A stretch of DNA of 52,154 nucleotides from Oscillospiraceae bacterium (lineage in GTDB: Bacteria; Bacillota; Clostridia; Oscillospirales; Ruminococcaceae). The stretch covers positions 1 to 52,154 of the forward strand of contig JAIKWY010000078.1 in the NCBI GenBank assembly GCA_024684395.1, given 5' to 3'. A program made the position numbers and the translations under genes. Positions 1 through 52,154 of the stretch are shown one piece after another (the stretch's first letter is position 1; every line of letters begins with the position of its first letter). The notes under the pieces are model-generated. The model was not told where the DNA came from and made no database searches. It worked only from the letters and a program-made list of their open reading frames with translations.

Positions 1-50
1 CCTCCCCCTTTGGGGGAGGTGCCGCCGAACGGCGGCGGAGGGGGGGCGCC
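1..50 (-). repeat. Partial copy of GC-rich hairpin repeat (family B)
   Basis: Reverse-complement copy of the element seen at 6735-6821 and 37772-37865. It holds the CCTCCCCC/GGGGGAGG hairpin and the GCCGCC/GGCGGC hairpin, and runs off the left edge of the window. Confidence 0.75.
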
Positions 51-83
51 CGAAGTGAGAAACCGGAGTTTCTCGACAAGCTG

Positions 84-110
84 AAGCCCCCGGGGAGCTC
101 CCGGGGGCTT
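84..110 (-). terminator. Hairpin downstream of the UDP-sugar pyrophosphorylase gene
   Basis: Perfect 11-bp stem (AAGCCCCCGGG) with a 5-nt loop, 6 nt beyond the stop codon at 117. No strong T-run follows on the minus strand, so this may be a weak terminator or an mRNA 3'-end stabiliser. Confidence 0.55.
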
Positions 111-116
111 AGTTGC

Positions 117-1343
117 TTATAATGTTACACCATTCAGTTTCAGCAGTTCCTTTGCCGTCTCCACGGAATCCACGCCGGTCGCATTCTTGATCGGCGCAAA
201 CTCATAGCTGCGCACGACCTCGTAGGACAGGCAGGTCTTCTGCATGTGGATCATATCGAGCACAAGCTCCTCGAACTTGTAGGCATTCGGCTCCTCCGGG
301 CTGACAAGAGCGCCGTTGTCGTCGATGTAGGGAACCTTCTTGTTGACGATGTGGACGGTCATCTGGTTGTTGACCATGTCCACAAGGTGCGAGGTCTGGA
401 ACAGATAGTTCAGGATCACGCCGTAGTTGTAGGACAGGCGTCCGTCCGGCTCACGGCTGGTGATCATCTCATCGGTCATCTCGTAGTACTCCACGATCGA
501 GGGCGCACCGTCCTCGAGACAGAGCACACCGACACGCTCCTCCGGGGCTGCCTTGGCGATGACCTTGGAGCCGGAATCGCAGCCGGACAGCAGCGTCGCA
601 CCCACAAAGCACGGGTCTGCGATGCGCTGGAGCACATTGTCCACGGCGAAGATATTCAGCCACTCGATGCCCTCTCGCTGGAGCAGTCCCATGAAACCGG
701 CTTGCATCATCGACTTGAACCAGCCGCCGTTGCCGTTCGGGGAGGTGGCGATGCGTCCCTTCTCTTCGAGCAGGATCTTGCCGTCCGGATCGACCGCCGG
801 CGCCATCTGCTGCATGAAGAAGTGGACATACTCCGGATTATAGCCGAAGAACTTGTTTTCCTCTAAAAATTCACGGGTGTCCTCGTCGTTCTTCTCGCTG
901 GTCATGATGAACAGCGGCACATAGGTGCCTGCCTTGTCCACGACTTCGAGGAGGTTGTTGATGAGACACTCGAAGATGTAGAGCGGGCGGGTCTCGCCGA
1001 GGTTGTACATGCCCTTGGGTTTGTCAAAGCCGAGACGTGTGCCCATGCCGCCAGCCAGCAGCACAGCGCCGATCTTGCCCTCACGGATGGCTTCGAGACC
1101 TGCTGCCTCAAAGCGTTCCCGGCTCTCGTTGATGTCGTCGATGGTCAGCGCACCGAGCGGTTCGAGCTTGCCTCTTGTCTGGTCGCTGCCTCTGTTCTTG
1201 AAGATCTGCAGCAGCTCCGGATCCAGTTCGTCGATCTGCGCAAGAAGCTGCTCCTGTTCGGTATCGCTCAGCTCGTCATACCAGCGCAGCAGATGCGTCT
1301 GACCGAGCTGCTCCAATTTTGCTTTTGCCTGTTCGTAATCCAT
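117..1343 (-). CDS. UDPGP-family UTP:sugar-1-phosphate uridylyltransferase
   Basis: A 408-residue cytosolic nucleotidyltransferase of the eukaryote-like UDPGP family, which makes UDP-glucose, UDP-galactose or UDP-N-acetylhexosamine from UTP and the sugar 1-phosphate. The nucleotide-binding signature LAGGMGTRLG followed by KPKG lies near residue 97, and a uridine-site motif NGNGGWF lies further on. An in-frame extension to 1406 has no ribosome site; GGAGGA 8 nt before the ATG at 1343 fixes the start. A promoter lies at 1378-1406. Its product would feed the Leloir pathway (galK/galE, 25-28 kb) and polysaccharide synthesis. The exact sugar cannot be told from sequence: UAP1-like (GlcNAc-1-P) and UGP-like (Glc-1-P) enzymes share these motifs. 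Confidence 0.85.
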   Translation of the reverse strand: MDYEQAKAKLEQLGQTHLLRWYDELSDTEQEQLLAQIDELDPELLQIFKNRGSDQTRGKLEPLGALTIDDINESRERFEAAGLEAIREGKIGAVLLAGGMGTRLGFDKPKGMYNLGETRPLYIFECLINNLLEVVDKAGTYVPLFIMTSEKNDEDTREFLEENKFFGYNPEYVHFFMQQMAPAVDPDGKILLEEKGRIATSPNGNGGWFKSMMQAGFMGLLQREGIEWLNIFAVDNVLQRIADPCFVGATLLSGCDSGSKVIAKAAPEERVGVLCLEDGAPSIVEYYEMTDEMITSREPDGRLSYNYGVILNYLFQTSHLVDMVNNQMTVHIVNKKVPYIDDNGALVSPEEPNAYKFEELVLDMIHMQKTCLSYEVVRSYEFAPIKNATGVDSVETAKELLKLNGVTL

Positions 1344-1377
1344 AGAGGGATTCCTCCTGCATCGTAGAATTATTCTT

Positions 1378-1406
1378 ATTATAGCACAATCGGCACAAAA
1401 AATCAA
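1378..1406 (-). promoter_or_regulatory. Promoter of the UDP-sugar pyrophosphorylase gene
   Basis: Minus strand: -35 TTGATT (1401-1406), 17-bp spacer, -10 TATAAT (1378-1383), about 35 nt before the start codon. Confidence 0.75.
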
Positions 1407-1469
1407 GTAGCAATCTTCGTTTTCACAGGGAAATCAATTTTTAGAGATTCATTGTGAATAATCATTGGA

Positions 1470-1529
1470 AAGCCGCCCCCTTGGGGGAGGAAAAGGAGGG
1501 GGCTGGCGCCCCTTCAGACCCGCTTTTTC
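1470..1529 (+). repeat. Short copy of GC-rich hairpin repeat (family B)
   Basis: Starts AAGCCGCCCCC, keeps the CCCCC/GGGGG hairpin, lacks the GCCGCC/GGCGGC arm, has a GGGGCTGGCGCCCC hairpin, and ends in the shared tail CAGACCCGCTTTTTCT. It is an internally deleted version of the copies at 6735 and 37772. Confidence 0.65.
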
Positions 1530-1566
1530 TATCATCAGCGTTCCGTGTTCGTTTTCGGCATATCGC

Positions 1567-1791
1567 TCAGCCGAGCATACTCCGCATCAGCGCAAACAGC
1601 TCCAGATCCTCCGGTGCGACACGCATATTGGTGATGATCTTCTTGCCGTCCGCATCGGTGATGGCGATCTCGATGAGGGAGTCCTCGGTGATGCTCTGTC
1701 CGGCATAGCTGAAAAATTCCACAAATCTCGGATGGCGGTCACGGAATTCTTCCATCATCGGCTTTAACTTCATCATTTCTTTCGGATTCAT
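1567..1791 (-). CDS. Small hypothetical protein (74 aa)
   Basis: Not recognised. A 74-residue soluble protein beginning MNPKEMMKLKPMMEEF, rich in Met and charged residues at the N-terminus. The segment with TDADGKKIITNMRV looks like a short beta hairpin, followed by a C-terminal helix (DLELFALMRSMLG). No signal peptide or membrane segment. Support for a real gene: AGAGG eight nucleotides before the ATG, and its own promoter at 1843-1871 with a small 5' hairpin. Monocistronic. Confidence 0.7.
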   Translation of the reverse strand: MNPKEMMKLKPMMEEFRDRHPRFVEFFSYAGQSITEDSLIEIAITDADGKKIITNMRVAPEDLELFALMRSMLG

Positions 1792-1842
1792 AGTGTTACC
1801 TCTTTCATGATAGGATGGGCTCGTTGCGGAGCCGTTGCTTCT

Positions 1843-1871
1843 ATTATACCACAGATCGCAGGAAAAAGCAA
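1843..1871 (-). promoter_or_regulatory. Promoter of the 74-aa protein gene
   Basis: Minus strand: -35 TTGCTT (1866-1871), 17-bp spacer, -10 TATAAT (1843-1848). The predicted mRNA starts with a small hairpin, GGCTC-CGCAAC-GAGCC. Confidence 0.75.
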
Positions 1872-1878
1872 ATCATGG

Positions 1879-1902
1879 AAAAACCCCCGGCAGATCACGG
1901 GG
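1879..1902 (-). terminator. Terminator after the XRE regulator gene
   Basis: Minus strand CCCCG...CGGGG stem followed by GTTTTT. It lies just upstream of the next promoter's -35 element at 1866-1871. Confidence 0.65.
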
Positions 1903-1937
1903 ATCCGCAGTGGGCATGGTCATTTGCAGATGAAAGA

Positions 1938-2267
1938 TCATTTCTGCATGTCCAGCAATGACTGCGCACGCTCTGAAAGTTTGATCTTGTTTTCAGGTGA
2001 AAGGCAATTATAAAGAGAAAGAATCTGTGCCTCATCTTCCCGCAAAAGTTCTTTGCTTTTCGGTTCACGTCCAAGAATATAATCCACACTTACGCCACAA
2101 TAATCTGCTACATCACAAAGGTAACCAATAGAAGCCTTTATCTCTCCCCGCTCATATCGGCTAACCTCTTGCTGTGAGATTCCAAGATATTCTGCAATTT
2201 CCCTCTGCGTACACTTTGCCTTTCTGACTGCAACGAGATTAGGATACAGAAGCAGGTGATTATTCAT
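1938..2267 (-). CDS. XRE-family transcriptional regulator
   Basis: A 109-residue DNA-binding protein. An N-terminal Cro/C1-type helix-turn-helix spans about residues 10-65 (TQREIAEYLGISQQEVSRYE carries the turn and recognition helix), followed by a short helical tail probably used for dimerisation. AGGGGGAG precedes the ATG by 8 nt. It is divergent from the lipoprotein gene at 2474, and the two promoters share one -35 region, so it probably represses itself and that neighbour. The pair is more AT-rich than the flanking DNA, which suggests acquisition as a unit. Confidence 0.85.
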   Translation of the reverse strand: MNNHLLLYPNLVAVRKAKCTQREIAEYLGISQQEVSRYERGEIKASIGYLCDVADYCGVSVDYILGREPKSKELLREDEAQILSLYNCLSPENKIKLSERAQSLLDMQK

Positions 2268-2314
2268 GGAAGCAGCTCCCCCTTGGTAAAAAGTGAACGT
2301 TGTGTTAATTTTAA

Positions 2315-2343
2315 TTATACATCATTTGTGTAGTATTGACAAA
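2315..2343 (-). promoter_or_regulatory. Promoter of the XRE regulator
   Basis: Minus strand: -35 TTGTCA (2338-2343), 17-bp spacer, -10 TATAAT (2315-2320). Its -35 overlaps that of the opposing promoter almost completely. Confidence 0.75.
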
Positions 2344-2365
2344 AGCCTAATATGATGTTATAATA
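2337..2365 (+). promoter_or_regulatory. Promoter of the lipoprotein gene
   Basis: Plus strand: -35 TTGACA (2337-2342), 17-bp spacer, -10 TATAAT (2360-2365). Both -10 boxes are preceded by an ATGATGT motif, giving near mirror symmetry around the shared -35. Confidence 0.8.
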
Positions 2366-2473
2366 TTATTAGCACATCACTATTGTTGTATTTTGAGAGG
2401 AGGATGAATCATTTAAATCATTGGTTTATTCTGTTTTAAATGTAAAATACATACTACAAAGGGGGAACCATCT

Positions 2474-3412
2474 ATGAAAAGAATCACATCCTTGATTGCC
2501 ATAGTATTGCTTTGTACAATGCTCACTGGCTGTATGTCAAAAGAAGCAAAATCCACACAGGAAGCAATAGATGCGCTCCCTGAAACATACGACACCTCGG
2601 TAAACGGCGCTCTTTCCGATGCACACAAAGCATATGACGCTCTGTCTGATCAAGAAAAAAAGAAAATTGATATCACAAAAATGACGCAACTTGATAACCT
2701 GAAATCCGATTACGAAGCAGAGGTCAAGGCTGAACAAGAAAGAAAAAAAGCGGAACGAGAGAAGATCAAAGCAGAAGCAGAAAAAGTCAATAAAGAAATC
2801 CGTGCGTTAAATCTATCCGCCCGAACGATCACTGATCTCAAAAACAGCGCAGATAACTATAACAATGTCATAAAAGCAATAAAAAACTCACCGATCGAAG
2901 CCGAAGAATACATTGAATACGATGTTTTTCAGAAGAAAATGGATAACATGCTGGCTGAAATCCAAAAGCTGTCAGATCAACTGGAGAAGGATCAAAATAC
3001 TTGGTCAGAAGTGACTATATTAAATAATACTTATGCAGATACGCTTGGGTACGCTATGGATGCATATGGGAATTTAGATACGAACGAATTGGATAGGCAA
3101 GCCCATACAGCAATCGATTCTATACAACAGATGTACGACGACCTATATTCCATCAAGTCATTCGATGTTGAAAAATCCAAACAAGCTGTGAGCGAATTGC
3201 GCAAAACAGCCAATACAGGTGGAAAATATAAAGATTGGTTACATAATATGATTCAAAAGAGCAGTGATTTTTCCATTTCTTTGATCACAGATGACAGTCA
3301 CAAAAGAGAGGCTGTTTCAGATTACGGCGATGCGCTTAAAGTCTGGCAGAACGCCCTTGAAGATAGTGATGAAGTTCTGGTACCACGTGGTCACAACAGC
3401 GTAAAACAATGA
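2474..3412 (+). CDS. Predicted coiled-coil lipoprotein (312 aa)
   Basis: Exported lipoprotein of unknown function. The signal peptide ends in the lipobox LTGC near residue 20. Residues about 70-120 are a strongly charged Lys/Glu-rich coiled coil (EVKAEQERKKAEREKIKAEA), and the remainder is predicted helical. The start is supported by AAAGGGGGAACC before the ATG. It is AT-richer than its surroundings and divergent from the XRE regulator, with which it shares a promoter region. It ends at a bidirectional terminator facing the CAP gene. No family recognised beyond the lipoprotein architecture. Confidence 0.8.
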   Translation: MKRITSLIAIVLLCTMLTGCMSKEAKSTQEAIDALPETYDTSVNGALSDAHKAYDALSDQEKKKIDITKMTQLDNLKSDYEAEVKAEQERKKAEREKIKAEAEKVNKEIRALNLSARTITDLKNSADNYNNVIKAIKNSPIEAEEYIEYDVFQKKMDNMLAEIQKLSDQLEKDQNTWSEVTILNNTYADTLGYAMDAYGNLDTNELDRQAHTAIDSIQQMYDDLYSIKSFDVEKSKQAVSELRKTANTGGKYKDWLHNMIQKSSDFSISLITDDSHKREAVSDYGDALKVWQNALEDSDEVLVPRGHNSVKQ

Positions 3413-3441
3413 CTTCTCAACTACCCTTTGCATAGACATGT

Positions 3442-3479
3442 AAAAACCGGACAGCTCCCGCAGGAACTGTCCGGCTTTT
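3442..3479. terminator. Bidirectional terminator
   Basis: Long stem AAAACCGGACAG...CTGTCCGGCTTTT between convergent genes, with A/T runs on both sides so it can serve both strands. Confidence 0.9.
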
Positions 3480-3482
3480 ACA

Positions 3483-4256
3483 TTATTTCCGGCATCCGAA
3501 CAGCCCGTTCAGGCTGCCGCAGCCTTTGCCGCCGAGACAGCGCAGCAGCATTTGCAGCGGATCGGTGCAGCCGTTTGCACAGTCACCCGTGCAGGTGTAG
3601 ACGGGGCATACATCCCCGATGCAGAGGGTGAACGGCTTGCCGCACTCCCCTTCTGTGCAGGAGCTTGTAGGTGCTTCTGTAGGCTCCGGGTTTCCCACCG
3701 GTGTCGGTGCATCTGTGGAAAACTGCGGCTCCGTTGGCTCCGTCACAGGCTCCGGCGCTTTGATCTCACCGGGGAGATAGGCGCCGTCCAAAACTGCGCC
3801 GCCGGTGAAGACCTGCGCCCAGTAGAGCGTGCCGTTCTGCTCGGTCACGCCCACGCCGATGTAGTCGAAATCGCCCAGGATGTTGGCTCTGTGCCCCTCG
3901 GAATGCATCCAGCCGTCCACGACCGCTTCCGGCGTGGCATAGCCGTAGGCGATGTTCTCGCCGGTCATCCGCCACGGGATCCCGGCATCGTTCAGCACAG
4001 TCGAACAGCTCCTCCCGTCCGGGCGGGTGTGGGAGAAACTCGTCACGGTCTCCGCCGCACGGACTGCCGCCGCATCATGCAGCACCGGCACGGCATACAC
4101 CGGCGCCAGACCCGCCGCCGCACGCTCCGCATTCACGAGCGTCACGACCTCATCGGCATAGCTTTCCGCAGCAGCGCCCTGCACCGGGATGCACAGCATC
4201 GCCGCCGCTGCCGCCATCAGCAAGGCTGCCGCTGCGGCATGTTTTTGTTTCAGCAT
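3483..4256 (-). CDS. Secreted CAP-domain protein with Cys-rich tail
   Basis: A 257-residue exported protein. The signal peptide (about residues 1-30) is Ala-rich and ends near QGAAAES. The CAP (SCP/PR1) domain spans about 33-150: it opens with VVTLVNAERAAAGL and contains FSHTRPDG, GENIAYG and WMHSEGHRANIL, the conserved CAP His/Glu motifs. A Pro/Thr/Glu linker (about 170-200) leads to a tail with ten cysteines in about 60 residues. CAP proteins are extracellular; in bacteria their biochemical role is mostly unknown. AAAGGGG precedes the ATG. The tail is not a domain I recognise and may be disulfide-bonded or metal-binding. Confidence 0.88.
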   Translation of the reverse strand: MLKQKHAAAAALLMAAAAAMLCIPVQGAAAESYADEVVTLVNAERAAAGLAPVYAVPVLHDAAAVRAAETVTSFSHTRPDGRSCSTVLNDAGIPWRMTGENIAYGYATPEAVVDGWMHSEGHRANILGDFDYIGVGVTEQNGTLYWAQVFTGGAVLDGAYLPGEIKAPEPVTEPTEPQFSTDAPTPVGNPEPTEAPTSSCTEGECGKPFTLCIGDVCPVYTCTGDCANGCTDPLQMLLRCLGGKGCGSLNGLFGCRK

Positions 4257-4271
4257 AGTACTGACCCCTTT

Positions 4272-4324
4272 CTGTGGATCGTTTCCACAGTCTCATCATA
4301 GCATACAGCTCGGCGTTGCCGCAA
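4272..4324 (-). promoter_or_regulatory. Promoter and 5' hairpin of the CAP gene
   Basis: Minus strand: -35 TTGCGG (4319-4324), 18-bp spacer, -10 TATGAT (4295-4300). The mRNA would begin with the hairpin CTGTGGA-AACGA-TCCACAG (4272-4290), just ahead of the ribosome site. Confidence 0.6.
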
Positions 4325-4338
4325 CCCTCAAATACTGG

Positions 4339-4371
4339 AAACAGCGCAGGAACGGCTGTCCTGCGCTGTTT
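4339..4371. other. Perfect 13-bp intergenic hairpin
   Basis: AAACAGCGCAGGA and TCCTGCGCTGTTT around a 7-nt loop, in the 494-nt gene-free stretch 4257-4750. A second hairpin, TTGCCGTCC-AA-GGACGGCAA, follows at about 4391-4410, then the repeat at 4480. No gene is supported here. Confidence 0.6.
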
Positions 4372-4479
4372 GGTAAATTGAGGGTGTGTTTTGTTGCCGT
4401 CCAAGGACGGCAAGGAGAGACATGCTCGGAGAATAGGTAGGGGACGCCCTCCCTTGCGGAGCGCCTTCGGGTTCAGGGT

Positions 4480-4750
4480 ATTTCGCTCACTGCGGTGAGC
4501 GACCAGAGGGCTTTGCCCTCTGGACTCCCACAAACTTTTTTTACGAAAAAAAAGTTTGATCAAAAAAACGATCTTGATGCACCTTTGTCTGAAACTCCGA
4601 AGCACTGCATTGGAGCATCCGAACGGATGCGACGTGCTAAGAAAAAACAGCTTTGCCCCCTTTGCGTAAGCATTGGGGGCAAGCGATAATCAAAGTAGTG
4701 CAGTAGCAAGCTGCGAAGCAACCCGCCAGTGCGGGCTCCGCACCTCCCCG
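4480..4750. repeat. Structured repeat family A, copy 1 (full length)
   Basis: About 270 bp shared with 49875-50139; the right-hand 170 bp is also shared with 9745-9914. Plus-strand order: TCGCTCAC-TGCG-GTGAGCGA hairpin; CCAGAGGGC/GCCCTCTGG hairpin; A/T hairpin around AAACTTTTTTT; ACGATCTTGATGCACC; GCATCC-GAAC-GGATGC hairpin; TTGCCCCC/GGGGGCAA hairpin with inner GTAA loop; GTGCA pairing back to TGCAC; conserved tail GCGAAGCAACC and GGGCTCC. It ends 11 nt from the stop codon of the GH13 gene. Read on the minus strand, the G/C hairpin followed by a T-run is a good intrinsic terminator. Confidence 0.9.
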
Positions 4751-6688
4751 CTACGGGTGGATGTGGGATTCGTGCTCGGGGCGGGGACATTCGTCCTGCT
4801 CCACGGGGGATTCGCCGGTCTGCGCACGGCAGACGATCACGGCATAGTCAAACGGTGCCAGATAGACCGTATCGCCCTCGATCGTACCACGCTCCACACC
4901 GGACAGGCGATAGTTCTCCTTCCACGGGCAGAACTGTACACGCTGCTCATGCTCGGAGCGGTTGACATAGACCTGTACCGCAAAGCCCGAGCCTTCGTGC
5001 GTTCTGGCAAAGGCGATGACATCGTCCTGTGCCGGGAGGAAGCTCATCCGACCCGTGCGGAATACCCGGTACTCCTTCCGGATGCGGGAAAGCTCCTTGT
5101 GGAAGTCGATCAGCTCCTGATCCTCGTGTCCCCACGGGTAGCAGCGGCGGTTGAACGGATCCTTGTAGCCCTGCAAGCCCGCTTCATCGCCGTAGTAGAT
5201 GCACGGCACGCCCGGCAGGAAGAACATGATCGCCGTTGCCGCTTTCAGGCGGGACTTGCCGAGCCAGTATTCATGCTCGTTCAGATAGCGCTCTGCCATC
5301 CAGTCCTTGGATTTGTCATCGCAGCTCTCGCCGCCGAAACGGTTGATCGCACGCTCGATGTCATGCGTCGAAACGAAGTTCATCAGCACATCGACCGTCG
5401 GCTTCGGATAGTTTTCGAGGATGGTCATGATCGCATGACGGAAGTCACGGCTGCGCATGCCCTTGATATAGTTGATGATCGCCTCGCGGAAGGGGTAATT
5501 CATCACAGAATCGAGCTGTGCGCCGAGGAGATAGCGGCGCTTCACGCCGTAAGCCTCCTTGTTGGAAGCATCCTCCCAGACCTCGCCGATGACGATCTTG
5601 TCCTCGCCGTTCTTCTTGACACGGGTGCGCAGATTGTCGAGGAAGGCATCCGGCAGCTCATCCGCCACGTCAAGACGGAAGCCTGCCACGCCCATATTCA
5701 GCCAGTAATCGAGCACGCCGCCCTCGCCACAGATGAACTGGGTATACTCCTTGTTGTTCTCCTGCACGTTCGGGAGGGTGTCAATGCCCCACCACGCCTC
5801 GTACTCATCCGGGAAATGATAGAACGAGTACCAGGGGTAGTATTCGCTGTCCTTCGACTGGTAGGCGCCGATACTGTCATAGCGGCCGTACTTGTTGAAA
5901 TAGATGCTGTCTGCGCCGGTATGCGAGAACACGCCGTCCAGAATAATGGAGATGCCGAGCTTTCTGGCGTCTGCACACAGCGTTTTCAGATCCTCGTTCG
6001 TGCCGAGGAGCGGGTCTACCTTGCGGTAGTTGGCGGTGTTGTAGCGGTGGTTCTCGTGGCTCTCGAAGATCGGGTTCAGGTAGATGCATGTCACACCCAG
6101 ATCCTTCAGATAGGGCAGCTTCTCCCGGATACCTTCGAGGTCGCCGCCGAAATAGTCATTGTTCCAGACATGCCCGTGTGCATCCGGTCTGTGCCAGGGC
6201 GTACCGCCCCAGTCATCCCGCAGGACTCTGCCGTCCGGGATATTCTCATGCACCTTGCCGCTCTTGGCAAAGCGATCCGGGAAGATTTGGTACATCACGC
6301 CGCCCTTGAGGAAATCGGGCGTGTCAAAATCCTCATCATAGACGGTCAGCTGGAACAGGTCGCCGTCGTTGAGGTTGCCGATATGTCCGGCAGTCTTCTT
6401 GATGAAAAAGCGCTCCCGGTTCTGCGTGTAGGCGAAATAATAGTAGTGGACACCGACATACTTCGGGATATAGCCGCAGCCCCAGACCTTGCAGTCCTCC
6501 TCTTCGCTGATGGGGAACATGCTGATGAAGCGCTCCCGGAAGCCCGTGCGGAACAGCACCAGACAGGGCGCATAATCCGGCGTGACCTCCTTGGGCAGGC
6601 GGATCTGGAAATAGCAGACCTTACCCTTCCGGATGGCGCCAAAAGGTGATTTATAGCTTGTATCCCAACTGTCATACAGATGGCTCAT
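4751..6688 (-). CDS. GH13 alpha-glucan hydrolase (neopullulanase/cyclomaltodextrinase-like)
   Basis: A 645-residue alpha-amylase family enzyme without a signal peptide, so probably intracellular and acting on imported maltodextrins or glycogen. An N-terminal beta domain (about 1-125) precedes the barrel. GH13 regions are visible: I DGVFSHTG, II GFRLDVADE (nucleophile Asp), III EVWED (acid/base Glu), IV FVSTHD (transition-state Asp). A C-terminal beta domain follows. The long upstream frame to 6871 crosses a repeat; AGGAGTG before the ATG at 6688 fixes the start. It lies downstream of glycogen phosphorylase on the same strand but is separated by a terminator; no convincing promoter was found in the gap. 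The specificity within GH13 is inferred. Confidence 0.9.
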   Translation of the reverse strand: MSHLYDSWDTSYKSPFGAIRKGKVCYFQIRLPKEVTPDYAPCLVLFRTGFRERFISMFPISEEEDCKVWGCGYIPKYVGVHYYYFAYTQNRERFFIKKTAGHIGNLNDGDLFQLTVYDEDFDTPDFLKGGVMYQIFPDRFAKSGKVHENIPDGRVLRDDWGGTPWHRPDAHGHVWNNDYFGGDLEGIREKLPYLKDLGVTCIYLNPIFESHENHRYNTANYRKVDPLLGTNEDLKTLCADARKLGISIILDGVFSHTGADSIYFNKYGRYDSIGAYQSKDSEYYPWYSFYHFPDEYEAWWGIDTLPNVQENNKEYTQFICGEGGVLDYWLNMGVAGFRLDVADELPDAFLDNLRTRVKKNGEDKIVIGEVWEDASNKEAYGVKRRYLLGAQLDSVMNYPFREAIINYIKGMRSRDFRHAIMTILENYPKPTVDVLMNFVSTHDIERAINRFGGESCDDKSKDWMAERYLNEHEYWLGKSRLKAATAIMFFLPGVPCIYYGDEAGLQGYKDPFNRRCYPWGHEDQELIDFHKELSRIRKEYRVFRTGRMSFLPAQDDVIAFARTHEGSGFAVQVYVNRSEHEQRVQFCPWKENYRLSGVERGTIEGDTVYLAPFDYAVIVCRAQTGESPVEQDECPRPEHESHIHP

Positions 6689-6734
6689 ACGATCACTCCT
6701 ATGAAAAGACTGTTTTCTCGGACAGGCGTGCTGC

Positions 6735-6821
6735 AAGCCGCCCCCTCCGCCGCCGTTCGGCGGCACCTCCCCCAAAGGGGGAGGATTATGGGGGTGCTGC
6801 GCACCCTCAACCCGCTTTTTC
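6735..6821 (+). repeat. GC-rich hairpin repeat family B, full copy
   Basis: AAGCCGCCCCC, then a GCCGCC-GTTC-GGCGGC hairpin, a CCTCCCCC-AAA-GGGGGAGG hairpin, a GGGTGC-TGC-GCACCC hairpin and the tail CCCGCTTTTTC. It is nearly identical to 37772-37865. On the plus strand the last hairpin plus T-run resembles a terminator. Confidence 0.85.
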
Positions 6822-6904
6822 AAAAATCGAGGAGGAAAAGCACTGCACAAATGATAGCCCATGCTATCCAAAGATATTCAGACTATCATCCCCGTACTAT
6901 AAGA

Positions 6905-6938
6905 AAGCGTGCCCAATTGCAGGCAATCAAGCACGCTT
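6905..6938 (-). terminator. Terminator after glycogen phosphorylase
   Basis: AAGCGTGC/GCACGCTT stem, 18 nt past the glgP stop codon, followed on the minus strand by TCTTATAG. Confidence 0.65.
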
Positions 6939-6956
6939 CTATTCACAAATGACTGC

Positions 6957-9356
<2,400 letters not shown>

Positions 9357-9362
9357 TGTTTT

Positions 9363-9397
9363 CACCTATGCTCCGCAGAACCGGAGCATCTCCTTTC
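9363..9397 (-). promoter_or_regulatory. Hairpin between two Shine-Dalgarno sequences of glgP
   Basis: Minus strand order: AAAGGAG, hairpin ATGCTCCG-CTGNNC loop-CGGAGCAT (9368-9389), AGGTG, six nt, ATG. If folded, the hairpin places the strong AAAGGAG 11 nt from the start codon. The same arrangement recurs at 12287-12325. Confidence 0.55.
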
Positions 9398-9456
9398 CCT
9401 TGGTTTCTTTTGGTGTGGTGCGGCGTGCAGACAGGGCTGCACAGTCCCATAGATTA

Positions 9457-9485
9457 AGTATACCCTATTTTGCACATGCTTGCAA
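9457..9485 (-). promoter_or_regulatory. Promoter of glgP
   Basis: Minus strand: -35 TTGCAA (9480-9485), 17-bp spacer, -10 TATACT (9457-9462), giving a leader of about 95 nt. The gene-free stretch 9357-9914 otherwise holds AT-rich DNA without a supported gene (9490-9720) and repeat family A. Confidence 0.75.
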
Positions 9486-9744
9486 TTGACGATTTTGACA
9501 AATATTATGTCACACTTCACTACACATTGTTTAAATAGCTCAATTTGATATGCCTTTATCGTTAAATTTCCGTCGTTTTTTACGAAACGTAATACAAAAC
9601 AGCAGGGATTGCCGGTATTTGTTAAATATGTAACATAATTGTCGGAGTAAAAGAAGATGCATGTATGGGTATAATCCTCACTTTTTCTGACTTTTTGCAG
9701 CCGGAAGCCGGAAACACCGTATTCTCATCCGCTCCCCCTGCTAT

Positions 9745-9914
9745 AACTGCACCGCACCATTGTCTGAAGCCCCGGAAAACTGCATTGGAGCAGCTTTAGC
9801 TGCGATGTGCCAAGAAAAAACAACGATGCCCCCTTTGCGAAGCATTGGGGGCATGTGGTCGTTGAAAAGGTGCACCATAATCTGCGAAGCAACCTGCCCG
9901 TGAGGGCTCCCCAC
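9745..9914. repeat. Structured repeat family A, copy 2 (short)
   Basis: Contains only the right-hand 170 bp of the element: GCAGC-TTTA-GCTGC hairpin, GATG(T)GCCAAGAAAAAAC, ATGCCCCC/GGGGGCAT hairpin with inner TGC-GAA-GCA, then GCGAAGCAACCTGCC and GGGCTCC. It ends 4 nt from the stop codon of the membrane protein gene. The minus strand reads as a terminator (G/C hairpin then GTTGTTTTTTCTT). Confidence 0.85.
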
Positions 9915-12287
9915 TTAGTGCCAGAAAATCAAGGCATCTTCGGCGGCATCGTAGAGGTTCGGGCAGTGGCGGAGGAGGGTGCAGTCACGCAGACCGATCA
10001 TCAGCAGCCAGATCATGCCCATTGTTACGAACAGGCTCAGGATGACGATACCGTAGCGATAGAGATGGCGCTTGACATCCACCGTGCGCAGCATCACGAC
10101 CACGGCGCCGATCGTCAGGAGCGGCAGGATGTCGGTGACATAGCGCTGGTTCACGCCGCCGATGCAGAGATCCATCCATGCCAGCAGTACCGGCACGGCG
10201 AAGCATACCACGAGCGCCGCACGCTTCTGGAGCGTGGTGATGCCGAGGGTCGTCTGACGGCTGCCACGACGCAGCGCCAGCGGCAGCAGCAACGTGCCGA
10301 GAAGAAGCGCCGGCATCGACAGTGCGCCGTAGGTCGCATCGGTGTAGAGATAGCGCCCATAATTGCGCAGAGACGAATTGATCGGCTCGAAGAACGGGAA
10401 CGAGGTGCGGGGGAACGGCGCTTGCAGCAGATACTGCTTGACCGCCGCCGGGAGCAGACCGAGCCGCAGCGTGTTGGCATGGACATCGCTGACGGTGAGC
10501 TGGTAGGCTGCACCGAAATCGAACGGCGAGCCGAAACGTGCATTGTTATAGGCAAACAGCCCGCAGATGCCTGCAAGCAGCGGGAGCGTGAAGCTGCAAA
10601 GCTGTGCCAGCTTGGAAGTGAGCGGTCGGGATTTCCGCAGGAGGATGCCGAGGAAGAACGGCACCAGCACTGCCGTGCTGATCGCCATCGTGGGGCGGGC
10701 GCCTGCACAGAGTGCCATCGAAAGTCCGCTGCACGCCAGCAGGATGCAGCGCACCACCGGCTTCTTTGCCCTGCACGCCCAGAATCCGAGCCAGAGCGTC
10801 AGCAGCAGGAAGCACATGCCGGAGGATACCGCAACATAGTACTTGTCCGTGTATTGCAGACAGGTATAGACCGAGGAGGTGCAGACCGCCGTGGGAAGGC
10901 TCAGCAGGAGCAGCAGGAGATTCGGCTGCTTCACGAGCAGACGGACGGCTGCAAGGATCGTCAGACAGAGCAGCAGCGACGAGAGCGTTGCAAAGACATC
11001 GACAGCGATCGGTACGGTCGGGAGCTTGCCTGTCAGGAAATAGACCGGATAATACAGCACAAGGATCGGTGTCACGCCGAAATAGCTGTAGTATTTGCCG
11101 TTTTTATAGGCGGTATCCCAGCGGTATTCCACGCTTGTCGCCTTGCGCTCGCTGTTGTCATAGACATTTTCGAGGACCGCAAGTCCGGGATCGGCGTCAA
11201 TATCGAGATAGACCTGCCCCTTGCGGAAGGCGTCAAAGGTCTGGGTGTAGGGGTCGGCGAAGGTGATGTCCTCACCCTGCTTGTACTCCTGGAGCTCCTC
11301 GCCCGGCGCCCAGAAGCAGACGGTGGACACCACACAGAGCGCCGTGACGATGCAGACCGTCACACGCTGCGGGATGGTGCGGGTGTAGCGCATCTCCCAG
11401 AGACGGAAGTCGAGCACCGCTATCAGCAGCGCACCGCAGAAGAGCAGCAGCAGCCAGCGCAGCGCCGAGAACCGGAACGGCAGCGCAGACACGGCAGCGA
11501 CTTCATGCACGGTCACTTCCTCCGTCACGGAGCCGATGTGCAGCAAAAGCCCGTGAACGCTGCCATAGGGGTCGATCGAGAACGTCGCATCATAGTCGAA
11601 GCCCATTGTGAACTTGTCCGAGGTGACAGAGTAGCTGTACCGGAAATTGTCATCCTTCATGTCGAGCCAGGTGTGGACAAGGCGTGCGCCCTTCTCCTGC
11701 TCCTGATCCATGCGGACGATGATGCCGTGGGTGCCGTCCGGGATGCCGGACAGTTCAAGCTCTGCATCGCCGTTGATGATGTACTCGCCGTTCATCTCCG
11801 TGACATGCTGCACCTCGCCCTCCGTGGGCTTGGGGCTGACAGTCAGGACAGTGGCAGTTTTGTCGGATGTGAAGCTCTTGCCGTTGAACAGGCAGACCTC
11901 GAGACAGAGCAGCACCGCCAGCCATGCACCTAAATGCAGCAGAAAGCGCCCTACGTTTTTCTTCTGCGGCATGAAGCAGCAGACAAATGCCGCCGCAAAC
12001 GGGATCACCGCCGTCAGAAGCAGCGCATAGGCAGGGATCTGGCTTTCTTCCGTGTACATGCCGAGCTTCACCAGCAGATGGAGCAGCACGAACAGGACGA
12101 CCTCCACACCCGCCGTCACGCCGGTGATGCGCAGGAGCATGTTCCCGGTGATCTTGCCGGATGCAAGGCGATCCAGCGGCTTCGGAAGGCTGACCTCCGG
12201 CGGGTTTTTGACATGGGTGAGCCAGTAATTTCCGAATGCATAAAACAATACAGCCGCAATGAGCGGCGTCAGAACAGATAACAGCAT
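9915..12287 (-). CDS. Large polytopic membrane protein, GT-C-like
   Basis: A 790-residue integral membrane protein with a dozen or more hydrophobic segments: four near the N-terminus, a soluble extracytoplasmic beta-rich part (about 125-265), and the rest from about 275 onward. The motif YNNARFGSPFDFG resembles the loop seen in bacterial lipid-linked-sugar (GT-C type) mannosyl/arabinosyl transferases, so a role in glycosylating a surface polymer or protein is the best guess, not proven. AAAGGAG lies 29 nt upstream of the ATG and is separated from it by a perfect GCACCGG/CCGGTGC hairpin. It has its own promoter at 12341-12369, and termination is provided by repeat family A. Confidence 0.8.
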   Translation of the reverse strand: MLLSVLTPLIAAVLFYAFGNYWLTHVKNPPEVSLPKPLDRLASGKITGNMLLRITGVTAGVEVVLFVLLHLLVKLGMYTEESQIPAYALLLTAVIPFAAAFVCCFMPQKKNVGRFLLHLGAWLAVLLCLEVCLFNGKSFTSDKTATVLTVSPKPTEGEVQHVTEMNGEYIINGDAELELSGIPDGTHGIIVRMDQEQEKGARLVHTWLDMKDDNFRYSYSVTSDKFTMGFDYDATFSIDPYGSVHGLLLHIGSVTEEVTVHEVAAVSALPFRFSALRWLLLLFCGALLIAVLDFRLWEMRYTRTIPQRVTVCIVTALCVVSTVCFWAPGEELQEYKQGEDITFADPYTQTFDAFRKGQVYLDIDADPGLAVLENVYDNSERKATSVEYRWDTAYKNGKYYSYFGVTPILVLYYPVYFLTGKLPTVPIAVDVFATLSSLLLCLTILAAVRLLVKQPNLLLLLLSLPTAVCTSSVYTCLQYTDKYYVAVSSGMCFLLLTLWLGFWACRAKKPVVRCILLACSGLSMALCAGARPTMAISTAVLVPFFLGILLRKSRPLTSKLAQLCSFTLPLLAGICGLFAYNNARFGSPFDFGAAYQLTVSDVHANTLRLGLLPAAVKQYLLQAPFPRTSFPFFEPINSSLRNYGRYLYTDATYGALSMPALLLGTLLLPLALRRGSRQTTLGITTLQKRAALVVCFAVPVLLAWMDLCIGGVNQRYVTDILPLLTIGAVVVMLRTVDVKRHLYRYGIVILSLFVTMGMIWLLMIGLRDCTLLRHCPNLYDAAEDALIFWH

Positions 12288-12324
12288 GATGTAGCAGCAC
12301 CGGGCGCCCGGTGCATCTCCTTTC
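12288..12324 (-). promoter_or_regulatory. Hairpin between Shine-Dalgarno and start codon
   Basis: Minus strand: AAAGGAG, AT, hairpin GCACCGG-GCGC-CCGGTGC, nine nt, ATG at 12287. Without the hairpin the effective spacing is 11 nt, the same as at glgP. Confidence 0.6.
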
Positions 12325-12340
12325 CGCAGAATACCTATTT

Positions 12341-12369
12341 AGTATAGCATGATTTTCCAAAAAAAGCAA
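12341..12369 (-). promoter_or_regulatory. Promoter of the GT-C-like membrane protein
   Basis: Minus strand: -35 TTGCTT (12364-12369), 17-bp spacer, -10 TATACT (12341-12346). The -35 overlaps the T-tract of the preceding terminator. Confidence 0.75.
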
Positions 12370-12407
12370 GCCCCCACGCTGTTTTTGCGCAAAAAGAGCG
12401 TGGGGGC
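12359..12407 (-). terminator. Terminator of the TipA-like regulator gene
   Basis: Minus strand GCCCCCACGCT/AGCGTGGGGGC outer stem with an inner TTTTTGCGCAAAAA palindrome, followed by TTGCTTTTTTT. Confidence 0.85.
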
Positions 12408-12414
12408 AGGCTGT

Positions 12415-12819
12415 TCAGTTGTTGGCGGCAAGGAAATGCGCTATGGCTCGGCTTGCGAAGACGGCTGTGCCATCGCCGCCGGCTTTGTCGATGTTCCGGC
12501 GAAATTCGCCCTCTGCGGCATACATCTGCCCGAGGTTGCCGAGCATCTCGTTGCTGCACGGATAGTAATGCGCCGAGATATAGTCCCGCAGCTGCACCAC
12601 AAGCGCCTGCACCGCCGGGGCATCCTCCGGCTGATCCCGCAGCGAGCCGAACTCGGCGAACACCGCCATGAGCCCCTCTGCGATGGTCTTGTGATCCTCC
12701 GCCGTCCTGCCGGCTGCTTTTTCTGTATAGGCGGCGTATTCTTTTGTGTTTCCCCAGGCAGCCTTGGCGCGGGCGGCGTACTCCTCGATCTTTGATTCGT
12801 CAAATGCTGTAAGATCCAT
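12415..12819 (-). CDS. Internal start: free TipAS-like domain (134 aa)
   Basis: Inside the regulator gene, AGGAGG (12827-12832, within AAAAAAGGAGGG) lies 7 nt before an in-frame ATG at 12819, exactly at the boundary between coiled coil and ligand-binding domain. The product, starting MDLTAFDESKIEEYA, would be a stand-alone antibiotic-sequestering domain, as known for TipAS in Streptomyces lividans. Its expression here is inferred from the ribosome site. Confidence 0.6.
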   Translation of the reverse strand: MDLTAFDESKIEEYAARAKAAWGNTKEYAAYTEKAAGRTAEDHKTIAEGLMAVFAEFGSLRDQPEDAPAVQALVVQLRDYISAHYYPCSNEMLGNLGQMYAAEGEFRRNIDKAGGDGTAVFASRAIAHFLAANN

Positions 12820-13149
12820 CGTGATCCCTCCTTTTTTCTGCATATCACGGGCAAGTGTGATGATGCGCTCCAGGCGCTCCTTTTTCAGCGTCAGCAGGTT
12901 GATCTGCTGCCGAAGCGCAAGATCCCGGTCAAAATCCGGCGCATCGAGGATGTCCCGGATCTCCGCCAGCGGGAACGCAAGCTCCCGGAACAGCAGGATC
13001 TGCCCGAGCCGTTCCAGCGCTGCATCGTCATACAGCCTGTAGCCCGCTTCGGTGCGCTCGGTGGGTGAAAGCAGCCCGATCTGGTCGTAATATTGCAGCG
13101 TGCGTATACTCACGCCGCTCAGCTTGCTGACTTCGTTGACTGTCCGCAT
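12415..13149 (-). CDS. MerR-family regulator with TipAS ligand-binding domain
   Basis: A 244-residue TipAL-like activator. A winged HTH of the MerR type occupies about 1-70 (VNEVSKLSGVSIRTLQYYDQ), a dimerisation coiled coil about 75-110, and a helical TipAS-type drug-binding domain 111-244. Known TipA proteins bind thiopeptide or other hydrophobic antibiotics and activate their own promoter. That promoter is visible here with a 19-bp spacer and a palindromic operator (13172-13202). An internal in-frame ATG at 12819 has a strong ribosome site and would give the free ligand-binding domain. No transporter lies alongside, so targets other than itself are unknown. Confidence 0.9.
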   Translation of the reverse strand: MRTVNEVSKLSGVSIRTLQYYDQIGLLSPTERTEAGYRLYDDAALERLGQILLFRELAFPLAEIRDILDAPDFDRDLALRQQINLLTLKKERLERIITLARDMQKKGGITMDLTAFDESKIEEYAARAKAAWGNTKEYAAYTEKAAGRTAEDHKTIAEGLMAVFAEFGSLRDQPEDAPAVQALVVQLRDYISAHYYPCSNEMLGNLGQMYAAEGEFRRNIDKAGGDGTAVFASRAIAHFLAANN

Positions 13150-13171
13150 GGTCTCACCTCCCGTTGAGTTC

Positions 13172-13202
13172 AGTATACACTATGACGCAGCGTCAGGGTC
13201 AA
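13172..13202 (-). promoter_or_regulatory. MerR-type promoter and operator
   Basis: Minus strand: -35 TTGACC (13197-13202), 19-bp spacer, -10 TATACT (13172-13177). The spacer contains the palindrome TGACGC-T-GCGTCA (13183-13195). An overlong 19-bp spacer with a dyad is the hallmark of MerR-activated promoters. Confidence 0.9.
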
Positions 13203-13266
13203 GGAGTTTACGGCAGATTTGGAGGAATGCACAGATATGCGCATGATATTCTGTCAGATGATACAA

Positions 13267-13292
13267 AAAGAGGAGGGTCTCCCCTCCTCTTT
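13267..13292 (-). terminator. Terminator after pilT
   Basis: AAAGAGGAGGG/CCCTCCTCTTT stem with a 4-nt loop; on the minus strand it runs into TTGTAT. Confidence 0.85.
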
Positions 13293-13303
13293 GCGTTTGT
13301 CGA

Positions 13304-14371
13304 TCAGGTACCATTCAGGTAACGATAGAACTCTGCCTTGGACTGGCACTTCTCGATGGCTGCCTGCTCGGAAACGATACCACGCTTTACGAAGCGGGCA
13401 AGCTCCTGGTCGAGGCACATCATGCCGTACTGCTTACCGGACTGGATCGCCGACAGCAGCAGGTGCACCTTGTCGTCACGGATCATGGCGGAGCAAGCGT
13501 CGGTAACAGCCAGGATCTCCATGCAAGCCTCACGGCCCTTGCCGTCAAGTCTCGGCAGCAGGGTCTGGGAGATAACGCCTACGAGGTTGTTTGCGAGCTG
13601 GGTTCTGATCTGGTTCTGCTGATGCTCCGGATATACGTCGATGATACGGTTGATGGTATCAGCGGCAGAGGTGGTGTGCAGGGTGGAAAGTACGAGGTGT
13701 CCGGTCTCGGCTGCGGTGATCGCTGCCTGGATGGTCTCGAAGTCACGCATCTCACCTACGAGGATTACATCGGGGTCTTCACGAAGTGCAGCACGGAGTG
13801 CCAGTGCGAAGTCCGGAACGTCGTCGCCGACTTCTCTCTGGTTGACCATGCAGAGCTTGTGGGTGTGAACGTACTCGATCGGGTCCTCGATCGTGATAAC
13901 GTGAGCACTTCTGTGTACATTGATGTAGTCGATCATGCCTGCCAGCGTGGTGGACTTACCGGAACCGGTAGGACCGGTTACGAGCACCAGACCACGGGGA
14001 CGCATCGCAAAGTCAGCCAGAACGGGCGGCAGATGCAGATCCTCCAGTGTCGGGATATCGTTACGGAGCAGACGGATCGCAATTGCGGTCTTGCCTCTCT
14101 GGAAAAATACATTGACACGGTGACGGTAGCCGGCTGTGGTCTGGAACGAGAAGTCAGTATCCTTATGAGCACGGACGCTTGCCATCTGCTGCTCATTGGT
14201 CATCTGGTTTACGATATCCAGGATCTCTTCCTCGTCCATCTCGCCGTACTTGGTCATCTTACGCAGCATACCGTTCAGACGAACGATCGGGTTGATACCA
14301 AAAGTGAAGTGCAAGTCAGAACAGCCGATCGCACGGGCTTCGTTCAGGATGCGGTTAATTTCAATCGCCAT
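13304..14371 (-). CDS. pilT: Type IV pilus retraction ATPase PilT
   Basis: A 355-residue hexameric cytosolic ATPase that powers pilus retraction. PAS-like N-terminal part (about 1-95), Walker A GPTGSGKSTT near residue 135, Asp box ITIEDPIEYVH, Walker B DPDVILVGEMRD and His box GHLVLSTLHT. The C-terminal region has SAIQSGKQYGMMCLDQEL, which is PilT-like and separates it from PilB. GGAGGAATATCGAA precedes the ATG. It lies 77 nt after pilB on the same strand, with a small GGCTTAC/GTAAGCC hairpin between (14404-14426). Confidence 0.95.
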   Translation of the reverse strand: MAIEINRILNEARAIGCSDLHFTFGINPIVRLNGMLRKMTKYGEMDEEEILDIVNQMTNEQQMASVRAHKDTDFSFQTTAGYRHRVNVFFQRGKTAIAIRLLRNDIPTLEDLHLPPVLADFAMRPRGLVLVTGPTGSGKSTTLAGMIDYINVHRSAHVITIEDPIEYVHTHKLCMVNQREVGDDVPDFALALRAALREDPDVILVGEMRDFETIQAAITAAETGHLVLSTLHTTSAADTINRIIDVYPEHQQNQIRTQLANNLVGVISQTLLPRLDGKGREACMEILAVTDACSAMIRDDKVHLLLSAIQSGKQYGMMCLDQELARFVKRGIVSEQAAIEKCQSKAEFYRYLNGT

Positions 14372-14448
14372 TTCGATATTCCTCCAAACATCATATATTG
14401 CAGCGGCTTACCCAATCTGTAAGCCGCCGGATCTCAATAGCTTACAGA

Positions 14449-16128
14449 TTATACGGCGTAGGTTACACGAACCAGCTCGTCCATCGAGGTAACGCCCTGC
14501 TGTACCAGCTCGGAAACGTTATCACGAAGCAGCTTGGTGCCGTTCTCCTTTGCCTTCTCCTCGATCTCCTCCTTGGAGCCGTTGCGGGCAACGATGGTGG
14601 AAATGCCGGCAGAGCAGTGGATGATCTCGTGAATAGCGGTACGGCCTCTGTAACCGGTGTTGTTGCACTCCGGACAGCCGGTAGCCTCGAATACCGGGAT
14701 CGGTGTTGTGAAGTCATCGAGCTTCATCAGCTTGTTCTCTTCCTCAGTGGACATTCTCTGGCGCTTGCACTTCGGGCAGAGCACCTTAACGAGACGCTGA
14801 GCGATAACGCCGATCAGAGAGGTTGCTACCATGTACGGTGCAACGCCCATATCTACCAGACGGACGATGGTGGAAGCAGCGTCGTTGGTATGCAGCGTGG
14901 AAAGTACCAAGTGACCTGTGATAGCGGCACGGATACCGATATCGGCAGTCTCGGAGTCACGCATCTCACCGATCATGACGATATCCGGGTCCTGACGAAG
15001 GATGGATCTCAGGGCGGCTGCGAAGGTCATACCTGCCTTGGCATTTACCTGTACCTGGTTGATGCCGTCGATCGCCTTCTCGACCGGGTCCTCAACGGTG
15101 ATAACGTTTACATGCGGCTTTGCGAGCTCACCAAGTGCAGCGTACAGGGTGGTCGTCTTACCGGAACCGGTAGGACCGGTTACGAGGATAACGCCGTGCG
15201 GGCACTTGATCATGGACTCGAAGAGCTCATAGTTGTAGTCGGACATACCCAGGTCAGTGATCTTACGCAGGGCAATGTTACCGGTGGACAGGATTCTGAT
15301 AACGATCTTCTCACCGTTAACGGTCGGCAGAGAGGATACACGGACGTCGAGCACGGTGCCGTCTACAGTCTGGGTGAAACGGCCGTCCTGCGGGATACGC
15401 TTCTCGGCGATGTTCATGCCGGAGATCAGCTTCAGACGGGTGGTCAGAGCGTTGTGTACCACGTTGGATACGTTCATCAGCTCTACCAGGTCGCCGTTTA
15501 CACGGATACGGATACGGGTGTAGGTCTTGAACGGCTCGATATGGATATCCGTTGCATCTGCACGGTAGGAGTTCTCGATGATGGTGGTAGCGAGCTTTAC
15601 GATAGGTGCGCTCTCTACTCTGTCCTTCGACTCCTCGTCCTCCATCTCGGTGTCCTTGAACTGTGTTACAGACTCAAGCACGCTGTCAACGTTCTCCATG
15701 GAGTAGCGCTGACCGATCGCCTTGTTGATGGCAGACTTCGTAGCGAGTACCGGGATGGTATCCATACCGGTCTGCATCTTGATGTCTTCGAGGATGTTGA
15801 AGTTGATCGGGTCATCCGTTGCAACAGTCAGACGGCGGCCCTGGATGTTGATGGCGATGACCGTGTGCTTCTTGGCAAGGCTCTCCGGGATCTTGCGGAC
15901 TGCCTCTTCGTCGATCTCAACATTGCTGAGATCTACATAAGGTACACGCAGCTTGGCTGCCAGTGCCTTAGCAAGGCTGACCTCGGAGATGAATCCCAGC
16001 TCGACGACCATTTCACCAAAGCGCTTGGAACCCTGAGATTCCTTCTGCTTTGCCAGAACCTGATCGAGCTGGTCCTGCGTGAGCAGCTTCTGCTCAACAA
16101 GGTAATCACCAATACGAATGTTTTTCAT
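14449..16128 (-). CDS. pilB: Type IV pilus assembly ATPase PilB
   Basis: A 559-residue GspE/PilB-type ATPase that drives pilin polymerisation. The MshEN/T2SSE N-terminal domain spans about 1-150 (IGDYLVEQKLLTQDQLDQVL), Walker A GPTGSGKTTTLY lies near residue 320, followed by Asp box VITVEDPVEK, Walker B DPDIVMIGEMRD, and the zinc-binding pairs CPKC and CPEC near 455 and 480. GGAGGTTATCGT precedes the ATG. It is divergent from pilD (94 nt apart) and precedes pilT. Length and motifs are typical of the family. Confidence 0.95.
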   Translation of the reverse strand: MKNIRIGDYLVEQKLLTQDQLDQVLAKQKESQGSKRFGEMVVELGFISEVSLAKALAAKLRVPYVDLSNVEIDEEAVRKIPESLAKKHTVIAINIQGRRLTVATDDPINFNILEDIKMQTGMDTIPVLATKSAINKAIGQRYSMENVDSVLESVTQFKDTEMEDEESKDRVESAPIVKLATTIIENSYRADATDIHIEPFKTYTRIRIRVNGDLVELMNVSNVVHNALTTRLKLISGMNIAEKRIPQDGRFTQTVDGTVLDVRVSSLPTVNGEKIVIRILSTGNIALRKITDLGMSDYNYELFESMIKCPHGVILVTGPTGSGKTTTLYAALGELAKPHVNVITVEDPVEKAIDGINQVQVNAKAGMTFAAALRSILRQDPDIVMIGEMRDSETADIGIRAAITGHLVLSTLHTNDAASTIVRLVDMGVAPYMVATSLIGVIAQRLVKVLCPKCKRQRMSTEEENKLMKLDDFTTPIPVFEATGCPECNNTGYRGRTAIHEIIHCSAGISTIVARNGSKEEIEEKAKENGTKLLRDNVSELVQQGVTSMDELVRVTYAV

Positions 16129-16160
16129 ACGATAACCTCCATACTTTTTATTATTTCTAC

Positions 16161-16189
16161 TTGTAAAATGACCTTGTGTATGCTATAAT
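16161..16189 (+). promoter_or_regulatory. Promoter of pilD
   Basis: -35 TTGTAA (16161-16166), 17-bp spacer, -10 TATAAT (16184-16189), 32 nt before the start codon. No comparable box was identified for pilB on the other strand. Confidence 0.75.
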
Positions 16190-16221
16190 ATATATATCAC
16201 GATTTTAGGAGGGCAAACACT

Positions 16222-17109
16222 ATGCTTCACAACGAGTACATGGACATCGGCTTCTACATGATGTTCTACCCAATCGTATTTTTCTATGGTATCTGTATCG
16301 GCAGCTTTTTAAATGTTGTCATATACAGGCTGCCAAGAAATGAATCACTGGTCAAACGTGCTTCGCACTGTACCACCTGCGGTGCCAAGATACGGGTGAT
16401 CGACATCATTCCGATCATCAGCTGGGTCTTCATCCTGCACGGGAAATGCAGAAACTGCGGTGAAAAGATCTCCCCCCGCTACCCGATCGTGGAAGCACTC
16501 AACGGGATCGTTTACATCATCACCTTTACAGTGATGGACTTCAATTTCAAATCACTGATGTATTGCTTCTTCTTCTCGATCCTGATCTGTCTTGGGTTTA
16601 TGGACTGGGATACAATGGAAATGGATCTTCGTCTGCTTGCTGCGATCGTCGTTGTCGCCGTTCCGGTGATCGTCATCCCGCTCCTGCCGAACTACCCGAA
16701 CCTGAAGTATTATCCGGAGTTCCTCATCTATGATGACTGCGGTCTTCTCGGACATCTGCTCGGTCTGGTGATCGTCAGCGTACCTTTCTTCCTGATCGGT
16801 GAGATCAGCGGTGCGATCATTCGCAAGAAGACCGGTTCTGATGAGATCCGCCGTGGCATTGAGTTGGGCGATACGCTCATCATGGCAGCCGGTGGTCTGC
16901 TGATCGGCTGGAAGGCAGCGCTTGCTGCGGTGTTCTTCGGAGTTGTGATCGCCGCCGTGTGGGGGCTGATCAACAAGCGTCTGAGCGGCGAATCCAAATT
17001 CGCATTCGGACCTGCGCTTGCCGCCGGACTGTTCCTCGGAGCTCTATGGGGAGAGCGGATGATCGATTGGTACGGTTCACTTCTGGTACGTATTGCTTCC
17101 GAACCCTGA
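16222..17109 (+). CDS. pilD: Prepilin leader peptidase / N-methyltransferase
   Basis: A 295-residue polytopic A24-family aspartyl protease that cleaves prepilin leaders after Gly and methylates the new N-terminus. It keeps the N-terminal methyltransferase-type part with two CxxC pairs (CTTC near residue 54, CRNC near 78), and two Asp-bearing segments: DWDTMEMD after the third membrane span, and ELGDTLI. AGGAGG precedes the ATG by 9 nt. It is the only plus-strand gene of the pilus locus and is divergent from pilB; it should process the two prepilins at 17178 and 18165. Confidence 0.93.
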   Translation: MLHNEYMDIGFYMMFYPIVFFYGICIGSFLNVVIYRLPRNESLVKRASHCTTCGAKIRVIDIIPIISWVFILHGKCRNCGEKISPRYPIVEALNGIVYIITFTVMDFNFKSLMYCFFFSILICLGFMDWDTMEMDLRLLAAIVVVAVPVIVIPLLPNYPNLKYYPEFLIYDDCGLLGHLLGLVIVSVPFFLIGEISGAIIRKKTGSDEIRRGIELGDTLIMAAGGLLIGWKAALAAVFFGVVIAAVWGLINKRLSGESKFAFGPALAAGLFLGALWGERMIDWYGSLLVRIASEP

Positions 17110-17132
17110 GTTCGGTTGTTGCACTAAAAAGC

Positions 17133-17172
17133 TCGGCAGTCGGAGGAGCAATCTTCCGACTGCCGATTTTTT
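17133..17172. terminator. Bidirectional terminator between pilD and prepilin 2
   Basis: 12-bp stem TCGGCAGTCGGA/TCCGACTGCCGA with TTTTTT on one side and AAAAA on the other. Confidence 0.9.
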
Positions 17173-17177
17173 ATGCT

Positions 17178-18152
17178 TTAGTTGGTGTCCATCTCGTTGC
17201 CGTAGGAATATACGAACGTGTAGGCACTGGTGGGACCTGCTGTCGGCAGTGTCGAATCGAGGTTTACCCAGATCGAAGATACCGTGGAAAGTCCGCCGAA
17301 GCTTCTTGTGAGCGTGTGTGTCGGCTCAACAGAAGGTGTTTCCAGGCTGACGGTCGTACCCAGGTCAACGATGTCCGCTGTGTAAGAGCCGCCGGTGCCG
17401 GTCTCTCTGATAACGAAATACTTACCGGTGACTGCGCCAGGTCTCTCCATGATGTTGACGAGCGGTACCGTCGAAGAAGTTGTGAACTCGTAGGTCTTCG
17501 GATTGCTGGTACCTGCGCCTCTGGTCATCTTAGCGGTGATGTTGAACGTGGTGTCAGTTGCAGAAAGGCTCTGGAGGAACAACTGCGGATCAAATGCGGG
17601 AACGGTCTGATCCGTGGAGATCATGTTGCCGCCCAGGTCGATCTGATAATCAGTGTTCACGTAGTACGCCTTGTTGATTGCACACTTATTGACCTCAGAT
17701 GCAGCACCGCAGTGTGCGCCCAGTGCGAAATCCACATCATACACACGCGTCGTGATCATACCGTGGTTGGTATTGTCGATCGTCATGACGTGGACCTTGC
17801 CCTTGCCATAGGCAGGAGCCGCTACGGTCGCACCCTTCTTGAGAACGCCCTCGTAATAGCGGGTCACGTACTGATTCACGAGGTTCTGACAGGAGGTGTC
17901 GCTGATCTCGTTAGAACCATCCTTATACACACGATTGGTCACCATCAGGTACTCCGCAGAGCCGAGCTCAGACTGGAGGAAACTGGAGACGGAGTTCACC
18001 TGAGCGGCGCCGCTTTCACGAACGTCCGCCAGAGTCACCATCTTGCTGACGGGTTCCATCATGCTCATTGCTGCGACCATGACCACCATGAAGATGCCCA
18101 TGACGATGATCAATTCAATCAACGTGAAGCCCTTGACTTTGTTCTTTTTCAT
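17178..18152 (-). CDS. Type IV prepilin-like protein (PilW-type)
   Basis: A 324-residue minor prepilin. The short leader MKKNKVKG is followed by the class III cleavage site G|FTLIE, with Glu at +5 and a single hydrophobic helix (LIIVMGIFMVVMVAAM). The size and globular beta-rich remainder fit a PilW/PilJ-like minor pilin that primes assembly or sits near the tip. It starts 12 nt after the stop of the smaller prepilin gene and is the last gene of the pilus operon before the terminator. GGGGGGAG precedes the ATG. No major-pilin identity can be assigned from sequence alone. Confidence 0.85.
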   Translation of the reverse strand: MKKNKVKGFTLIELIIVMGIFMVVMVAAMSMMEPVSKMVTLADVRESGAAQVNSVSSFLQSELGSAEYLMVTNRVYKDGSNEISDTSCQNLVNQYVTRYYEGVLKKGATVAAPAYGKGKVHVMTIDNTNHGMITTRVYDVDFALGAHCGAASEVNKCAINKAYYVNTDYQIDLGGNMISTDQTVPAFDPQLFLQSLSATDTTFNITAKMTRGAGTSNPKTYEFTTSSTVPLVNIMERPGAVTGKYFVIRETGTGGSYTADIVDLGTTVSLETPSVEPTHTLTRSFGGLSTVSSIWVNLDSTLPTAGPTSAYTFVYSYGNEMDTN

Positions 18153-18164
18153 TGAGCTCCCCCC

Positions 18165-18545
18165 TTATTGAATTGTATAGAACACGATGTTGCCGTTCAT
18201 GTGGGACTGACCCTGCTCGCCCAGTGCATCGCCGTATTCCTTGGTGGTATACTTCTTTACGCTGGTTGCAGGAACCGTGCGATCCGTGAAGCCGCCGTTA
18301 GAAGTGGTGATCTTGATGGCGCCTACATTCGTGGGAGCCGCAGTCACGGAATTGGCATCCTGTGCGATGGCAATGGGTGCTTCCGCAGTGGTCTTGTTAT
18401 TAAGATGATTCGTGTCGATCATCATTTTTGCCGCAGACGCACCGATCACGCACATCATGGTACCCATGACGCCCATGACAAGGATCGCAATGATGATCTC
18501 GATCAGCGTCATGCCTTTGACTGTTTTCTTTTTAGCCGATTTCAT
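18165..18545 (-). CDS. Type IV prepilin (126 aa)
   Basis: Small prepilin with leader MKSAKKKTVKG and cleavage site G|MTLIE (Glu at +5, Met at +1), then a hydrophobic helix IIIAILVMGVMGTMMCVIG. The 115-residue mature protein has the size of a major pilin, but the globular part is unusually short and rich in Thr/Ala. It lies 18 nt after the PilX-like gene and 12 nt before the next prepilin, so it is surely cotranscribed. GAGGAG is 9 nt before the ATG. It could be the major pilin or a minor PilV/PilI-like subunit. Confidence 0.82.
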   Translation of the reverse strand: MKSAKKKTVKGMTLIEIIIAILVMGVMGTMMCVIGASAAKMMIDTNHLNNKTTAEAPIAIAQDANSVTAAPTNVGAIKITTSNGGFTDRTVPATSVKKYTTKEYGDALGEQGQSHMNGNIVFYTIQ

Positions 18546-18563
18546 GATCCAACACTCCTCTCC

Positions 18564-21062
18564 TTAATAAATTGTGTAGTTGATCGAACCGCCGTTCGTG
18601 CTGTAGGTAACTGTCTGGTTGGGGTTGTTCTGGGGCTGGTTCGGGTTCGGATTCGGGTTGCCGCCGTTGTTGCCGGGCTCTACATAGGCAAGACCCCAGC
18701 CGTTGTCAACTTCGATCTCACCTGCGATACACTGACCGATAACGCCGATGTAAGACATCGTTGTGGTATCGGAGTCGGTGTAGGTGATGTTGCAGGCTCT
18801 GCCAGTCGCACCCTTGTAGATCGTCTTCGGTGCTCTGATGTTAGCGGTCATGATCGTGTTAGCGTCCATGTTGATACTGGAGCCGGCAGCGCCGTATACA
18901 TAGACGTTCGGGTAGTCAGCCAGCGTGGTTCTGTTTACGCTGAATGTGTAGCTCGGGCTGCTCGGGTTTGCATAGATCAGGTCGTAGTAGTGCTTGTTTA
19001 AGAATGCGCCGCCCTGAGCAGAATTCTCGAACGAACCCTCAACGAAGAACAGTACAGTACCATTCGTATCATCAATGATGAACTTATGACCGCCCATGTT
19101 TGCGTTATCGAGGATAACTGCCATGGTTCCGTTCGGCTTGAAGGTGTAATCCTGGCAAGCGGTACCGGAACAGATACAGCTGTTGGTGATGATGTTATTT
19201 GCAGTAGTTGATCCGAGGTTTACAGACGGGATGATCAGGTTGTTGTTGCTGTCCAGGATCGTGACCAGTGCGTTCAGTTCCGCACGAGTGGTCGGGAAGC
19301 TGGTCGGATCCGTGTAGGAAGATGCCTGCGGAACCGTGATGATGTTCGTCAGGATGTCAGCCTGCGTGAAACCGGTCGGATAGATCTTGACATTGTGGCT
19401 ACCCTTCTTGTACTCGGTGGCAGAAATATTGCCAGTGGAGTTCGGATGGTCACCGCCAACGATCGTGGCTGAGGCGATTGAAGAAGGAGCTGTTACATGC
19501 TCGCTATTACCGCCGACCTTCTCCTGATGGACCGTAATGGATGAACCGCCGTTATTGATCACCATATCATACTCGACCTTTTCGGCGTCATAGCCATAAT
19601 AAGGATTTTCCTGAACCCAAACTGTAGAAGTTACCACGTTTGTGATCGTTATGCTCGAAGCCATCTGACCATAGTAAACATGTGCTGCCGTAACCTTGCC
19701 GGAAGCAAGCGTATTCACATAGCAATTGTCACAGGTTACGCCGTTCGTTGCAGTTACGATCAGGACATCTGCATAGATGTTGCCGTGAACGATCACATCA
19801 TCGCCGATGATCAGTGTCTTGCCGCAGACAACGTCGCCGCCGATCTCGCAGCCGTTCAGTTTGATGTTGCCCTCCGCACGGATATCACCGTCAGTGGTGA
19901 ACTTCGTGCTGCCGGACTTCGCAAGGTCAAGATTGCCCTTGCTGTAGATGTTACCAAAGGTGTGTGCCTCGGTATTGCCTTCCGGATTCTTGATCTGCTT
20001 CTCAGCCCACTCATACAGAGCGTTGGTCGCAGTAGCAGTACCGCCGGACTTGGATGTCTTGGAAGCATCGAAGCAGTAGATGTCACCATTCACCTTCATA
20101 CCTACGCCGGTTTCGAAAGAGCCGCAGTACATATTCATGGCGTTGTTGGCATCACCAAGCTCGATCTCCTTGGTGTTTGCAAAAACGGTGCCGCCAACAT
20201 ACATGCACGGGATATTGGCATAGTTTGTCACATCCGTGGTGTTGTTGGTCTGGGTCAGCCACTTCATGTTCGTACCGAACTGGGAACGAAGCGGGCTGTT
20301 CTGGAGGTACAGGTCGCCGGTAATGGCAAAGAAGGTAGGCTTCTTGTCATCGCCTGTATACTGCATGGAAGGGATGTACAGGTCGATGTCAGTCTCCATG
20401 TGACCTTCGCCGTTGATGTAGACCGGAGTCTCGATCAGCGTGGAGTTGGAGTGACCAAGCTGTACATAATCGGTCGGGCTACCGCCCAGGTTAACCTCAG
20501 TACCGCCGGTGGTCAGACCAGTCGTACCGATCTTCGGGCTGATGTTACCCAGAGATACGAATGCGCCGCCTGCCGGATTCGGGTTGATGTTCGGGTTGTT
20601 GTTCACAGTGGTGATCGCCATAACGATACTTGCATTGTAGTTGACAGGCTCATTGCCAGCCTGGCTTGCTACAGTTGCAGTGAGGTTGATGATGTCACCC
20701 TCGACCCAGCCCAGTGTTGCGTCATACCAGCACTGCTTACCGCTTCTGGAGACGCTAACCGGATACTGACGGCCGTCGAGCTCGACTTCCATGTCGAAGC
20801 TCGTCTTGTTTGCCAGCGCATTGTTCAGACCGTCGGTGGAGGTATCATTCTTGATATCCGTTACGACAGCGTCGATGACCGTTCTGGCGATGGTCTCATT
20901 CTGCGCACGCTGGTACTTGAAGTTTGCACGTCTGTTCGCAGTTGCTGCGAGGGCGAGCGTACCCATCAGGAATACGATCAGCACCATCATGATGCAGACA
21001 ACTGTGAACAAAACCGTACCCTTCACCCTGCGGTGCGGTTTTCTCGCTTTCTCCTTAATCAT
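18564..21062 (-). CDS. Giant PilX-like pilus-operon protein with bactofilin-like repeats
   Basis: An 832-residue membrane-anchored protein. After basic residues, one hydrophobic segment follows KG (TVLFTVVCIMMVLIVFLMG, about 16-38); it looks like PilX/GspK N-termini but lacks Glu at +5. Residues about 370-470 carry polymer-forming (bactofilin-like) repeats such as GDIRAEGNIKLNG and GDDVIVHGNIYADVLIV, suggesting a beta-helix. The C-terminus is an Asn/Pro/Gly linker (about 795-820). The upstream GTG at 21071 lies within the AAGGTGG ribosome site, so the ATG at 21062 is chosen. It sits between PilO and the prepilins in one operon. The tip-adhesin role is inferred. Confidence 0.78.
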   Translation of the reverse strand: MIKEKARKPHRRVKGTVLFTVVCIMMVLIVFLMGTLALAATANRRANFKYQRAQNETIARTVIDAVVTDIKNDTSTDGLNNALANKTSFDMEVELDGRQYPVSVSRSGKQCWYDATLGWVEGDIINLTATVASQAGNEPVNYNASIVMAITTVNNNPNINPNPAGGAFVSLGNISPKIGTTGLTTGGTEVNLGGSPTDYVQLGHSNSTLIETPVYINGEGHMETDIDLYIPSMQYTGDDKKPTFFAITGDLYLQNSPLRSQFGTNMKWLTQTNNTTDVTNYANIPCMYVGGTVFANTKEIELGDANNAMNMYCGSFETGVGMKVNGDIYCFDASKTSKSGGTATATNALYEWAEKQIKNPEGNTEAHTFGNIYSKGNLDLAKSGSTKFTTDGDIRAEGNIKLNGCEIGGDVVCGKTLIIGDDVIVHGNIYADVLIVTATNGVTCDNCYVNTLASGKVTAAHVYYGQMASSITITNVVTSTVWVQENPYYGYDAEKVEYDMVINNGGSSITVHQEKVGGNSEHVTAPSSIASATIVGGDHPNSTGNISATEYKKGSHNVKIYPTGFTQADILTNIITVPQASSYTDPTSFPTTRAELNALVTILDSNNNLIIPSVNLGSTTANNIITNSCICSGTACQDYTFKPNGTMAVILDNANMGGHKFIIDDTNGTVLFFVEGSFENSAQGGAFLNKHYYDLIYANPSSPSYTFSVNRTTLADYPNVYVYGAAGSSINMDANTIMTANIRAPKTIYKGATGRACNITYTDSDTTTMSYIGVIGQCIAGEIEVDNGWGLAYVEPGNNGGNPNPNPNQPQNNPNQTVTYSTNGGSINYTIY

Positions 21063-21105
21063 TCTAACCACCTTTCTTTTGAAGCAAACGCTTCAGGCGT
21101 GTTTC

Positions 21106-21999
21106 TTAGTCTCCAAGGTCAGGCTGGTCGATCGGCTTTGCATTGTAGAACGAGATCTCGATCTCCATCTTGGAGAAGCCTACTTCAAGCGGAGTGTTGT
21201 TGCTGGTCTGTGTGGGAGTCTCTACCGGAGCAGCTGCCTCGGTGGGAGTCTCGATCGGATTGCCCTCTTCGTCGAGCTCGGGCTCTACCGGAGCGGGTGC
21301 CTGTGTCGGCTGGGTCTGCTCTTCTTCCTCATCGAGACCGCCCTGGAACTGGTAGTCATCGATGGTGAATGCGGTTACGAGAACTGCGTTCTTGTCTTCC
21401 TGGATCTTGTCGAGGAAGTCAAGCAAGCCGTCCTTTTCACCGGCAACTTCAAGCTTCACGCTGCTTACCTGAACCTCTGCGAGTTCCTTCTCAGCAAGTA
21501 CAACGTCAGCCTTCAGCTTCTCGGTGATCTCCTCTGCGTAGTTGCCGTTGATGTCAGCAGCTTCGAGCAGAGAATAGGTCACAACGTTCGGAGTGTAGTA
21601 GAAGTACTCAACTTCCTCTGCTACAGTCTTGGCGATCTCGAGTTTATCGACCTTGAGCTTGCTCTCGTCGATCGCCGGCTGGAGATGCTCATCAACTGCT
21701 ACAGCGACCTTTCTGTCGTCGTAGTTCTTGTTGGCATCAGCAAATGCTTCGTTTACAAAGATCTTTGCGATAGATGTGCTCTCGTTGTAGATCTCGGTGA
21801 TGTTGGTCTTCAGACCGGGGATCGCATTGATCTTTGCCTCAATGCCGTCCCACTCCTGCTGGGTGGTGTTAAATGTCTCCGTATCCGCTACAAAGTTCTT
21901 GTAGGTCGGACGGATCAGTGCGAAAAAGCCTGCTACTAATACAATGATGATGGTGAGAATGATGATGATCATCTTATCTCTGTTGCTCATATCCTTCAT
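21106..21999 (-). CDS. pilO: PilO-like pilus assembly protein
   Basis: A 297-residue bitopic protein with one N-terminal membrane span (MIIIILTIIIVLVAGFFAL), a periplasm-side coiled coil and an alpha/beta fold, the layout of PilO, which partners PilN in the alignment complex. A Pro/Thr/Glu-rich linker (about 225-275), unusual for PilO, interrupts the end of the protein before a final beta segment. It begins 15 nt after the PilM-PilN fusion gene, with GGGAGGT before the ATG. The assignment rests on topology and position, not on a strong sequence motif. Confidence 0.75.
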   Translation of the reverse strand: MKDMSNRDKMIIIILTIIIVLVAGFFALIRPTYKNFVADTETFNTTQQEWDGIEAKINAIPGLKTNITEIYNESTSIAKIFVNEAFADANKNYDDRKVAVAVDEHLQPAIDESKLKVDKLEIAKTVAEEVEYFYYTPNVVTYSLLEAADINGNYAEEITEKLKADVVLAEKELAEVQVSSVKLEVAGEKDGLLDFLDKIQEDKNAVLVTAFTIDDYQFQGGLDEEEEQTQPTQAPAPVEPELDEEGNPIETPTEAAAPVETPTQTSNNTPLEVGFSKMEIEISFYNAKPIDQPDLGD

Positions 22000-22014
22000 G
22001 GTTATCTACCTCCC

Positions 22015-23715
22015 TTACTCAGCAACTTCTTCTTCCGGAAGTTCCAGATCAGGCATCTGCTTCTCGTTGTTGATCGTGAGCTTGAGCTCGAAACCAACAG
22101 CGTTTGCTACGCCCTCGACCTCTACTTCAGCATCCGGACCAAAGACATACTCTGCCAGATCTTCTACAGAGCGGACCTCATAGCCGTTGTACTGAACTCT
22201 TGCGAACAGATCGCTGTGCTTCTGATAGATGTAATCTACCAGCGAGGTCTGGAAGTCCTGTGCATACTCATCGTCGGTCACGATGCCGATCGGAAGGGTA
22301 AATACGCCATCCTTATAAGTAACGTCCGTGATGATCGCCGGTGTGAGAGCCTTGTTTGCACCCTCCTCCAGCTCAGCAGCTTCCTCTTCGGAATCTGCTA
22401 CGACATAACCATAGTCAGCAGCAACCTTTTCGAGGGACTCGTCGATCGCATCGATGTAGGTGCGGGTAACAACGGGCTTGGACTTGTAAGCATCGCTTGC
22501 AGTGGTGATGTTCGCCTTGTAAACATCCACAACGTCACGCAGTTCGAGCAGATCCTCATACTGCTGCAGCTTGGCAGCGGTCTCGGGAGAATCGATCTTC
22601 TCACGGAGTGCTGCGGTGCTTGCCTTGACAGCGGAATCCAGTGCGAACAGTGTGCCCCATGTACCAAGGATGATCAGGGCAGCCAGACCGAGACCAACGC
22701 CTGCGAAAATCGCAACGGTCTTGTCGTTGGTGCCGCCGCTCTTGGTAGAGCTGCCGGCACTCTCTGTATCCAGCAGGTTGATGTGCTCCGTCAGCTTGTT
22801 ACGCTTGAACATAGCACCGATCGCATTGGCGTATACAGAGAACTCGAGGTTCTGATAACCGTGGATCTGCGGCGGAACGGTCAGCTGGCTGACGGACAGG
22901 TCATTCGGTGCCAGCTCATCGATCAGGCGGTTGTACAGGTTCGGGGATACGTTGATGTCACCATAGAATACAACGTTCTCGATGTTGTTGCTGCCGCGGC
23001 TTCTTGCGAACTGCAGCATACGGAAGATGTTCTCGTTGACAGCCTCGAACACATAGTCATCGGGGTTATCGTAGTCCTCCGGATCGATGGAAGCGAAACG
23101 GGAGAACGAGAGCTGATTGTCCTCATACAGGTTGAGGGAGATGAAGTCGCTGTCGATCTGAACAGCCAGCAGCGGCATCTTCGCCTTGACCTTGGAGTCT
23201 GCGAGCAGCACCTTGGTGATGGCGTTACATCCGATCATGACGACCTTGAGGGTGATGCCCAGCATGTGGAAGATGCGCTTGTAGCACTCAACTACATCAT
23301 ACGGGCAGGCGGTAACGAGCACCTTCTGCTTCTTCTCGCCGTTCTCGTCATCCTCCGGATCACCTACGATGACGTAAGCGACAGAGTAGGAATCGTCTAC
23401 GTTGATCTGTACCTGGAGCTGGGTACGGATCTCCTTCATGAACTCAGACTCCTTTGCGTTGGGAGTGATCAGGAGTTCCTTGAAGACTGTCTGGTTGGAA
23501 GAGATCGCAACGATCGCTTCCTTGTCGGGCATGTTGTTGCTCTTCAGTACCTGGTTGATCAGAACTGCGACACGGTTGATGTCGTTGACATGGCCGTTGA
23601 CGATGACCGCCTCTTCGAGAGCGATCTCGGCAGCAGCGCTGATCTTGATCTTGCCGTTGCTTTCCGTACCCTTGATGATACGGATTTTTCTATCGGTAAC
23701 GTCAAATGAAAGCAT
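22015..23715 (-). CDS. PilM-PilN fusion protein
   Basis: A 566-residue protein. Residues about 1-305 resemble the actin-like ATPase PilM (opening LSFDVTDRKIRIIKG). Near residue 312 comes HINLLDTE, matching the INLLP-type motif with which PilN normally docks into PilM, then a membrane span (about 333-355, VAIFAGVGLGLAALIILG) and a PilN-like extracytoplasmic domain. In most bacteria these are two proteins; here the docking peptide lies inside one chain. It starts 36 nt after pilC; GAGGTGG precedes the ATG. Fold assignments are by architecture and motif. Confidence 0.82.
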   Translation of the reverse strand: MLSFDVTDRKIRIIKGTESNGKIKISAAAEIALEEAVIVNGHVNDINRVAVLINQVLKSNNMPDKEAIVAISSNQTVFKELLITPNAKESEFMKEIRTQLQVQINVDDSYSVAYVIVGDPEDDENGEKKQKVLVTACPYDVVECYKRIFHMLGITLKVVMIGCNAITKVLLADSKVKAKMPLLAVQIDSDFISLNLYEDNQLSFSRFASIDPEDYDNPDDYVFEAVNENIFRMLQFARSRGSNNIENVVFYGDINVSPNLYNRLIDELAPNDLSVSQLTVPPQIHGYQNLEFSVYANAIGAMFKRNKLTEHINLLDTESAGSSTKSGGTNDKTVAIFAGVGLGLAALIILGTWGTLFALDSAVKASTAALREKIDSPETAAKLQQYEDLLELRDVVDVYKANITTASDAYKSKPVVTRTYIDAIDESLEKVAADYGYVVADSEEEAAELEEGANKALTPAIITDVTYKDGVFTLPIGIVTDDEYAQDFQTSLVDYIYQKHSDLFARVQYNGYEVRSVEDLAEYVFGPDAEVEVEGVANAVGFELKLTINNEKQMPDLELPEEEVAE

Positions 23716-23751
23716 TTAGTTTTCCACCTCTCTGTGTGTAATTGTTCTTTG

Positions 23752-24945
23752 TTAGGAAATGTTTTCGAATGCACCGTACAGTGCCGGGAATACTGCAAGC
23801 AGCAGGCAGCATACTGCGATACCCATCAGGATGATCATAACAGGCTCGAGCAGGCTTACCAGACGGCCAACTGCGGAATCCGCTTCTTCATCGTAGTAAT
23901 CAGAAGTCTTGGTAAGAATGGTATCCAGCGCACCAGACTCTTCGCCGACGTAGATGATGGAGCAGAACATGGAATCGAAGATCTCAGTTCTCTGGATGGA
24001 GGAGGACAGTGTTTCGCCCTGCTTTACCTCATCCACAACATCTACGAACTTCTCGTTGATGAAACGATTGCCCAGGATCGCCGAAGAACGCTGTAAGCAC
24101 TCTACCATCGGGATACCGGAGGAATACAGAGAAGAAAGGGTTCTGGAAAATCTTGCCGTATAGATCTTTACGACCAGCGGTCCAACGACCGGTGCTTTGA
24201 TAATGAATTTGTCCCACTTCAGACGGGTGGAAGGGATCTTCATCATGTACGTGATACCGAAGACGATACCAGCAATGACTGCGATGTAGATGTACCAGAA
24301 GTGCACCAAAGAATCAGAGAATTTCAGCATGACCTTGGTAAACGCCGGGATCGTGCTCGGGTCATCATACATGCCTGCGAACTGCGGCATGATGAAGGTG
24401 AACATTGCAACAATAACGCCGATACAAAGAACACCAAGAATGATCGGGTACGTCATAGCGCCCTTGATCGTGTTGTTCATCTTGTTTTCCTTTGCGTAGT
24501 GATCGGACATACGCTGCATGATAACGTCCAATGAACCAGAGGATTCACCGGCGCCTACCATCGAGATCAGGAACTCCGGGAACACGCCCCGGTATAATTC
24601 CAGAGACGAGGAGAAGGATTCACCCTTCTGCACGTTCTCGTAAACGCTCTGCCAGATCTCTTTGGCCTGTTCGTTCGGCTGCTCTTTGCTGAGGATGTCC
24701 AGGGCCTTGACCAGTGTCAGACCGGAGGTCAGCATAGCTGCAAGCTGTCTACAGTTGAATGCCAGATCCTTAGTGCTGAATTTTCTGAGCGTTTTCTTTT
24801 CTGAAATGTCCTTTTCTTCGTAACGGATGATCTCAAAGCCCTTGGCTGTTGCCTGTGCCTTAAAATCTCTCTCGTCCTCTGCGTTGATCGTACCCTTTAC
24901 CTGCTTGCCGGCTTGGGTCTTCGCAACGTAGGAAAAGCTCTTCAT
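23752..24945 (-). CDS. pilC: Type IV pilus inner-membrane platform protein PilC
   Basis: A 397-residue GspF/PilC-family protein that couples the PilB/PilT motors to the pilus base. The N-terminus (FSYVAKTQAGKQVKGTI) and two T2SSF domains (about 65-190 and 270-390) are recognisable, with RQLAAMLTSGLTLVKALDIL and the second-domain counterpart RFSRTLSSLYSSGIPMVECL. Three membrane spans are expected. It is the first gene of the minus-strand pilus operon pilC-pilMN-pilO-pilX-like-prepilin-prepilin. GGAGGTGGTCGA precedes the ATG and a good promoter lies at 25012-25040. Confidence 0.94.
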   Translation of the reverse strand: MKSFSYVAKTQAGKQVKGTINAEDERDFKAQATAKGFEIIRYEEKDISEKKTLRKFSTKDLAFNCRQLAAMLTSGLTLVKALDILSKEQPNEQAKEIWQSVYENVQKGESFSSSLELYRGVFPEFLISMVGAGESSGSLDVIMQRMSDHYAKENKMNNTIKGAMTYPIILGVLCIGVIVAMFTFIMPQFAGMYDDPSTIPAFTKVMLKFSDSLVHFWYIYIAVIAGIVFGITYMMKIPSTRLKWDKFIIKAPVVGPLVVKIYTARFSRTLSSLYSSGIPMVECLQRSSAILGNRFINEKFVDVVDEVKQGETLSSSIQRTEIFDSMFCSIIYVGEESGALDTILTKTSDYYDEEADSAVGRLVSLLEPVMIILMGIAVCCLLLAVFPALYGAFENIS

Positions 24946-25011
24946 TCGACCACCTCCAATGGTTCGTTTAATATTGTTGAGTATATTTCAGCATAATACT
25001 CCAGTATCTCT

Positions 25012-25040
25012 ATTATACCATCTGCAAATTAAAATTGCAA
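25012..25040 (-). promoter_or_regulatory. Promoter of the pilC operon
   Basis: Minus strand: -35 TTGCAA (25035-25040), 17-bp spacer, -10 TATAAT (25012-25017). It leaves a leader of about 60 nt. The stretch 24946-25651 is gene-free and AT-rich in its first half; it holds this promoter, the cre-like sites and the galK promoter. Confidence 0.8.
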
Positions 25041-25312
25041 TCGCTTTTTTACATAAATCCAGTACTTTTTTTTAGAAAAAATCACTAAACAACGGGCTCT
25101 TTTATACCACTCGTAATATTTCGAGAAGATTTTAAGAAATATACTGTTTTTCTTATTATATAAGTTAAATCAGCTAACTTTTGTTTTCGGTAGTTTTACT
25201 ATCCGCTCTGTATATATTTAACAATTATCTTCACCAATGCGCATTACTGCTGTAGCAAATCACATCACGCACATACCATGTGCCGGAACAGAGCACAGTT
25301 TTATTAAAAATA

Positions 25313-25338
25313 TGTAAACGATTATGTAAACGGTTTCA
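25313..25338. promoter_or_regulatory. Tandem cre-like (CcpA/LacI-family) sites
   Basis: TGTAAACGGTTTCA at 25325-25338 matches the cre consensus TGWAANCGNTNWCA at every position. An overlapping imperfect copy, TGTAAACGATTATG, occupies 25313-25326. The sites are about 205 bp upstream of the galK -35 and about 270 bp upstream of the pilC -35, so which gene they control is uncertain. A dedicated LacI/GalR-type repressor could also bind. Confidence 0.65.
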
Positions 25339-25543
25339 GCCGGAAGGCGTTTCCTGTACATACACCCGCCCTCTTCTGCCGCAAATATGTTATGACAACC
25401 CGCAGCAGCTCCGTTTTTTCAGCATCTGCAAGGCGCGGCAGGGGCGGTGGAGTGAGCATACAGTTTTGCCGTATGCCATTTTCGTTTTTTTAGCCGAAAT
25501 GCTGAAAATCTCAGCAACAGCCCAAAAAACGCCCCGGCACCCC

Positions 25544-25572
25544 TTGCAAAATCTGTCCGGTTAAGATATACT
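25544..25572 (+). promoter_or_regulatory. Promoter of the galK operon
   Basis: -35 TTGCAA (25544-25549), 17-bp spacer, -10 TATACT (25567-25572), giving a leader of about 73 nt. Confidence 0.75.
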
Positions 25573-25651
25573 ATATTATATGTAAAGAAGCAGGGAGCGC
25601 TCTGCAACCGGCAGCAGCATCCCACGGATCATTCAGAAACAGGAGCGCTAT

Positions 25652-26962
25652 ATGAATCAGACGGGTATTCTCAGGGCACTGAAAGACGGTGCCTACGACA
25701 ATCAATTGCAGCAGATGTACGCCTGTTCCGCCGATGCACTCGAACCGTACCGTCAGCGTCTGATCGACGCAGTGACGGCATTCGGGGAGGAGTTCGGCAC
25801 GGACAGGGACATCCTGCTTTTTTCTGCGCCCGGCCGCACGGAGCTGTGCGGCAATCACACCGACCACCAGAACGGCTGCGTTCTGACGGGAAGCGTGAAC
25901 CTCGACATCATCGCCGTTGCTGCCAAGCGTGACAACAACAAGATCCGCCTGAAGTCCGAAGGGCGGCTGATGGACTGCGTGGAACTGACTGATCTCTCCG
26001 CACAGCCGGACGAGCAGGGCTCTGCCGCTGCGCTCCTGCGCGGCATCGCTGCACGGTTCCGGAGCATGGGTGTTCCGGTCGGCGGCTTCGATGCCTATAC
26101 CGTTTCCGATATTTTGCCGGGTTCCGGGCTTGCGTCCTCTGCGGCATTTGAGGTGCTCTGCGCCAAGATGTGCAGCATGTTCTATGCCGAGGACAAGCTC
26201 GATGCCGTGACGCTGGCACAGATCGGGCAGTATGCCGAGAATGTCTACTTCGGCAAGCCCTGCGGTCTGATGGATCAGATGGGCTGCGCCTTCGGAGGCG
26301 TCATCGCCATTGATTTCCAGTCGGGGATGCCCACCGTGACACGTACCGACGTCGATCTCACCAAAGAGGGCTATGCGCTCTGCATCCTCGACACCGGCGC
26401 AGACCACAGCGGTCTGGCGGATGCCTATGCCGCCGTTCCGGAGGAGATGGGCGCCGTTGCAAGGGCGCTTGGTGTGCAGGTGCTTTCCGAAACGAGCCGG
26501 GATGCGCTGCTCGAAAAGCTCCCGGAGGTCAGAAAGCAGTGCGGCGACCGTGCCGTGGTGCGTGCGCTCCACTTCTTCTCGGAGAACGGCAGAGTGAAGC
26601 GTGCCGTACATTCTCTGAAAAGCGGCTATTTTTCGCAGTTCCTTGAGGAGATCAAGTCCTCCGGCAGATCCTCTGCCGAGTATCTCCAGAATTGCAGCAC
26701 CTACGAGGATCCCCGCAAGCAGGAGGTCGTCCTGACGATCGCCCTTTGCAGCACGCTGCTCCACGGACGGGGCGCTGTCCGGGTACACGGCGGCGGCTTC
26801 GCCGGCACGGTGCAGGCGTTCGTGCCGCTCGATATGCTGGAGGATTTCCGCACACAGACCGAAGCTGTCCTCGGCGAGGGTCACTGCCATGTCCTGCGGC
26901 TGCGCAGCATCGGCGTGACAGAGCTTCGTCCGTCAGTCAAACCATTCCGGGCAAATGCCTGA
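25652..26962 (+). CDS. galK: Galactokinase
   Basis: A 436-residue GHMP-family kinase that phosphorylates alpha-D-galactose to galactose 1-phosphate. The galactose-binding signature is present as PGRTELCGNHTDHQNG (near residue 60), the ATP-binding GHMP motif as GSGLASSAAFEVL (near 160), and the C-terminal motif as GGGFAGTVQAF. CAGGAG precedes the ATG. The N-terminus is about 40 residues longer than in the E. coli enzyme, as in several Clostridia. It is the first gene of an operon with galE (21 nt gap); galT is absent from the window, but the UDPGP enzyme at 117 could charge galactose 1-phosphate. Confidence 0.92.
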   Translation: MNQTGILRALKDGAYDNQLQQMYACSADALEPYRQRLIDAVTAFGEEFGTDRDILLFSAPGRTELCGNHTDHQNGCVLTGSVNLDIIAVAAKRDNNKIRLKSEGRLMDCVELTDLSAQPDEQGSAAALLRGIAARFRSMGVPVGGFDAYTVSDILPGSGLASSAAFEVLCAKMCSMFYAEDKLDAVTLAQIGQYAENVYFGKPCGLMDQMGCAFGGVIAIDFQSGMPTVTRTDVDLTKEGYALCILDTGADHSGLADAYAAVPEEMGAVARALGVQVLSETSRDALLEKLPEVRKQCGDRAVVRALHFFSENGRVKRAVHSLKSGYFSQFLEEIKSSGRSSAEYLQNCSTYEDPRKQEVVLTIALCSTLLHGRGAVRVHGGGFAGTVQAFVPLDMLEDFRTQTEAVLGEGHCHVLRLRSIGVTELRPSVKPFRANA

Positions 26963-26983
26963 TCACATAGAGGAGGAATCATC

Positions 26984-27994
26984 ATGGGAAAGATCTTAGT
27001 CACCGGCGGCGCCGGCTTCATCGGCAGCCATACCTGCGTGGAATTTCTCGAAAGCGGCTATGAGGTCGTTGTGCTCGACAACCTGAGCAATTCCAAGGAG
27101 GAGAGCATCCGCCGCATCGAGCAGATCACCGGCAAGTCCGTGACCTTCTGCAAGGCGGACATGCGTGACGAGGACGCTGTGAGAGCTGTCTTTGCAGCTC
27201 ATCCGATCGACGCAGTGGTACATTTCGCAGGGCTCAAAGCCGTCGGCGAGTCCGTGCAGAAGCCTCTCGAATACTACGAGAACAACCTGAACGGCACCTT
27301 CGTGCTGCTCAAGGTCATGAAGGAATTTGGCTGCAAGGCGATGGTCTTCTCTTCCTCTGCGACCGTTTACGGCATGAACAATCCGGTGCCGTATGTGGAG
27401 GATATGCCGACCTCGGCGACCAATCCCTATGGCTATACCAAGGTCATGATCGAGCAGATCCTGCATGACATCTGCAATGCCGATCCGGAGTTCCGTGTCG
27501 TGGCACTGCGCTACTTCAACCCGATCGGCGCCCACAAGAGCGGTCTCATCGGTGAGGATCCCAACGGCATCCCGAACAATCTCCTGCCCTATATCGGTCA
27601 GGTCGCAGTCGGCAAGCTCCAGCAGCTCTCCGTCTTCGGCGATGACTATGACACGCCGGACGGCACCGGTGTGCGTGACTATATCCATGTTGTCGATCTG
27701 GCAAAGGGACATGTCTGCGCACTTGCCTATGCCGCAGAGCACACCGGCTTCCTGCCCATCAACCTCGGCACCGGCAACGGCATCTCCGTGCTGGAGATGG
27801 TACATGCCTACGAAAAGGCTTGCGGGCATCCGATCAACTACCGCATCGCACCCCGCCGTGCCGGTGACATCGCCACATCCTATGCCAATGCAGAGCGTGC
27901 CAGAACGCTGCTCGGCTGGGAGGCAAAGGAGACCCTCGAGACCATGTGTGAGGACAGCTGGCGCTTCATGCAGCAGAATCCCAACGGGCTGTAA
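26984..27994 (+). CDS. galE: UDP-glucose 4-epimerase
   Basis: A 336-residue NAD-dependent extended SDR that interconverts UDP-galactose and UDP-glucose. Rossmann motif GGAGFIGSH at the N-terminus; catalytic Ser in SSSATVYG (about 122-129) and Tyr/Lys in NPYGYTK (about 147-153); family segments LRYFNPIGAH and RDYIHVVDLA. GGAGGAATCATC precedes the ATG. It follows galK in the same operon, and together they connect galactose to the UDP-glucose pool. Confidence 0.97.
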   Translation: MGKILVTGGAGFIGSHTCVEFLESGYEVVVLDNLSNSKEESIRRIEQITGKSVTFCKADMRDEDAVRAVFAAHPIDAVVHFAGLKAVGESVQKPLEYYENNLNGTFVLLKVMKEFGCKAMVFSSSATVYGMNNPVPYVEDMPTSATNPYGYTKVMIEQILHDICNADPEFRVVALRYFNPIGAHKSGLIGEDPNGIPNNLLPYIGQVAVGKLQQLSVFGDDYDTPDGTGVRDYIHVVDLAKGHVCALAYAAEHTGFLPINLGTGNGISVLEMVHAYEKACGHPINYRIAPRRAGDIATSYANAERARTLLGWEAKETLETMCEDSWRFMQQNPNGL

Positions 27995-28009
27995 TGCCGG
28001 GTGAATCCG

Positions 28010-28504
28010 ATGAAGAATTTCTTTATCATATTGGGCGCCGTCTTTCTGATCCTGATCTTGCTTGTGATCTTCGGCGGAAAGAAGACCCGGAGCAAGATCT
28101 TCGGCTTCTTTGTGGAGGAGATCGAGGAGACACCGTTCCGCCCCGATCCGACCGAGAAAAAGGGCAGACAGAAGGCACAGCGCACCGGCGGGAAAAGCAC
28201 GCCCCGCCGCAATACCAACCAAGCCATCACCGAAATGGCGATCCTACAGCAGAAGATCGACGAGCGGCGCCGTGTGGTAGACAGCACCGGTCACTCCAAG
28301 ATCTTTGATGAATATTTCGAGCTGGTCTTCCAGACACGGAAGGGCGAGACCATCCGGCTCGTGACCTCCCGTGCGACCTTCAAGGAGGTGCCCTTCAACC
28401 AGGAAGGCGCCCTCACCTACAAGAAGGGCGTGCTGCTGAAATTCAAGTACTATGGCGGTCTCATCACCGACGAGTATTCGCCCTTGCAGGACGATCCGCA
28501 ATAA
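28010..28504 (+). CDS. DUF2500-like membrane-anchored protein
   Basis: A 164-residue protein with one N-terminal membrane span (FFIILGAVFLILILLVIFGG), a basic linker, and a C-terminal beta domain ending with EGALTYKKGVLLKFKY, which resembles the DUF2500 pattern of alternating beta strands (a YxGxxFLxF-type end). The frame could start at a GTG at 28001, but GGGTGA is better placed for the ATG at 28010. It begins 15 nt after galE and ends at a strong terminator, so it is the last gene of the galactose operon. Function unknown; the DUF assignment is tentative. Confidence 0.65.
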   Translation: MKNFFIILGAVFLILILLVIFGGKKTRSKIFGFFVEEIEETPFRPDPTEKKGRQKAQRTGGKSTPRRNTNQAITEMAILQQKIDERRRVVDSTGHSKIFDEYFELVFQTRKGETIRLVTSRATFKEVPFNQEGALTYKKGVLLKFKYYGGLITDEYSPLQDDPQ

Positions 28505-28513
28505 CATGACAAC

Positions 28514-28557
28514 ACAAACGATCCCCCGGACATCTCAGATGCCCGGGGGATGTTTGT
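28514..28557. terminator. Terminator of the galK operon, shared with the dockerin gene
   Basis: Long stem ACAAACGATCCCCCGG.../...CCGGGGGATGTTTGT between convergent genes. Confidence 0.85.
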
Positions 28558-28577
28558 ATGGTTATCGTATAAACGGA

Positions 28578-30554
28578 TCAGACAGGAAGATCGATCAGCT
28601 CAACCACAAATTTGAGGATGTTGAGCGAATCCACTTCGTCGATGGTCTTGTTGTTGTCCACGTCGGCGTTCACCTTGCCCTGATCGGTGATCTTCTCGCC
28701 GATCATCAGGTTCTTGTTCAGGGTGATAACGTCCACGATGTCCACATCGCCGTCAACGTCCACGTCGCCGTACTTGGTGACCTTCAGCTCTGCCTCAGTG
28801 GGTGCTTCGGTAGGCTTCTCGGTGGGTGCCTCGGTAGGCTTCTCGGTGGGCGCCTCAGTAGCCGCCTCCTTGGTATCATAGTAGATGTCGATGGACTCGA
28901 GCGTGACGCTGTTGATCTCATCGCCATCCGCATCGCCATACCAGTAGCCGAACTGGATGTTGCCGTATTCCTCGTTCAGGTCCACGCCGTCCGGTGCAAT
29001 CCAGACAAGCTGGATGTCCTCAGCATCACCCGGTGTTGCAACGAAGTTCCACTTGTCGCCCTTCTCGGCATCTGCCCACATCTTGAAGTCCTTCTCGCCA
29101 ACAGATGCACCTACGGCATACACGAGCTTATCGAGGGCGCTCGGTGCTGTTACATGGAATACCACCGCATGCACAGTGCTCTCCTGCCCTGCACCGACCG
29201 GAACGCCAGCGTCCTTGAAGCTGATGGTTCCGCTCGTATCGCCGGCCTCGACTTCATCGCCTACCACAAAGGTGGCTACATCCGTGTAGTCAAAGGTCTT
29301 GGTCTGGGTGTAGTTGAGCTTGCCGGAAACGAGTTCTACGCTTTCAAGCTCCTTATACTCCTTGGCATCCTCCTCGCCGTACCAGAACTGGAACGACAGC
29401 TCGCCGCCGGTCTCATAGGGCTTGACACCCTCCGGAACCTCCCAGTCTACGCTGAAATATTCGCCGAGCGATGTAGAGCCGCTGCTCTTCAGGGTCACGC
29501 CGGTACCCGGCTCAATGCCGAACTCCACGCCGTCAGCTTCGAGCTCTTCGAGGACCTCTTCGCCCATGTCGTTGTACCAGTAGCCTGCATCATCCGTTGT
29601 TGCCTTGCCGGCAGCAGCCTTGGCTGCCTCAGTATCTGCCGGGGACTCGTTGACAACGTTCATACCGCCGCCGTACATGAAGGTCTTGACCGGCACGCTG
29701 CTCTGGATGGTTGCCGTCAGGCCGTCGATAATGACGCCGCCTGTTGGGCCGATGCCGCTCAGTCCGAAGGTAGAATAAGAGAACTTGTGGCTGTTGATCG
29801 GATCCTCGCCCTCAACCCAGCGGACACCTTCCTCGGCATAGTATTCCTCGTCATAGCCCTTGGTCAAAACATAGGGATCGTCAAAGAAATCAATCTGGCG
29901 GGACAGCGATGCAACGATCGTGCCGGTGCCGTCGCCGTTATCGGTAAATTTCCAGCCGCCTCCGGACGATGGACCGGGCTTGACGGGCTGATCCTCCGTC
30001 GGCTCTTCTGTGGCCTCTGTCGGCTTCTCCGTCGGCTCAGTTACCTTGGCATTGGCCTCAGCAGAAACGACCTTGACCGTGCCGCCGTTGCAGTAGTAGT
30101 TGCGGAATTCATACTCGGAAGCCCACTCGGAGCTGACCGGATTATAGCCGAGGCTGAGCTTGGACACATCGACCGTGACGGTGAACTCCTCGCCGGCGGT
30201 AACAGACGCTACCTTGCCCTCAAAGCCGTCCTTCCACCAGGGATCCTTGTCGAGGTTGATGCCGAAGCCCCAGACGAAGCTGCCGGAATTCTCGGGGATG
30301 CACGTAAACGTGATGGTCTTGATGCCGCTCGAAGCCAGCGCACAGGTCTTGCCTCTGTAAACGCCGGTCTTGTCGCTGTCAGCGGCATCCTCCGGACGCT
30401 CCTCGAGGGTCACGCCGATCTTGGTCGCCGCAGCAGAAGCGGTGATCGGAGCCATCGTCATCAGCGGTACCGCAACGACTCCCGTCAGGGACACACACAT
30501 CAGAGCGCCAACGGCCGCTGCACAGATCCGGTTCTTGGTGGACTTAGAAAACAT
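28578..30554 (-). CDS. Secreted dockerin protein with carbohydrate-binding-like modules
   Basis: A 658-residue extracellular protein. Signal peptide about 1-42 (ending ITASAAA). Segment 1 spans about 43-165; a Thr/Pro/Glu linker about 168-200; segments 2 and 3 about 200-565 contain two similar blocks, WEVPEGV...FQFWYGEE and WIAPDGV...FGYWYGDA, suggesting duplicated beta-sandwich binding modules. After a second linker of TEAPTEKP repeats comes a type I dockerin (about 593-658) with two calcium loops, GDVDVDGDVDIVD and NADVDNNKTIDEVD. No catalytic signature was seen. The upstream frame to 30629 lacks a ribosome site; AAGGAAG marks the ATG at 30554. It is probably a structural or binding component of a cellulosome or amylosome. 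Confidence 0.88.
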   Translation of the reverse strand: MFSKSTKNRICAAAVGALMCVSLTGVVAVPLMTMAPITASAAATKIGVTLEERPEDAADSDKTGVYRGKTCALASSGIKTITFTCIPENSGSFVWGFGINLDKDPWWKDGFEGKVASVTAGEEFTVTVDVSKLSLGYNPVSSEWASEYEFRNYYCNGGTVKVVSAEANAKVTEPTEKPTEATEEPTEDQPVKPGPSSGGGWKFTDNGDGTGTIVASLSRQIDFFDDPYVLTKGYDEEYYAEEGVRWVEGEDPINSHKFSYSTFGLSGIGPTGGVIIDGLTATIQSSVPVKTFMYGGGMNVVNESPADTEAAKAAAGKATTDDAGYWYNDMGEEVLEELEADGVEFGIEPGTGVTLKSSGSTSLGEYFSVDWEVPEGVKPYETGGELSFQFWYGEEDAKEYKELESVELVSGKLNYTQTKTFDYTDVATFVVGDEVEAGDTSGTISFKDAGVPVGAGQESTVHAVVFHVTAPSALDKLVYAVGASVGEKDFKMWADAEKGDKWNFVATPGDAEDIQLVWIAPDGVDLNEEYGNIQFGYWYGDADGDEINSVTLESIDIYYDTKEAATEAPTEKPTEAPTEKPTEAPTEAELKVTKYGDVDVDGDVDIVDVITLNKNLMIGEKITDQGKVNADVDNNKTIDEVDSLNILKFVVELIDLPV

Positions 30555-30595
30555 GGCAACAACTTCCTTTCTATCAATGCATATATAATTTTTGG

Positions 30596-30638
30596 CACAG
30601 TTATCGAATAACTGTGAAACTTTATGCATTCTATTATA
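30596..30638 (-). promoter_or_regulatory. Extended -10 promoter and leader hairpin of the dockerin gene
   Basis: Minus strand TGATATAAT (extended -10; TATAAT at 30633-30638) without a good -35, followed by the leader hairpin CACAGTTAT-TCG-ATAACTGTG (30596-30616). The remaining gene-free stretch to 30865 contains only the terminator at 30778-30807. Confidence 0.6.
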
Positions 30639-30777
30639 TCACAAAACTGTCTCTAATTTGTGAATTTTCTATGAACAACACGGCTTTTGCCAAATTCTGC
30701 ATGTAGAAAATCTTACGATGATTTTAGAGAATATCACCATACCCCACGCCATGAGAACAGATTACGCAACAATCCGC

Positions 30778-30807
30778 AAAAAAGCCCTCTGCCACACCGG
30801 ACAGAGG
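30778..30807 (-). terminator. Terminator of the small secreted protein gene
   Basis: Minus strand CCTCTG...CAGAGG stem followed by GCTTTTTTG. Confidence 0.75.
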
Positions 30808-30865
30808 ACATTTTCTGCTTATCATTCCAAGGTCAGCATCCTGCTCATCCCTGCCGCAGCGAAGA

Positions 30866-31099
30866 TCAGACTCTGACACCCACGGTCTGTCTGATGGGGA
30901 AGATGAGCGTCGTTTCTTCCGAGAAAGCGAAGAGATCCGGAACGGGAAGCATTTCAGCATCCTCAGCCGAAGCAGCGCTTGCCTGGAGCATCGGGGGATA
31001 ACGTAAGTCGGACGAAACGACAGCGCCTGCGCCTGCCGCTACTACCATTGCTGCCATTGCAGCCGAGATTGCCATCTTCATAAATGCCGTGTTTTTCAT
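30866..31099 (-). CDS. Small predicted secreted protein (77 aa)
   Basis: Not recognised. It begins MKNTAFMKMAISAAMAAMVV, an N-terminal basic/hydrophobic signal-like segment reaching to about residue 30 (GAGAVVSS), followed by about 47 mostly acidic or hydrophobic residues without cysteine. Two ATGs are in frame; AGGAGG is 8 nt before the second (31099), but only 2 nt before the first (31105). Its own promoter, leader hairpin (GGGGAACGGATCCCC) and terminator argue that it is real. It could be a signalling or antimicrobial peptide precursor, but there is no direct evidence. Confidence 0.6.
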   Translation of the reverse strand: MKNTAFMKMAISAAMAAMVVAAGAGAVVSSDLRYPPMLQASAASAEDAEMLPVPDLFAFSEETTLIFPIRQTVGVRV

Positions 31100-31164
31100 A
31101 ATCATTACCTCCTGAAATTGTGTTTTGCTCGGCAGCGGGGATCCGTTCCCCTTTCCTTGATTCT

Positions 31165-31193
31165 ATCTTACCACATATCCCGGAGAAATGCAA
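31165..31193 (-). promoter_or_regulatory. Promoter of the small secreted protein gene
   Basis: Minus strand: -35 TTGCAT (31188-31193), 17-bp spacer, -10 TAAGAT (31165-31170). Confidence 0.65.
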
Positions 31194-31280
31194 TCGCCAG
31201 AAACGGCTGTATCTGTAGCAAAACAGACGTTTTTTCGCATTCCTGTTGTTTATGCGACAAACCGGCAGAAAATCGTAGTA

Positions 31281-31319
31281 AAAATATGAAGCGCCGATGC
31301 ATCCGGCATCAGCGCTTCA
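31281..31319 (-). terminator. Terminator of the dnaX-ybaB-recR operon
   Basis: TGAAGCGC(C)GATGC/GCATC(A)GCGCTTCA stem with one mismatch; minus strand continues ATATTTTTAC. Confidence 0.75.
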
Positions 31320-31347
31320 GTTCACTGTATTTCACATATGACACTGC

Positions 31348-31950
31348 TCACATCTCGTTACGGTTCTCGAGCGCCTTGTACAGCGTCACCTCATCGGCAT
31401 ATTCGAGCATACCGCCGACCGGCAGACCGAAGGCGAGCCGTGTCACCTTCACGCCGAGCGGGCTGATGAGCTGTGCCACATAGGCGGCAGTCGCATCGCC
31501 CTCGACGGTGGGATTGGTCGCCATGATGACCTCGGAGACGCCGCCTGCCTGCACCCTTGCCAGCAGCGAACGGATGCGCAGATCGTCCGGCATCACGCCA
31601 CGCAGCGGCGAGATCAGCCCGTGCAGCACATGATACAGCCCCTTGTACTCGCCCGTGCGCTCAAACGCCGTGATGTCCTTCGGGTTCTCCACCACGCAGA
31701 TCACGGACGTGTCCCGGGACGGATCCTCACAGATCGGGCAGAGCTCCTGATCGGTCAGATTTTCGCAGCATTTGCAGTAATGCACCGTCTTTTTCGCATT
31801 GAGCAGTGCCTCGGCAAATGCTTCCACCTCCTCGCCGTCCATCGACATCACATGATAAGCAAGCCGGGCAGCGGACTTCATTCCGATACCCGGCAGCTTT
31901 GCAAACTGTTCCGTCAACACGACAAGCGGTAATGCGTCATGGTTCGCCAT
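31348..31950 (-). CDS. recR: Recombination mediator RecR
   Basis: A 200-residue protein that with RecF/RecO loads RecA at gaps. A helix-hairpin-helix (LAKLPGIGMKSAARLAYH region, about 14-35), a four-cysteine zinc finger CKCC...CPIC (about 59-74), and a Toprim domain (about 82-175) containing ICVVENPKD and TNPTVEGDATA. Length is typical. The start ATG overlaps the ybaB stop by one base, so the two are translationally coupled in the common Firmicute dnaX-ybaB-recR cluster. Confidence 0.96.
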   Translation of the reverse strand: MANHDALPLVVLTEQFAKLPGIGMKSAARLAYHVMSMDGEEVEAFAEALLNAKKTVHYCKCCENLTDQELCPICEDPSRDTSVICVVENPKDITAFERTGEYKGLYHVLHGLISPLRGVMPDDLRIRSLLARVQAGGVSEVIMATNPTVEGDATAAYVAQLISPLGVKVTRLAFGLPVGGMLEYADEVTLYKALENRNEM

Positions 31951-32297
31951 CAGAACAGACCCGGCAGGGAAACACCGCCGGTGATCTTGCTCATCTCGTC
32001 CTCAGTGGTGGTCTCGATCTGGGTCACAGCCTCGTTGACTGCGCTGATGATGAGATCCTGGAGCATCTCGATGTCCTCCGGATCAACGACCTCGGGCTTG
32101 ATGGTGAGGGACTTGATGGTCTTCTTGCCGGTCATGACCAGCTCCACAGCGCCGCCGCCGGCAGTCGTGGTGAACTCACGAGCCTCGATATCGTCCTGCA
32201 GATCGGTGATCTGATCCTGCATCTTCTGTGCCTGACGGATCATCTGGTTCATGTTCTGGGCATTATTACCTGCGCCCTTCGGTACTCTTGCTTTCAT
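31950..32297 (-). CDS. YbaB/EbfC nucleoid-associated protein
   Basis: A 115-residue dimeric DNA-binding protein. The family signature is visible: N-terminal MNQMIRQAQKMQDQITDLQD helix, the conserved AREFTTTAGGGAVELVMTG strand-turn, and DLIISAVNEA near the C-terminus. It lies between dnaX and recR, the usual position. AGGAGAACC precedes the ATG. The genomic link to recR suggests a role in recombination or repair. Confidence 0.95.
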   Translation of the reverse strand: MKARVPKGAGNNAQNMNQMIRQAQKMQDQITDLQDDIEAREFTTTAGGGAVELVMTGKKTIKSLTIKPEVVDPEDIEMLQDLIISAVNEAVTQIETTTEDEMSKITGGVSLPGLF

Positions 32298-32331
32298 AAT
32301 GGTTCTCCTTTTGTGTAATTTTGCTTTTTTA

Positions 32332-33900
32332 TCAGACAGCGGAGGTTGGTATACCGCTGTTCTTGGCTTGTTTCAGCATATCCTCGATCGGTCTCGGCTG
32401 TGAAGCCGCCTGTGAGCAGCGGGCACGGATCGCATAGCGCTTGCCCATGACATGCTGGATGGCATCGCCGAGTGTTCTGGCATTTTCCTTGTCCTTGAAC
32501 ATCGTCAGGAAGAACGCATTCTCCGCTGTGATGAGCATGACATTGGCATATGCCACAGCCTTGGAGCCGTCGAGCGTTCCGAGCACTGCCGGATTCAGCT
32601 TGCCGCACTCCTCGAGGATCTCCGGCCACTCGGCAACGGGCTTGAAGTCCTCCATTTTCAGCTTCTTGATGTCCACTTCCGGTGCAGGCTCCGGTGCCGG
32701 CGAAGGTCTCGGCTTTGTCAGCTCGGGATTGTATCCCGGTGTCGGTATACCCGCAGCCGGTCGGCTCTCCAGTTGTGCGATGCGCTCCGTCAGTGCCTGT
32801 ACATCAGCGCTTGACGTGGTCGCCTCCTGTGTCGCCCGGATGAGCGTCATCTCCAGCTCCACACGCCGGTTGACCGCACGTCCCATGCGTTCCCGGCAGC
32901 TTTGCAGGAGCTCCAGCACCGCCATGATGCGATCCATCTCCGTCTCCGCAGCGATCTTTTGCAGCGTCGGCAGCTCGTCCGCCATGCAGTGCGCCAATTT
33001 CCCGTCTCCGGTGGCTTTCAGCAGCATCACATCCCGCAGCATGAGGATCAGCTCCTCACAGAGCCTTGCCAAGTCCTTGGACGCATCGTGCAGCTCAGCC
33101 ACAATGCCGAGCGCCGCCGCCGTGTCCTTGGTATGCAGTGCCTCCATGAGCCGCAGCAGGTACTCACGCCCCGCCGCACCTGCCGCTTCGGCAGTGAGCT
33201 GTGCGGTGATGGTCTCGCCGTAGGCAGCACATCGGTCGAGCAGCGAGATCGCATCACGCATACCGCCGTCCGACAGCCTTGCCATCAGCTCGGCAGCCTC
33301 GTGCTCTAAGGAGATGTTTTCCTCGCCTGCGATATATTCGAGCCTTGCGACAAGATCCTCCTGCCGGATGCGGCGGAAATCATACCGCTGACACCGGGAA
33401 ATGATCGTGGCCGGGACCTTGTGGATCTCAGTTGTCGCCAGGATGAATTTGACATATGCCGGAGGTTCCTCCATGATCTTGAGCAGCGCATTGAAGGCGC
33501 TGACCGAGAGCATGTGTACCTCGTCGATGATATAGACTTTGAACTTGCAGCGCTCCGGTGTATACACGGCGCCGTCCCGCAGGTCACGGATGTCCTCCAC
33601 GCTGTTGTTGGAGGCTGCATCGATCTCGACCAGATCACTCAGAACGCCCGCCTCGGCATCCTTGCAGATGGCGCATTCCAGGCACGGATTCCCGTCCGGT
33701 CTCGGATGCTCGCAGTTGACCGCCTTCGCTAAGATACGTGCGCAGGTGGTCTTGCCGGTGCCTCTTGATCCGGTGAACAGGTAGGCATGCGCCGTGGTGC
33801 CCTGCCGGATCTGGTTCTGGAGCGTGGTCGTCACCTGTGGCTGGGACAGCACATCCGCAAAGGTCATCGGCCGCCATTTGCGGTACAATGCCTGATACAT
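32332..33900 (-). CDS. dnaX: DNA polymerase III subunits gamma/tau
   Basis: A 522-residue clamp-loader AAA+ ATPase. It opens YQALYRKWRPMTFADV. Walker A GSRGTGKTTCARIL near residue 45, zinc-module cysteines in CEHPRP...CLECAIC (about 64-80), Walker B IDEVHMLS, and sensor 1 ATTEIHKVP. The C-terminal third is a Pro-rich linker and a short tau-like domain. No slippery A-run marking a programmed frameshift was evident. AAGGAGGGG precedes the ATG. It is in an operon with the membrane protein upstream and ybaB/recR downstream. Confidence 0.96.
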   Translation of the reverse strand: MYQALYRKWRPMTFADVLSQPQVTTTLQNQIRQGTTAHAYLFTGSRGTGKTTCARILAKAVNCEHPRPDGNPCLECAICKDAEAGVLSDLVEIDAASNNSVEDIRDLRDGAVYTPERCKFKVYIIDEVHMLSVSAFNALLKIMEEPPAYVKFILATTEIHKVPATIISRCQRYDFRRIRQEDLVARLEYIAGEENISLEHEAAELMARLSDGGMRDAISLLDRCAAYGETITAQLTAEAAGAAGREYLLRLMEALHTKDTAAALGIVAELHDASKDLARLCEELILMLRDVMLLKATGDGKLAHCMADELPTLQKIAAETEMDRIMAVLELLQSCRERMGRAVNRRVELEMTLIRATQEATTSSADVQALTERIAQLESRPAAGIPTPGYNPELTKPRPSPAPEPAPEVDIKKLKMEDFKPVAEWPEILEECGKLNPAVLGTLDGSKAVAYANVMLITAENAFFLTMFKDKENARTLGDAIQHVMGKRYAIRARCSQAASQPRPIEDMLKQAKNSGIPTSAV

Positions 33901-33938
33901 GCTCTCCCCTCCTTATATTACATGGTTCGTGATATTCG

Positions 33939-34763
33939 TTAGATAACGGGCATATCCCCCGAAAGCGGCTCGACCGCCGGGAAATACCCCCTCTGATAGC
34001 CCGATCCGACCGCATCGGGATCCGGGTCAGGGCGTCTGCTCCGTTCCAGCAGCCGCAGATAGCGGTCAAACTCCTCGATCCCGACATCGCCGCCCTCATA
34101 GCTGTGGGAGGAAGCCCGTCCCATCGAAGTTCTGCGCAGCATGACACTGAGGATCTGTCCGTCCACATGCAGCTGCACGCTGTCTTCAAAATGTGCAAAG
34201 GTCACGACCGGTGTGGATCGTTTCACAGAGTACTGCCAGCGGACTTCATTCTCTCCGTACTGGTCGGATCTGCGTTCGATGGTCTCGATCTGCGATGCAT
34301 AGAAGACCCAGTCCTCCCGGAAGGCTCTGCGGCAGGTGATCTCCCCGGTATAGCCGTCATAGCGGACAGCATTCCAGATGCTCGTGAGCGTCCGCCTTGC
34401 AAAGCCGAACACAAACAGGATCAGCATCAGCGATGCGATGATGCTGTAGAGCACACCAAAGGGGCTTTTCCACAGCAGGATCACCAGCAGCACCAGCGAG
34501 ACGATCAGCCCCGCCGCAGCCTTGATCCGCACCCAGAGCGGTGCATGGACCGTGCCGCTCATGAGCAATGCCGCTTCGGCAGCCTCCTGCGCCGTCATCC
34601 GTTCGATCTCCTCCAACGTTGTCACCTCCGCCGGGATGCCCACAAAAAGATTTCGGAACATAGGTGTGCAGGCTTGCTGCGGCACATGAAACGATCCGCT
34701 TAATGCTGCTCGGTTCCCCGCCTGACATGGTTCACAGTGCTTCATTGCACAGGGCCCGCACAC
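33939..34763 (-). CDS. Membrane protein with possible N-terminal zinc ribbon
   Basis: Not recognised. From the GTG at 34763 it has 274 residues: two closely spaced CxxC pairs (CGPC and CEPC) at the very N-terminus, two membrane spans (about 108-130 and 133-155), then a cytosolic alpha/beta part and a proline/arginine-rich tail. The start is uncertain: no convincing ribosome site for this GTG or for the ATG at 34745, and the frame also has an ATG at 34661. If the later start were used the cysteines would be lost. It has a good promoter (34805-34833) and is 38 nt before dnaX, so it probably leads that operon. Confidence 0.7.
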   Translation of the reverse strand: MCGPCAMKHCEPCQAGNRAALSGSFHVPQQACTPMFRNLFVGIPAEVTTLEEIERMTAQEAAEAALLMSGTVHAPLWVRIKAAAGLIVSLVLLVILLWKSPFGVLYSIIASLMLILFVFGFARRTLTSIWNAVRYDGYTGEITCRRAFREDWVFYASQIETIERRSDQYGENEVRWQYSVKRSTPVVTFAHFEDSVQLHVDGQILSVMLRRTSMGRASSHSYEGGDVGIEEFDRYLRLLERSRRPDPDPDAVGSGYQRGYFPAVEPLSGDMPVI

Positions 34764-34804
34764 CTATATTCCGAATATATGCATCCTGCATGATGAACAC
34801 AACT

Positions 34805-34833
34805 ATTATACCACACGTCATTAAAAAAAGCAA
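34805..34833 (-). promoter_or_regulatory. Promoter of the membrane protein-dnaX-ybaB-recR operon
   Basis: Minus strand: -35 TTGCTT (34828-34833), 17-bp spacer, -10 TATAAT (34805-34810). Confidence 0.75.
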
Positions 34834-34942
34834 GTCTCTCCGGTCTTTTTTGCCTCTTGGCGCTAAAATTCCGGCAGGATGCACAAGGCCAACAGTTGAC
34901 GATTGTGCAAGTATACAAAGTTGACATTTTTTTCAAAACCCC

Positions 34943-34971
34943 TTGTATTCTGCAAACAGATTTGGTATAAT
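34943..34971 (+). promoter_or_regulatory. Promoter of the candidate small RNA
   Basis: -35 TTGTAT (34943-34948), 17-bp spacer, -10 TATAAT (34966-34971). Confidence 0.7.
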
Positions 34972-34976
34972 AAGAT

Positions 34977-35056
34977 TAGAAATGATTTCTAACCTCTTTC
35001 TCTTATTTTTTGTTGAAAAGCGCACGACGCAAAGTCGTGCGCTTTTCATCTTTTTC
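34977..35056 (+). ncRNA. Candidate small RNA (about 80 nt)
   Basis: A compact promoter-to-terminator unit without an ORF. After the promoter at 34943-34971 comes a hairpin TTAGAAA-TGA-TTTCTAA, a pyrimidine-rich single strand (CTCTTTCTCTTATTTTTTG) and a 14-bp terminator stem GAAAAGCGCACGAC/GTCGTGCGCTTTTC (35015-35047) followed by ATCTTTTT. It lies in the 459-nt gene-free stretch 34764-35222. Not similar to 6S, 4.5S or tmRNA as far as I can tell. A C/T-rich linker could pair with Shine-Dalgarno sequences of target mRNAs; this is inference. Confidence 0.6.
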
Positions 35057-35059
35057 GGA

Positions 35060-35113
35060 CTTTCCACAAAATTTTCCACAATTTCAACAGGAAAACTCCC
35101 CCGGTTTTTCACA
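35060..35113 (+). promoter_or_regulatory. Cluster of DnaA-box-like sites
   Basis: TTTTCCACA (35072-35080) and TTTTTCACA (35105-35113) match TTWTNCACA; CTTTCCACA (35060-35068) differs at one base. All are in the same orientation within 54 bp. dnaA itself is not in the window. Confidence 0.4.
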
Positions 35114-35164
35114 TGTTGAAAGCCACCGCATCCCCTGTGGAGATCTCCGTTCTTTCCTATGATA

Positions 35165-35198
35165 AAAAAGACCTCCGCAGCATGTGCAGAGGTCTTTT
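35165..35198 (-). terminator. Terminator of the SCP2/H1-like gene
   Basis: AAAAGACCTC/GAGGTCTTTT stem; minus strand continues into TTTATC. Confidence 0.85.
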
Positions 35199-35222
35199 GC
35201 GTTCGATCAGAATGCAGGAAGC

Positions 35223-35762
35223 TTACTTCTCTTCCTTCTTAGCGGTGGTCTTTCTGGTTCTCTTCGGCTTCTCAGCGGTATCAGCAGCAGCCTTAGCAGT
35301 GGTCTTCTTAGCAGCAGCCTTCTTCGGCTTCTCAGCAGCTTCCGTTGCAGCAGCCTTCTTGGTGGTGGTCTTCTTGGCAGCAGCCTTCTTCGGTTTCTCA
35401 GCAGCATCAGCCGGAGCAGCCTTCTTAGCAACTGCCTTCTTTACCGGGAAGGTGGAGACCAGAGCAGCGAGCTTGTCATAGTCGCCGTCAACAAAAGCCT
35501 TGCCCTCAGCTACAGCAGCGTCGAGCGTGGTCTTGCTCTGAGCCAGTGCCAGGATAACAGCGCCGTCAGCGGTCAGCAGAGCGTCACGGTCATTATAGTC
35601 ATAGGGCTCCACATAGAGAACACGATCGTGGATCTCCATATAGAATGCGCCCTCAGCCTCGCCAGTCACATTGACCTGTACAGCAATATGGTCCTCGATC
35701 TTGGAGGCATCAGCCTTGACGAGTGCGGTCTGTACCTTTTTCACCAGTTCTTGGTATGTCAT
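35223..35762 (-). CDS. SCP2-like domain fused to histone-H1-like basic tail
   Basis: A 179-residue cytosolic protein. Residues about 1-105 resemble the SCP2 sterol-carrier fold found in short Firmicute proteins (MTYQELVKKVQTAL, VNVTGEAEGAFYMEI, LYVEPYDYNDRDALLTADGA). Residues about 108-179 are a low-complexity Lys/Ala/Pro/Thr tail with repeated AEKPKKAAAKKTT units, like the C-terminus of eukaryotic H1 or bacterial Hc1/AlgP proteins that bind DNA. It has a promoter with a perfect 19-bp palindrome over the spacer and -10 (35833-35861), and its own terminator. DNA or polyanion binding by the tail and lipid binding by the head are inferred. Confidence 0.82.
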   Translation of the reverse strand: MTYQELVKKVQTALVKADASKIEDHIAVQVNVTGEAEGAFYMEIHDRVLYVEPYDYNDRDALLTADGAVILALAQSKTTLDAAVAEGKAFVDGDYDKLAALVSTFPVKKAVAKKAAPADAAEKPKKAAAKKTTTKKAAATEAAEKPKKAAAKKTTAKAAADTAEKPKRTRKTTAKKEEK

Positions 35763-35832
35763 TGTAAATCACCTTTCTTGCTTCATGCGCCGCACCGAAA
35801 TGCGTCCCATTGCATTTGTTTTTGACAAATTT

Positions 35833-35861
35833 ATTATACAGGAATTTCCTGTATTCGTCAA
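35833..35861 (-). promoter_or_regulatory. Promoter with palindromic operator for the SCP2/H1-like gene
   Basis: Minus strand: -35 TTGACG (35856-35861), 17-bp spacer, -10 TATAAT (35833-35838). A perfect dyad ATACAGGAA-T-TTCCTGTAT (35836-35854) fills the spacer and half of the -10, the position expected for a repressor site. The rest of the gene-free stretch 35763-36175 has a CCGGGAA/TTCCCGG hairpin near 35950 and the glgA promoter. Confidence 0.8.
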
Positions 35862-36113
35862 TGATTCTTGCGAAATTTCCGCATTTATAACAATAAATCC
35901 ATTTCGGTAGCAATGTTTTTTATATAAAGAGTGCATAGTATCCGGGAACAAGCGATTTTCCCGGGAATTTCGCCGTTCTGCTATCCTCAGTATGGTCTGT
36001 TTGACTATGATTATTCATGCACTGTTATTTTTTTATTTTATGATACATGAACGGAAGAAGCCGGTCGGATTTGGCGGAATTAACAAAGAATTGTGAATAA
36101 TGTGTAAAACCTC

Positions 36114-36142
36114 TTGACTACATCTGGCAAATGGGGTATAAT
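36114..36142 (+). promoter_or_regulatory. Promoter of glgA
   Basis: -35 TTGACT (36114-36119), 17-bp spacer, -10 TATAAT (36137-36142), leaving a short leader of about 27 nt. Confidence 0.85.
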
Positions 36143-36175
36143 AAGCATAGACGCATTTCAAAGGAGGGATATGCT

Positions 36176-37624
36176 TTGACAAACATTCTTTTTGCTGCTT
36201 CCGAATGTGTACCGTTCGTCAAGACAGGCGGCCTTGCTGATGTCGTCGGCGCACTGCCGAAGAACCTCGACAAGGAGCGTTTTGACGTCCGTGTCATCAT
36301 TCCGTATTACACTTGTATCCCCGGAAGATACCGCAACTTCTTCCATTACCGCCACCACTTCTACATGGACTATGCCGGTCGTCAGGAGCATGTCGGTATC
36401 ATGGAATATGAGTACGACGGGATCAAGTACTACTTCGTAGACAACGAGTTTTACTTCAACGGCGAATCCCCGTACAGCTCCGATCTGCGCTGGGATATCG
36501 AGCGTTTCACGTTCTTCTGCAAGGCTGTGCTGGCGATGATGCCGGTCATCGGCTTCCACTCGGAGATCATCCACTGCCACGACTGGCAGACCGGTCTGAT
36601 CCCGGTGCTGCTGCACTCGACCTTCGCAACGCACCCGTTCTACCAGGGCGTCAAGTCCATCATGACCATCCACAATCTGCGCTTCCAGGGCGTGTGGGAC
36701 ATCAAGACCTTCCAGTACAACACCGGTCTGCCGGACTACATGTTCACGCCGGACAAGCTGGAGTTCCATCGTGATGCCAACATGCTCAAGGGCGGTCTGG
36801 TCTATGCGGACTATATCACGACTGTTTCCGAGACCTATGCCGAGGAGATCAAAACTGCCGAATACGGCGAGCATCTCGGCGGTCTGTTATCTGCACGCTC
36901 TGCCTCCCTGCGAGGCATCGTGAACGGCATCGACTACGATGCATTCAACCCGAAGACCGATAAGAAGATCTTCTACAACTTCGATGTCAACGACTTCCAG
37001 AAGGGCAAGGCGGAGAACAAACGCCAGCTCCAGGCAGAACTGGGGCTCCCGGAGGATCCGCGCATCATGCTGGTGGGCATCATCTCCCGTCTGACGGATC
37101 AGAAGGGTCTGAACCTGCTCGGCGAGGTCTTCGAGCGCTTCCTCGATGAGAACACACAGTTCGTTGTGATCGGCACAGGCGAGCCGGGCTATGAGAATAT
37201 GTTCCGCTACTTCGCCGGCCGTTATCCGGACAGATGCTCCGCCAATATCTGCTACAACGACCAGCTTGCCCGCAAGCTGTATGCGGCGGCAGATATGATG
37301 CTCGTGCCGTCCCGGTTCGAGCCCTGCGGTTTGACGCAGCTCATGGCACTGCGCTACGGTTCCGTGCCGCTGGTGCGTGAGACAGGCGGTCTGAAGGATA
37401 CTGTCGAGGCATACAACGAGTACGAGCAGACCGGTACCGGCTTCACGTTCGGACCGTTCAATGCAAATGATTTCCTCAATACCGTCAACTATGCAAAGTC
37501 GGTATTCTTCAACCATCGTGAAGAATGGGATGCGATGGTCAAGCGGGGCATGGAGAAGGACTTCTCCTGGGGCAGCTCCGCACGGCAGTACGAGGGTATG
37601 TATGAGTGGCTCCTCGGCAAGTGA
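36176..37624 (+). CDS. glgA: Glycogen synthase (ADP-glucose type, GT5)
   Basis: A 482-residue cytosolic glucosyltransferase that elongates alpha-1,4-glucan from ADP-glucose. The N-terminal signature is ILFAASECVPFVKTGGLADV, with the KTGGL ADP-glucose site; the catalytic Glu motif SRFEPCGLTQL is near residue 375. The frame opens upstream at an ATG (36131) without a ribosome site and inside the promoter; AAAGGAGG lies 8 nt before a TTG at 36176, so TTG is the probable start. Monocistronic with a clear terminator. It is the synthetic counterpart of glgP at 7 kb; glgC and glgB are not in the window. Confidence 0.95.
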   Translation: MTNILFAASECVPFVKTGGLADVVGALPKNLDKERFDVRVIIPYYTCIPGRYRNFFHYRHHFYMDYAGRQEHVGIMEYEYDGIKYYFVDNEFYFNGESPYSSDLRWDIERFTFFCKAVLAMMPVIGFHSEIIHCHDWQTGLIPVLLHSTFATHPFYQGVKSIMTIHNLRFQGVWDIKTFQYNTGLPDYMFTPDKLEFHRDANMLKGGLVYADYITTVSETYAEEIKTAEYGEHLGGLLSARSASLRGIVNGIDYDAFNPKTDKKIFYNFDVNDFQKGKAENKRQLQAELGLPEDPRIMLVGIISRLTDQKGLNLLGEVFERFLDENTQFVVIGTGEPGYENMFRYFAGRYPDRCSANICYNDQLARKLYAAADMMLVPSRFEPCGLTQLMALRYGSVPLVRETGGLKDTVEAYNEYEQTGTGFTFGPFNANDFLNTVNYAKSVFFNHREEWDAMVKRGMEKDFSWGSSARQYEGMYEWLLGK

Positions 37625-37674
37625 TGCCCCCTGAAAAACGCTTATTACCTTATCACTCCTTATTATTTTCACAG

Positions 37675-37711
37675 GCATACAGGCTCCCAATGGGAGCTTG
37701 TATGCTTTTTT
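37675..37711 (+). terminator. Terminator of glgA
   Basis: GCATACAGGCTCCC/GGGAGCTTGTATGC stem followed by TTTTTT. Confidence 0.9.
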
Positions 37712-37771
37712 CTGGATTTTTGGGGCATACTGATAGTGACCGTTCCCAAACTCTATCGCAGCTGCATCGCT

Positions 37772-37865
37772 AAGCCGCCCCCTCCGCCGCCGTTCGGCGG
37801 CACCTCCCCCACTTCGTGAGGGAGGACAAGGGGAGGGTGCTGCGCACCCTCAGACCCGCTTTTTC
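37772..37865 (+). repeat. GC-rich hairpin repeat family B, full copy
   Basis: Matches 6735-6821: AAGCCGCCCCC, GCCGCC-GTTC-GGCGGC hairpin, CCTCCCCC hairpin (here with loop ACTTCGT and GAGGGAGG), GGGTGC-TGC-GCACCC hairpin, and tail CAGACCCGCTTTTTC. The flanking gene-free DNA (37712-38086) also has CAGGAGGCT/AGCCTCCTG and GCGGTCG-CAAAG-CGACCGC hairpins and no supported ORF. Confidence 0.85.
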
Positions 37866-38086
37866 TATTGCAAATAAGATGCAGGTGCAGGAGGCTCAGC
37901 CTCCTGCCGAGGGAGGTTTAGGAGGGGCGAGGGTGAACACCCCGTCCCCTCTGTCACTTCGTGCCACCTCCCCACCCCGTGGGGAGTCTTCCCTCCCTAA
38001 GCGGTCGCAAAGCGACCGCAAAAGTGTACAGTTTTACAAGCATGCTCTTTTATCGTTGATAACACAATTCCTGAAAGGAGTTCCCC

Positions 38087-38866
38087 ATGCTCACACAGCT
38101 TCGTTCCCTCTATGCCTACCGTGAGATGATCGTCTGCATGGTACGGCGGGATCTGCGGGGGCGCTACAAAGGCAGCGCACTCGGCTTTCTCTGGACATTC
38201 GTCAGCCCGCTCATGCAGCTCGGCGTCTACACGGTCGTCTTCACCCATATCCTGAAAAACGGCATCGACCGCTATTACCTCTTCCTCTTCACAGCGCTCG
38301 TGCCGTGGCTCTTCTTCTCGGCATCTTTGACGGGCGGCAGCGAATGCGTCCTCGCCCAGAAGGAGCTTGTGAAGAAGATCTGGTTCCCCCGTGCCGTGCT
38401 GCCTGCCGCCTATGTCACGGGCGCCTTCATCAACATGCTTTTGTGCTTCGCCATCATCCTCCCGACGGCGATTTTGTCCGGTGTACAGCTCCGCCCGGGC
38501 GGGCTGCTGCTCCTTCCGACCGTCATGGCGGCGGAGTATCTGCTTGCCCTCGGCACGGCGCTGCTGGCGTCTTCCGTCACGGTCTATTTCCGGGATATGG
38601 AGCACATCCTCAGTATCGCCGCCATGCTCTGGATGTACCTGACGCCTGTCGTTTACGACATCTCCATGATCCCGCCACGCTACAGGCTCCTGCTCCGGCT
38701 CAATCCCATGACCTCGGTGATCGGCTGCTACCGTGACATCCTCTACAGCGGCAGCCTGCCCGATCCGGCTGCGCTCCTCTGTGCCGCCGTGCAGGGGCTG
38801 ACGGCGCTCGTCATCGGCTGGTCTGTCTTTGAATGCCTGCAAAAGCGCTTTGCGGAGGTGTTGTGA
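38087..38866 (+). CDS. ABC-2 polysaccharide/teichoic acid export permease
   Basis: A 259-residue membrane protein of the Wzm/TagG type with about six spans. The amphipathic N-terminus VRRDLRGRYKGSALGFLWTF before the first span is characteristic of the family, as is LTPVVYDISMIPPRYR late in the sequence. GAAAGGAG precedes the ATG. Its stop overlaps the start of the ATPase gene (TGATG), so the two form one exporter of an undecaprenyl-linked surface glycan. No glycosyltransferase genes lie alongside, so the substrate is unknown. Confidence 0.9.
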   Translation: MLTQLRSLYAYREMIVCMVRRDLRGRYKGSALGFLWTFVSPLMQLGVYTVVFTHILKNGIDRYYLFLFTALVPWLFFSASLTGGSECVLAQKELVKKIWFPRAVLPAAYVTGAFINMLLCFAIILPTAILSGVQLRPGGLLLLPTVMAAEYLLALGTALLASSVTVYFRDMEHILSIAAMLWMYLTPVVYDISMIPPRYRLLLRLNPMTSVIGCYRDILYSGSLPDPAALLCAAVQGLTALVIGWSVFECLQKRFAEVL

Positions 38867-39600
38867 TGCAGGAATACGCCATCGAGCTGCGCCATGTCAG
38901 CAAGTCCTTCCCCGCCGGTTCCGTCCGCACCCAGCTCAAAGACCTGTTCTTCCTCCGGGATCCCTCAGCCGGACGGCATACCGTGCTGCACGGCATCGAC
39001 CTCCGGGTATCCCCCGGCGAAGCGGTCGGGCTGGTCGGGCGAAACGGCTGCGGGAAGAGCACCGTCCTGAAGCTCGTCAGCCGCATCCTCTGCCCGGACG
39101 AAGGCAGCATCACTTTGCATGGCAGAGTGTCCGCCCTCCTCGAACTCGGCGCAGGCTTCCACCCCGACCTCACCGGACGTGAGAACCTGCGCACGAATGC
39201 CGCCGTGTTCGGTCTGACCCGTGTGGAGACAGACCGCCGCATGGACAGCATCATCCGCTTTTCGGAGCTCGGGCGCCGCATCGACGATCCGGTGCGGACG
39301 TACTCCTCCGGGATGTATATGCGGCTCGCCTTCTCGGTCGCCGTGCATGTCGATTCGGACATCCTGCTGATCGACGAGATCTTAGCCGTGGGCGATGCCG
39401 CCTTCCAGGAGAAATGCTTCGCCCGTTTGCAGGAGATCCGCCGCAGCGGGACGGCGATCCTGCTCGTCTCTCACGATACCGCACAGCTCCGTGCCGTCTG
39501 CGACCGCTGTGTCTGGTTACAGGACGGCACCATCCGGGCTGAGGGCTCGCCGGAGCGGATCTGCGGGGACTATGCCGCCTCGCAGCAGCTCCCGTCATAG
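38866..39600 (+). CDS. ABC polysaccharide/teichoic acid export ATPase
   Basis: A 244-residue Wzt/TagH-type nucleotide-binding protein. Walker A GRNGCGKST, the family segment ELGAGFHPDLTGRENLRTNA, signature YSSGMYMRLAFSVA, Walker B ILLIDEILAVGD and the switch His in LVSHDT. The frame extends back to 38833, but GGAGGTGTTGTG and the overlap with the permease stop indicate the ATG at 38866. It lacks the C-terminal glycan-binding domain of O-antigen Wzt proteins, so export is unlikely to depend on a terminal modification of the glycan. Confidence 0.93.
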   Translation: MQEYAIELRHVSKSFPAGSVRTQLKDLFFLRDPSAGRHTVLHGIDLRVSPGEAVGLVGRNGCGKSTVLKLVSRILCPDEGSITLHGRVSALLELGAGFHPDLTGRENLRTNAAVFGLTRVETDRRMDSIIRFSELGRRIDDPVRTYSSGMYMRLAFSVAVHVDSDILLIDEILAVGDAAFQEKCFARLQEIRRSGTAILLVSHDTAQLRAVCDRCVWLQDGTIRAEGSPERICGDYAASQQLPS

Positions 39601-39603
39601 CAG

Positions 39604-39643
39604 AAAAAACCAAGAGCGGCACTCCCACACAGGGTGCCGCTCT
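39604..39643 (-). terminator. Terminator of the membrane XRE gene (possibly bidirectional)
   Basis: AGAGCGGCAC/GTGCCGCTCT stem; the minus strand continues TTGGTTTTTTCTG. It also lies just after the ABC ATPase stop. Confidence 0.75.
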
Positions 39644-39793
39644 CAGCAATAGATGATGCCGGCAAAGCCAGGCATGTTTGTGCGTCTTACTGTACTTCTT
39701 ATTATAGCATAGTTTTCGTGCAATTTCAAGTGCCATTTTCAAAAATCTTGCATAAATTTCGTATGATTTTCATATGAATAATGCCATATCCCG

Positions 39794-40393
39794 TCACCGC
39801 AGAATCTCCCGGAGCAGCATTCCTGCCGCAAACAGAAGCTCCGCGCCCGCCACCGCGGCCACACCGATGTACAGCTTTTTCCGGGCGCTGCGCTTTTTGA
39901 GCTCCTGCTGCTTCTCGATGTCATCGAGCGTTTCACCTCGCAGGAACGCCAGTACCTCCCGGTAGGTCTGGATGTCGTTTTCCGCCTTGAGCTGTTCCAT
40001 TTTATGGAACGCCAGAAATGCCACGACCGCCAGAACCCCGGCAAGCACGCATCCGAGCAGCTTACCTGCCTCGCCGCCGTACTCCACCAACGCCGTCACA
40101 CCGAACATCAGCGCAAACAGGCTCCCCACGCCAAGCCATTGCAGCCCCTTCAGGGTCTTTGCATCCTCATTCTGTACCGTGTTTTTCATAACCTCCACAT
40201 CTCCTTTCACCAGATCGTCCAGTGTCACGCCGAACAGATCGCTCAGGATCAGCAGGCTGTGTACATCCGGGTAGCTCTTTTCCGTCTCCCAGTTGGAGAC
40301 TGTCTGACGGCTGACATACGCCTTCTCCGCCAGTGTCTCCTGTGACCAGCTTTGCTCCGTTCTGAGCCTCTTGATCGTCTTGCCAAGTTCCAT
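39794..40393 (-). CDS. XRE regulator with three membrane segments
   Basis: A 199-residue membrane-tethered regulator. Cro/C1 HTH about 1-60 (KTIKRLRTEQSWSQETLAEK, then SRQTVSNWE), followed by a linker and three hydrophobic segments: about 85-105, 113-133 and 175-195. The frame runs to 40486, but AAAGGAGG before the ATG at 40393 fixes the start. Membrane-bound XRE proteins of this layout are common in Firmicutes and often answer to cell-envelope stress or a partner protein; no partner is evident. The promoter is at 40434-40462, with an inverted repeat just upstream that may be its own operator. Confidence 0.85.
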   Translation of the reverse strand: MELGKTIKRLRTEQSWSQETLAEKAYVSRQTVSNWETEKSYPDVHSLLILSDLFGVTLDDLVKGDVEVMKNTVQNEDAKTLKGLQWLGVGSLFALMFGVTALVEYGGEAGKLLGCVLAGVLAVVAFLAFHKMEQLKAENDIQTYREVLAFLRGETLDDIEKQQELKKRSARKKLYIGVAAVAGAELLFAAGMLLREILR

Positions 40394-40433
40394 GATGCGC
40401 CCTCCTTTCAGCAGTGGATCCCCTGCTGTTCTC

Positions 40434-40462
40434 ATCATAGCAGATGTGGTGTAAAAATGCAA
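40434..40462 (-). promoter_or_regulatory. Promoter of the membrane XRE regulator
   Basis: Minus strand: -35 TTGCAT (40457-40462), 17-bp spacer, -10 TATGAT (40434-40439). Confidence 0.7.
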
Positions 40463-40464
40463 CC

Positions 40465-40507
40465 AAAGCTCTTTGACATCCGACAAAAATCGTTGTCAAA
40501 GAGCTTT
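40465..40507. promoter_or_regulatory. 14-bp inverted repeat upstream of the XRE promoter
   Basis: AAAGCTCTTTGACA and TGTCAAAGAGCTTT as perfect arms 15 nt apart, with a third CTTTGACAT overlapping the right edge. It lies 2 bp upstream of the XRE -35 and just after the cdd stop codon. It could be an operator, or an attenuated terminator of cdd. Confidence 0.6.
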
Positions 40508-40529
40508 GACATGGCTTGATTGCGTCGTT

Positions 40530-40910
40530 TTAAAGGCTGAACCGCCCCGGCAGCAGCGTCCCGAGAGTGTACACGCCATCCGTCAGAATGACCTGCATCT
40601 CCCCGCCGCCGAACTCTGCCAATACCTGCCGGCAGGCACCGCAGGGCGTACAGGGCTGCTCCGGCTCCTCGCCCTCCGGCGCACCGCAGATAGCAATGGC
40701 AGTGATCTTTCTGTGTCCCGCCGAGACCGCCTTCACGACCGCCGTCCGCTCGGCACAGATGCACTCGCCGTAAGCGGCATTCTCCACATTGCAGCCGGTA
40801 AAGACCGCCCCGTCCTCCGTCAGGAGTGCTGCCCCCACCGCAAAATGCGAATAGCGGCAGTAGGCATTCGCCCGTGCCCGCTTTGCAGCCTCCATCAGTT
40901 CTTTATACAT
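40530..40910 (-). CDS. cdd: Cytidine deaminase
   Basis: A 126-residue homotetrameric zinc enzyme that deaminates cytidine/deoxycytidine to uridine for pyrimidine salvage. The catalytic motif CAERTA (Cys ligand and Glu) and the second zinc pair PCTPCGACRQ are intact, and the substrate segment GCNVENAAYG is conserved. AAGGAGG precedes the ATG. It follows ackA on the same strand behind a terminator, and no clear promoter was found between, so readthrough or a weak promoter is likely. Confidence 0.95.
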   Translation of the reverse strand: MYKELMEAAKRARANAYCRYSHFAVGAALLTEDGAVFTGCNVENAAYGECICAERTAVVKAVSAGHRKITAIAICGAPEGEEPEQPCTPCGACRQVLAEFGGGEMQVILTDGVYTLGTLLPGRFSL

Positions 40911-40952
40911 ATCTTTTTCCTCCTTGCAATACCCTTTCCAACATGCTATAAT

Positions 40953-40984
40953 AAAAACAGGGAGCGCAGAGCCCCCTGTTTTTT
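40953..40984 (-). terminator. Terminator of ackA
   Basis: AAAAACAGGG/CCCTGTTTTT stem 12 nt after the stop codon; minus strand continues ATTATAG. Confidence 0.8.
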
Positions 40985-40995
40985 CTCTCTGAAAC

Positions 40996-42195
40996 TTACT
41001 TGGAGATCAGCGCCAGTGTATCTCTTGCGATCAGGAGCTCCTCATTGGTCGGAACGACCCATACCTCCACCTTGGAGTCGGAGCGGGACACCTTCTGTAG
41101 CTTGCCGTGGATGCCGGCATTGGTCACGGTGTCGATCTTGATGCCGAGGATGTCCATGTCAGCGCAAACCTGCTCACGCACGTCCGGTGCATTCTCACCG
41201 ATACCGCCGGTGAACAGAACAGCGTCCAGACCGTTCATCGCAGCTGCGAAAGCACCGATGTACTTCTTGATCTGGTATACCAGCATCTCCTTGGAGAGCT
41301 GTGCTCTCTTGTTGCCCTGATCGGCAGCAGCGGAGACGTCACGGTTGTCGGAGCCGACGCCGGAAACGCCCAGGAAGCCGGACTTCTTGTTCATGTAGTC
41401 GCTCATCTCAGCCGGTGTGAAGCCGTGCTTCTCCATCACGAAGGTCACAGCAGACGGATCGAGCGCACCGGTACGGGTGCCCATCAGCACGCCGTCGAGG
41501 GGTGTGAAGCCCATCGTGGTGTCCACGGATCTGCCGCCGTCGATGGCAGTGATGGAAGAGCCGTTGCCGAGGTGGCAGGAAACGATCTTGAGATCCTTGA
41601 CATCCTTGCCCATTGCCTTGGCGAGCGCCTGGGATACAAAGCGGTGAGAGGTGCCGTGGAAGCCGTACTTTCTCACATGCAGCTTCTCATAATCCTCATA
41701 GGGCAGACCGAACATGAAGGCCTTCTCCGGCATCGTTGCATGGAATGCGGTATCGAAGACAACAGCCTGCGGAACGGAAGCCGGCAGCACCTTCTTGCAG
41801 GCACGCAGTGCAAGTGCATGTGCATGGTTGTGTACCGGAGCGAGCTCACGCAGCTCGTCGATCTTGTCGATGACCTCATCGGTCACGAGGGTGGTCTCGG
41901 AGAAGATCTCGGCGCCCTGCACGATTCTGTGACCAACAGCAGAGATCTCGCTCATGTCCTTGATAACAGCAGCATCGCCGGTGGTCAGGACTTCAACGAG
42001 CTTCATGAAAGCCTCGGTGTGGGTCGGGAATGCACAGTCAGCAGAGTACTCTCTGCCGTCAGCGGTCTTGTGGGATACGTGACCGTCGATACCGATGCGG
42101 TCGCAGTTGCCCTTTGCCAGAACGCTCTCGTCCTCCATGTTCAGGAGCTGGTACTTCAGCGAAGAGCTGCCTGCATTGACTACTAAAATCAGCAT
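40996..42195 (-). CDS. ackA: Acetate kinase
   Basis: A 399-residue ASKHA-fold kinase converting acetyl phosphate and ADP to acetate and ATP, the last step of acetate fermentation. N-terminal signature VNAGSSSLKYQL, second signature HRIVQGAE, and TGGIGENAPDVR near the C-terminus are all present; the length is typical. AAAGGAAG precedes the ATG. The usual partner pta is not adjacent. It has its own promoter and terminator. Confidence 0.97.
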   Translation of the reverse strand: MLILVVNAGSSSLKYQLLNMEDESVLAKGNCDRIGIDGHVSHKTADGREYSADCAFPTHTEAFMKLVEVLTTGDAAVIKDMSEISAVGHRIVQGAEIFSETTLVTDEVIDKIDELRELAPVHNHAHALALRACKKVLPASVPQAVVFDTAFHATMPEKAFMFGLPYEDYEKLHVRKYGFHGTSHRFVSQALAKAMGKDVKDLKIVSCHLGNGSSITAIDGGRSVDTTMGFTPLDGVLMGTRTGALDPSAVTFVMEKHGFTPAEMSDYMNKKSGFLGVSGVGSDNRDVSAAADQGNKRAQLSKEMLVYQIKKYIGAFAAAMNGLDAVLFTGGIGENAPDVREQVCADMDILGIKIDTVTNAGIHGKLQKVSRSDSKVEVWVVPTNEELLIARDTLALISK

Positions 42196-42257
42196 AGTTT
42201 TTCTTCCTTTCGGTTTAAAAATATGGGATGCCCCGCCTGCGCCGGGCAGTCAATATT

Positions 42258-42286
42258 ATTATACTCATTTTTGGCTGAAATTGCAA
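42258..42286 (-). promoter_or_regulatory. Promoter of ackA
   Basis: Minus strand: -35 TTGCAA (42281-42286), 17-bp spacer, -10 TATAAT (42258-42263). Confidence 0.8.
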
Positions 42287-42310
42287 GTGTTTTTTCAAAC
42301 ATTTTACATT

Positions 42311-42416
42311 TGGGCATCTCTAAAAACTCCCATTTTGCTTTTCTGCGAAAAGCAAAATGGCTTAGGTGTGGGGCTCTGCCCCACACCCCGCCTCTAAAAA
42401 CATAGTTTTTAGAGGT
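42311..42416. repeat. Triple-hairpin intergenic element
   Basis: Three adjacent hairpins: CCATTTTGCTTTT-CTGCG-AAAAGCAAAATGG, GTGTGGGG-CTCTG-CCCCACAC, and CCTCTAAAAAC-ATA-GTTTTTAGAGG. The A/T and G/C pair resembles, in other order, the left part of repeat family A (GCGAAAA-type loop and GGG-CTCTG-CCC type loop). It lies in the 355-nt gene-free stretch between ackA and the lipoprotein genes. Confidence 0.65.
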
Positions 42417-42550
42417 ACCCATTTCAAAGCCCGCATTTCCTCCCTGCGGCTGCCTCTTTTTTCATTTTTATGACCGAAACATGCGACACTTTGCCGTGTC
42501 AGCGTGATTGTTATAGCAAAGACCTCTGTACTTTCAGAAAGGAGCCCGCC

Positions 42551-44962
42551 ATGAAACGATGCTATCTACTCCCCCTCCTGCTCCTCCTCGCCCTGACCGG
42601 ATGCGGCAGGCAGGCTGCACAGCCGGAGCCCGGCAATGCCATGCGCTATCTCCGGGAGGAGCTCATCCCGGAATATGGCATGTCCGACCTGTCCGCCTTC
42701 CGTGCGATCGGGGACGGCGCCGTCCTCCCTCCGCCGGATGCGGCACAGGGCATCCTCAGCGCCGTGGCATACGACTTCACCGCCGACGGCAAGCCCGATC
42801 TTCTGACCGTCCGGCAGGAAAACTTCGCCTGCATCCTCGACCTCTACACGCCCGCCGGGAAGACCTACGAGCCCTATGCTTCCTACATCTGCTGCACCGG
42901 CGACAGCACACATGCCCCCTGGGTGCATGTCTACACGCAGGATGACCGCATCATCATCCGGAGCGAGATAACAGGCATCAGCACGGACTTTGCATGGTAT
43001 GACACTTTGACCGTCCTCCATGCCGAAAACGGCAGCTTCACGGAGGACGCCGTCCTTGCCCTCGACAGCCACCGGGAGCAGGATGATGGCACCGTGCGAC
43101 GTTTGTATGTCAACGGCGAGGAGCGCACCGCCCCGGAGCGGCTTTCACAGGAGACGGATGCCTGTCTGACTGCGCTGCAGGATGCCGGTCTCCGGCTCCG
43201 GGAGGACGCTCCCGTCCCGGAGGACTATGAAGCCTTCCTCACCATTGCTATGGCAGCGGATGCCATCGACCGCATGACGGACATCATGCAGTATGACTGC
43301 TATACCAATTACTACGCCCTGAACGGCGCCTATGCGGCATACATCGACTATACCGCTCTGCCCCGGGACTTTGCCCCGGCATCCTCCCCGGAGGAAACCG
43401 CCTACCGCTATGTCAAAAACGAGCTCTTCCCCGCCTACGGCATGTCCGAGCAGGGGAGCTTTCCCTCCAAGAGAGCCCGCTGGGACAATGAAACGCTCCT
43501 CCGCTATCCGGATGCCGCACAGGGCATCCTCAGCGCCGTTGTGCAGGACTTCAACGGCGACGGCGCTCCGGAGCTGCTGACCGCCCGGGCGGATGACTGG
43601 TCGGTGATCCTCGATTTCTACCGCATCGGGGACGATACCTGCGCCCCGCTCGCAAGCTATACCGTCTGCACGAATGACCCGGCGCACTATGCAACGCCGC
43701 AGCTCTATGTCCTGGGCGACCGGATCCTGCTCTACAATGTTGCAGGGGCTGTCATCGGCGGGGATGCACGCTTGTCCTACACCGGCACCTTGCTGCATCT
43801 CACAGAACAGGGCGTGGCGGAGCAGACCTTGTTCGACGGCGCATTTGATCCCCATGAATGCCGTGTCACCGCCGCCGGCAAGACGCTGACCGCCCCCTGG
43901 GGGGAGCTTGATCTCGAGGAAGGCACGGCGCTCGTCAGACAGGCATTGCAGGATGCCGGGATCGTGCCGCCCGAGTACACGGCGGTCTTCGTCAACGGCA
44001 TCACGTTCTCGCCGCGGGCTGCCGATGGCGCTTTTGCAGTCCTTGCAACGGGCTCATGCTTCAACCATGAACCGTATTTCGCCTTCACAGACGGCACGTT
44101 CCTGCATGAAAAGCTCACCGGGAAGATGCCGCTCACGCTGACGCTTGCCGAAGCGAACGAGGAACAGCGCCGGGAAGCCGCCGCTCCGCTCTATGATACC
44201 TCCAGCTCCGACACCGAGCCCGACCCCGAAGCACTCCGGCGTGAAGCGGAGATCGAAGCCCTCGAAGCGGCACCCTATTTCGGCGATGATGCCGACCGGT
44301 TCGTGCAGGGAACGCTCCTCCCCCGCTATGGGCTTGCCGGTCTGGAGCCATCGCCCGACCTTCCGCAGGGGCTCCTCTCCGCCAAGGCACTGCTTTTGGA
44401 GGGGTTCCCCGTGCTGCTGATCGTCCGGACAGAGGGCAGCGCTCTGCTGCTCGACTGCTATCTGCATACCGAAGACGGCTTCCGGCAGCTGACGGGCTAT
44501 ACCGTCTGCGATTATTCCGAGAAGCCCCTGCCCACGCTCTCGATCGACCTGCGGGATGACCGGATCCTCCTCCACGAGGTATGGCAGGAGAACGCCGGGA
44601 ACCGCTTTTTCGGCAGCCGCTACACGATCCTGCGGCTCAACGCCGACCAGACCGGGCTGGAAGCTGCCGCAAAGCTCGAAAACACCCGTCAGGCATTCAC
44701 CGAGACATGCATCATCAACGCCGACACCCAGACCGCCCACATCGGCGGGCTGGATCACGACCATACCCGGGAGCTCGCCGAAGCGGCGCTCGAAGATGCC
44801 GGTGTGCGCTATGACTACGTCACCGCCGGCTGGTCGGAGGAGCCCGGCAGCAGCTTCTACGGGCTCGGCATCCGGTTCCCGTACCTCGTCGGGATCGCCT
44901 GTGTCGATCTGACAGAGCAGGGCATTGTGCTCAGTGACAGCACCGGTCTGAACACCCCTTGA
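42551..44962 (+). CDS. Lipoprotein with three copies of an unrecognised domain
   Basis: An 803-residue predicted lipoprotein (lipobox LTGC near residue 18). It contains three diverged copies of one domain beginning near residues 31, 288 and 583: each opens with an E-x-L-x-P-x-Y-G-(M/L) helix (EELIPEYGM, NELFPAYGM, GTLLPRYGL), then AQGILSAV or QGLLSAK, then a loop such as DFNGDGAPELLTAR, and a strand like ILDFYRIGDD. The acidic loop is reminiscent of calcium or FG-GAP loops; in copy 3 it is degenerate. AAAGGAG marks the ATG at 42551, not the upstream frame. It is the first of three paralogous genes (next at 45035 and 46090). Function unknown. Confidence 0.82.
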   Translation: MKRCYLLPLLLLLALTGCGRQAAQPEPGNAMRYLREELIPEYGMSDLSAFRAIGDGAVLPPPDAAQGILSAVAYDFTADGKPDLLTVRQENFACILDLYTPAGKTYEPYASYICCTGDSTHAPWVHVYTQDDRIIIRSEITGISTDFAWYDTLTVLHAENGSFTEDAVLALDSHREQDDGTVRRLYVNGEERTAPERLSQETDACLTALQDAGLRLREDAPVPEDYEAFLTIAMAADAIDRMTDIMQYDCYTNYYALNGAYAAYIDYTALPRDFAPASSPEETAYRYVKNELFPAYGMSEQGSFPSKRARWDNETLLRYPDAAQGILSAVVQDFNGDGAPELLTARADDWSVILDFYRIGDDTCAPLASYTVCTNDPAHYATPQLYVLGDRILLYNVAGAVIGGDARLSYTGTLLHLTEQGVAEQTLFDGAFDPHECRVTAAGKTLTAPWGELDLEEGTALVRQALQDAGIVPPEYTAVFVNGITFSPRAADGAFAVLATGSCFNHEPYFAFTDGTFLHEKLTGKMPLTLTLAEANEEQRREAAAPLYDTSSSDTEPDPEALRREAEIEALEAAPYFGDDADRFVQGTLLPRYGLAGLEPSPDLPQGLLSAKALLLEGFPVLLIVRTEGSALLLDCYLHTEDGFRQLTGYTVCDYSEKPLPTLSIDLRDDRILLHEVWQENAGNRFFGSRYTILRLNADQTGLEAAAKLENTRQAFTETCIINADTQTAHIGGLDHDHTRELAEAALEDAGVRYDYVTAGWSEEPGSSFYGLGIRFPYLVGIACVDLTEQGIVLSDSTGLNTP

Positions 44963-44987
44963 CAGCCGTCCCGTTTTGTCCTATAAT
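44959..44987 (+). promoter_or_regulatory. Consensus promoter overlapping a stop codon
   Basis: -35 TTGACA (44959-44964), 17-bp spacer, -10 TATAAT (44982-44987). The -35 box contains the TGA of the preceding lipoprotein gene. Confidence 0.9.
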
Positions 44988-45034
44988 GTACTTAGCAAGA
45001 AATGCCAATGCGCCATAAAAAAGGAGAGTGCATT

Positions 45035-46063
45035 ATGAAGCATACAAAAGCCCTGATCCCGCTGCTCTGCGTCCTTGCCCTGACAGGATGCAGCGCCCGG
45101 ACAGACACCTCCGCCCCGACAGAGCCCATGACCGAACCGGCGACAGAGACCGAAGCCGTCACAGAGACTGTCCTCGTGACCGAAGCCCCCGTCGATGACC
45201 CGGAGGAAGCCGCCTACGCCTACATCCGGAGCACGCTCCTCCCGCAGTACGGGCTGTCCGCCACAGACACGCTCCTCGCCATTTTTGTGGATGACTATGA
45301 TACGGAACGTCGTTACCAGTGGTTCGATCACTCGGATCCCATCCCTGCCGAAGCACAGGGGCTCATTGCCGCAGCCGTCCGGGATCTCAGCGGTGACAGT
45401 GTGCCGGAGCTGGTGACGCTCCGTGCAGAGGACTGGTCGCTCATTCTGGATGCCTACCGCATCGGCAACGATACCTGCACCCCGCTCGGCAGCTTCACCG
45501 TCTGCACCTATTCGCCGCACGAGGACTTCTTTCCCTATGTCTGGATGCAGGATGATCTGCTCCTTGTCGAGAGCTATGTGGGCACCTTCTCCATCATAGA
45601 GCAGGACGGCTACAAGACGAACCGGTCTGATGAACAGCTCACCACCTTCACGGCACTGCATGTCACGGACAACGGATTTGAAGCGGCTGTGACCCTGACC
45701 GGCGGCTACACAGCAGACAAGGTGATCTGCACCGTGGGCGATGAGGATCTTTCCGCAGCACCGGGCGAAGCGGACATCGACCGTGCAAATGCCCTTGCCG
45801 CCGAAGCGCTGGATGCGCTTGGCATCCGCTATAAAAAAGATCCTCCCCAGCCGTTCTACAATTATTACGAGGCTCCGGATGATGCGTTCTGCGATGCAGA
45901 AGGGCTTGCCTTCCGCTCAACGCTGTCTGTCGGTCCTCCGGATGGTGTGCAGTACCTCATGACGATCATCACATGGGACAGCAGGAGAGAGATCGAATTC
46001 CATGACAACACGCAGCTTCACAAAAGGCTCTCCGAAAAAGCTGCGCCTTCACCCTCAAACTGA
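45035..46063 (+). CDS. Lipoprotein, single-domain paralogue 2
   Basis: A 342-residue predicted lipoprotein: lipobox LTGC, a Thr/Glu/Pro linker (about 25-50), then one copy of the domain found three times in the upstream protein (STLLPQYGL; AQGLIAAAVRDLSGDS; PELVTLRAEDWSLILDAYRI; GSFTVCTY). It is closest to copy 2 of that protein, sharing the DDW..ILD.YRIG.DTC.PL pattern. AAGGAG before the ATG at 45035 decides the start. It is driven by a perfect-consensus promoter that overlaps the upstream stop codon, so it may be expressed much more strongly than the first gene. Confidence 0.82.
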   Translation: MKHTKALIPLLCVLALTGCSARTDTSAPTEPMTEPATETEAVTETVLVTEAPVDDPEEAAYAYIRSTLLPQYGLSATDTLLAIFVDDYDTERRYQWFDHSDPIPAEAQGLIAAAVRDLSGDSVPELVTLRAEDWSLILDAYRIGNDTCTPLGSFTVCTYSPHEDFFPYVWMQDDLLLVESYVGTFSIIEQDGYKTNRSDEQLTTFTALHVTDNGFEAAVTLTGGYTADKVICTVGDEDLSAAPGEADIDRANALAAEALDALGIRYKKDPPQPFYNYYEAPDDAFCDAEGLAFRSTLSVGPPDGVQYLMTIITWDSRREIEFHDNTQLHKRLSEKAAPSPSN

Positions 46064-46089
46064 GTTTTCATAAATAGGAGATATGTACC

Positions 46090-47070
46090 ATGAAAAAAAC
46101 AACCATCCTGACCGCACTGCTCTGCGCACTCATCCTGACGGGATGCGGCACAAAGACCGAGACCTCCGCCCCGGCACCTGCCACGGAAGCAGCGACCGAA
46201 GCCATCACAGAAGCAGAGACTGCCGCTGAAACGGAGACCGCTGCCGAGCCGGAGACCGAAGCCACAGCCGAGATCATCGTCGAAGCAGAGACCGGGCCGA
46301 AGCCCGATACGGCAGACAAGGAAGCGATCGCCTACAAGTTTATCCGGGACGAACTGAGCTCATCGGAGGGGCTTTCCGACCTCCAGCCCTACACCGCCAT
46401 CAACTGGGATATGGCATCGCCGGAGTGCGGTGAGCTTGCTCCGCCGAAGTCCACGCAGGGCATCATCGGCGCCGTGGTGGAGGATCTCAGCGGTGACGGC
46501 GCTCCGGAGCTGCTGGTGATCTGCTCCAGGGGCTACCGCATTGATCTCGATTTCTACAAGATCACGGACGAGACCTGCCTGATGATCGGCAGCTATTCGA
46601 TCGACGGCGGACAGAGGGCGGATCATGTGCCGCAGATCAGCATGAAGAACGGCAAGGTGATCGTGGAGGACAGCGCTATGGTCCTGCCCGGATGCAGCAG
46701 CTACGGCCACAGCGTCACCGTCCTTGCGGCAACGGACGGCGGTTATGAGACGCTCTGCGAGCTGTCCGGTTTCCGCTCTCCCGGCTCCATGACGCTGAAT
46801 GTGCATGGCTCTGTTACGCTCGACCTCGGTGTCGAGGAAATGAACGATGACAACGAGCACCCGGATGTGGAAGAAGCTGCCAGACAGTGCCTGCAAGACG
46901 CCGGTCTCGATCCTGTCTACCTCAAAGCCGGCTGGCCGGATGACAGGGATCTGTGCTATGGCATTTTTGCAGACTTCGACGGCACAGAGCTTCTTTTTGA
47001 CACCACCTCCAACGAGGACAGCGTCGTGCAGTTCAACGACCACACCGGTCTCCGGGAAAAGCTCGGATAA
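46090..47070 (+). CDS. Lipoprotein, single-domain paralogue 3
   Basis: A 326-residue predicted lipoprotein: lipobox LTGC, a longer Ala/Glu/Thr linker (about 25-75, repeats like EAETAAETE), then one domain copy with FIRDELSSSEGL, TQGIIGAVVEDLSGDGAPEL and IDLDFYKITDETC. It lies 26 nt after paralogue 2 and is probably cotranscribed; TAGGAG precedes the ATG. The linker suggests the domain is held away from the membrane in the cell wall. Function unknown. Confidence 0.82.
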   Translation: MKKTTILTALLCALILTGCGTKTETSAPAPATEAATEAITEAETAAETETAAEPETEATAEIIVEAETGPKPDTADKEAIAYKFIRDELSSSEGLSDLQPYTAINWDMASPECGELAPPKSTQGIIGAVVEDLSGDGAPELLVICSRGYRIDLDFYKITDETCLMIGSYSIDGGQRADHVPQISMKNGKVIVEDSAMVLPGCSSYGHSVTVLAATDGGYETLCELSGFRSPGSMTLNVHGSVTLDLGVEEMNDDNEHPDVEEAARQCLQDAGLDPVYLKAGWPDDRDLCYGIFADFDGTELLFDTTSNEDSVVQFNDHTGLREKLG

Positions 47071-47125
47071 GAGCCTGCGCAAGCTCTGACCGCATATTGT
47101 GACATCGCAGCCAAAGGAGCCATGC

Positions 47126-48322
47126 ATGAAGACCAGCGCCATCATCTGTGAATACAACCCCCTCCACAACGGTCATGTCCATCATATCGAGGAGACACGC
47201 CGCCACGGAGCCACCCATATCCTCTGCATCCTGAGCAGCAATTTCGTCCAGCGTGGCGATGTGGCACTGCTCAGCAAGTTCGACCGGGCGCACCTTGCCG
47301 TCATGGCAGGCGCCGACCTTGTGATCGAGCTGCCCACGCCGTTTTCCTGCGCCGCAGCGGAGAACTATGCATCCGGTGCCGTGTCCCTCATCGACCGGCT
47401 CGGCATCGCAGACGAGCTCAGCTTCGGCAGCTCCACGGGTAACATTGAGGACATCGACCACCTCACCGAAGCCTCCATCGCCGCCGCACAGCACGGCAGC
47501 ATCCGGGAGCGCATGAAACAGGGGCTATCCTACCCTGCCGCCGTCTGTGAAGCTGTCCGTGAGGACTGCGGCGAGGCGGCATCCGCTCTGATGCAGGATC
47601 CCAACAACCTCCTTGCCATCGAATACAGGAAGGCGATGCTGCGCCGCCAGGTCAGCTTCTCCGCCTATACCATTCCCCGCAAAGGTGCGATGCACGACAG
47701 CCCGACGCCCGATGCGCAGTTTGCCAGCGCCAGCCATATCCGCCAGACCGTCATGGAAGGCGGTCAGGATCCTGCACAGTACATGCCGGACTATGCCGCC
47801 CGCTGTCTCTCCGAACGCATCAGCGAGGGGAAAACGGCATCGCTCCGCCGTCTCGAACGGGTGGCGCTCTACCGGATGCGCACCATCTCCCAGCAGGAGC
47901 TGCTTGCCGTGCCGGATATGCCCGAGCAGCTTGCAGGGCGCTTTTATGCCGCCCGGAATGCCGATTCGCTCGAAGATCTGTTGGCACAGGTCAAGACCCG
48001 GTGCTATACCATGTCCCGCATCCGCCGCATCGTGATGGGTGCGCTGATCGGCATCCGCAAGGAAATGCTGCCCGCCGAGCCGCCCTATGCACGGGTACTT
48101 GCGTTCAATGAGCGTGGGCGTGAGCTCATGGCTGCGGCGCAGAAGAAAGCCGCCATCCCCATCAGCACCTCCCTTGCACAGCTCCGGGACACCGATCCCG
48201 CCTGTGAAGCCGTCGTGCAGACAGAGGAACATGCCTCGCAGGTCTACGGGCTCGCACAGGGGACGATCTCCTCTGCCGATGCGGACTTCCGTGCCCGCAT
48301 CATCATGGAGAAACAGCCATGA
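47126..48322 (+). CDS. tmcAL: tRNA(Met) cytidine acetate ligase
   Basis: A 398-residue nucleotidyltransferase-fold enzyme (YlbM/DUF795 family) that makes N4-acetylcytidine at the wobble position of elongator tRNA-Met from acetate and ATP. The N-terminal ATP-binding HxGH motif is in CEYNPLHNGHVHH, followed by LSSNFVQRGDVAL and ADLVIELPTPFS, all typical of the family. The frame runs back to 47099; AAAGGAG supports the ATG at 47126. It overlaps the HAD gene by four bases (ATGA). Use of acetate as substrate fits the acetate-producing metabolism, though no regulatory link is shown. Confidence 0.93.
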   Translation: MKTSAIICEYNPLHNGHVHHIEETRRHGATHILCILSSNFVQRGDVALLSKFDRAHLAVMAGADLVIELPTPFSCAAAENYASGAVSLIDRLGIADELSFGSSTGNIEDIDHLTEASIAAAQHGSIRERMKQGLSYPAAVCEAVREDCGEAASALMQDPNNLLAIEYRKAMLRRQVSFSAYTIPRKGAMHDSPTPDAQFASASHIRQTVMEGGQDPAQYMPDYAARCLSERISEGKTASLRRLERVALYRMRTISQQELLAVPDMPEQLAGRFYAARNADSLEDLLAQVKTRCYTMSRIRRIVMGALIGIRKEMLPAEPPYARVLAFNERGRELMAAAQKKAAIPISTSLAQLRDTDPACEAVVQTEEHASQVYGLAQGTISSADADFRARIIMEKQP

Positions 48323-48987
48323 GGGCGCCGGTATACCGGGGCGTGATCCTCGACATGGACGGCACGCTCCTGGATTCCATGCCCATCTGGCACGAGATCG
48401 ACGTGCGCTTCTTTGAGGAAAACGGTCTGACCCTTCCGGAAGGGCTCTCCGAGCAGGTCAGCAAGATGTCGATGGAGGAATGGGCAGATTTTTTCATCCG
48501 GGAATTTGACATCTGCCATAACACGCCCGAAAGCGTCATCCGCCGCATCGAGGAGATGGCAGCGGAATACTATACGGAGCGTATCCCGCTCAAGCCCTAT
48601 GTCACAGAGTTCCTGGACATGTTCGACAAAGCGGGCATCCCCTACGGCGTCGCAACGGCGACCTACCGGAGCTCCGCCACAGCCGCCATGCAGCGGCTCG
48701 GCATTCTCGGTCGGATGCAGTTTCTGCTCACCGCCGAGGACGTCCCCGGCAGCAAATCCACCCCCGCCATGTATGAACGTGCCGCCGCACTGCTTTGTAC
48801 CAAGCCGGCGGAAACGCTCATCGTCGAGGATGCGCTGCATTGTGTGCAGATGGCTGTACAGTGCGGTTTTCCCGTGGCAGCCGTCCACGATGCGAGCTGC
48901 CCCGATGAGGAATGGGCGGAGATCTGCCGCCTGACCCCGCTGCACGCCGAAGATCTGCGGGAGCTCATACTGATCCTCAAAACATAA
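48319..48987 (+). CDS. HAD-superfamily phosphatase (beta-phosphoglucomutase-like)
   Basis: A 222-residue cytosolic HAD hydrolase. Motif I DMDGTLLDS with both Asp residues, a helical C1 cap (about 20-95), motif II Thr in VATATYRS, a Lys in GSKSTPAMYERA, and motif IV IVEDALHCVQMA. It resembles the PGM/GS-type sugar-phosphate phosphatases; the substrate cannot be read from sequence. The start overlaps the tmcAL stop, showing translational coupling. Confidence 0.9.
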   Translation: MRAPVYRGVILDMDGTLLDSMPIWHEIDVRFFEENGLTLPEGLSEQVSKMSMEEWADFFIREFDICHNTPESVIRRIEEMAAEYYTERIPLKPYVTEFLDMFDKAGIPYGVATATYRSSATAAMQRLGILGRMQFLLTAEDVPGSKSTPAMYERAAALLCTKPAETLIVEDALHCVQMAVQCGFPVAAVHDASCPDEEWAEICRLTPLHAEDLRELILILKT

Positions 48988-49072
48988 AAGATCAAGCGGG
49001 TCAAGGGGGCAAGCCTTACTTGTCCATCAAGATAAAAGGGGATCGTATCATGCTCCCTCTCTGATCCTACAT

Positions 49073-49110
49073 AAAAATCAGCCCCCGAAGGTTCCTGCCT
49101 TCGGGGGCTG
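49073..49110. terminator. Terminator between HAD gene and small membrane protein
   Basis: CAGCCCCCGAAGG/CCTTCGGGGGCTG stem; minus strand continues ATTTTTATG. Probably bidirectional. Confidence 0.85.
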
Positions 49111-49116
49111 TTCTTG

Positions 49117-49485
49117 TTACTCTGCCTCACGTTCACGGAGCGAATTGACCACGCTTTTCTGCAAGGTCACTTTGTTGCCGACCTGATAGTTCATCACCTG
49201 ATTGCCGTTGACATAGATCCAGGTATCCACGCCGTTCTCACTTTTGAGCGTGACACGGTAGCAGTCCTCATCGACCCGGGTCGAGATCGGGATCGCCTCT
49301 ACCACCGAATAGGTCTCGAGCGAATGCTGGTCGAGCGTATACCCGACACCCACTGCACCAAGACCGATCACTGCCAGCACCAGACCGCCGAGCAGCTTCA
49401 CCGTTCCCATTCTTGTCAACAACAGAATTACACCAAGCACTGCCGCCAGTGCGCCGCCGATCATCAGACCAAGCGATAACGTCAT
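49117..49485 (-). CDS. Small membrane protein with extracytoplasmic beta domain (122 aa)
   Basis: Not recognised. Two membrane spans (about 3-24 and 28-48) joined by a tight turn, then a small beta-rich domain (SVVEAIPISTRVDEDCYRVT; TWIYVNGNQVMNYQVGNKV) that may be an SH3/OB-like barrel. AAGGAGG supports the ATG at 49485 over the longer frame to 49539. It has its own promoter (49567-49595) and a shared terminator. Confidence 0.75.
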   Translation of the reverse strand: MTLSLGLMIGGALAAVLGVILLLTRMGTVKLLGGLVLAVIGLGAVGVGYTLDQHSLETYSVVEAIPISTRVDEDCYRVTLKSENGVDTWIYVNGNQVMNYQVGNKVTLQKSVVNSLREREAE

Positions 49486-49566
49486 ACGATATGCCTCCTT
49501 AAAAATTACGATTCGCCCTTGAAGATCCCCGATCCTCAAAAGCGCACCCTTTTTCTATCAACTAAT

Positions 49567-49595
49567 AGTATAACATAGATCGTGTGACAAATCAA
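49567..49595 (-). promoter_or_regulatory. Promoter of the small membrane protein gene
   Basis: Minus strand: -35 TTGATT (49590-49595), 17-bp spacer, -10 TATACT (49567-49572). Confidence 0.7.
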
Positions 49596-49799
49596 GTTTC
49601 AATTTGTTTACATTTTTTAGACATGGTTAGTTGAAAATATTAAGGTTGTCACAACATCAACCGACAGTTTCCGTTTTTTTCCGGGCGCAAAACGACATTT
49701 TCTGCATAAACTATACGTAGCAGAGAAATGTGCTCGCCGGAAAGGGGGTGGCATCCCCCGTTGAGGGAGATGTCCTTCTGACTCGCCCGCTTCGCACTC

Positions 49800-49860
49800 G
49801 GAAAGCACAGCTCCTGCTTTCCGATAAAAAGAAGCGCCGGGCAGATGATCCGGCGCTTCT
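49800..49860. other. Two hairpins in a gene-free stretch
   Basis: GGAAAGCA/TGCTTTCC and AGAAGCGCCGG/CCGGCGCTTCT (49830-49860, perfect 11-bp stem). They lie directly left of repeat family A copy 3 in the 654-nt region 49486-50139, which has no ORF with a ribosome site. Confidence 0.6.
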
Positions 49861-49874
49861 TGTGCGTGATGGAG

Positions 49875-50139
49875 ATTTCGCTCACTGCGGTGAGCGACCA
49901 AGGGACTCTGTCCCTTGGAACCCTGCAAACTTTTTTTGCGAAAAAAAAGTTTGATCAAAAAAACGATCTTGATGCACCTTTGTCTTAACCCCCGAAGCAC
50001 TGCATTGGAGCAGCCGCATGGCTGCGATGTCTGAAAAAGCACAACGATGCCCCCTTCGCCGCAAGGCGTTGGGGGCATGTGGTAAACGAAGCAGTGCAGT
50101 AACAAATTGCGAAGCAACCTGCCTGCCCGGGCTCCGGGC
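49875..50139. repeat. Structured repeat family A, copy 3 (full length)
   Basis: Matches 4480-4750 throughout. Changed stems stay paired: CCAAGGGAC/GTCCCTTGG instead of CCAGAGGGC/GCCCTCTGG; GCAGCC-GCAT-GGCTGC instead of GCATCC/GGATGC; ATGCCCCC/GGGGGCAT instead of TTGCCCCC/GGGGGCAA, with an inner CGCC-GCAA-GGCG. It ends 4 nt from the guaB stop codon. Confidence 0.92.
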
Positions 50140-51618
<1,479 letters not shown>

Positions 51619-51668
51619 TCATCCTTTCCACATTATTTATAGTAGTGCTTTTAAAAGATATTATTACT

Positions 51669-51697
51669 ATGATACTCTTTTTTTCGGGAAATGTCAA
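51669..51697 (-). promoter_or_regulatory. Promoter of guaB
   Basis: Minus strand: -35 TTGACA (51692-51697), 17-bp spacer, -10 TATCAT (51669-51674). The region 51613-51927 otherwise holds only the tRNA promoter. Confidence 0.75.
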
Positions 51698-51858
51698 GCA
51701 AAACTCCTATGGAACAGTAACGAAAAACAGAACCGTATCAGCCCCGTTCTTTGTGCAATTTTAACGACTTTTCATGCCGTTCTATGGCAAATTCCGGAAA
51801 TGTCCTATTTTTCGCAGAAATCGCATTTTCATTCCGAAAATATTTTTTCAAAAACCTC

Positions 51859-51887
51859 TTGACAAAAGGTTTTTGATGTGGTATAAT
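51859..51887 (+). promoter_or_regulatory. Promoter of the tRNA operon
   Basis: Perfect consensus: -35 TTGACA (51859-51864), 17-bp spacer, -10 TATAAT (51882-51887). Confidence 0.92.
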
Positions 51888-51927
51888 ATATCATGTTGTC
51901 AGGCGCTACGCTTGAATCGCACTGGAT

Positions 51928-52003
51928 GCTGGTATAGCTCAGTTGGTAGAGCAGCTGATTTGTAATCAGCAGGTCGGGGGTTCGAGTCCGTCTACCAGCT
52001 CCA
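51928..52003 (+). tRNA. tRNA-Thr (anticodon TGT)
   Basis: Acceptor GCTGGTA/TACCAGC, D-arm AGCTCAGTTGGTAGAGC, anticodon stem GCTGA/TCAGC with loop TTTGTAA (anticodon TGT), T-loop GGTTCGAGTCC, and encoded CCA at 52001-52003. 76 nt. Confidence 0.96.
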
Positions 52004-52015
52004 ACAATTTCATAT

Positions 52016-52100
52016 GGGAGAATTCCCGAGTGGCCAAAGGGGGCAGACTGTAAATCTGTTGCTTCGTGCTTCAATGGTTCGAATCCATCTTCTCCCACCA
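52016..52100 (+). tRNA. tRNA-Tyr (anticodon GTA)
   Basis: Acceptor GGGAGAA/TTCTCCC, anticodon stem GCAGA/TCTGT with loop CTGTAAA (anticodon GTA), long class II variable arm, T-loop GGTTCGAATCC, encoded CCA at 52098-52100. 85 nt; 12 nt after tRNA-Thr, so one transcript. Confidence 0.96.
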
Positions 52101-52134
52101 AACATCCTGTCTTGCAAAAGACAGGATGTTTTTT
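52101..52134 (+). terminator. Terminator of the tRNA operon
   Basis: AACATCCTGTCTT-GCAA-AAGACAGGATGTT stem immediately after the tRNA-Tyr CCA, followed by TTTT. Confidence 0.93.
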
Positions 52135-52154
52135 ATGCCTATGTCTGACGGCTC

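Follow-up and report, generated by a model that had tools for sequence, protein, structure and literature searches.

Three copies of a hairpin-rich repeat are found in the window, i.e., in the complete analysed stretch of 52,154 nucleotides from an Oscillospiraceae contig, and each of them lies at the 3' end of a gene. The hairpin stems differ between the copies in such a way that pairing is kept. Here, we ask what these compensatory changes mean: do they reflect selection on a folded RNA, as the preliminary description of the locus had proposed, or a process that acts on the DNA itself? The window belongs to a 4.2-Mb draft genome, termed G000; its nearest sibling is termed G005, and all other G numbers denote further genomes of the genus.

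A covariance model built on 26 copies in the genome, including the three of the window, yields exactly three matches in the window, all on the minus strand and with E 1e-44 or better (Table 1). The three copies are thus real, and the compensatory hairpin changes named earlier are indeed present. What had been described as a single family A, however, comprises two repeats, a core of approximately 165 bp and a separate repeat A of approximately 96 bp. When the genome is searched with the 265-bp stretch, some places match only about positions 1-97 and others only about 98-265, and hence we treat the two as separate families. Two of the three window cores adjoin repeat A. The core also lies nearer to the stop codon than the 4-11 nt originally given, namely at 0 nt for the first host gene, which we take to be guaB in line with the earlier naming, at 0 nt for the presumed membrane protein gene and at 7 nt for the GH13 gene. 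The orthologous site of the third copy is filled in G005 as well; its host gene has no Pfam match within the 497-aa part scanned. Repeat A is palindromic and present in several species of the genus, and G002 carries many copies with equal scores against it. A further dispersed repeat (CCGCCGTTCGGCGGC...CCCCCAAAGGGGG) occupies window positions 1-44, at the contig end, and about 6736-6790, and has many matches in relatives.

Table 1. Positions of the repeat copies, their hairpins and their host genes within the window.
Feature	Position	Strand	Remarks
Core element copy 1	49973..50139	-	0 nt from guaB stop; covariance model 180.1 bits, E 1e-46
guaB (presumed; IMP dehydrogenase), host gene of core copy 1	50140..51612	-	stop TAA 50140-50142
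Hairpin P1 (GCCCGGAGCCCGGGC)	50125..50139	-	starts at first base after guaB stop codon
Hairpin P2 (TTGCTTCGCAA)	50107..50117	-	read from sequence; outside RNAalifold consensus
Hairpin P3 (ATGCCCCC...GGGGGCAT)	50047..50078	-	
Hairpin P4 (GCAGCC/GGCTGC)	50010..50025	-	
Repeat A beside core copy 1	49875..49970	.	adjoins distal core end; solo copies in genome
Core element copy 2	4578..4743	-	7 nt after GH13 stop; covariance model 183.7 bits
Repeat A beside core copy 2	4480..4575	.	
GH13 alpha-amylase-family host gene of core copy 2	4751..6871	-	Pfam PF00128; ends ...HIHP, stop TAG; ORF start putative
Core element copy 3	9753..9914	-	0 nt after stop of 790-aa ORF; without repeat A; 172.7 bits
Host gene of core copy 3 (790-aa ORF)	9915..12287	-	membrane protein according to the preliminary description

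Read on the gene strand, the core has the following order: stop codon, P1, P2, P3, sometimes a T-run, P4, and a tail ending near GGTGCA. P1 is a 6-bp palindrome with a 3-nt loop (GCnnGGAGCCCnnGC or GCAGCGTGACGCTGC), P2 is centred around TTGCTTCGCAA, P3 follows the pattern [AT]TGCCCCC...GGGGGC[AT], and the arms of P4 read GCAGC/GCTGC or GCATCC/GGATGC. RNAalifold, applied to 26 copies, recovers P1, P3 and P4 with 20 pairs, 12 of them with double-side changes, and leaves P2 out of the consensus. The internal loop of P3 keeps its A-rich sides on the sense strand in 68 of the 69 copies that could be parsed by pattern (113 examined) and is inverted in one. In the G019 copies L154-L163, the P1-P3-P4 skeleton is kept, while the sequences of P2 and P4 are very different. 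The long-range pairing TGCAC/GTGCA, previously thought to close the core, was discarded: with 410 Watson-Crick, 12 G-T, 50 A-C and 59 other cells and 9 double-side changes, this helix is without covariation support. The window core together with repeat A folds better than shuffled sequences on both strands (z -6.4 and -5.0), and folding energy therefore does not choose a strand.

How widely is the core distributed? In G000, the covariance model gives about 62 core matches at E<=1e-7, a count based on 150 scored candidates out of 1684 from a first look, in which two neighbouring pairs of matches overlap or touch. At E<=0.001, core matches occur in 14 of the 38 genus genomes, G000 included, with 60 in G005, 28 in G027, 22 in G013, 15 in G019, 12 in G011, 8 in G029 and 7 in G023. 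The P1 pattern matches 63 times in G000 and is likewise present in 14 of the 38 genomes, compared to a single match of the reversed control pattern in all of them; P1 also occurs with partners other than the core. A tree of GroEL and GuaB (32 species, 25 of them with both genes, 1032 columns; six of the 38 genomes lie outside, and nodes elsewhere are weak) contains a fully supported clade of 15 species without P1 match, and of the remaining species 11 out of 17 carry P1, several of them with only one to three matches. Among the GTDB species genomes, a scan with an exact pattern matched G005 only, in a set that may lack close relatives of the window. Viral contigs held no match to one exact pattern, and the phage and plasmid collections no core match. 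The element is present in part of a single Oscillospirales genus, and no such repeat is described in Ruminococcus or relatives among the literature matches listed.

The placement relative to genes was evaluated on 112 copies, i.e., 56 of the 62 in G000 (E<=1e-7), 42 of the 60 in G005 (E<=0.001) and a further 14 from another three genomes; one partial match, L123 (1-122), was dropped, and genes were called with a purpose-made ORF caller that missed a few gene ends. The upstream gene has the same sense as the core in 46 of 56 copies in G000 and in 30 of 42 in G005, and 25 and 21 copies, respectively, start between -1 and +4 nt from its stop codon. This amounts to 46 of 98 copies in the two genomes. 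When copies are slid within their gaps, 5.4 abutting copies are expected against 43 of 63 observed, with a maximum of 13 in 10,000 rounds, and the placement is thus far beyond chance. The location at gene 3' ends, mostly in same-sense orientation, is borne out by these data. The statement that copies always abut a stop codon is near enough true within the window; genome-wide it holds for the above fraction, and abutment is not uniform across the genus (0 of 8 copies in G013, 0 of 3 in G029, 2 of 3 in G011). Loci with the P1 pattern, taken from several genomes, abut a stop in 7 of 26 cases. A stop triplet serving as target independently of a gene was considered and rejected: such a triplet precedes the core in 8 of the 52 non-abutting copies, and at least three of these are probably missed gene ends.

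Same-sense location and tight abutment speak for a conserved 3'-UTR RNA regulator, i.e., a sense RNA that would influence mRNA stability or the termination of translation or transcription and whose stems would be kept by pairing selection. The A-rich P3 loop kept on the sense strand points in the same direction, but the host genes are unrelated. Among 20 scanned host proteins, matches include cpn60, L,D-transpeptidase, an RF-1-type release factor, phosphoglycerate kinase, homoserine dehydrogenase and GH13, and five are without Pfam match; a dockerin domain lies beside one core copy, and other dockerins were read from the sequence, which hints at a cellulolytic bacterium, perhaps related to Ruminococcus. 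In three copies (L141, L031 and L105), P1 is missing, yet the remainder still abuts the stop.

The minus strand of the core had also been read as an intrinsic terminator. P3 is a GC-rich hairpin, and a T-run of at least five follows it in 24 of the 46 abutting copies, which suits both a terminator and an RNA regulator, while its absence from the other 22 weighs against the latter. A strict scan for a hairpin plus T-run is positive inside only 2 of the 46 copies and within 180 nt downstream of 6 of the 46, so what is left of the terminator reading is a weak role. That the copies are nothing but ordinary intrinsic terminators, alike by appearance alone, is highly improbable; besides the strict scan, approximately 60 nt past P3 are conserved, and in most relatives the same genes carry different hairpin-like sequences, most of them short, as judged by eye.

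In the alignment of 113 copies, 97.0% of the cells pair and 18 of 20 pairs show double changes; none of 500 shuffles reaches any of five measures, which places the covariation above chance. In a separate APC-corrected G-test, the top ranks go to pairs within P1, P3 and P4, but linked non-pairs around P1 (e.g., columns 7-17) rank high as well, and these mark module types that are exchanged as a whole.

Where selection acts on the pairing of an RNA, G-U pairs should arise as intermediates and some of them should persist, whereas a palindrome repaired at the DNA level need not show them. The core stems show 288 double-side versus 16 single-side changes, and G-T (18) is as rare as A-C (21) among 2205 cells. 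As the sole RNA control, we used 30 SRP RNAs from the genus, 22 of them distinct, in which 20 single changes stand against 11 double changes and 141 G-T against 0 A-C in 900 cells; 118 of these 141 fall at positions with G-T as the habitual pair, and the 23 elsewhere again compare to 0 A-C. Repeat A resembles the core: its 15 copies give 49 double and 0 single changes, with no G-T and one A-C among 431 cells. Double changes without an excess of G-T are strand-symmetric, as expected for DNA palindromes subject to template switching or block gene conversion. Covariation therefore does not by itself establish an RNA function, contrary to what had been concluded from it, and the paired changes look like an outcome of DNA copying. 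Selection for very stable stems could also account for the scarcity of G-U. Thus, the RNA regulator draws support from the high share of paired cells, but the lack of a G-U excess and the near absence of single-side changes, so unlike SRP RNA, make it rather improbable. For an antisense RNA, which had been considered too, the sequence analyses gave nothing in favour.

Turnover can be followed in orthologous copies that occupy the same gene ends in G000 and G005. In 15 of 20 such pairs, at least one of six modules is less than 80% identical, and in five pairs none is; altogether, this concerns 39 of 120 modules. For 28 of these replaced modules, a paralogue of at least 90% identity exists in one of the two genomes. 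The remaining 11 are without a close paralogue, a point against the explanation at the DNA level. In the pair L015/L114, P1 is 53% identical and the other modules are 91-100% identical; in L024/L122, one P1 base pair differs, with both arms changed. Compensatory changes of several bases are a reported result of template switching (available text of PMC8794818), which is also reported to even the arms of inverted repeats and invert their spacers (available text of PMC8604942). The inverted P3 apex of copy L013, one among 113, is a product of the type described in the latter source for switching between inverted repeats.

The C-terminus of GuaB, ...NYSVQI, is conserved in relatives (28 loci), and by eye no full core follows the guaB stop in the 27 other loci. 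G002 has a P1-like palindrome after this stop, and related palindromes lie at a greater distance from it in G027 and G033. In G013 (L175), an apparent insertion with an open reading frame begins shortly past the guaB stop, at the place of the repeat in G000. The groEL gene of G000, G005 and G019 has the core behind its stop codon, and that of G027, G002 and G009 has a P1-type palindrome at 0-5 nt; neither is seen by eye in 24 of the 29 loci compared, a set that leaves out G013, whose match lacks the gene end, and to which G005, read separately, does not belong. This retention in several species, with P1 changed yet paired, is a further argument for an RNA regulator. Farther 3' of groEL, G000 carries a second, P1-less core between repeat-A sequences and G005 one repeat A, a difference that would fit recombination between A repeats.

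Two sites differ between the siblings in opposite ways. The GH13 gene has the core in G000 and lacks it in G005, G013 and G019; conversely, a second site, at window position ~116, is filled in G005 and empty in G000, G013, G019 and G002. The GH13 3' ends were read in two of seven relatives (G013 and G019) and the second site in three of seven (G013, G019 and G002); some empty-site alignments are poor and were interpreted together with BLAST coordinates. The most parsimonious history is therefore a single gain per sibling. The GH13 protein ends in HIHP in G000 and in HVHPL in G005, i.e., it is one residue shorter in G000, where TAG is followed by CGGGGAG as in other copies that start TAG-CGGGGAG. 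This fits a stop codon that arrived with the module. Few empty sites were available for recognising a target-site duplication, and none was clean. In a different arrangement, a core in reverse orientation (L094, G000) takes up the space from a stop codon to a ribosome-binding site; G005 (L222) has unrelated hairpins there.

The presence of the core at a site in one sibling and its absence from that site in the other support the earlier suggestion of a possible small mobile element. They invite the reading of a MITE-like small transposon, moved in trans by a putative enzyme that recognises gene ends; the many unrelated sites and the precise left boundary at the stop codon would agree with it. 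Terminal inverted repeats were, however, not seen by eye, and the candidate pair TGCAC/GTGCA does not covary. Stop triplets apart from gene ends are as rare as given above, no Y1 transposase was found in G000 or in the 77% complete G005, and phage and plasmid matches are lacking. We consider a MITE-like transposon improbable.

The most plausible explanation, and in our judgement a fairly probable one, is a REP/BIME-like mosaic palindromic repeat, restricted to a clade, in which template switching and gene conversion keep the palindromes perfect as DNA. Existing copies of such a repeat would be the source of new ones, through recombination or through template switching during replication, without a dedicated Y1 transposase. 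Hairpin arms would be re-copied from each other and modules exchanged between copies, and both arms would thereby change at once. Insertions would survive where the reading frame stays intact, with the stop codon as the favoured join, and the stop codon may sometimes travel with the copy. If transcribed, the hairpin array would form the 3' tail of the mRNA. E. coli REPs within 15 nt of the stop are reported to slow termination, and proximity to the stop to affect translation (available text of PMC12306157, citing Liang 2015). By analogy, P1 lies within the footprint of a terminating ribosome and could slow termination, P3 and P4 would hinder 3' exonucleases, and a T-run, in copies that have one, could contribute weak termination; such effects on ribosomes or mRNA are plausible. 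Some observations do not sit easily with this explanation. The same-sense bias and the strand-asymmetric A-rich loop of P3 run counter to a purely DNA-level view, i.e., the strand matters somewhere, and the placement at groEL in several species is not readily explained by random insertion.

As a conjecture that we regard as rather improbable, recombination may install palindromic modules exactly at stop codons, sometimes together with the stop, and many unrelated housekeeping 3' ends may thus evolve together. In a wider context, the repeat is a natural example, on a large scale, of strong pairing covariation that probably does not stem from selection at the RNA level. Counting G-T versus A-C is a simple strand test that can be applied to other candidate structured RNAs. 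The findings raise the question how a repeat reaches the exact stop codons of many genes, and how, in a Gram-positive gut bacterium, a hairpin at this place affects ribosomes during termination.

Several known systems share features with the core. Intrinsic terminators and the structured 3'-UTR RNAs of Rfam resemble it in placing hairpins after a stop codon; no Rfam 15 family reaches its gathering score at the element, and the matches listed, far below threshold, overlap repeat A. MITEs such as RUP, Correia and CIR are, in the available text of PMC2229807, small non-coding intergenic repeats, and the core is alike in this and in its site-specific presence and absence. It differs in that no terminal inverted repeats or constant target were noticed by eye, and in that it evolves block-wise as a mosaic in place. 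The maintenance of hairpins by template switching offers a likeness in one-step double changes of stems and in spacer inversion; the cases described in the available text of PMC8794818 and PMC8604942 concern RNA genes and yeast coding DNA, whereas it would act on a family of dispersed bacterial repeats here.

The closest likeness is to REP/BIME elements, which are also dispersed, high-copy extragenic palindromes with mosaic modules, mostly downstream of genes. GTAG REPs are associated with RAYT, a Y1 tyrosine transposase. A RAYT-driven spread was rejected: PF01797 is absent from G000 and G005, the two richest genomes (G005 is 77% complete), and it occurs in two of the 38 genus genomes, G032 and G021, in a search that was positive in 5 of 14 control genomes. 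REPs have an unpaired GTAG or CGTC tag at one end (available text of PMC3733652), whereas the core has no general tag of this kind; of 112 copies, 4 have GTAG near the foot of P1 and 1 has CGTC. Since these marks, tag and RAYT, are lacking, we do not file the core as a REP. It also differs in size, with approximately 165 nt and several hairpins against 20-40 bp in a REP, and in the many copies located at 0 nt from a stop codon. It is a new palindromic repeat of mosaic build, restricted to one clade and akin to REP/BIME elements in the way it works.
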